Shown in pieces: positions 1 through 33,542 of a stretch of DNA of 33,542 bases. The position numbers and the translations under genes were made by a program. The notes under the pieces were generated by a model that was not told where the DNA came from, did no database searches, and was given only the letters and a program-made list of their open reading frames with translations. The stretch covers positions 1-33,542 of the forward strand of contig JAQRMX010000027.1 in assembly GCA_028599125.1 (NCBI GenBank), in the 5' to 3' direction. This DNA is from Alphaproteobacteria bacterium (GTDB lineage Bacteria > Pseudomonadota > Alphaproteobacteria > Rhizobiales > NORP267). The number at the start of each line of letters is the position of its first letter. Positions within the stretch are counted from its first letter, which is position 1.

Positions 1-83
1 GAAAAAGTGTATTATTTTTCCAAAAAAATATGGCATCGGGCAAAAGATAGCGGCTTTTGGTTAATCAAAATTGCAAATACAAA

Positions 84-140
84 TTAGGCAAGGGAGAATA
101 TTCCTCAACAACCATTTACTTTCAAGGCTCCCTTGCCTAA
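84..140. repeat. 13-bp perfect inverted repeat (hairpin)
   Basis: TTAGGCAAGGGAG (84-96) is exactly complementary to CTCCCTTGCCTAA (128-140), with a 31-nt loop. There is no long T run directly after either arm, so it is not a textbook intrinsic terminator. It could be the 3' hairpin of a transcript entering from the left, a small RNA, or a protein-binding site. Confidence 0.6.
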
Positions 141-264
141 ATCTTACTTTTCCACAAAGACAACGGGGAGGGAGAATCATTTTCTTTTCCTTTCATTCCC
201 AAAGAGCATATGGCTGCTTCATTCAGAGTGTAAACGAAAAAATTCATACATGATGATAAGGCAT

Positions 265-308
265 ACAGGCTGATAAGCCGCATATGACAGGCTGATAAGC
301 CGCATATG
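265..308. repeat. 22-bp tandem direct repeat, two perfect copies
   Basis: The unit ACAGGCTGATAAGCCGCATATG occurs twice with no gap (265-286 and 287-308). Degenerate partial copies flank it: GATAAGGCATAC just before and ACAGATAAAT just after. The 22-bp period is about two turns of the DNA helix, which would suit co-operative protein binding, but plain slippage duplication is equally possible. Confidence 0.7.
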
Positions 309-601
309 AGACAGATAAATTTATCCTCAGGAGAACTCTTGCTTCTCCTCCTTGCTCAAAAAAGGGCTAGAAACAGAAAAACTCCCTCTTGGAAAGCAAG
401 CATCAAATTTCCTTTGTCCTGGTAGAGCTACGCCTTTCATAACAGATCCCTGTACGCACACCTCACTTCATTTACCTTAAAACAGGAGTAACGCTTATAA
501 AATTCCCAAACTCTCTTTTTAAAAAAGTAAGATCAAAAAACAACAGAAACAAGAAGATAAGCGTAAATAACTCTCCTTTGTCAGGGTAAAAGAAAAAATC
601 T

Positions 602-1402
602 TCACCCAATAAACTCCTTCAATCCGGTCAAAACCAAGGCAGGCTGGGAAAAGCCCTCTTCTCCCCCCTGTCCTATTGCTCGGCAATAATGCTGTACAGC
701 CATCTCCATCCCGTAAATCAGGGAATCAGCCGTAAGAGAATGACCAATTGACACTTCTTCAAGAAAGGGGATGCTCTGGACCAGAGCAGTTATATTAGCA
801 AGGGTCAAATCATGTCCGGCATTGATGCCCAAACCGCAGGCGCGGGCAGATTCAGCTGCTACAACAAGCTTATCAAGTTCACTCTGTGCTTTTTCCGGAT
901 CATCATACGCAGCACCATAAGGCCCCGTATAAAGCTCAACACGATCCGTCCCCGTCTCTGCTGCCCGGCAAGCCATTTCAACATCTGCATCACAAAAAAG
1001 CGAAAGTCTCATCCCTTGATCCTTAAGTCGATGAACAACAGATTTGAGAAAAGAGTGATAAATTTGAAAATTCCATCCATGATCAGACGTTAACTGCTCC
1101 GGCTTATCTGGCACAAGGGTTACCTGATGAGGTTTCACGCGCTCAACAAGTTCCAAAAACTGACTATCAGGATAACCCTCTATATTGTATTCACATCCTG
1201 GAAAAGTAGCAACGAGTGCAGAAAGAGGAAGAAGATCATCCCGCCTGATATGTCGTTCGTCAGGACGCGGATGAACAGTCAAACCCGCCGCCCCCGCATT
1301 CAAAGCAATATGCCCAACCAGCGAAAGGTCAGGCCAAGGCAAATCGCGTCGATTACGCAGCTGCGCAACTGCATTGAGATTAACTGAAAGTTTTGTAAGC
1401 AT
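602..1402 (-). CDS. pdxJ: Pyridoxine 5'-phosphate synthase PdxJ
   Basis: PdxJ condenses 1-deoxy-D-xylulose 5-phosphate with 3-amino-2-oxopropyl phosphate to form pyridoxine 5'-phosphate, the last ring-forming step of DXP-dependent vitamin B6 synthesis in the cytosol. The 266-aa protein has the family's opening [15 protein letters not shown], the [13 protein letters not shown] segment with its basic active-site residues, [19 protein letters not shown], and the C-terminal [13 protein letters not shown] phosphate-binding region. The track ORF starts at 1606, but its first 68 residues are hydrophobic and unlike the family. I chose the ATG at 1402, which has a CAGGGA ribosome-binding site 8 nt upstream and gives the usual length. 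The gene stands alone, with gene-free DNA on both sides. The product supports PLP enzymes elsewhere in the window (GlyA, HemA). Confidence 0.95.
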
Positions 1403-1898
1403 ATATTTTTTCCCTGAACAAATAAAATGCAGGCAGAGTAAGGCTATCGGTGGCATGACTATACAAAAATCAATCTGTATGATGCAAAAAAGAAGAAATG
1501 CAAACGCATCCTTCAACTGAGAACCGGCAACTATACTAAAATAAGAAGGAAAATTTAGAACAGATTCCATACAGAAAACATAAACCATCCTGCGTCTGTC
1601 ACGCACACTTTCTCTTTACAACAAAATGCCTGTATTAGATAAAAACCGGATCAAATTTACAAAATGAATATCACTGAATCAGAACTTCACTGAAAAAGAA
1701 ATACACAGAAATAATCTTAAGAAAAAAAAGATCCCCCTCCTTATTCTCAAAATACAGGCTATAATATAAAGAAACCTGATCAAAATTTTACTGTCCTCTT
1801 CTTTTTCAGAAATCTGATTTCAGTATAAAATAAGAACGGCCGACGAAAATAAAAGTGATTTACGTCTACTCAGAATTATTGAATAAGAGACCAAATCA
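1403..1898. other. Gene-free gap between pdxJ and miaA
   Basis: About 500 nt of AT-rich sequence lie upstream of pdxJ and downstream of miaA (both minus strand). The N-terminal extension of the track ORF over 1403-1606 is not family-like. I see no convincing hairpin, repeat or RNA gene. It presumably contains the pdxJ promoter. Confidence 0.5.
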
Positions 1899-2852
1899 TC
1901 AATTTTCACAAATACGAAAAATCTGTTCCAAATTCTCATTCAAGGAAAAAGAGCCGGGTTCATAAACGACATGATGCCATCCCGGCATCTGATGACGGAA
2001 CCAAGTTCTTTGCCTTTTTGCATAGCGGCGTGTCGCATTCTTACTGCGAGTAACAGCAACATCAAGAGCCACTTTCCCTTCAAGATATTGAATTAAGTTC
2101 GCAACTCCAAGCGCACGCATAATCGGCAGGGACATATCCAGACCCAAATGCCGCAATGCCTGGACTTCCTCCAGAGCTCCTTCTTGTATCATGAGGTCAA
2201 AACGGGTACTGATAAGTTCACACAAGCATTCAGTACTCGGATTAAGAAATAAACCGATACACTCATCCATGGACAATGATGGAAGTATAGAAGACGATTT
2301 CTCCCACCAATAGCAAAGCGAATGCCCGGTTCCTTCCAGAATCGACAAGGCTCGAACAATACGCTGTGTATCCCCTGCGCACAGCAGGGCTGCCATTTTC
2401 GGATCAGAGCGCATCAGGATATCATAAAGTTCAGACGCCTCAAGCTGGTCAGACCTAGCACGCCAATAATGTACAATCGCTTCAGGAATATCAGGAATTT
2501 CTGCAAATCCTTGCGTTAAGGCCTTAAAATAAAGCCCCGTTCCCCCAACAAAAATCGGAAACAGACCTTCCCGCCTAGCACGATTAAGCTCAATGGAGGC
2601 AAACTTCAACCAATGCCCAACAGAAAAAGGTTCCCATGGTTCTATAATTCCGAAGAGACGATGTTGAACGATTGATTCCTGCTCCAAGGTTGGGCGCGCA
2701 GTAATAACCCTTATTTTATCATAAACCTGCATAGAATCTGCATTGATAATTACATAAGACAGCCTATCTTTTCGACAGGCCAGGCGAATTGCCAAATCAG
2801 TTTTTCCGCTTGCTGTCGGCCCTGCGATAAGGATTGCGCTTGGTCCAGACAT
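1899..2852 (-). CDS. miaA: tRNA dimethylallyltransferase MiaA
   Basis: MiaA transfers a dimethylallyl group from DMAPP to N6 of adenosine-37 in tRNAs that read UNN codons. The 317-aa protein has the P-loop GPTASGKT at about residues 11-18, the NADSMQVY segment with the catalytic aspartate, the TARPT motif, FVGGTGLYFKAL, and the C-terminal RYAKRQRTWFRHQ stretch. Length and motif order are normal. The ATG at 2852 is preceded by a GGGGGAG ribosome-binding site about 7 nt away. In related alphaproteobacteria, as I recall, miaA follows the Do-protease gene with serB between them; here only a 357-nt gene-free gap separates the two. Confidence 0.96.
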   Translation of the reverse strand: MSGPSAILIAGPTASGKTDLAIRLACRKDRLSYVIINADSMQVYDKIRVITARPTLEQESIVQHRLFGIIEPWEPFSVGHWLKFASIELNRARREGLFPIFVGGTGLYFKALTQGFAEIPDIPEAIVHYWRARSDQLEASELYDILMRSDPKMAALLCAGDTQRIVRALSILEGTGHSLCYWWEKSSSILPSLSMDECIGLFLNPSTECLCELISTRFDLMIQEGALEEVQALRHLGLDMSLPIMRALGVANLIQYLEGKVALDVAVTRSKNATRRYAKRQRTWFRHQMPGWHHVVYEPGSFSLNENLEQIFRICEN

Positions 2853-3209
2853 AACTCGCTCCCCCCCAGTAAGTACCGGGAACTTTGCTCATATATTCAT
2901 TTCAATCACAAGGAACTATTCGATATACATGACATAAAATTCAGAAAGAAGAAACATACAGAAAAGAAAGAAGCTAGGATCTTTTTTTGCATTTGATGCT
3001 CAGATAAAAAATTAGGATCCGCAGGAAAAATAAAAACCTTCAAAAATTGACGACAGAAAAGAAAATCGTAGAAGACAAGAGACCGGGAAAAAAGCGGAAA
3101 CGGAGCCCCTCGCCGTATAATGGATAAACCGTCACACCACAAGCTCTTGAACAAGGAGAGAAAACTCAGTCACACTTATGCCACATGAAAATATAAGCCG
3201 GACATTTCT
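2853..3209. other. Gene-free gap between the Do-like gene and miaA
   Basis: The 82-aa minus-strand ORF at 2906-3154 is low-complexity, Phe/Leu/Ser rich and matches no family I know. Some Acetobacteraceae have serB at this position, but no HAD-phosphatase motif (DxDxT/S) is visible here. The gap may be the scar of a lost gene or an untranslated leader of miaA. Confidence 0.45.
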
Positions 3210-4790
3210 TCAGGGACAATTCTCTATCCCGTTCTTATCTTTCTTATCCTTTCTCACACCGCAAGACAGATCTTTTTCAATCGATATAGAAACAAAGCGT
3301 GAGCGTCCTGCTCCATTGGAAAGACGAAGCAAAGCTGACATGTCTCCTTTTTTCTTAAGGGCATTAAGACGATCCTCAATATCACCAGGCGACCAGACCT
3401 CCTCTAACCCAACCTCCGTTATAACAGAACCGGCCATGATACCTTTTTCTACCAGGGGGCTATCGCTATCAATCAAAAGCACAACGACACCATCAATTTC
3501 TCTTGAAATATTCAGCTGTCTGCGCAACTGCATAGTCAATTCCGACATTTCAGCACCAAGAATACGAGTCGTTCCAGATCTTGGATTCGTTAAACGGTCC
3601 CGTTGAGAATAGCTGTTTGTCTTCCCCTCACTCTCTTCAAAAAAAACAATGGCCACTTTCAGATTCATCATTTTCAGATTTTGCTGATCATCTCTACGCA
3701 AAATCGTGAAATTAACGTCCTCTTCGAGATTAGCATCAGCAATCATCATTTTGAACGCAGAGGCAGAGAATAGCTTTTTGCCTTGAAATAAGATAATAAC
3801 GTCCCCACGCTTAAGGCCTGCCATATCAGCAGGACTATTCACTTCAACAGACGTTATTAACAGGCCATGGGGATTATCCATTCCCAGAAATTCTGAAATA
3901 ACAGGAGAAACAGGACGGATATGAACACCAATCCAGCCACGCCGAACTTCCCCGAATTCAACCAGTTGAGAAATGATTTTCTTAACGCTATTGGAAGCTA
4001 AAGCAAAAGCCTTTCCAGAAAAATCACCCGCTATTGAATACGTAGAAACATTAACGCCGACAAGCTTTCCGTCCTTGTTGAACAGGGGGGCACCGGAATT
4101 CACCATTTCAACTGGTATATTGGTCTGTATAAAATCACCATAGGAGCGATCAGGAGCATTGCGATAGCGGCCAGACACGATGCCTACGTCAACAGAGGGA
4201 GTAAACGCAGCAAAACGTGATGCGGTCATGATCCACTCACCGATACGAAGCTTTTTTGAATCAACGAATTCAACAGGCTCAATTTCATCGTTCAACCTGA
4301 CACGCAAGACAGTCAAATTTGTCTCTGTATCATGTCCAACAACTTCTGCTTGATATCTCTCTCCATCCCCAAATTCAACAAAAATTTGATTCACAAGAGG
4401 AGGGATACGAGAACCGGTAAGAAGCAAACCAGACGCATCAATGAAAAAACCAGAGGCGAAAAAAGGTGCTCTCATCTTTTCCTGTGACAGTCGTTTCAGA
4501 TTCGTAATTGCCCCGAAAGATGCTCCAGGATTCACGCTCTCTTTTATAAACTGATCGAAAAAGTTTTGTGATCCTCCCGAAGACAGAGGTGCAGAAGGGT
4601 ATACAGAAATAGTAACGAGAGACTCTTCAATCCGCTCCACCAAGTCTGGAATAAATGAAGAATCAAAAGATTGAGAATGCGCCGGAATCACTGATATTAG
4701 CGCAAAAAAAGAAAAAATCAGTGCAAAGGAAGTAAAAAAAGAAAGGTATCCTTTAGCAAAACCACTTAAAACACTTATAAATCCTCTCAT
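3210..4790 (-). CDS. Do/DegP (HtrA)-family periplasmic protein, catalytic triad degenerate
   Basis: This 526-aa protein has the architecture of a Do-family serine protease: an N-terminal hydrophobic signal ending near IPAHSQ (about residue 40), a trypsin-like domain (about 45-275), PDZ1 (about 285-385, with GWIGVHIRPVS and SPADMAGLKRGDVI) and a second PDZ-like domain (about 405-505). Aligned by eye with DegP, the His of LTNNHV is Arg128 (LTGSRI), the Asp of TDLA is Asn158 (TNLT), and only Ser232 remains, in VNSGAPL rather than GNSGGPL. I checked these codons on the DNA. The reading frame is intact, so a chaperone, scaffold or peptide-sensing role is plausible while proteolysis is unlikely. 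It lies 427 nt downstream of hflC on the same strand; the ATG has a GGGAGAAG ribosome-binding site. The gene is homologous to degP, but I withhold the symbol. Confidence 0.85.
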   Translation of the reverse strand: MRGFISVLSGFAKGYLSFFTSFALIFSFFALISVIPAHSQSFDSSFIPDLVERIEESLVTISVYPSAPLSSGGSQNFFDQFIKESVNPGASFGAITNLKRLSQEKMRAPFFASGFFIDASGLLLTGSRIPPLVNQIFVEFGDGERYQAEVVGHDTETNLTVLRVRLNDEIEPVEFVDSKKLRIGEWIMTASRFAAFTPSVDVGIVSGRYRNAPDRSYGDFIQTNIPVEMVNSGAPLFNKDGKLVGVNVSTYSIAGDFSGKAFALASNSVKKIISQLVEFGEVRRGWIGVHIRPVSPVISEFLGMDNPHGLLITSVEVNSPADMAGLKRGDVIILFQGKKLFSASAFKMMIADANLEEDVNFTILRRDDQQNLKMMNLKVAIVFFEESEGKTNSYSQRDRLTNPRSGTTRILGAEMSELTMQLRRQLNISREIDGVVVLLIDSDSPLVEKGIMAGSVITEVGLEEVWSPGDIEDRLNALKKKGDMSALLRLSNGAGRSRFVSISIEKDLSCGVRKDKKDKNGIENCP

Positions 4791-5217
4791 GAAACATCTT
4801 CTCCCTCTGTTCCATAGAAAAAAATCTCCTATCCTAGATACTCTGTGTCTTTACCTTGAAAAAATTTCAAAATCTACATTTCTTTTCCTGGAAAGAAAAA
4901 TTTTAAAACCCGGAGCGAAAATTTCGTCACAAATTGGAAGGAAATGCCTTTCCGGATCCATTACAAGAGGAAAAAATTCCTTGGAAACCGATAAAAAACG
5001 AGTGAAAAAAGAAAGAGCGTACCTTATTATAAATTGGGAAAAAAGCAGAAGATAGAAAAGAATTTCGAAAGAAATAACAGAAGTATCAAATAAAAATTTG
5101 AGCCTCCCGAATAAACAGAAAGAAGAGAAAACACTGAGAAAAGCGAAAAAAGAAAAAAATGGTGTTCGCCTGTCTCTTCGACTCACCTTACACCTCCTCC
5201 GCCTCTACTCCTTCGAA
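4791..5217. other. Gene-free gap between hflC and the Do-like gene
   Basis: The minus-strand ORF at 4851-5186 (111 aa) and the plus-strand ORF at 4789-5055 are low-complexity, Phe/Ser or Lys/Arg rich, and have no recognisable motif. Purine-rich, A-heavy composition explains both long open frames. I see no hairpin worth calling. The promoter or leader of the Do-like gene probably lies near its right-hand start. Confidence 0.45.
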
Positions 5218-6123
5218 TTACGGTGACGGTGGCATATCTTTTTTACCAAATTCATCAATGAAATAGCGGAAAAAACTCGAATCCGGAGAAAGGAGCATTG
5301 TCGCGCTACCCTCTGAACCCATAGCGACCTCATAAGCTTTCAGGGAACGGTAGAAGGAGAAAAATTCAGGGTCTTTACTGAAAGCATTCGCAAAGATCCT
5401 GTTACGTTCAGCATCACCCTCACCTTTCATGATCTCAGCTTCACGGCGCGCATCGGCAACGATAATAACGGCCTTACGATCAGCTTCAGCACGCATACGC
5501 AAAGATTCCTGTGTTCCCTTGGCACGCAATTCAGCTGCCTCAGCCAAGCGCTCTGCACGCATACGCTCAAACGTCTGCTGACTGACCTCAGGGGTCAGAT
5601 CCGTTCTGTGGATCCTCACGTCAACAATCTCAATACCGAGCCGCCCCGCCTTTGAACGAATCTGGTCACGAACTTCCACCATCATTTCCAAACGAAGCTC
5701 AGAAAGGGCGGCCTCAAATGAACGTCGACCGTAAACGCGGCGAAGCGATGCATCAAGCTGGGTACGCATATTATTTTCAGCACGAGATAAAATACCGCCA
5801 ACAGAGCTCCGAAACAGAGCTGCATCCCGAATACGATAAACAATGAAAGCATCAACCAGGTACCAACGTCCATCGCGTACCTGAACGCGGATGTCATCAA
5901 GATCAAGACGAAGTAAACGATCATCAACAAACTGAACATTGTCGACCAGACTTCCAGGAAATTTGAAATAAAGACCAGGTTCTTCAACCACTCGCGTGAT
6001 CTCACCAAACCGCAAAACAACGGCTTTCTCACGCTCATCAACAATAAAAATAGAAAAGAAGCCCAAAAGACCAAAGAGAACAAGCGCTACACTGACAAAA
6101 CTTAGGAAAAAAACTTTTTTCAT
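5218..6123 (-). CDS. hflC: Protease modulator HflC (SPFH/prohibitin family)
   Basis: HflC forms a large inner-membrane assembly with HflK that encloses the FtsH protease and restricts its access to membrane substrates. The 301-aa protein has one N-terminal membrane segment (about residues 4-27), then a periplasmic SPFH domain with the signature VDEREKAVVLRFGEITRVV and GLYFKFP, and a long charged coiled-coil region rich in AEAAELRAKG/RREAEIMKGEGDAER (about 190-245). Length is typical. Its start overlaps the hflK stop by 4 nt, so the two are translationally coupled. It sits upstream of a degenerate Do-like protein, a neighbourhood shared with other alphaproteobacteria. Confidence 0.95.
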   Translation of the reverse strand: MKKVFFLSFVSVALVLFGLLGFFSIFIVDEREKAVVLRFGEITRVVEEPGLYFKFPGSLVDNVQFVDDRLLRLDLDDIRVQVRDGRWYLVDAFIVYRIRDAALFRSSVGGILSRAENNMRTQLDASLRRVYGRRSFEAALSELRLEMMVEVRDQIRSKAGRLGIEIVDVRIHRTDLTPEVSQQTFERMRAERLAEAAELRAKGTQESLRMRAEADRKAVIIVADARREAEIMKGEGDAERNRIFANAFSKDPEFFSFYRSLKAYEVAMGSEGSATMLLSPDSSFFRYFIDEFGKKDMPPSP

Positions 6124-7199
6124 TGTGACGCTACTCCTTTGGAACCCGCTTGCTGCGATCCTGACAAGGGAAGGTACGGGATAACGCCAGATCCAGAAAC
6201 GCCGTCCTCAACAATGAACTTGTCAGCTTTACCTAAAACACGCTCCATCGTCTCAAGATATAGACGACGACGAGTAACATTTTTTGCCTTCCTGTATTGA
6301 TCATAGATAGATATAAAACGCTGTGATTCACCTCTTGCTTCGGAGACAACACGATCCTTGTAGCCTTTGGCTTCTTCACGAACCCTAGAAGCATGACCGT
6401 TGGCATCTCCAAAAAGCTTATTTGCGTAGGCTTGCGCTTCCTGTTTATATTTTTCCTGATCTTGCTGCGCACGCTGAACTTCCTCAAAGGCATCTGCCAC
6501 TTCACGCGGCGGGTCAGCACGTTCAAGCTGTATTCCATCAATCCGGATACCCATCCGGTAGAGATCAAGTACAGCTTGAAGCTGACTGCGAACACCCTCT
6601 TCAAGCTCTTCGCGGCGGGTCGTGCGTACGGCTTCACCCCGTGAACGACCAATATACTCGCGCATAGCACTTTCACTCGCTCGACGAATCAGATCACGCT
6701 GATTAACAACGCTGATAAGGAAATCAGCAGGCTCAACAACACGCCAAAGGACTGTAAAAACCACATCAACAATATTCTGATCACCGGAGAGCATGAGACT
6801 TTCCAGTCCTTTACTGGTTCCTACAGGACCGATCATATCGCGCCGTTGCTCAATATTAACCAGTTCCACCTTTTCCATCGGCCACGCTATAAAATGAAGG
6901 CCGGGTTCACTCAACTGCTCTCCCGGCTTACCAAAAACAAACTCAACACCGCGTTCTTCCGGTGAAACCTGATAGACAGCTTGGCTCAACCAGAAAAGGA
7001 GAATAAGAATCGCACCAATTATAAAAAGAAAGCCGCCGGAACCACCTCTAGGGAAAATGCTGTTCAATTTTTCCTGTCCACGACGGATAAGTTCCTCTAT
7101 GTCCGGCGGAGATCGATTATCAAGTCCACCGCCGTTTCCTCCGCTTCCCCAAGGGCTGCCGCCCCAACCATTATCTCCACCGCCCTGACTATTCTGCAC
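6120..7199 (-). CDS. hflK: Protease modulator HflK (SPFH/prohibitin family)
   Basis: HflK is the partner of HflC in the membrane complex around FtsH. The 359-aa protein opens with the Gly/Asn/Ser-rich cytoplasmic tail typical of HflK (about residues 5-30), has one membrane segment (about 56-76, FLFIIGAILILLFWL), and then an SPFH domain with YQVSPEERGVEFVFGK and GLHFIAWP. A helical region follows with VQRAQQDQEKYKQEAQAYAN and REEAKGYKDRVV. The start is GTG at 7199, with GAGGAA 9 nt upstream. A perfect 12-bp palindrome (7257-7268) lies 57 nt before the start and could be part of the control region of hflK-hflC. Confidence 0.95.
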   Translation of the reverse strand: MQNSQGGGDNGWGGSPWGSGGNGGGLDNRSPPDIEELIRRGQEKLNSIFPRGGSGGFLFIIGAILILLFWLSQAVYQVSPEERGVEFVFGKPGEQLSEPGLHFIAWPMEKVELVNIEQRRDMIGPVGTSKGLESLMLSGDQNIVDVVFTVLWRVVEPADFLISVVNQRDLIRRASESAMREYIGRSRGEAVRTTRREELEEGVRSQLQAVLDLYRMGIRIDGIQLERADPPREVADAFEEVQRAQQDQEKYKQEAQAYANKLFGDANGHASRVREEAKGYKDRVVSEARGESQRFISIYDQYRKAKNVTRRRLYLETMERVLGKADKFIVEDGVSGSGVIPYLPLSGSQQAGSKGVASQ

Positions 7200-7256
7200 G
7201 ATCTATATTTCCTCAAAAAAAGCGAGAACCTGAAAAAACAAAAAAAACCCGCTGCC

Positions 7257-7268
7257 CCGAATATTCGG
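7257..7268. promoter_or_regulatory. 12-bp palindrome upstream of hflK (possible operator)
   Basis: CCGAATATTCGG is a perfect 12-bp palindrome, 57 nt upstream of the hflK GTG. Its dyad symmetry and position suit a dimeric regulator, but I recognise no specific binding site, and chance cannot be excluded. Confidence 0.3.
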
Positions 7269-7808
7269 CGGTTTCCACTTTAAACTAAAAAAAAAGATCT
7301 GTCACCCACAAGCCGCTTTCATCAGCAGAAATAAAGAAACATAACGACCGAAAACACAAATACCGAAAACACAAATATAAATCCCCCTGACGAAAAAACG
7401 TCAGGAAAAAATGCTATTCTCACAAGCAATACTCATTTTCAGAGTCATCTTGTATCTGATGATGAAAGCAGATGAAATCTAAGCAGAAAAAATTTAAAAA
7501 AATAAAAGGCTTAAAAGACAGACCCTATCATCCAAAGCATTTACTATCGATATTCTGACGATGAAATCTATAATTCCTCTGAAAAATAGAAATTGGTCTG
7601 GATCTGTTCATATTCTTTCTGATTGTATTTTCAAGTGATCACTATCAAAATATTGATCCTGTAAATTACTGATAAAATAATCTTTAATAAGGTTTATATA
7701 GAATATAAAAAATACAAGATTCATTATATCATCTCCATTCCATGAATGGTGAAAAATACTTATCTTCATCGAAGAACCATCGGAGAAAAAAACCGTCGCT
7801 CAGATCGG

Positions 7809-7846
7809 GATAATCATGAATGATGACTGTCGGGGGCATGATTATC
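7809..7846. repeat. 10-bp inverted repeat with 18-nt loop
   Basis: GATAATCATG (7809-7818) pairs exactly with CATGATTATC (7837-7846), and two further outer bases match after a short mismatch. It lies inside the gap between hflK and rplM, with A-rich sequence on its right. It could be a structured RNA or a binding site; function unknown. Confidence 0.5.
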
Positions 7847-8041
7847 GAGAACGTAAGAAAAATGAAAAAGAGAAACAATGTCTTCAATATCTGAAATCTC
7901 CGTTTCAGAGAAATTTTATGGTTTTTTTATTTTTTGTAAGTCTACTTGAAAGAAATTCTGAGTAGATATGGATACATAAAAGCAAAAATGAAACCTTAAA
8001 TATCAAGTGTCTTCCAGATAGTTCAAAAAAATAAGGATGAA

Positions 8042-8059
8042 TCCCCTTTTCAAAGGGGA
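8042..8059. repeat. Near-perfect hairpin TCCCCTTT/AAAGGGGA
   Basis: TCCCCTTT and AAAGGGGA are complementary with almost no loop between them. A second dyad, CTTGAG-A-CTCAAG (8072-8084), follows closely. Together they suggest a structured transcript segment about 420-460 nt upstream of rplM, but I cannot assign it to a known RNA family. Confidence 0.4.
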
Positions 8060-8332
8060 CCTGGAGAAATGCTTGAGACTCAAGAACAGCGTGCTAATCG
8101 ACATTTCAAGCGGAAGGATTACCTATAAATCCTGATATTTTGGCTATAATTATTGATTTGATGCATGGCAAGTGCGATGTAAAATCATTCCAGAAACAAG
8201 ATTTTGAAGATTTTAAAGACATCAGCATATTCACGAACAAAAATCCGGTGAACGAATTTAGTGAGAACAAAATACCATATCATCATGGGGTTCAGAAGCA
8301 CTGCTTCACTCCTCGTGTAGGTAAAAAATCAA

Positions 8333-8362
8333 TTGACTAGCTGGTAATCACAGTGATATCCA
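8333..8362 (+). promoter_or_regulatory. Possible promoter for rplM-rpsI
   Basis: TTGACT (8333-8338) resembles a -35 box and is followed after 17-18 nt by an ATATCC/TATCCA stretch that is only a weak -10 match. If used, transcription would begin about 135 nt before rplM. The poor -10 makes this a weak call. Confidence 0.2.
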
Positions 8363-8477
8363 TTACAGAGGATTTCCCCTTTTTTGTGGGGCTACAGCGG
8401 GTTGTTTCCCTTCAGAAGGCGCATCCCCTCTCAAGGTGTTTTAAATTTGAATCTAAGATTTTTAAGTTTTTAAAAGA

Positions 8478-8488
8478 GCCCTTTGGGC
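8478..8488 (+). promoter_or_regulatory. Small hairpin at the rplM ribosome-binding site
   Basis: GCCC-TTT-GGGC forms a 4-bp GC stem that ends 2 nt before the GGAGG ribosome-binding site (8491-8495) of rplM. Ribosomal-protein operons are often controlled by their own product through leader RNA. The position suits that, but the stem is short and no known leader consensus is recognised. Confidence 0.3.
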
Positions 8489-8502
8489 GTGGAGGTTCCT
8501 GA

Positions 8503-8976
8503 ATGCGTACCTATTCGGCGAAGCCGGATGAAATGAAAATGAAGAGAAAATGGTTTGTCGTTGATGCAGAAGGCCTTATCGTTGGCCGTCTCGCCTCTTT
8601 CATCGCTTCCCGTCTCCGTGGAAAACACGATCCGCTTTACACACCACATACAGACTGCGGTGACAGTATTGTTGTTGTCAACGCAAAAAAAGTCGCTTTG
8701 ACCGGACAGAAGCGTCAGAATAAAGTTTATTATCGCCACTCTGGATATCCAGGGGGAATTAAGGGAACCACTGCGCTTGAAATTCTGGAAGGAAAATATC
8801 CGGAACGCGTCCTCATGAAAGCAGTAGAGCGAATGATCCCCCGTGGATCTTTGGGGCGTCGTCAGTTGGGTAAATTGCATGTCTATGCGGGTGAAACTCA
8901 TCCACATCAGGCCCAAGAGCCTGAATTCATTGACGTAGCCGCTTTAAACATCAAGAATCGGGAAAGAAAAGCATGA
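8503..8976 (+). CDS. rplM: 50S ribosomal protein L13
   Basis: L13 is an early-assembling large-subunit protein. The 157-aa product has the family pattern [59 protein letters not shown] and the signature [22 protein letters not shown], all in the normal order. The N-terminus ([17 protein letters not shown]) is the slightly long form seen in alphaproteobacteria. A strong GGAGG ribosome-binding site precedes the ATG. The stop overlaps the rpsI start by 4 nt, so the pair is an operon as in most bacteria. Confidence 0.97.
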
Positions 8977-9455
8977 ATGAGCAAGATATTCAGCCTACGG
9001 ACACTGCGGAAAAGGTAACCCCGCTTCTCACCGCAACACCGTCCCTTCGTGAGCAAAAGCTTGACAGCTACGGACGTTCTTATGCCACAGGTCGCAGAAA
9101 AAGTTCCGTTGCCCGTGTCTGGGTAAAGCGTGGAACAGGAAAGATCCTTGTCAACGGGAAAGATTCCAGCAGCTATTTCGCTCGCTCAGCTCTCAGAATT
9201 GTCCTTGAAAAACCTCTGAGCGTTACGGAACGCAGGGAAGAACTTGACGTTATGTGTACAGTTAAGGGTGGTGGTCTTTCCGGACAAGCCGGTGCCATTC
9301 GGCATGGCCTGTCGCGGGCTTTGGTTCTGTACGAGCCAGCCTTGCATATATCTCTCAAGAAAAGCGGATTTATTACCAGAGATTCACGTATCGTAGAACG
9401 GAAAAAATATGGAAGACGTAAAGCACGTCGTTCTTTTCAGTTTTCAAAGCGCTGA
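8973..9455 (+). CDS. rpsI: 30S ribosomal protein S9
   Basis: S9 sits in the head of the small subunit and its C-terminal tail reaches the P-site tRNA. The 160-aa product has an N-terminal extension of about 30 residues common in alphaproteobacteria, then [26 protein letters not shown], the [19 protein letters not shown] signature and the basic tail ending [17 protein letters not shown]. The terminal KR/SKR end is the conserved P-site-contacting tail. It overlaps rplM by 4 nt. No clear intrinsic terminator follows; a gap of about 1.06 kb does. Confidence 0.97.
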
Positions 9456-10518
9456 TTCTGGATACTCGAGACCGGATAGCTTTTGTAATTCCGACCTTTA
9501 CCCTTGTAAACACATAATAGTGGAAAAATCCTGTTGGTTTTTTATCTGTTTGTTTTTCTTTATTCACTTTCGCTACCGGGTCCGATATCAGAATCGGGTA
9601 TGATGCATCCCGAATGAACGGACTCAGAAAAAATCATATCCCTGTGATAAAAACGAAACTGGCATCACGGAACGTACTGACCCCATAATAGGACAGATTT
9701 GAAAGGCATTTCTCTTGTGTAGCAGATATTTCCGCTCACATACTCGCTGAGTTTTGCTCTTTTTGGTGGCTCTGCACTCTCTTTTAAATAATCCTTTGTA
9801 TAGAGATAGCCTGATAATGCTCTCTTTCTGTAAGGAAATACACAATAGAGATTCGTATATTTATATTAATGCGTATATTCTCGAACTTGGAATGAAAAGG
9901 AAATATTCATCATCATTTTACACTTCGTGATGCATCTTCCAATTGAATCAGAAGTTTCATACAGACGACCGGCCTCTCCTCCGGCTATTGCTCTTTCTGT
10001 GGTTAAAAAACAGTAAGATCAGCACCTTTTCTCCCGTAGGCAGGTAATAATCTTCACCCACCCCCTTAAGACCGACGCGTAGTCCCTGCTTTTTCGGCCC
10101 CCCTTGAAAGAGCTTCTGTCTGCTGATAACCATCATACCACATCACGATAAGCAACCTGCTTTCCCTCCACAGTTCAAAAACATCATCCATCGTTATCAC
10201 TGGGATAACCGGTTAGCCCCGGGTTCATAAAAATCAGAAAGGAGTGAAGATTGGCCTAGCCCTGAATTAAAGAAAGCACTCTCCTCAGGAATAAGCCGAA
10301 TCATGTGCACAGATAGGCGAAACTGAGAGAGATTTTGTTGGTAAATCCATGATAGACGGGCTCATTTTCGTCTTTAAGACAGTCCCTTACCTTAAGGCAA
10401 GATAATCAAAAAAATGAAGACTAACGGAAATTTCAGAATCAAAAAAATAAGCTTTCAAAAATAGAACATGTTGAAGAAAAATTCTCCTCCAAACCCATAG
10501 ACCCCTCAAAAAAGCCTT
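9456..10518. other. 1.06-kb gene-free region after rpsI
   Basis: The gap lies between the convergent rpsI and the MurF-like gene. No ORF here has recognisable motifs; the ORFs at 9373-9567, 9409-9603 and 9624-9845 look like chance. A stretch near 9672-9695 resembles an IS3-family end (listed separately). About 10020-10260 is visibly richer in G+C than its surroundings and could be the remains of a decayed gene, but none of its six frames gave me a family match. Confidence 0.45.
9672..9695. mobile_element. Possible relic of an IS3-family insertion-sequence end
   Basis: GTACTGACCCCATAATAGGACA resembles the terminal inverted repeats of many IS3-family elements (TGTACTGACCCC...TTGGACA pattern, from memory). 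There is no transposase frame beside it and I find no matching opposite end in the window, so at most one degraded terminus remains. Chance similarity is possible. Confidence 0.15.
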
Positions 10519-12123
10519 TTACAAAAAACGCATCTCTTCCAGCAGGTCCGGAAGATCATTTTCATAAAGAATAACATTCCGTGCCTCTTTACCATAAAGT
10601 TCCAGAATCACACGGTGGGCTTCAGAAAAATTCTGAACACCGGAATAGTCTATACCTGCATGAAACAGGGCAGAAATAAAAGTCGGTATCCGAGAGGGAT
10701 TAACGACATACACTCTATCGCAGAGCCCCTTACAAAATAACCCGAGCTCTTCATGAACCTGATCGTGCAAATAACCAAGCTCAACAAGACCCGGCGTCAC
10801 AAGAATGGCCATTCCTCCCCTTTCACGCGCAAGTTGTGAAAGAATCTGTACTGCATTTTTAAAACCTACCTCATTCGCGTTATAGGAATCATCAAGTATG
10901 AGCAGCTTCCCTTCATTTTCTTTCTTCTGGAGACGGTGGGGAATTTGTTCAACCCTGCTCGTTATGAAAGGAAGTCTTTTAATAATCTTGGGATCAATTC
11001 TGGAGGCCATAACAATGGCCAACGCAGAATTTATGACATTATGTGCACCAAGCAACGGTAAGCGGTAAACCATCTGGAATTCATGAGCACACCGACCCTG
11101 CAATTCAATCTCCCACATACCATCAACAAAATCTGCTCTCTTGATCCATATATCAGCCTCCTCATCAAATCCGACAGAGATCAATTGTGAACCGTAATAA
11201 GATTTGAGCTTTCTGAAAGGCTGAAACTGCAAAACATCTGCATTAAGAACAATCTGGCCGCCAGCTTTGCAGACCGATTCGACAAGTTCTGATTTTGCAC
11301 GGGCAATCGTTTCAATATTCCCAAACCGTTCAATATGAGTATCCCCGATAGCTGTAACAATACCATGATGAGGTCGGATAAAAGAACAAAGCCGGCAAAT
11401 TGAACCAAGCCCATACGCACCCATCTCGGCAATGAAATAACAGTGCCCCCACTGCAGCCGTTCTCGAATATGGCGCGTTAGCCCAAGCTCAGTGTTTACA
11501 CTGCCACGACTGTAGAAAACTGGTCCGGACAGACTCAAAAATTCTGCACATATATGCTTTACCGTCGTTTTTCCAAATGACCCTGTAATACCGATCCGCA
11601 GGGGATCCATACGTTTGAGTTTGTTTTTCGCGCTTTCGATATAATGACGGTTAATCTGCTTCTGAAACGGAATAAGAAGGATATTAGCAAAAAGCAGGAA
11701 CAGGGGAAGAACCTGGAGAAGAAAAAGAATAAACAATGGATGCCCTCGACCCAACAGAAGCGCTATTAAAGCCGGAATTATTGAAACCCAATAGATCCGC
11801 TTAGCGCGTTCTGTATAAATCAATGGCTTTTTATAGGTATAGGAACGTTCCTGCCAGGCGATGATGAGAATCAGAATAGAACATACCAAAAGCGGTAAAA
11901 AACCAGCGTTCCACAGCATGCGCTCGGCAAAAAGGACAAATAAAAGAAGGCTGGCCTTGATATCAAACAGGCGGACACGAAAAATAGTATAAACGTAGCG
12001 CGCCGAGTCATATTCTTCCTGTTGAAAATAAGCAAGAAGACTTGCAATACGAACGACTGTCAAACATCCACCTACAAAAATAAGAAAGAGCGCTCCCGCA
12101 CTCTCCGCTACATTTTCGATCAC
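10519..12123 (-). CDS. Membrane-anchored MurF-like Mur ligase family protein
   Basis: Mur ligases form amide bonds by activating a carboxylate with ATP. The 534-aa protein begins with a membrane region of about four to five segments (about residues 10-30, 56-70, 74-90, 111-125 and 129-153), absent from ordinary cytosolic MurF. A full ligase follows: P-loop GITGSFGKTT (178-187), EMGAYG (233-238), the conserved HIERFGN (263-269), ARAKSEL with the position of the carbamylated lysine (274-280), GAHNVINSALAI (359-370) and the MurF-type DDSYNAN (411-417). Catalytic features look intact. It overlaps the hydrolase gene by 4 nt, with a Ddl-like gene divergent beyond. It could act on a lipid-linked or membrane-proximal peptide acceptor. 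Being the housekeeping MurF is possible but less likely given the membrane domain. Confidence 0.8.
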   Translation of the reverse strand: MIENVAESAGALFLIFVGGCLTVVRIASLLAYFQQEEYDSARYVYTIFRVRLFDIKASLLLFVLFAERMLWNAGFLPLLVCSILILIIAWQERSYTYKKPLIYTERAKRIYWVSIIPALIALLLGRGHPLFILFLLQVLPLFLLFANILLIPFQKQINRHYIESAKNKLKRMDPLRIGITGSFGKTTVKHICAEFLSLSGPVFYSRGSVNTELGLTRHIRERLQWGHCYFIAEMGAYGLGSICRLCSFIRPHHGIVTAIGDTHIERFGNIETIARAKSELVESVCKAGGQIVLNADVLQFQPFRKLKSYYGSQLISVGFDEEADIWIKRADFVDGMWEIELQGRCAHEFQMVYRLPLLGAHNVINSALAIVMASRIDPKIIKRLPFITSRVEQIPHRLQKKENEGKLLILDDSYNANEVGFKNAVQILSQLARERGGMAILVTPGLVELGYLHDQVHEELGLFCKGLCDRVYVVNPSRIPTFISALFHAGIDYSGVQNFSEAHRVILELYGKEARNVILYENDLPDLLEEMRFL

Positions 12124-12866
12124 GCAAGCCCCTCCCTGACTGCTAGTGCAATCTGATGTTTTCCTCGACTGAGTATAGAAAAATGGTCAAACACAGGACA
12201 TTCAATAAATACGGAATCAGGAATGAGACGGTGAAATCTTCGGCCAATTTCAGGAGGAGTTACTATATCACCCTCCCCGTAAATCAATGTGGACGGGCAG
12301 TGAACCCTATTAATTTCCGGTAGCAGATTTTCCGAAACAACATGAAGAAAAACATCACGCAGCCCCAATGAGCGACTTTGTACATAGTCAGGACTTCCAT
12401 ACCGTTCCTCAAGCGCAATTAAGGCTGTCCCGGAACCGACAAGATGGCGGGCAAGTCTGAAACAGATCAACCTATAAGCGTTACGCAACCAAACAGATAA
12501 AGGCAAAGAGCAGGGCAACCCCGCTCCTGCCACAATTAACAAATGCCTTATCCCTGAATCCTGATGCGATGCAAGGCATAAACCAATACGCCCACCGAAT
12601 GAGTGCCCAACCCACATAAATTCCTTCAACCCCAAATGATTCTTAAGATATCGTACCAGGTATGTGGCATAGTCCCGTGAGCCCCATGCTTCCTCCGGAG
12701 GCTCACTCATACCAAAGCCCGGAAGATCAAGCAAAAGACTATTGGCAAAGGGAGCAATTGCCTCTGCAACTGGAATAAAGTCGTGATGTGAACGGCCCCA
12801 CCCGTGGCCAAAGACAACATCAGGCATGCCCTGAGTGCCAATTCTAATACTATGAGGTAGTTTCAT
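12120..12866 (-). CDS. Alpha/beta-fold hydrolase
   Basis: The protein is a complete alpha/beta hydrolase: oxyanion-hole region GHGWGRS (26-32 from the upstream start), the strand-turn DLPGFGMS, nucleophile elbow GHSFGG with Ser95, acid YGEGDIVTPP with Asp206 and FDHFSIL with His234 (track numbering). No signal peptide is visible, so it is probably cytosolic. The track ORF starts at 12884; I prefer the ATG at 12866, which has AAGGAAG about 5 nt upstream, whereas 12884 has no good site. Its stop overlaps the start of the MurF-like gene by 4 nt, so the two are co-transcribed. It may hydrolyse an ester, thioester or amide in the same pathway. Homologues include BioH-like carboxylesterases, but the substrate cannot be read from sequence. 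Confidence 0.85.
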   Translation of the reverse strand: MKLPHSIRIGTQGMPDVVFGHGWGRSHHDFIPVAEAIAPFANSLLLDLPGFGMSEPPEEAWGSRDYATYLVRYLKNHLGLKEFMWVGHSFGGRIGLCLASHQDSGIRHLLIVAGAGLPCSLPLSVWLRNAYRLICFRLARHLVGSGTALIALEERYGSPDYVQSRSLGLRDVFLHVVSENLLPEINRVHCPSTLIYGEGDIVTPPEIGRRFHRLIPDSVFIECPVFDHFSILSRGKHQIALAVREGLA

Positions 12867-12985
12867 CCATCTTCCTTGTATCATTAATTATTCTTCGCAA
12901 GAGTATGGAGCATAAAAAATAAGATTGCCAGAAAGTCTGAAACCGTTCAGAAGGAAAAAGATGGATCTCTCGGAAAGATAAACTC

Positions 12986-14176
12986 ATGAAAGACAAATTG
13001 ACAGGTTTTACAACAGGCCTGCGAGATACAAGAAAAAAATTGAATATCGCGGTCATATTCGGAGGCGCAAGTGAAGAGTGTGACGTTAGCGTCATTAGCG
13101 CACAACAGATGATGGACGCGGTAGACCATCGCAGAATTAACGCTATTCCGATCTACATGGATTTTGAAAATCGATTTTGCACAGGACCGTCTCTCCGAGA
13201 TATCAAGACATTCAGGCCCAAACCGCACGGACTTCAGACGGTCACATTTCAATGGTCTGCGGACGGCCCTGTCATTCAAAAGGAAAATGGCAGGATAACT
13301 CCTGTTGATTGTATCTTTCCTGTCCTTCACGGCTCTTTTGGAGAAGACGGAAGAGTTCAGTCTTATTTCGAATTACTTGGTATCCCAATCGTCGGATTTA
13401 CAGCTACGAATTCAGCCATCGCTATACGAAAAGACGCAACAAAAGCACTCGTTAAATCTGTTGGTGTTAGTGTGCTGGACCATATAAAAATCAGCTACTC
13501 CCAATGGATAAAAGATCAATCTATTCCTGAAACAGACGCACAAAAATTAGGCTACCCTGTTATTATCAAGCCCGCAAACCTTGGTTCAAGCATTGGCGTC
13601 GGAGTAGCCCACAATGAAGAAGAAGCCCATTATCTCATTGAATATATCCTCAGATATGACTGGCTCGTTCTAATAGAGCCAAAAATTAATAATCTTTGTG
13701 AATTCAATATTGCGATTCTGATAAGAAATGAAGACGTGAAATTTTCTGCAATTGAACAGCCGAAAAATGATGCAGACCTCCTAGATTTCAAGAATAAATA
13801 TTTTTCACCTTCAGTGAGCACGAAATCAGACATCCCCCACTCTGGAGGCATGATCTCTCTTTCACGGAAAATCAATCCGGATATTCCTATGAAACTGGAA
13901 GAAAAAATACGTCATTTTGCAAAGAAAGCTTTCCTCATTCTTGGCGGCAGAGGATGCCCGAGAATTGACTTCCTCTATGATGAAAAAACAGAAGAGCTTT
14001 GGTTTAATGAAATTAATGCCATCCCGGGTTCATATGCTTTCTTCCTTTGGGAAGCGGCCCCTGAACCTATGCTATTTCCAGAGCTGATCTATCACCTGAT
14101 AAATGAAGCCCTTCAAGATTCTATCAAGAATTTTAATGATCCCGTTCCTCAAGATGCAACCCTGTTGCAACGGTAA
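12986..14176 (+). CDS. D-alanine-D-alanine ligase-like ATP-grasp protein
   Basis: Ddl joins two D-alanines using ATP to make the terminus of the peptidoglycan stem peptide. The 396-aa protein is near the upper end of Ddl lengths. It has FGGASEECDVS (conserved Glu retained), LHGSFGEDG, the IKPANLGSSIG loop, KNKY (the Tyr linked with D-Ala use in Ddl), RIDFL and FNEINAIPGS. ATP-grasp and Mg-binding residues therefore look intact. Unusual points are Cys for His in the first motif, QSYFEL for the usual QGxLEL, and PGSYAFFLWEA for the usual PGxTxxS stretch near the substrate pocket. It is divergent from the hydrolase and MurF-like genes across about 120 nt. It could be the housekeeping ddl or a paralogue making a different D-Ala-D-X dipeptide. 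The start has GGAAAGA 8 nt upstream. Confidence 0.82.
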   Translation: MKDKLTGFTTGLRDTRKKLNIAVIFGGASEECDVSVISAQQMMDAVDHRRINAIPIYMDFENRFCTGPSLRDIKTFRPKPHGLQTVTFQWSADGPVIQKENGRITPVDCIFPVLHGSFGEDGRVQSYFELLGIPIVGFTATNSAIAIRKDATKALVKSVGVSVLDHIKISYSQWIKDQSIPETDAQKLGYPVIIKPANLGSSIGVGVAHNEEEAHYLIEYILRYDWLVLIEPKINNLCEFNIAILIRNEDVKFSAIEQPKNDADLLDFKNKYFSPSVSTKSDIPHSGGMISLSRKINPDIPMKLEEKIRHFAKKAFLILGGRGCPRIDFLYDEKTEELWFNEINAIPGSYAFFLWEAAPEPMLFPELIYHLINEALQDSIKNFNDPVPQDATLLQR

Positions 14177-14384
14177 CGTCCCCTCATGAAATATTGCCCT
14201 GTAACCAGAAGGGCTTATAAGGGACACGCCTCTTCAGAATAAAAAAGGAAGAAACATAAATCTATTGTGAACCCCCTATTATTCCTGATAGAAGTGAATC
14301 TATTTCTGGTAAGATGAATGTAGCGTTCCAGCAGCACCCTGTCCAATTTTACCTGACTTTTTTCATAAGGAATAAACACGTATC

Positions 14385-15665
14385 ATGAGGTTTGAACGCA
14401 TCCCTGGTTTCAGCACGCGTGCGATTCATGCGGGAGCTACACCGGCATCCCTGAATAAAACGGTAGATCATCAGGCCGCATCCCTTGTATCTGTTGAAAA
14501 TGTCCATACGCTTTACATGATGAGACAATACATACCGGAAAATCCTGAAACAGAAGGACATCCTGTTTGCGTAGCTCTGGAAGAGCGGGTTGCCGCACTG
14601 GAAGGGGGAACAGCTGCTGTCGCCGTTTCCTCAATCAATACAGCACAATTTCTTGTTTTTTATGCACTTATGGAACCTGGGGATGAATTCGTGACAGCAC
14701 GACAGCCCTCCGGTTCCCTGATCAGTCGATTCTGCGAAGTTCCGGGGAAGTGTGGATGGAAGGTCAAATGGGCTGAAATTGATGATATTTCTACCTTTGA
14801 AAACGCAATCACACCCAGAACAAAGGCGATCTTTGTCGAAACAATCGCAAACTCAGGCGGGAAAATCACTGATATTCAGGCTATCTCAAAAGTTGCGCAC
14901 CGAGCCAGGGTTCCATTGATCGTTGACAATAGCCTGGCATCTCCATACCTATGTCGGCCAATTGAACACGGCGCAGACATCGTTTTGCATAATATTAGTC
15001 ATTTTCTCAGCAATCATGGCAACATAACAGGAGGTATCATCGTTGAAGCAGGCTCATTCAACTGGTTACAGGGAAAAAAATACCCCACTTTTTGCAAGCC
15101 CTGCCCCTTCTATAACGGAAAGGTTTTGGCCGAGGAATTCGGGAATTTTGCATTTGCCACAGCCTGCCGCGCATTAAGCCTCAACAATTTCGAAGCCGCT
15201 TTACCACCTTTCAAAGCCTTAATGGTCCTTGATAGCATTGAAACACTTCCTTTGCGCATGCAACGCCATTGTGATAATGCCCGGTCAGTTGCAGAATTTC
15301 TCAACGACCACCCTGACGTCGCATGGATCAATTATGCCGGCCTTCAAGGACACCGTTATTACAAGCAGGCACTCAAATATTGTCCGGATGGTATCGGTGC
15401 AACCTTCACCTTCGGCTTGAATGGTACAAGCGATAATGTGGACAAGTTTATCTCAAGAGTCGAACTCTTGGGCATGAGAAATGACGCAGGGGGGACCCGC
15501 AGTGCACTTATTCGTCCCATGTCCATCATGCCTGCTGGTGAAACTACACAAAATACACATGTCACAGAAGGTACGATACGTTTGTTCGTAGGACTTGAAG
15601 ATAAAGCCGATATCATTGCCGATCTTGATCAAGCTCTCTCACCAACACCAAAGCAGGATATATAG
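14385..15665 (+). CDS. MetY/Cys-Met-metabolism family protein lacking the PLP lysine
   Basis: The 426-aa protein follows the O-acetylhomoserine sulfhydrylase (MetY) fold from end to end: RAIHAG near the start, LEERVAALEGGTAAVAVSS, PRTKAIFVETIANSGG, PLIVDNSLASPYLCRPIEHGADIV, GNITGGIIVEAGSFNW and a C-terminal TEGTIRLFVGLEDKADIIADLDQAL. The canonical HSATKF motif is HNISHF here, so the Schiff-base lysine is His206 (CAT at 15000-15002). The YxxxxNPT and LYGGS motifs near PLP and the HPAST substrate motif are also altered (ENPET, QPSGS, RPMSI). The frame is intact and near full length. It is therefore probably not a PLP transferase; a regulatory or structural role, or recent inactivation, are alternatives. 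Convergent with ctaA. Confidence 0.85.
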   Translation: MRFERIPGFSTRAIHAGATPASLNKTVDHQAASLVSVENVHTLYMMRQYIPENPETEGHPVCVALEERVAALEGGTAAVAVSSINTAQFLVFYALMEPGDEFVTARQPSGSLISRFCEVPGKCGWKVKWAEIDDISTFENAITPRTKAIFVETIANSGGKITDIQAISKVAHRARVPLIVDNSLASPYLCRPIEHGADIVLHNISHFLSNHGNITGGIIVEAGSFNWLQGKKYPTFCKPCPFYNGKVLAEEFGNFAFATACRALSLNNFEAALPPFKALMVLDSIETLPLRMQRHCDNARSVAEFLNDHPDVAWINYAGLQGHRYYKQALKYCPDGIGATFTFGLNGTSDNVDKFISRVELLGMRNDAGGTRSALIRPMSIMPAGETTQNTHVTEGTIRLFVGLEDKADIIADLDQALSPTPKQDI

Positions 15666-15727
15666 TTCTCTACTCCCTTCCTTACGTCTTGCGCCACAGC
15701 ATGTCTCTTTGAGATCTCAGGCTTTTT

Positions 15728-16834
15728 TTATGCCTCCCCAGACTTTTCCTCGCTCTTCGGCCTTTTATGCGGAGATTTTTGCGTAGGAAAAGCAGAAAAA
15801 CATGAGAAATGAGACAGAGAAGCAGCAAAAACAACAAGAGCAAAGATCTGGTGCAAAAGAGCAATAAGAAGCGATACACCTGAAAGGAGTGTCCATACGC
15901 CTAAACCCAGTTGAACGGAAACAAGAAAAAAAAGAAGCGTGGCGCTCTTTTTCTCAGCCGCTGGGGCATAAAATGCGAACCAAACTGCCAATAACCAGAT
16001 TAAATAAGCCAAAATACGATGATCAAATTGTACTGTAAGCGCGTTTTCGAATAGGTTAAGGTACCAGGGTTGCATCACAAACAGACCGCCCGGGATGAAA
16101 GACTCGTCCATCAATGGCCAGCTTGTATACCCCATACCTGCATCCAATCCGGCAACAAGTGCACCTAAGAAACACTGAAAAAAAAGCAATCCCGCCAGTA
16201 TGCCGGCAACAAAATGCATAGAGCCATCAAAAGACCGGGAACCTTTCCAACCGCTCACACCCATCCAAGTCCACCATAACAGACCAAAAATAGTGAATGC
16301 CATACAAAGATGTAGCGCAAGACGGTACTGGCTCACATCTACACGAACGGATAAGCCGCTCTTCACCATATACCAGCCAATACCCCCCTGAACCGCAATC
16401 AGGGTAAATATAGCGAGTAATCGCAAAACCAGCCAATGCGAGAGATGTCCCCTCACCCAGAAAAAAATAAACGGAAAAATAAAGACGAAAGCCAGAAAAC
16501 GGGCTAAAAAGCGATGCCCCCACTCCCACCAGTAAATAAATCTGAATTCACTCAGACTCATGTCCTGATTTACAGACTGATATTCAGGTATTTTCTGATA
16601 GGCTGCAAACGCTTCACGCCAGGCACTCTCACCCAAAGGAGGGATCAGGCCGGATAATAATTGCCACTCAGTAATAGACAAACCAGAATCAGTCAATCGT
16701 GTCGCTCCCCCGACAGCGATCATAATAATGATCAGAAATAACAAACAAATCAGCCATACACGGACAGCAAAACAAACAGAAAAAGATGGAAACTTCACAG
16801 CTTCATCAACCCCACCGTAAACTGCAAGAGACAT
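15728..16834 (-). CDS. ctaA: COX15/CtaA haem A synthase
   Basis: Haem A synthase oxidises the C8 methyl group of haem O to a formyl group, making haem A for aa3-type oxidases in the inner membrane. The protein has about eight hydrophobic segments and the COX15-type motifs GGATRLTDSGLSITEW, YWWEWGHRFLAR with a haem-ligand His, HLCMAF, a GALVAGLDAGMGYTSWPLM loop, QFDHRILAY and LLHQIFAL with further His ligands. The track ORF runs to a GTG at 16900 without a ribosome-binding site. I prefer the ATG at 16834 (368 aa), which gives the usual short cytosolic N-terminus, though its ribosome-binding site is also weak. DUF2842 lies divergently upstream, an alphaproteobacterial neighbourhood. Confidence 0.92.
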   Translation of the reverse strand: MSLAVYGGVDEAVKFPSFSVCFAVRVWLICLLFLIIIMIAVGGATRLTDSGLSITEWQLLSGLIPPLGESAWREAFAAYQKIPEYQSVNQDMSLSEFRFIYWWEWGHRFLARFLAFVFIFPFIFFWVRGHLSHWLVLRLLAIFTLIAVQGGIGWYMVKSGLSVRVDVSQYRLALHLCMAFTIFGLLWWTWMGVSGWKGSRSFDGSMHFVAGILAGLLFFQCFLGALVAGLDAGMGYTSWPLMDESFIPGGLFVMQPWYLNLFENALTVQFDHRILAYLIWLLAVWFAFYAPAAEKKSATLLFFLVSVQLGLGVWTLLSGVSLLIALLHQIFALVVFAASLSHFSCFSAFPTQKSPHKRPKSEEKSGEA

Positions 16835-17015
16835 GATAGACACCAAATCTCGATACAAAAAAGCACTTCCGGACCCGCAGGAAAATTTGCAATTATCCAC
16901 GGGACAAATTGTATTATTTCAAAATTAACATAAAAACTGTCTGGAGACGTAGACTTCTTTGCATAACCCGTCAATGATACAAAAAGGAAGACACTGAAAG
17001 AAAGATCACCTGTTC

Positions 17016-17249
17016 ATGACGGTACGTATCAGAAAATTTTTTGGCATGCTGCTTCTGTTAAGCCTCATTATTATTTATGCAATCGGAATCACATCGCTCG
17101 CGACGGATGTGCTTGGCGGTATGCCCAAACTGATTCAGCCTGCTTTTTATCTCTTAGCCGGGCTTGCTTGGGTTATCCCAGCAATCATTTTGCTTCGCTG
17201 GATGCAGACACCGCCCTGCAAGCATTCCGGCCCGACGGATTCTCACTGA
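17016..17249 (+). CDS. DUF2842 family small membrane protein
   Basis: This 77-aa protein has two hydrophobic segments (about residues 9-31 and 41-62) and the family outline RKFFGMLLLLSLIIIYA...AGLAWVIPAIILLRWM. DUF2842 proteins are short alphaproteobacterial membrane proteins of unknown function often encoded beside COX15/ctaA and rplM-rpsI. Here it is divergent from ctaA with 181 nt between starts. The ribosome-binding site is weak. The neighbourhood suggests a link to the respiratory membrane, which is inference only. Confidence 0.75.
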   Translation: MTVRIRKFFGMLLLLSLIIIYAIGITSLATDVLGGMPKLIQPAFYLLAGLAWVIPAIILLRWMQTPPCKHSGPTDSH

Positions 17250-17737
17250 CATTTAGTTTTATCTTACGCATCTACGTATCACGGAGCCAATCTGGAAAAT
17301 TCTCATAATACAGGAAGACCCATAAACCCAATGGGCAAAAACACCTTATCAGGGGCAAAAACTTATTTAATCAGGAAACAATCGCTGTATCAAGTCAATT
17401 TGATCCGGTAAAAACATAATTCATTCTCCCGAATTCCTTTTTCTACAAAGGGATACACGCCCCCTGCTAGAAGGCGGAATACTGGTTCCGGAAGCTAAGC
17501 TGAGAAAAAATCACGTTGCAGCTGTGCCGGATTACACTCCTACGTTCACCACAGGTGGGATATCCTAACTTTCCTTTCCCAAAAAGCCCCCGACAGGCCT
17601 GAAGGGAAGATCGTCTTCCCCTGCAGCTTCCTCTGCTTAACCCCGATCAAAAAACAGGGAAGATGAAACAAAACGCATACAGAAAAAAAGCAAAATCCGT
17701 GACAAAAAGACGAAGAGGCCGCTACCTTCCTCATTGA
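17250..17737. other. Gene-free gap before tRNA-Pro
   Basis: No coding frame here is supported. A GGGAAGA-TCG-TCTTCCC inverted repeat (17604-17620) lies about 120 nt beyond the 3' end of the minus-strand tRNA and may be part of a termination region; no strong T run directly follows it on either strand. The remainder is unremarkable. Confidence 0.45.
17604..17620. repeat. 7-bp inverted repeat GGGAAGA/TCTTCCC
   Basis: The two 7-nt arms are exactly complementary around TCG. It lies downstream of tRNA-Pro on the minus strand. It may be a weak terminator stem, but without an adjacent T tract I do not call it one. Confidence 0.4.
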
Positions 17738-17814
17738 TGGTCGGAGCGGCGGGATTCGAACCCACGACCCCTTGTCCCCCAGACAAGTGCGCTACCGGGC
17801 TGCGCTACGCTCCG
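17738..17814 (-). tRNA. tRNA-Pro (anticodon GGG)
   Basis: The reverse strand folds as a complete 77-nt cloverleaf: acceptor CGGAGCG/CGCTCCG, anticodon stem CTTGT/ACAAG with loop CTGGGGG (anticodon GGG), T arm GTGGG-TTCGAAT-CCCGC and an encoded CCA end. The discriminator base is A. The first base pair, C1-G72, is the one typical of bacterial tRNA-Pro and supports the identity. Confidence 0.97.
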
Positions 17815-17963
17815 TCCTTCCTTCTGACTTTTATTTGCAAAATTCAGGATAAAAATCAATGAGGAAAACTATAAAAACAGACAACCAAATACACAAGATC
17901 CCCTTCGCCCAAGGCTAAATAGTAGAAAAATATGGAACATAACACCTAACTCCAGTTATAAAA

Positions 17964-18527
17964 TTAACCCTGATCAAGAAATGCACGGGTCTCTTGCAAG
18001 GAAATCAAAACTTGCCTGAGATCAGTGAGCAAGGCATCCGGCAGGCGACTCTCCCTAGAGGAAACAGTCTCTTTTGCACCAATGTTACTCCCTGCACAAG
18101 GAAGAAAAACGGACACAGGTCCAGTATCTTCTCCAGAACAGATATCTTCGCAGGCCTGTTTAACTTCCTCAATGGAAGAGGGGACCACAAGCTCGCTTTC
18201 CTCAACTTCACGATCGCAATCATCTCCCTCTTTCCAGCACCCCACAACATATGACAACCCCCGCTCCTTGAGTATTTTCTGGACACCTTTTATCGTATAA
18301 CCTTCAGAGTGAAGCAAAAAATGGATGCCACGCAGCAGCTCAATCTCATCGGGACGGTAATAACGACGTCCACCGCCACGTTTCATTGGTTTTATCGCTG
18401 TAAACTTACCTTCCCAGAATCGCAAGACATGCTGCGGTACGCCAAGATCTCCAGAGACCTCGGATATTGTCCGGAACGCCTCCGGTGCCTTAGCCTTCAA
18501 AAGGTGATCCTGACTCATCCCTGTCAC
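17964..18527 (-). CDS. MerR family transcriptional regulator (ihfA-linked type)
   Basis: The 187-aa protein begins with a MerR winged-helix domain (about residues 18-85): [25 protein letters not shown], the very conserved [20 protein letters not shown] and [16 protein letters not shown]. The C-terminal half is acidic, low in similarity and has no metal-binding cysteine pattern like MerR itself. This type is found next to ihfA across alphaproteobacteria, and its target is not known to me. It overlaps the end of ihfA by about 30-40 nt depending on which start is used: GTG at 18527 or ATG at 18518, the latter with GGAT 10 nt upstream. The large overlap makes co-translation with ihfA likely. Confidence 0.88.
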
Positions 18528-18846
18528 GATCCGAAGCCGCTATCCCTCTCGAAATAACAGAATTCACACGCTTCCTGAGCATATTACTCGGCTTGAAAAC
18601 AAGAACCCGGCGGGGCGTGATCGTAACTTCTTCACCAGTCTTGGGGTTTCTCCCCACGCGTGCTCTCTTCTTACGCACAACGAAGGATCCGAAGAGAGAA
18701 AGTTTGACTGTCTCACCTTCCTCCAAACGGGAAATCACTTTTTCAAGAAACTGCTCAACAAGCGAAGCAGATTCTTTCCTGGAAAGACCAACTTCCTTGT
18801 AAACAGCATGACTCAAACTGGCCCTCGTAACCGATTTTTCGCCCAT
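18490..18846 (-). CDS. ihfA: Integration host factor subunit alpha
   Basis: IHF-alpha pairs with IHF-beta to bend DNA sharply at specific sites, shaping the nucleoid and assisting transcription and recombination. The 118-aa protein has the HU/IHF core: [56 protein letters not shown] with the RxGRNPKTG arm, and [20 protein letters not shown]. The C-terminal tail past residue 100 is Asp/Arg rich and overlaps merR. The track ORF starts at 18876; the ATG at 18846 has AGAAGG 9 nt upstream and gives the usual N-terminus. The order plsX-fabH-ihfA-merR is the standard alphaproteobacterial one. Confidence 0.93.
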
Positions 18847-18962
18847 TAATGAACGCCTTCTCAAACTCTCTCTCAAAAGATCTGACGCTAAAGCATCAGA
18901 ATAAATCAGTCAACTTTCTAAAAAAAATTCTGTTTTTTAAATGAAGGAACAAAGGGCAACAA

Positions 18963-19940
18963 TTACCAGCGAAGCAGGGCTGCTCCCCATGTAAAACCGG
19001 CACCCATCGCTTCCATAAGAATGAGGTCTCCGGATTTAAATTTTCCCTCATCACGCGCGACACACAATGCAAGCGGAATGGAAGCCGCAGACGTATTAGC
19101 ATGCTGCGAAAGCGTCATGATGACTTTCTCACGAGAAAGGGACAGCTTGCGTATCATTGCATCAATAATACGGTAATTCGCCTGATGTGGTACAAACCAA
19201 TCAATTTCTTCAATAGTAAATCCACTTTCGTGGAGAGTTTCCTCAACAATGTCCGAAAGCAAGATCACAGCGTGTTTGAATACATCCCCTCCCTGCATGC
19301 AGACATGCCCAACCGTCTGTGTCGTTGATGGTCCACCGTTAACATAAAGCTTATCCCTGTAGCGGCCATCTGCACGCAATTTGGTAGCTAATAAACCCGG
19401 ATCGTTCCTTGTACCCGGCAACTCAACAGCCTCGAGGACAAATGCACCTCCTCCATCTCCAAACAAGACACACGTCGAACGATCCTGCCAATCAAGCAGA
19501 CGTGAAAAGGTTTCAGCCCCGATGACTAAAGCGCAATGAAAAGAACCAGAACGCAGATGGGCATCTGCTGTTGCCAAAGCGTAAATAAACCCCGAGCAAA
19601 CTGCCTGAATATCAAAAGCTGCCCCTTGTCTAATCCCAAGGTTGGCCTGCACTTCAACAGCTGTAGATGGAAATGTATGGTTTGGCGTAGTCGTTGCCAG
19701 TATAACCAAATCAATCCAGGAGGCGTCCACACCTGCATCAGAAAGCGCACGACGCGCAGCGATGGTTGCAATATCAGCGGTAGTTTCACCCTCTGCCGCA
19801 ATACAACGCTCCCGGATACCGGTACGCTGTCTGATCCAGGCATCACTTGTATCAACAGATTTTGACAACTCCTCGTTGGCCACAACACGCAACGGAAGAT
19901 AAGAACCGCATCCCCTGAATAATGACCGTATAATCATCAC
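18963..19940 (-). CDS. fabH: 3-oxoacyl-ACP synthase III (FabH)
   Basis: FabH starts fatty-acid synthesis by condensing acetyl-CoA with malonyl-ACP. The 325-aa protein contains the thiolase-fold catalytic triad: Cys115 in IQAVCSGF, His252 in VPHQANYRI and Asn282 in [28 protein letters not shown] near the N-terminus and [13 protein letters not shown] at the end are also typical. Length is normal. Its start overlaps the plsX stop by 4 nt, so the two are translationally coupled and link fatty-acid and phospholipid synthesis. Confidence 0.97.
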
Positions 19941-21001
19941 GAAGTAACAACAAGACCCGGCTGACCGGAAGATGACTTTCCATGGTAGCAGGCAAGATCA
20001 CTCTCTATTTTAGCAAGAAGACCATTACGGACCATATCATGCCCTAGACGCACCGCACTGGCAAACGCCCTTGCATCTGCACCTCCATGACTCTTAATGA
20101 CAATACCATTCAAACCCAGAAGGATGCCCCCGTTCATACTGCCAGTGTCCGTAAGACCCCTTAGCTCTCTGAAAACCGGATAGAACAAGATATCCGCCCA
20201 ACGGAGCCACAAAGGCTGCTTTTTCCATATGTTTTTCAGTTGAGTGCGAACGAAACGGGCAACACCTTCAGCAGTCTTGAGCGCAATATTTCCTGAAAAA
20301 CCCTCCGTTACAATAACATCAACATATCCCATGCACAAATCACTGCCCTCAATGAAGCCCGCATATGTTATCGGCAATTCTGAATTCTTTAAAAGCTGGT
20401 GCGCTTTCCGGATCTCATCAAGACCTTTAGCCTCCTCAACGCCAATGTTAAGCAAGGCCAGACGGGGCTGTTCAACACCCAGAAGAGCACGCGCCATCGC
20501 TTCCCCCATAAGCGCAAATTCAACCAATTGCTCCGCAGTTGCCCCAATGGTCGCACCGGCATCAAGCAGAATGCTCTTTTCACCCAAAATGTTCGGCAAA
20601 GTTACAGCTATAGCGGGACGATTGATAGTGGACATCGTTTTCAGGCAAAAAAGAGCCATCGCCATCAATGCCCCTGTATTGCCGGCAGAAACCGTAGCAT
20701 GAGCCTCTCCCTTACGAACGGCATCAAGCGCCAGCCACATACTTGAACGCCAGCGACCACGACGCAGTGCCTGGCTCGGCTTGTCCTCCATGCCAATCAT
20801 CACATCCGTATGAATCAGACGGCTGGAACGCGCAAGCTCGGGACAGGGTTCCAGAAGCGGTTTGATTTGCGTCTGATCCCCACAAAAAATAAAGCGCAAA
20901 GAAGGGTTTTCCTGCAAAGCCAGCATGGCCCCGGAAATAACAATATCTGGAGCATGGTCACCGCCCATTGCATCCAATGCTATCACGACATTCTCTGACA
21001 T
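19937..21001 (-). CDS. plsX: Phosphate acyltransferase PlsX
   Basis: PlsX converts acyl-ACP to acyl-phosphate, the donor for glycerol-3-phosphate acylation by PlsY. The 354-aa protein has the family start [64 protein letters not shown] and the C-terminal [30 protein letters not shown]. The track ORF runs to 21253, but those 84 extra residues are hydrophobic, aromatic-rich and unlike PlsX. I chose the ATG at 21001 by homology, although its ribosome-binding site (ACGGTAG) is weak. rpmF and the YceD/DUF177 gene, common neighbours of plsX, are not upstream here. Confidence 0.95.
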
Positions 21002-22168
21002 AGCTACCGTTACAGACGGTATAAACGCCTGCCCTGCCGATGATGGGGACAAAAAAACCTTGCCATCCTCTTGCACGTTCTCTCCAAACAGCAAAAATCC
21101 GGTCCGAAAAGATTTGCTCCGAAAAAAAAACCACGAAAAAAAACCCACAAAGAGAAAACCTAAAGTACACGAAACAAAAATGCGCTTGATACGGATAAAG
21201 AGAAAAACAGGAAGCAGACGCTCACACACTCCCCTTCCGGATTCAAACACCAAAGACTCAAGAACGATCAGAGACTAAAGATAGCAATCTACAATTTTTA
21301 ATCGGCTGACAAATTTTTTATTTCCCATATCGCTCAGAGGAGTTTCATTTATTATTTCACTTCGTCCTCGTCTATTCAACGAATTTTTAACTTCATCCTG
21401 GCCTTGGAATAGAAAAAGCACTGAAATTACGTAATAAAAAGCATGTATAAATGACGCGAAAACAGCCCTGGAGGCAGGAAAATCCTTCTTGAAATAAAAA
21501 GCTCCAATTTCTTCTATCTGTCTCACGTTAGCTTGTCTCCGTACACAATGTTTGCCCCCTACAAACACACTTTCTCTGGAAAATGAAGCCGTAGAGACCG
21601 TCTCACTGCACAGCAGGAATAACAAGGGAAAAACAGAAACTCCTTAACTTAATTATAAAGATAAATATCCCTCTGTAGCCTGTCCGGAATTATATAATTT
21701 TCCTTTCCCGTTCAAGGATACTGCCCTACGGAAAGAAAAAACATTACACAAATCAAGGAGAATCAAGATCCATTTTCGAATCACGTTCTCCTGAAACAGT
21801 GCCTCCCACAGGGACGGAAGCCATGATAGCAGAAAGGGGAAATCGCCTACGAAAATCAAGACTGAATAAGTCGGAATCCTTCTCATTAAAGCAAACGGTG
21901 CAACATACGAAAGAAATGGCATCCATATGTTGCAAATGCCAAAAAAACAGCTTAGACTTTTCGGATTGTTCAGTGCTCGATTCTGGGACACAGTATCCGG
22001 AGAAGTTTTTTTATCCGGAGGAGTTTTTTTGTGCAAAGTTTCAAATTATCTGGAGAAAAGTCAGGGTAAGTATGTTTAAAATGGTTCGGGTTCAAGGTGA
22101 TTTCATTAAAATAGCCTGTAAAATCTTCAGATTTAAGAAATATTCATGGTTAATCAGTGAGGTTTAAT
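21002..22168. other. Gene-free region between divergent plsX and bamE
   Basis: About 1.17 kb separate the two start codons. Minus-strand ORFs at 21275-21625 and 21653-22036 and plus-strand ORFs at 20925-21278 and 21799-22167 show no recognisable motifs and are biased by composition. In many alphaproteobacteria a YceD/DUF177 gene lies between bamE and plsX; I find no trace of it. An 18-bp tandem duplication (TATCCGGAGAAGTTTTTT, second copy with one change) lies at 21994-22029. Confidence 0.5.
21994..22029. repeat. 18-bp tandem duplication
   Basis: TATCCGGAGAAGTTTTTT (21994-22011) is followed directly by TATCCGGAGGAGTTTTTT (22012-22029), one base different. It lies about 140 nt upstream of bamE and is probably a slippage product. 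Confidence 0.7.
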
Positions 22169-22612
22169 ATGCTATTCCTTGGCCGTAGAGTTTTCTTGGC
22201 TACCGCCCTTTTTTCTCTGTTTATTTTCTTACCGGCCTGTCTGGTACGTAACAATGTAACGCGCCACGGCTATATCATCTCATCTGAGGCACTTGCACAA
22301 TTGCAGGTTGGTTCAAGCAGGAAAAAAATTGATCTCGTGATGGGGACGCCCTCCGTTAAAGTTGGAAACCATACCTATTATTATATTTCAGAACTGAGAG
22401 AAGACAGAATCTTTTTGGGACCAAAGATCCTGAAACGTCAGATTCTCGCGGTGTATTTCAACGATAATGACCGCGTCGGACGAGTGGCTAATTACGCCTT
22501 ACAGGATGAATTTGTCGTTGACTTCATAAGTAAACGTACGGTTGAGGAAGGCGAAGAATTCAATTTCGTGCGTGATGTCCTTTACGGAGCAATTTTAGTT
22601 CCCAAAATATAG
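22169..22612 (+). CDS. bamE: Outer-membrane protein assembly factor BamE (SmpA/OmlA lipoprotein)
   Basis: BamE is a small lipoprotein of the BAM complex that inserts beta-barrel proteins in the outer membrane. The 147-aa protein has a basic start, a hydrophobic stretch and the lipobox LPAC, giving a mature N-terminal Cys near residue 24. The SmpA/OmlA domain follows: ISSEALAQLQVGSSRKKIDLVMGTPSV, then HTYYYISELREDR and ILAVYFNDNDRVGRV. The GTG at 22157 used by the track is possible, but the ATG at 22169 has GAGG about 6 nt upstream. The gene is divergent from plsX, a neighbourhood known from other alphaproteobacteria. Confidence 0.92.
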   Translation: MLFLGRRVFLATALFSLFIFLPACLVRNNVTRHGYIISSEALAQLQVGSSRKKIDLVMGTPSVKVGNHTYYYISELREDRIFLGPKILKRQILAVYFNDNDRVGRVANYALQDEFVVDFISKRTVEEGEEFNFVRDVLYGAILVPKI

Positions 22613-23084
22613 CTTGAGTAGTTTTAGTAATGGAAAGAAACTGAGAATAAATCATCCTCTAACTCAAGAAAAACAATAAATCGCGCGCTAAAGATCTGTT
22701 AGAAAATGGTTAGTGGGGGCACGGCTCAAATCTCTTCTCGAAGGAAGATTTTTGTTCCTCTTTTCTCTTTTTCTTTTACAAGGAAGTAAAGAATTATTCG
22801 TTGCTCATATCATATGCTCATCGCAAACCTGAAAAGTTCAACTGGCACAAGCATACGGGACCCTTTCGATATTTACAAACCCTTCAAACCTTTCCCTCGT
22901 TCACGATAATCATCTCACTTAACAGAAAATCGAACCCGATTCGGCACATAAAGAACATCAGCTTCTGGAAAATGACTACATCTCTAAGGATGAAAAACAG
23001 GATTATCACAAGAAAACCTGAAATAAGACGAGTTCGCCGATAGAAAAAAAACAAGCGAGAGCAAATTGAGCAGAATAAAAAACC
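22613..23084. other. Gene-free gap between convergent bamE and nusB
   Basis: The 80-aa plus-strand ORF at 22801-23043 is basic and low-complexity, with no recognisable motif. A terminator-like hairpin (22729-22753) is listed separately. Nothing else is recognised. Confidence 0.5.
22729..22753 (+). terminator. Possible intrinsic terminator after bamE
   Basis: AATCT-CTTC and GAAG-GA-AGATT form an imperfect 9-bp stem with a 2-nt bulge, followed by TTTTTG. It lies about 120 nt downstream of the bamE stop. The stem is AT-rich, so it would be a weak terminator. Confidence 0.3.
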
Positions 23085-23563
23085 TCAGCAAGCGAGTTCC
23101 AATGGACGATGTATGCGTGCAATCGTATCGAGCACGCCATTAACTACACCAACTTCTCCACTATTAAAAAAATCGCGCGCCAATTCCACATATTCATCAA
23201 GAATCACACGAAAAGGAATATCCGATCGCTGACATAATTCATAAGTCCCTGCCCGCAAAATCGCGCGCAAAATTGAATCAATGCGCGTCAATCTCCATCC
23301 TTCCGCAAGATAACGGTCAATAACCGGGTCAAGGTACTGCTGCTCATGAATAACACCTCGCAGTACAGATTCAAAAAAACAGTATCATACACTCCCGTTT
23401 GAGTATCGCTCTCTTCATCAGACCAATGATGAGGACCAAAATCGGCAATCACCTCATTGATCGGTGTGCCTGCAATATCCATCTGATAAAGAGCCTGAAC
23501 GATATACAAGCGTGATAAAGATCGCGTATGCAACTTACCAAGATCTTTTGTATTTTCGCGCAT
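23085..23563 (-). pseudogene. nusB: Transcription antitermination factor NusB, frameshifted at a T7 run
   Basis: NusB binds S10/NusE and boxA RNA to promote antitermination on ribosomal RNA operons. The track shows two fragments. The 5' ORF (23288-23563) begins RSLSRLYIVQALYQMDIAG, as in NusB; the 3' ORF (23085-23291) has IDSILRAILRAGTYELCQRSDIPFRVILDEYVELARDFFNSGEVGVVNGVLD, the NusB C-terminal core. Between them, reading on from TTTTTTT (A7 at 23373-23379 on the plus strand) in the -1 frame gives FFESVLRGVIHEQQYLDPVIDRYLAEGWRLTRID, which is normal NusB sequence. One extra T restores a single frame of about 159 residues. This may be a real mutation, a sequencing indel, or a run bridged by slippage. 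The gene starts 7 nt after ribH. Confidence 0.85.
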
Positions 23564-23570
23564 CCTAATC

Positions 23571-24008
23571 CTAATTCCTCAGTTGACGATAAAGCTCGGC
23601 CATATCCAACGCAGTCTGTGCCGCAAAACCGCCCTTGTTCTTACCGTTAACACGTGCGCGCATATAAGCCTGATTGGCGTTCTCAACAGTCAAAATTCCG
23701 TTCCCAAGCGCCAGTTTTCTGGAAACAGCAAGATTCATAACAGCGCGGGCAGACTCACAGGCAACAATATCATAATGTGATGTTTCTCCACGAATAACAC
23801 AACCAAGCATGACATAGGCATCATAATTTGCATTTTCCGAAGCCATAGCCAGTGCGATGGGAATCTCCAGCGCACCCGGTACGGCAATGCGATCGAAACA
23901 GGCACTGGATCGCTGTATAACCCTGATAGCTCCTTTGCACAATTCATCTGCAATATCATTATAAAAACGTGCTTCAATGAGAAGAACACGTAAACTCTTC
24001 CTGTTCAT
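23571..24008 (-). CDS. ribH: 6,7-dimethyl-8-ribityllumazine synthase
   Basis: RibH condenses 5-amino-6-ribitylaminouracil with 3,4-dihydroxy-2-butanone 4-phosphate, the product of RibB, to lumazine. The 145-aa protein has the family features RVLLIEARFYNDIADEL, VPGALEIPIAL, GCVIRGETSHYDIVACES with the catalytic His, and GILTVENANQAYMRA. Length is normal. It lies directly upstream of nusB, as in many alphaproteobacteria, and 381 nt downstream of ribB. Confidence 0.96.
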   Translation of the reverse strand: MNRKSLRVLLIEARFYNDIADELCKGAIRVIQRSSACFDRIAVPGALEIPIALAMASENANYDAYVMLGCVIRGETSHYDIVACESARAVMNLAVSRKLALGNGILTVENANQAYMRARVNGKNKGGFAAQTALDMAELYRQLRN

Positions 24009-24389
24009 TCTCCTTTAAATCCCTTCAAATCATCTATCCCTTGATTATACACCCAGGAAAACTTCCTTAACATTGAGGCGGACAATGATCCTGGTTATCA
24101 GAAAAGTAGCTATCCAGACCTTATAGCTTCCTTATTGAATCTGTATAAGAAAATGACTCCACAGAGATTTTACAGCAACCTTATTGAAAAATAATAAGCA
24201 CACCATAACGCGCTGTACATCTTTAGGCTTCCGGAAGGGGTAACCCCATCAGCCTTCATCAAGACTTCATCCGAAGTGAATGAAAAAATAAACCTCCTGA
24301 CCTACTTCAAAAAAGTGCCAATATCCACGCTGTCCAAGAATTCATGGATTCAGATTTTAAATACCCCCAGCGCGGGTCGCAATCAATTG
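24009..24389. other. Gene-free gap between ribB and ribH
   Basis: I looked for an FMN riboswitch and did not recognise its conserved core. No supported ORF is present. Since ribB here lacks the GTP-cyclohydrolase-like second domain found in many relatives, this 381-nt gap could be what remains of that domain; translated frames are broken by stops and gave no convincing match. Confidence 0.45.
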
Positions 24390-25085
24390 CTATATACTCC
24401 TATCGCCGCCCTGCAGGCGCCGGTAGGAAATCAGATCGGCTATATTCCCTATTTTCATACCGTGATGCCGTGAAAATGCGATCAGATCCGACAGCCTTGC
24501 CATACTTCCGTCCTCATTCATGATTTCACAAATCACGGCAGCAGGCGTCAAATGAGCTAGAAATGAAATATCTACAGCAGCTTCTGTATGACCGGCACGC
24601 ACAAGAACTCCCCCATCACGCGCAACAATCGGGAATACATGACCGGGAACCATGATATCACCCGGCCCCTTGGACGGATCGATCGCTACTGCTACGGTGT
24701 GCGCACGATCATAAGCAGAAATTCCGGTGGAAATTCCATGGCGCGCTTCAATTGAATCCGTAAATGCCGTTGTATGGTTTCCTGAGCGATTTCTCTGAGA
24801 GACGGGATATAGATCAAGCTCCGCGGCACGCTGTGCCGAGAAGGCCAGACAAATCAGACCGCGCCCATATTTACACATGAAATTAATAGCTTTTGGAGTA
24901 GCCATCTGTGCAGGAATGACTAAATCGCCTTCATTTTCACGATCCTCAGCGTCAACAAGAACAAACATACGCCCTTCACGAGCTTCCTCAATGAGGTCCA
25001 AAACAGACGAGAAGGGGGGGCCCGATTCACTCTCTTCTTTCCCAGCACTCTCTGAGGTATCTTTTCTTCCTGTTTCACATTTCAT
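24390..25085 (-). CDS. ribB: 3,4-dihydroxy-2-butanone 4-phosphate synthase (single-domain RibB)
   Basis: RibB turns ribulose 5-phosphate into 3,4-dihydroxy-2-butanone 4-phosphate and formate, feeding RibH. The 231-aa protein has the active-site loop DAEDRENEGDLVIPAQ, FMCKYGRGLICLA, ARHGISTGISAYDRA, PGDIMVPGHVFPIVARDGGVLVRAGHTEAAVD and CEIMNEDGSMAR. About 25 polar residues precede the domain. It stops right after the RibB domain (KIGNIADLISYRRLQ), where bifunctional RibBA continues into GTP cyclohydrolase II. No ribA domain is found in this window. Its start overlaps the ribE stop by 4 nt. Confidence 0.95.
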   Translation of the reverse strand: MKCETGRKDTSESAGKEESESGPPFSSVLDLIEEAREGRMFVLVDAEDRENEGDLVIPAQMATPKAINFMCKYGRGLICLAFSAQRAAELDLYPVSQRNRSGNHTTAFTDSIEARHGISTGISAYDRAHTVAVAIDPSKGPGDIMVPGHVFPIVARDGGVLVRAGHTEAAVDISFLAHLTPAAVICEIMNEDGSMARLSDLIAFSRHHGMKIGNIADLISYRRLQGGDRSI

Positions 25086-25690
25086 TGCCGGAAACCAATC
25101 AATCTTGCCACATAGCGCGCAAAGGGATCCACTTCAATATTTACCCTCTGACCAGTATAACAATCGCTCCAAACAGTCACTTTCATCGTGTGCTCGATCA
25201 GATTGACACCGAAAGACTTTTCATCAACTTCATTAACTGTCAGGGAAACACCGCCAAGTGCTATGGAACCTTTAACGGCCAAAAAAGGAAGCAATGCCAA
25301 AGGAGGGCATAGCGTAAACCGCCAGGACAGACCATCACGCCACCGCTCTACAATATCTGCGATCCCATCTACATGCCCCGTAACCAAATGCCCACCAAGT
25401 TCATCTCCTGAACGAAGCGCCCGTTCCAAATTAATCTTTCGCCCGACGCTCCATGCACCCAGCGTGGTCAATGAAAGTGATTCATTGGAAACATCCACTT
25501 CAAACTCGCACCCTGGATCCCTTGCTCTGAAAGCCACAACCGTAAGACAGACACCATCGCAGCTTACCGAACATCCGAGAGAGAAACTTTCCGCTGCATA
25601 AGCAGAGCGGATACGAAAATAACGCCCTCCCCCTGACTGGACTTCAACAGCTTCAACAACACCAATATCAGTGACAATACCGGTAAACAT
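25082..25690 (-). CDS. ribE: Riboflavin synthase (alpha subunit)
   Basis: RibE dismutates two lumazines into riboflavin and the RibH substrate. It has two lumazine-binding barrels: MFTGIVTDIGVVEAVE with SVSCDGVCLTVV in the first (about residues 1-90), and GHLVTGHVDGIADI with GSIALGGVSLTVNEVDEKSFGVNLIEHT in the second. The track ORF begins at 25717; the family nearly always starts at MFTGIV, so I use the ATG at 25690 (202 aa), although neither start has a strong ribosome-binding site. The stop overlaps ribB by 4 nt. ribD lies upstream on the same strand across a 385-nt gap. Confidence 0.93.
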   Translation of the reverse strand: MFTGIVTDIGVVEAVEVQSGGGRYFRIRSAYAAESFSLGCSVSCDGVCLTVVAFRARDPGCEFEVDVSNESLSLTTLGAWSVGRKINLERALRSGDELGGHLVTGHVDGIADIVERWRDGLSWRFTLCPPLALLPFLAVKGSIALGGVSLTVNEVDEKSFGVNLIEHTMKVTVWSDCYTGQRVNIEVDPFARYVARLIGFRQ

Positions 25691-26075
25691 AAGAGGCAAA
25701 CCCGTTGACTGTAGCATAAAGATGCATCTTGAACCAAAGAAGATACTCTAACAGCAGCCTTTCCACCACCCTAATGAATAAGTTGAGAATCAGAAAAATG
25801 AAAAGAGCTCCACCACAACAAGCCCATCCTGTCACGAGCAAATTAGGAAAGCATCCTGCTGATGTGGCACGTTTCCTCGCAAATTCTGAAATGGCTTCAC
25901 CTCCTCAACAGAAATCAGGAGCACAAGCCATACACTCTACTTCTTTTTTGTGGCACATACTGAATCTGAAACGAACACCTCCCTATAATCCGGAAAAATG
26001 CAACCCTTTCCTAATCAGCGCCCATCTTTTGATTGATAGATCATTTTAAACACCACATCGATCTAAATAGAGTGC
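25691..26075. other. Gene-free gap between ribD and ribE
   Basis: The plus-strand 106-aa ORF at 25729-26049 uses a TTG start without a ribosome-binding site, is antisense to the operon direction and matches no family I know. Neither strand gives a recognisable product. Such a long gap inside an otherwise overlapping rib cluster is unusual. Confidence 0.4.
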
Positions 26076-27227
26076 TCAAATCCTTTTGACATACCTTCGT
26101 AGTGTATCTTGTCCCAAGGCACGCGTCTCAGAAAGACTATAGCTCCGGTTCTGCGCCACAAGCTCCGGGCCAGCCACAGTAAAAGCAGGTAGCCCGCCGC
26201 AATCAATTGCAATATTACCCTCAATCAAAATGATTTCATCTGCCTTTTCGGAGGTAAGAAAGGAGTGGGCCAAAGAGGCCCCTCCTTCTACTAATAACCG
26301 AGTAATCCCTTCATTAGCCAGTAAACGCAGAACTGAATCAAGATCAAGTTTTCTCTGTTCTGTCTGTTTCGCCATGAGAACCCTGACTCCCTTTTCAGTA
26401 AAGGGCAATGTCCGCTCAGAAGAGAAACACTGTCCCGTGACAATCCAGCTGGGTGTCTTCCCGGCGGTCTGAAACAACCGAGAGGACAAGCCCGCGTTCA
26501 AATCTCTATCCAGAACAATACGCACAGGCGATCGTCCCTCAGTACCGGGGATTCGGCAAGTCAGTTCAGGATCATCGGAAGATAGTGTTCCGGCACCAAC
26601 CATAATTGCATCAGCTTTTGCTCTCATGTGATGCACATAGCTATCTGCAATGCCTGCCGTGATACGTAATGGATGATTGCCTGCCCGAGCAATTGAACCA
26701 TTACGACAATGAGCCAGTTTAAGCTGTACAAAGGGCCGTTTTTCTAAAACACGTCGAAGATGACCTATATTCAGCCTATGTGCCGCAGCTTCAAGGACGC
26801 CCTGCTCAAGCGTAATTCCGGCGGCAAGAAGACAAGCATGTCCCTTCCCATTGACCCTCGGATCAGGATCAGACATTGCACTGACAACCCGTCCTATCCC
26901 AGCAGAAATAATTCTGTCGACACAGGGTGGCGTACGACCATAATGCGCACAAGGCTCCAACGTAACGTAAAGGGTTGCCCCCCTCGCTGATTCTCCGGCC
27001 TCTCCCAGTGCGACACTCTCAGCATGGAGACAACCGCCGGGCTGTGTCCAGCCCCGTCCCAAAATGCGTGGAGGAACTGTAGCCATATCCACAATCATGC
27101 AGCCGACTGATGGGTTCGGCCAGACACACCCCAAGCCATGTTTTGCAAGGCACAATGCTTCCGCCATGTAGTGTTCATCTTCTGATGCACTCACAACGCT
27201 GCTGTTTACTATCAGTTCACGCACCAA
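26076..27227 (-). CDS. ribD: Bifunctional pyrimidine deaminase/reductase RibD
   Basis: RibD carries out the second and third steps of riboflavin synthesis: deamination of the pyrimidine and reduction of the ribosyl side chain. The 383-aa protein has an N-terminal zinc deaminase domain (HAES with catalytic Glu, PCAHYGRTPPC with the Cys ligands, WPNPSVGCMIV) and a C-terminal NADPH-dependent reductase domain from about residue 160 (PFVQLKLAHCRNG, ADAIMVGAGTLSSDDPELTCR, RLLVEGGASLAHSFL). Length is normal. The start is uncertain: the track uses TTG at 27227, and GTG at 27224 or a later GTG are alternatives; none has a strong ribosome-binding site. nrdR, often found between glyA and ribD, is absent. 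Confidence 0.95.
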   Translation of the reverse strand: MVRELIVNSSVVSASEDEHYMAEALCLAKHGLGCVWPNPSVGCMIVDMATVPPRILGRGWTQPGGCLHAESVALGEAGESARGATLYVTLEPCAHYGRTPPCVDRIISAGIGRVVSAMSDPDPRVNGKGHACLLAAGITLEQGVLEAAAHRLNIGHLRRVLEKRPFVQLKLAHCRNGSIARAGNHPLRITAGIADSYVHHMRAKADAIMVGAGTLSSDDPELTCRIPGTEGRSPVRIVLDRDLNAGLSSRLFQTAGKTPSWIVTGQCFSSERTLPFTEKGVRVLMAKQTEQRKLDLDSVLRLLANEGITRLLVEGGASLAHSFLTSEKADEIILIEGNIAIDCGGLPAFTVAGPELVAQNRSYSLSETRALGQDTLRRYVKRI

Positions 27228-27553
27228 TATCTACCATTTGATGTCAAAATTCTCGGAAAATCATTCCCGATATCTCCGGAGAACAGCACTAACAGCTGTG
27301 AAAAAACAGACAACAGGAAAAAGCAGGTAAATGCTCTCACTCCTAGACATAATGTAAGCGTACAGACTCGCGACTCAGACATTCACTCCTCTGCCCCGGT
27401 AACTTTATTATCCTTGTCTTTTCACGACTTATCCCTGAGCATTTGTCCTTATGCAGAATCGTTTCTCCTCACCGGGATACAAAAAACTGAGAAAAACATA
27501 CGGAAATAAGGGACAGCTGAAACGCTTCCAGTCAACAAGGCCCTCTCCTTTTG
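27228..27553. other. Gene-free gap between glyA and ribD
   Basis: No ORF is supported. In many alphaproteobacteria nrdR, with its N-terminal zinc ribbon, sits between glyA and ribD. The gap is too short for intact nrdR and no CxxC pair is seen. No clear terminator is visible downstream of glyA. Confidence 0.45.
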
Positions 27554-28855
27554 TTAATAGATCGGAAACGCTTTAACCAGATCCAGCACACGCGCACGCA
27601 CAGATACTGTACATTCTCGGGAGCCTTCATCTCCATTGATAACAAGATCTTCAAGTACCTCAACGATCAATGTGCCAATCAGAGACACCTCATCCCGACC
27701 GAAACCACGCGTTGTTACAGCCGATGTCCCGAGACGAATTCCGGACGTTATCGCCGGGCTTTCCGTATCAAAAGGAATACTGTTTTTGTTGCATGTAATG
27801 CACACACGACCAAGAGCACGTTCTGCATCTTTCCCCTTCAAACCTCTGGGACGCAAATCAACGAGCAGAAGATGAGTATCAGTCCCGCCTGAAACAATCT
27901 GAAAACCAGCATCAGAAATGGTTTTGGAGAGAATTTTCGCATTGTCACAAATCGCCTGTGCATAAATCTTGAAAGACGGGTGCAGTGCCTCTCCAAAAGC
28001 AACAGCCTTCGCGGCAATAACATGCATAAGCGGCCCCCCCTGAATACCAGGAAAGAGCGCTGAAGATACCTTTTTTGCGATTTCAGGATCATTTGTCAAA
28101 ACCATTCCGCCTCGCGGACCGCGTAATGTCTTGTGGGTGGTCGAGGTCACAACATGCGCATGAGGAAAGGGATCAGGGTGAACCCCACCAGCAACCAACC
28201 CAGCAAAATGGGCCATATCAACAAGCAAATAAGCCTCGACAGAGTCAGAAATCTTCCGAATCCGGGAAAAATCAATAAATCGAGGATAAGCTGAACCGCC
28301 AGCAATGATCAAACGCGGCCGATGCTCTTTCGCAAGCCGCTCCAGCGCTTCGTAATCTATCAGACAATCTTCACGCCTCACATGATAAGGAACGGCATTG
28401 AACCACTTTCCTGACTGGTTCACCTTTGATCCATGCGTCAGATGCCCGCCATCAGCTAAACCAAGACCCATTATTGTATCACCAGGCTGGAGAAGGGCCA
28501 TCATAACTGCCTGATTAGCCTGAGAGCCTGAATGAGGCTGAATATTGACAAACTGGCAACCAAAAAGCTTTATGGCACGCTCTATAGCCAGTTCTTCAGC
28601 AATATCCACAAACTGACAACCGCCATAATAACGCCGATTAGGGTAGCCCTCAGCATATTTATTCGTCAGAACACTCCCCTGTGCCTCAAGAACGGCACGT
28701 GAAATAATATTCTCGGACGCAATCAACTCAACTCCTTCACGCTGACGCGCTATCTCCTGTGCTATCACATTAGCGATCAGCGGATCGGTCTGGGCCAAAG
28801 TTGCTGTAAAAAAAGGAGAGCTCTCCCTGCATTCCCGACCCTGATCTGAAGACAT
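27554..28855 (-). CDS. glyA: Serine hydroxymethyltransferase
   Basis: GlyA interconverts serine and glycine with transfer of a one-carbon unit to tetrahydrofolate, using PLP. The 433-aa protein has [80 protein letters not shown], and the PLP lysine in [14 protein letters not shown], all intact. The ATG at 28855 has AAAGGAA about 7 nt upstream. The glycine made here is a substrate of HemA, encoded about 450 nt upstream on the same strand. Both depend on PLP, whose synthesis involves pdxJ at the other end of the window. Confidence 0.97.
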
Positions 28856-29081
28856 TTTTGTTCCTTTCTCACTCTTTATAGCGACTTACACCTCCCCCGG
28901 GCACACCAAACCCGGAAGCGCTGTTCAAAACAGCCCCACGCCACACAGGGAAGACGCTTACCTTGCGGACATTTTATTAAAAGAAAAACTCTAATGAAAG
29001 CCCTCCTCTCAATGAAAGCATAGGCTTTCACTTTGCAGATTTGCTACAAACAGGGAAAAGAAAAGGCCTCTTCTACACTGC

Positions 29082-29279
29082 TCATTTCTTCTCTTTTCTG
29101 GGAAGAACCATTTTCAATTTTTTCAGGGCTAGGCTTTCAAGCGCATCACGCGGCGCTATGGCGGGGCCAGTGATGGAAACTTCAATGCCTGTCCCCGCAT
29201 CAATTGCACTACATTTGACTGATCCACCACACCTTATGTGCTCAAAATAAATCTGCCCCTCCGCCTCACCTATGGTCAC
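29082..29279 (-). CDS. Small conserved protein, DUF6898-like
   Basis: This 65-aa protein has a compact pattern, IYFEHIRCGGSVKCSAIDAGTGIEVSITGPA followed by LESLALKKLKMVL, that I recognise from memory as the alphaproteobacterial DUF6898 family, often found beside glyA or hemA. No membrane segment or signal is visible, so it should be cytosolic. The start is GTG at 29279 with GGGAG about 7 nt upstream, a good sign that the gene is real. It begins 27 nt after hemA stops, on the same strand, so it is probably co-transcribed with hemA. Function is unknown. Confidence 0.7.
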   Translation of the reverse strand: MTIGEAEGQIYFEHIRCGGSVKCSAIDAGTGIEVSITGPAIAPRDALESLALKKLKMVLPRKEKK

Positions 29280-29306
29280 AGGGCAGCTCCCGGGATCCCG
29301 TTAGTT

Positions 29307-30521
29307 TCATGGAACACGCCTCAGGCCCATTTCACTCCATAATTCATCAAGTGCATTGGACAGGATATATATCTGTTCCTCCGTGTGCAGTGCGCCCGGT
29401 GTAAGACGGATACGCTCCATACCGTGGGGGACAGTAGGGTAATTAATTGGCTGGACATAGATATCAAACCTTTCAAGCAACATATCAGTTAGCGCCTTGC
29501 ACGCCCTAGAATCACCTAACATAACCGGAACAATATGTCCCTCATTCAGGACAACAGGAAGTGCCCGTTCCTGTAGCGCCTTTTTCAAAGTTCGGGCACA
29601 GTTCTGATGCCGTTCACGCAATTCCGGATGCACACGTAGATAACTAATACTCGCCAAAGCCCCGCAAACAATGGAGGGAGGCAATGATGAAGTAAAAATA
29701 AATCCGGGAGCAAAAGAGCGAATCGCATCAATACAAGCGCTTGACCCGGTAATATAACCACCTGCTAGACCAATGCCCTTGGCCAAAGTTCCTTGAATCA
29801 CATCAATCTGGTCAAGAACGCCTGCCTGTTCTGCAAGACCCGCGCCATGGATCCCATATAACCCCACTGCATGGACCTCATCCAGATAAGTCATCGCTCC
29901 GTAACGCCGCGCAAGCTCACAAATTTCAGTAACAGGCGAAAAATCCCCATCCATTGAATAAACGGACTCAAAGGCAATCAGCTTTGGCATATCAGACGGC
30001 AAAGCTGAAAGAAGATCCTGCAAATGATTCAGGTCATTGTGACGCCAGATACGCTTGTCGCAAAGACCATGGCGAATCCCTTCAATCATGGAGGCATGAT
30101 TCATTTCATCAGATATAATTACAAGTCCAGGGATAAGTCTGGACAGGGTGCTCAATGCTGCTTCGTTGGCATTGTAGCCAGATGTGAACAGTAACCCCGC
30201 CTCCTTATGATGGAGGGAAGCAAGCGCGGCCTCCAATTCAATGTGGTAAGGCGTTGTTCCGGATATATTGCGCGTACCCCCAGAGCCTCCACCTGAAGCA
30301 TCGATTGCTTCATGCATAGCCGCAAGCACAATCGGATTTTGTCCCTGCCCGAGATAATCATTGGAACACCAGACAACCACCTCTCGTTCATTGCCATTTC
30401 TGCAACGGAAAACCGCACACGGAAAGCGCCCGGGCAAGCGCCGCAAATCAGCAAATTCACGATAACGCCCTTCTGAACGGACAGAATCAAGGGCTTTTGT
30501 GAACAGAGCCTCATATTCCAT
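29307..30521 (-). CDS. hemA: 5-aminolevulinate synthase
   Basis: ALAS condenses glycine with succinyl-CoA to 5-aminolevulinate, the first step of haem synthesis in alphaproteobacteria. The 404-aa protein has [85 protein letters not shown], and the PLP lysine in [14 protein letters not shown]; the more usual form is GTLGKAFG, and the Lys is present. The track ORF begins at 30545; I use the ATG at 30521, which has AGAGGA 7 nt upstream and gives the usual MEYEALF start. Its product feeds haem synthesis and, further on, the CtaA substrate. Confidence 0.96.
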
Positions 30522-30847
30522 AAAAAAATCCTCTGAAAAAAACAAAACCTTAAAAATTCAGGGCTCATGCCCATAAGTCGACAGAAATGCCTCCTGCCAG
30601 ATGCAACAGAAAAGGTATTGTAATGCACCCCTTCACAGGAGAGCTGAATTATACGGGGACAAGCGTCCTTATCAACTGGAAAATTACCTTGGGATCAGAA
30701 AGAAATTTTTCCCGAAGGGCATTTACTTCCGACAGCCCAGAAACGGAAAAAGACAGATTTTTCTCCTAATCTTCAGAAACAGGCGATAAATCTTTCCGTA
30801 TTTTGCCTGCAGAAACCGGATTGATAACCGGAAAAGAGAAACGCTGA
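30522..30847. other. Gene-free gap between ldtR and hemA
   Basis: No ORF is supported. The plus-strand ORFs at 30587-30769 and 30601-30789 overlap one another in different frames and lack motifs. The region must carry the hemA promoter unless hemA is read through from ldtR. No clear hairpin stands out. Confidence 0.45.
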
Positions 30848-31357
30848 TCACAAACGATACAGGATCTGGTCAGTCCAGAAGCGTTCCAGACGCGATAATG
30901 TGGAATTGATAAAAGCAAGGTCTTCTGCCTTCACACCACCAGGATGCTCAATGGTTTCAAGCTGACGATCGTAGAGAGAAACCAGAAGATGACGTAATTT
31001 CTTTCCTTTTTCAGTCAATTTTACCTGCACTAACCGGCGGTCAAGTGTTGATCTCTGGTGACTGATATAATCCATATCAACAAGCTTCTTGAGATTATAG
31101 GAAACATTTGAGCCAAGATAACATCCTCGGCTACGCAATTCACCGGCAGTCAATTCTGAATCTCCTATATTATAAAGGAGTAATCCTTGAACTCCGTTCA
31201 GCTCTGTAATACCATTACGATCAAATTCGTCTTTGATCACATCCAACAGACGGCGGTGCAAAATTTCAATCATTAACAAGACATTCATGTAAAAAAACTT
31301 GATGTCTTCTTTCTCTGAATGGCAGTGATGAACAGAAACATGAGGTTCTGCATCCAT
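30848..31357 (-). CDS. LdtR-type MarR family transcriptional regulator
   Basis: The protein resembles LdtR, a winged-helix MarR-family regulator of alphaproteobacteria, best known from Liberibacter, where it controls an L,D-transpeptidase gene. The core LHRRLLDVIKDEFDRNGITELNGVQGLLLYNIGDSELTAGELRSRGCYLGSNVSYNLKKLVDMDYISHQRSTLDRRLVQVKLTEKG is an excellent match to the family from memory. The track ORF starts at 31471 with a hydrophobic stretch that does not belong. I use the ATG at 31357 (169 aa), with GAGG/GGAG about 6-8 nt upstream; the ATG at 31363 directly abuts that site. The gene may regulate cell-wall cross-linking; its targets are not visible here. Confidence 0.9.
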   Translation of the reverse strand: MDAEPHVSVHHCHSEKEDIKFFYMNVLLMIEILHRRLLDVIKDEFDRNGITELNGVQGLLLYNIGDSELTAGELRSRGCYLGSNVSYNLKKLVDMDYISHQRSTLDRRLVQVKLTEKGKKLRHLLVSLYDRQLETIEHPGGVKAEDLAFINSTLSRLERFWTDQILYRL

Positions 31358-31964
31358 ACTCATCTCCTCAATAAAATGGAACAATATAGCAGACCTTAAA
31401 CAGCTCACAAATATAGCTCTATAAATATAAAATATCATTACAATGAATATGAGTATAAGTATTAAATACAATTCTTGTTTTTATGAATCCACTAATATTA
31501 TAAGGAAATATCCCTACAATTAAAAAATAAAATAATGAGCGAATATCATTTAATAAAAAATTATTATTATTTAATATAAATATAATATATTTAATTAATG
31601 ACAAAATGCTATTTATACAAACAAGTAAATATAAAGTTAGAATATATTAAGAATTTAATTTCTGTCACATAATTGAAAAAAGAACGGGTATATTTCATTT
31701 TCTCAATTTCAGTATAAACTCATCTCTCTGAAGAAGAGTCAAAAGGAAAAAATCACTGTTCTTTTATCTTTTTACAAATATTGATCTGACAGATAATGGC
31801 AAGAAACAAAAAGCGTATTCACTTTCAAGCTTTTTACCAGATTCAAAAATTTTTACTGGTTATTTGATCTAAAAACAGAAAATTTGTAAAAATCTTACTC
31901 TCAGATTTTATACAACAGCGTATTTCTTTTTTCTGAAGAACAGATAGAATCGCACAAATAAATC

Positions 31965-31994
31965 TTGACAGTTTCTTATTTTCCAATCTATTTG
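31965..31994 (+). promoter_or_regulatory. Possible promoter for the repeat-protein gene
   Basis: A perfect TTGACA (31965-31970) is followed after 17-18 nt by CTATTT/TATTTG, a poor -10 match. It points toward the repeat gene and would give a leader of about 200 nt. The weak -10 keeps confidence low. Confidence 0.25.
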
Positions 31995-32121
31995 GTTATT
32001 GTGCTGGGAGTTAAAAAGAGGCAATTGAACCGCTTTCAGTCTTGCCTTTTTTTCTTTTTTTTTCTGAGTTCAGAAAGAGATTTTTGTGTTTAAATTTTTT
32101 CTAAATTACCGGGATTATAGA

Positions 32122-32153
32122 CCTTTTTGCACTTTGTCCTTTTTGCAATTTGT
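32122..32153. repeat. 16-bp tandem repeat in the leader of the repeat-protein gene
   Basis: CCTTTTTGCACTTTGT (32122-32137) is followed by CCTTTTTGCAATTTGT (32138-32153) and then by the partial copy CTTTGCAAT. It lies about 50-80 nt upstream of the start codon, inside the presumed leader or promoter. Confidence 0.7.
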
Positions 32154-32203
32154 CTTTGCAATAAGGAAATTAAGAAATGGAACACATTTGGGAGATAAAA
32201 AGA

Positions 32204-33542
32204 ATGTTTTTTAGACATGAAGTCTTTTTTAGACATGAAGTCATGGTTAACTTTAAAAAATCTCAGAATCGGAATCAAATTAAAGAAAAGGAGAACACTG
32301 CTTCAGCAGTCACTTCTTCTAAGGCTTCCGCTCAATTATCTCTTCGCGGACGTTTTCTTTTAGCATGCGGTGCTACCTCTTTTATAGCCATGAGTATGTT
32401 TTCGCCATTTTCGTCTCCCGCTCTTGCTGCATTTTCAGGTGAGCAGGAGGAAAAGTTAGGAAAGTTTATAAATGAATTAACAGACGATCAGATCAATTTA
32501 CTGAGAGAATATGCAAAAAGTTCTGACCTAAATTTAGAATTCGTTAATTCATTGACTGAGGATCAAAGAAATGCTCTGAAGGCATTTGCAGGGCTCAACC
32601 CTACTCAAAGAACTGCTCTGAAGGAATTTGCAGGGCTCAACCTTGCTCAAAGAACTGTTCTGAAGGGATTTTCACTTCTGAGCCCTGGTAAAATCGCTAG
32701 TCTGAACACACTTTCAGGGCTCAGAAGTGAACAAATCACTAATCTGGGGCTACTTGCAAATTACAATTTTAATCAGAATCAGGTCTCTAATCTGGGCACA
32801 CTTTCAGCACTCAGCTCTGATCAAGTCGTTAGTCTGAAGACACTTTCAGGTCTCGTTCTCAACCCTGGTCAAATCTCGAATCTGCAAGCACTTTCAGGGC
32901 TCAGCTCTGATCAAGTCGTTAGTCTGAAGACACTTTCAGGGCTCAATGTCGACTCTGAGGGTGTCACGAGGCTGAATGCACTTTCAGGGCTCAGCTCTGA
33001 TCAAGTCGTTAGTCTGGGGCTACTTGCAAATTACAATTTTAATCCGGATCAGGTCTCTAATCTGGGCAAACTTTCAGAACTCAGCTCTGATCAAGTCGCT
33101 AGTCTGAACACACTTTCAGGGCTCAGCTCTGATCAAGTCGCTAGTCTGAACACACTTTCATGGCTCGTTCTCGACCCTGGTCAAATCTCGAATCTGCAAG
33201 CACTTTCAAATCTCTCTCTCAACCATGGTCAAATCACTAGACTGAAGAAGTTCTCACTACTCAACAATCAGAAGATCTCGAATCTGCAAGCACTTTCAAG
33301 TCTCGTTCTCAACCCTGGTCAAATCATTAATCTGGGCACACTTTCAGCACTCAGCACTGATCAAATCACTAACCTGAAGACACTTTCAGGGCTCAATGTC
33401 GACTCTGAGGGTGTCACGAGGCTGAATGCACTTTCAGGGCTCAGCTCTGATCAAGTCGTTAGTCTGAAGACACTTTCAGGGCTCAATGTCGACTCTGAGG
33501 GTGTCACGAGGCTGAATGCACTTTCAGGGCTCAGCTCTGATC
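32204..33542 (+). CDS. Secreted protein with 14/16-residue helical repeats, 3' end beyond window
   Basis: An open frame runs from here to the right edge with no stop, which is why the ORF track misses it. The start at 32204 has GGGAG 9 nt upstream; an in-frame ATG at 32177 (AAGGAA upstream) and one at 32243 are alternatives. A long polar N-region leads to a hydrophobic segment (RFLLACGATSFIAMSMF) and a signal-peptidase-like site SPALA/AFSG. From about 32550 there are about 22 tandem units of 14 or 16 residues, such as LSGLSSDQVVSLKT and LSGLNVDSEGVTRLNA. Each probably forms one helix with an S-S-D-Q-type cap. Early units are divergent; later ones are near-identical in DNA. The extended signal and repeats suggest a large surface adhesin or autotransporter-like protein. 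I recognise no named family. Confidence 0.8.
   Translation, partial: MFFRHEVFFRHEVMVNFKKSQNRNQIKEKENTASAVTSSKASAQLSLRGRFLLACGATSFIAMSMFSPFSSPALAAFSGEQEEKLGKFINELTDDQINLLREYAKSSDLNLEFVNSLTEDQRNALKAFAGLNPTQRTALKEFAGLNLAQRTVLKGFSLLSPGKIASLNTLSGLRSEQITNLGLLANYNFNQNQVSNLGTLSALSSDQVVSLKTLSGLVLNPGQISNLQALSGLSSDQVVSLKTLSGLNVDSEGVTRLNALSGLSSDQVVSLGLLANYNFNPDQVSNLGKLSELSSDQVASLNTLSGLSSDQVASLNTLSWLVLDPGQISNLQALSNLSLNHGQITRLKKFSLLNNQKISNLQALSSLVLNPGQIINLGTLSALSTDQITNLKTLSGLNVDSEGVTRLNALSGLSSDQVVSLKTLSGLNVDSEGVTRLNALSGLSSD
32207..32242 (+). repeat. 18-bp tandem duplication inside the N-terminus of the repeat-protein gene
   Basis: TTTTTTAGACATGAAGTC occurs twice in direct succession (32207-32224 and 32225-32242), duplicating the residues FFRHEV. 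It keeps the frame and lies between two candidate start codons. Confidence 0.85.
32550..33542 (+). repeat. Coding tandem repeat array with 90-bp and 270-bp higher-order periods
   Basis: The base units are 42 bp (14 aa) and 48 bp (16 aa), alternating to make a 90-bp unit. The last two 90-bp units are identical as far as the window reaches (33377-33466 against 33467 onward). A 270-bp shift aligns CTGGGGCTACTTGCAAATTA (32744 and 33014), and a 540-bp shift aligns about 115 identical bases (32888 onward against 33428 onward). These nested periods show recent block duplication. Confidence 0.85.

Follow-up and report, generated by a model that had tools for sequence, protein, structure and literature searches.

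In a 33,542-nucleotide stretch of DNA (here, the window; contig C20), we identified an intact MetY-family gene whose product carries histidine in place of the lysine that forms the Schiff base with pyridoxal 5'-phosphate (PLP). The protein is probably a PLP-free pseudoenzyme, kept as an oligomer with a non-catalytic binding or scaffold function. Constraint on the scaffold and a stop-free frame, both seen in one genome, favor retention for some function other than catalysis, and that function we infer. The sole source of the variant is a draft genome of 1.43 Mb (estimated 99.8% complete), the lone member of its genus in a family represented by 6 genomes in the set that was searched. Its relatives are Hyphomicrobiales, and the Acetobacteraceae placement suggested by a first-pass annotation of this DNA was wrong.

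Family membership and the PLP pocket

The gene (positions 14385 to 15665, forward strand, as are all the segments below) begins with ATG and runs for 426 codons with no internal stop. Its product matched PF01053 at 259.7 bits (cut-off, 27), which places it in the homology family, and the top NCBIfam model was that of OAH sulfhydrylase, NF004650; the earlier reading of an intact MetY-family frame of 426 codons therefore holds. The NF004650 score (461.6 bits) falls below the cut-off of 667, as does that for TIGR01326 (353.8 bits against 495.1), and the protein is not a MetY equivalog by either model. It shares full-length homology with MetY (O-acetylhomoserine sulfhydrylase/aminocarboxypropyltransferase; NF004650 and TIGR01326; structures 8sf5, 7kb0, and 8wko), and with the Hyphomicrobiales MetY proteins it shares up to 55% identity, a predicted fold, and a gene locus. 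Unlike MetY, it has no Schiff-base lysine, its phosphate cradle and substrate loop are changed, and it scores under both model cut-offs.

At the Schiff-base position, the codon CAT (15000 to 15002) encodes His206. The corresponding alignment column holds lysine in 154 of 154 homologues, a set that took in several of the least similar MetY matches from the order as well as 40%-identical paralogues, and histidine in the window protein alone. The lysine that forms the internal aldimine in PLP-dependent enzymes of Cys/Met metabolism is thus replaced by histidine, as first noted from the sequence. Because none of the protein's 17 lysines lies in a column able to take the family's catalytic lysine, an alternative Schiff-base residue, which had been raised as a way in which this reading might fail, could be ruled out. 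A general loss of PLP lysines or an odd genetic code was also rejected, since the PLP lysine is present in two other window proteins, SHMT and an ALAS-like protein, and the MetC of this genome is canonical.

The rest of the pocket was compared with the 12 PLP and substrate contacts listed for the cystathionine gamma-lyase (CGL) of L. plantarum (PMC7483736), which we transferred to the window protein by motif. Altered are Y43, R45, G73, S74, Y97, S191, S193, and K194, with S193 merely a change from Thr to Ser; N144, D169, S321, and R356 are retained. Where the family grips PLP with Y, R, G, Y, and S, the window protein has E55, E57, I84, S109, and N203.

These changes fall in discrete segments, in which we counted near-invariant columns, defined as those with 97% identity or more across the family (n = 119). 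The N-terminal strap (residues 1 to 62, 14385 to 14570) has small deletions and is changed in 16 of its 24 near-invariant columns, reading ENPETEGHP against the family's GNIYTRIGNPT, so that E55 and E57 stand where the family Tyr and Arg bind the PLP phosphate of the neighboring subunit. The first-pass annotation had described this change as ENPET for NPT; the change is real, but the loss that matters is that of the Tyr and Arg of YxR and not of NPT. Ile-Asn replaces the Gly-His of the phosphate loop (residues 84 and 85, 14634 to 14639) in the alignment. TARQPSGSLIS stands against AARQLYGGSIN (residues 104 to 114, 14694 to 14726), with loss of the PLP-stacking Tyr, and NISHFLSNHGN against S(A/L)TKFLGGHGN (residues 203 to 213, 14991 to 15023), with loss of the PLP-cradle Ser and the Lys and a change of Thr to Ser. 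Further along the chain, 6 of 8 near-invariant columns are changed in the LRD..SPxNAF segment (residues 264 to 284, 15174 to 15236), which we take to line the neighbor's active site, as in methionine gamma-lyase structures, and 12 of 16 in the substrate-side segment SHLANxGDTRSLIIHPASTTHRQ (residues 361 to 395, 15465 to 15569). The other motif changes reported earlier, HNISHF for HS(A/L)TKF, QPSGS for LYGGS, and RPMSI for HPAST, were all real.

On the opposite side of the ledger, the counterparts of four contacts in the CGL list are kept: Asn156 (14850 to 14852), for the Asn at PLP O3'; Asp181 (14925 to 14927), for the Asp at PLP N1; Ser373 (15501 to 15503), for the Ser whose backbone touches the substrate carboxylate; and Arg399 (15579 to 15581), for the Arg of the substrate alpha-carboxylate. 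At the PLP phosphate site, the neighbor's YxR, the Gly loop, and the Ser/Thr positions before the lysine have become E55, E57, I84, and N203, and only residue 205 (Thr to Ser) is a conservative change. Judged from the alignment, the protein has lost its phosphate site and its aldimine and kept the pocket floor. PLP binding is unlikely, because the phosphate site is both lost and reversed in charge.

An AlphaFold2 model built with the family alignment had a pLDDT of 78 and a pTM of 0.81, with confidence below 50 at residues 18 to 57 and 383 to 390, and its best PDB matches by Foldseek were MetY/OAHS structures (8sf6, 8wkr, and 7kb0). Folded without the alignment, the model had poor confidence, so the predicted fold draws on the canonical members of the family. 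The protein is thus an enzyme homologue without the required catalytic residues whose fold, by prediction, is kept, which is to say a pseudoenzyme.

The ancestral metY locus and the missing pathway

The gene for heme A synthase (ctaA, COX15-CtaA; 15728 to 16900, reverse strand) lies 62 bases downstream of the pseudoenzyme gene and is convergent with it. The same order, metY followed by convergent ctaA, marks the ancestral locus in relatives, with the two genes close by in 4 of 5 genomes of the same family. The pseudoenzyme gene also has a GC3 of 0.43, like other window genes. By synteny it descends from the lineage's original chromosomal metY and is not a duplicate; the ctaA synteny and host-like GC3 rule out horizontal replacement.

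Profile searches of the 1.43-Mb genome found no second MetY and no MetZ, which excludes a duplicate beside a canonical copy. One other full-length PF01053 protein was clearly over the cut-off, a canonical cystathionine beta-lyase, MetC (L121, 1456 to 2649; over the TIGR01324 cut-off). The proposal that the variant might partner or regulate a true MetY or MetZ in the same cell therefore fails, as the genome encodes neither. Orthologues sharing His206, for which the first-pass annotation had advised a search, were found in none of 61 relatives, the 6 family genomes, 398 genomes of the order, the genome_contigs set, or viral contigs. Among the matches listed, no genome match exceeded 55% identity to the window protein, and no plasmid or phage match reached 60%.

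MetX, the MetH B12 domain, MetE, and a CysK-type PALP protein were not found in the genome by profile. In the five family relatives, several PALP proteins are over the cut-off in 5 of 5, MetH is present in 5 of 5, and MetX in 2 of 5; MetX is a weak marker, with no strong match in 3 of the 5 relatives either. The single PALP match in the genome is threonine-synthase-like by length (a 496-amino-acid frame), and the genome retains homoserine dehydrogenase; threonine is therefore probably still made. With MetX, MetE, MetH, and CysK not found, the ancestral MetY reaction is left without a remaining pathway, and, with no methionine synthase, methionine synthesis could not draw on homocysteine from MetY. 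Automatic pipelines could label the protein O-acetylhomoserine sulfhydrylase and thereby credit the cell with a methionine route it does not have.

As a separate observation, MetC is kept though the genome encodes no cystathionine-forming PF01053 member. Since the genome has an alanine racemase, MetC need not have a D-Ala role.

Scaffold constraint and competing explanations

Across the protein, 50 of the 119 near-invariant columns are altered, and the alterations sit in clusters along the sequence (permutation p = 0.0015). Scaffold segments retain 52 of 60 such columns (87%) against 17 of 59 (29%) in active-site segments (Fisher p = 8e-11), a contrast that depends on active-site segments drawn around known motifs after the alignment was seen. 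Taken alone, the 11 family-conserved contacts from the literature show no significant excess of changes over the remaining conserved columns (Fisher p = 0.20). The conservation gradient is more telling than the segment contrast. In scaffold segments, the match to the consensus climbs with family conservation from about 0.4 to 0.87 (Spearman 0.36, p = 1e-9), whereas in active-site segments the two are unrelated (Spearman 0.03). Had the gene been decaying freely since a recent loss, both kinds of segment would be struck alike.

The frame and the rate of change were also considered. Neutral simulations with 120 or 155 replaced positions produced 6 to 8 stop-creating changes on average and no stop-free run in 400, which makes the intact frame unexpected under neutral drift. 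At 0.905 substitutions per site, the terminal branch of the window protein is comparable to those of rpsI (0.866) and ctaA (0.939) from the same genome and longer than that of rplM (0.538), suggesting that the lineage evolves fast in general. The codon bias of the gene is 0.009, versus 0.05 to 0.13 for most window genes. The first-pass annotation had called the structural segments well conserved, in keeping with the 87% above. It had also argued for a pseudoenzyme over a single recent change, and this stands: the altered columns are many and clustered at the active site, the scaffold is constrained, and drift would be expected to break the frame.

We favor a non-catalytic binding or scaffold protein, followed in order by a dying gene, a rebuilt enzyme, and a subunit associated with MetC. 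A dying gene is unlikely, though it is the best placed of the alternatives. It would be a metY made useless by loss of the methionine pathway and drifting neutrally, with no stop or frameshift yet. The reduced genome with its missing MetX, MetE, MetH, and CysK fits this explanation, as do the low codon bias, active-site segments that do not follow family conservation, and the lack of an orthologue that would show retention. Against it, drift that altered 71% of conserved active-site columns should have hit the scaffold equally, simulated neutral genes never stayed open at 120 or more replaced positions, and the branch is no longer than that of ctaA and close to that of rpsI.

A pocket rebuilt for another reaction, working without PLP or with non-covalent PMP or PLP and His206 as acid/base, is quite improbable. 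There is precedent in ColD and E1, nucleotide-sugar 3-dehydratases of another fold-type-I family, which are active with PMP and in which histidine replaces the catalytic lysine and serves as acid/base (PMC8987622). The kept Asp181 (for PLP N1), Asn156 (for PLP O3'), and Arg399 (for the carboxylate) would suit such an enzyme, and PLP should be available, as PdxJ is encoded nearby. However, PMP binding in the active site has been reported for ColD and E1, and the window protein, which resembles them in fold type and in its histidine at the PLP-lysine position, lacks an intact PMP/PLP phosphate site: Tyr and Arg are both replaced by Glu, Ile stands for the loop Gly and Asn203 for Ser, and the stacking Tyr is lost. 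Nor does any sequence feature point to a new substrate.

Very improbable is a non-catalytic subunit in a mixed oligomer with MetC, the one remaining canonical family member, in the manner of the SPT1 (LCB1) subunit of serine palmitoyltransferase, which lacks the conserved lysine present in SPT2 (PMC6920741): MetC and the window protein are only 19% identical, the Tyr and Arg lent to a neighbor's active site are lost, and the two genes lie on different contigs.

The non-catalytic binding or scaffold protein that we favor could have arisen as follows. The lineage would first have lost the rest of its methionine and cysteine assimilation route, consistent with the profile searches. Constraint on the PLP pocket would then have lapsed, with the Lys, YxR strap, phosphate loop, stacking Tyr, and substrate loop all changed in the present sequence; the expected consequence is no internal aldimine and no hold on the phosphate, though both the loss of binding and this sequence of steps are presumed. 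The segment contrast and the stop-free frame suggest that the fold-type-I scaffold meanwhile stayed under purifying selection, its product still used. The protein would now act non-catalytically, most likely as an oligomer with a binding or scaffolding function. Asp181, Asn156, Ser373, and Arg399 on the old pocket floor could hold a small carboxylate ligand, and the protein may be a ligand sensor. The more specific idea that the scaffold has been reused as a PLP-free binding protein, in which these residues sense or carry a carboxylate metabolite or in which His206 forms a metal site with the family residues His202 and His211, is speculative and rather unlikely as it stands; if true, it would be a MetY-derived sensor in a bacterium that lost methionine synthesis.

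Known parallels and neighboring genes

The open-access literature searched describes no MetY pseudoenzyme. The earlier remark that this variant had not been seen described thus holds for MetY but not more widely, as K-to-H and lysine-less PLP-fold proteins are known in ColD/E1 and SPT1. SPT1 is likewise a fold-type-I homologue kept without its PLP lysine, but it works with a catalytic paralogue, whereas the window genome encodes no catalytic MetY or MetZ. Here, with no duplication and at the ancestral locus, a core-metabolism enzyme has lost both its pathway and its active site under continued constraint on its scaffold, and the protein offers a clear test case for pseudoenzymes arising by pathway loss in genome reduction.

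The neighboring genes point to no biochemical role for the pseudoenzyme, and scans for promoters gave sites no more numerous than in shuffles. Several neighbors are unusual in themselves. A MurF-like Mur ligase overlapping an alpha/beta hydrolase (10519 to 12884, reverse strand) matches in its middle and C domains, with a hydrophobic N-terminal part replacing the usual N domain, and nothing in the metY flanks of relatives matches it. It adjoins a 396-amino-acid D-Ala-D-Ala ligase (12986 to 14176, forward strand), the only Ddl-type match over 100 bits in the genome; Ddl frames of family relatives are roughly 307 to 333 amino acids. This ligase has a codon bias as low as that of the pseudoenzyme gene and is probably a replacement or rearrangement, since no counterpart was found in the metY flanks of relatives. 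The rplM-rpsI pair (8503 to 9455, forward strand) lies on the same strand as metY here and on the opposite strand, upstream of metY, in relatives, and its orientation is a local inversion or rearrangement.
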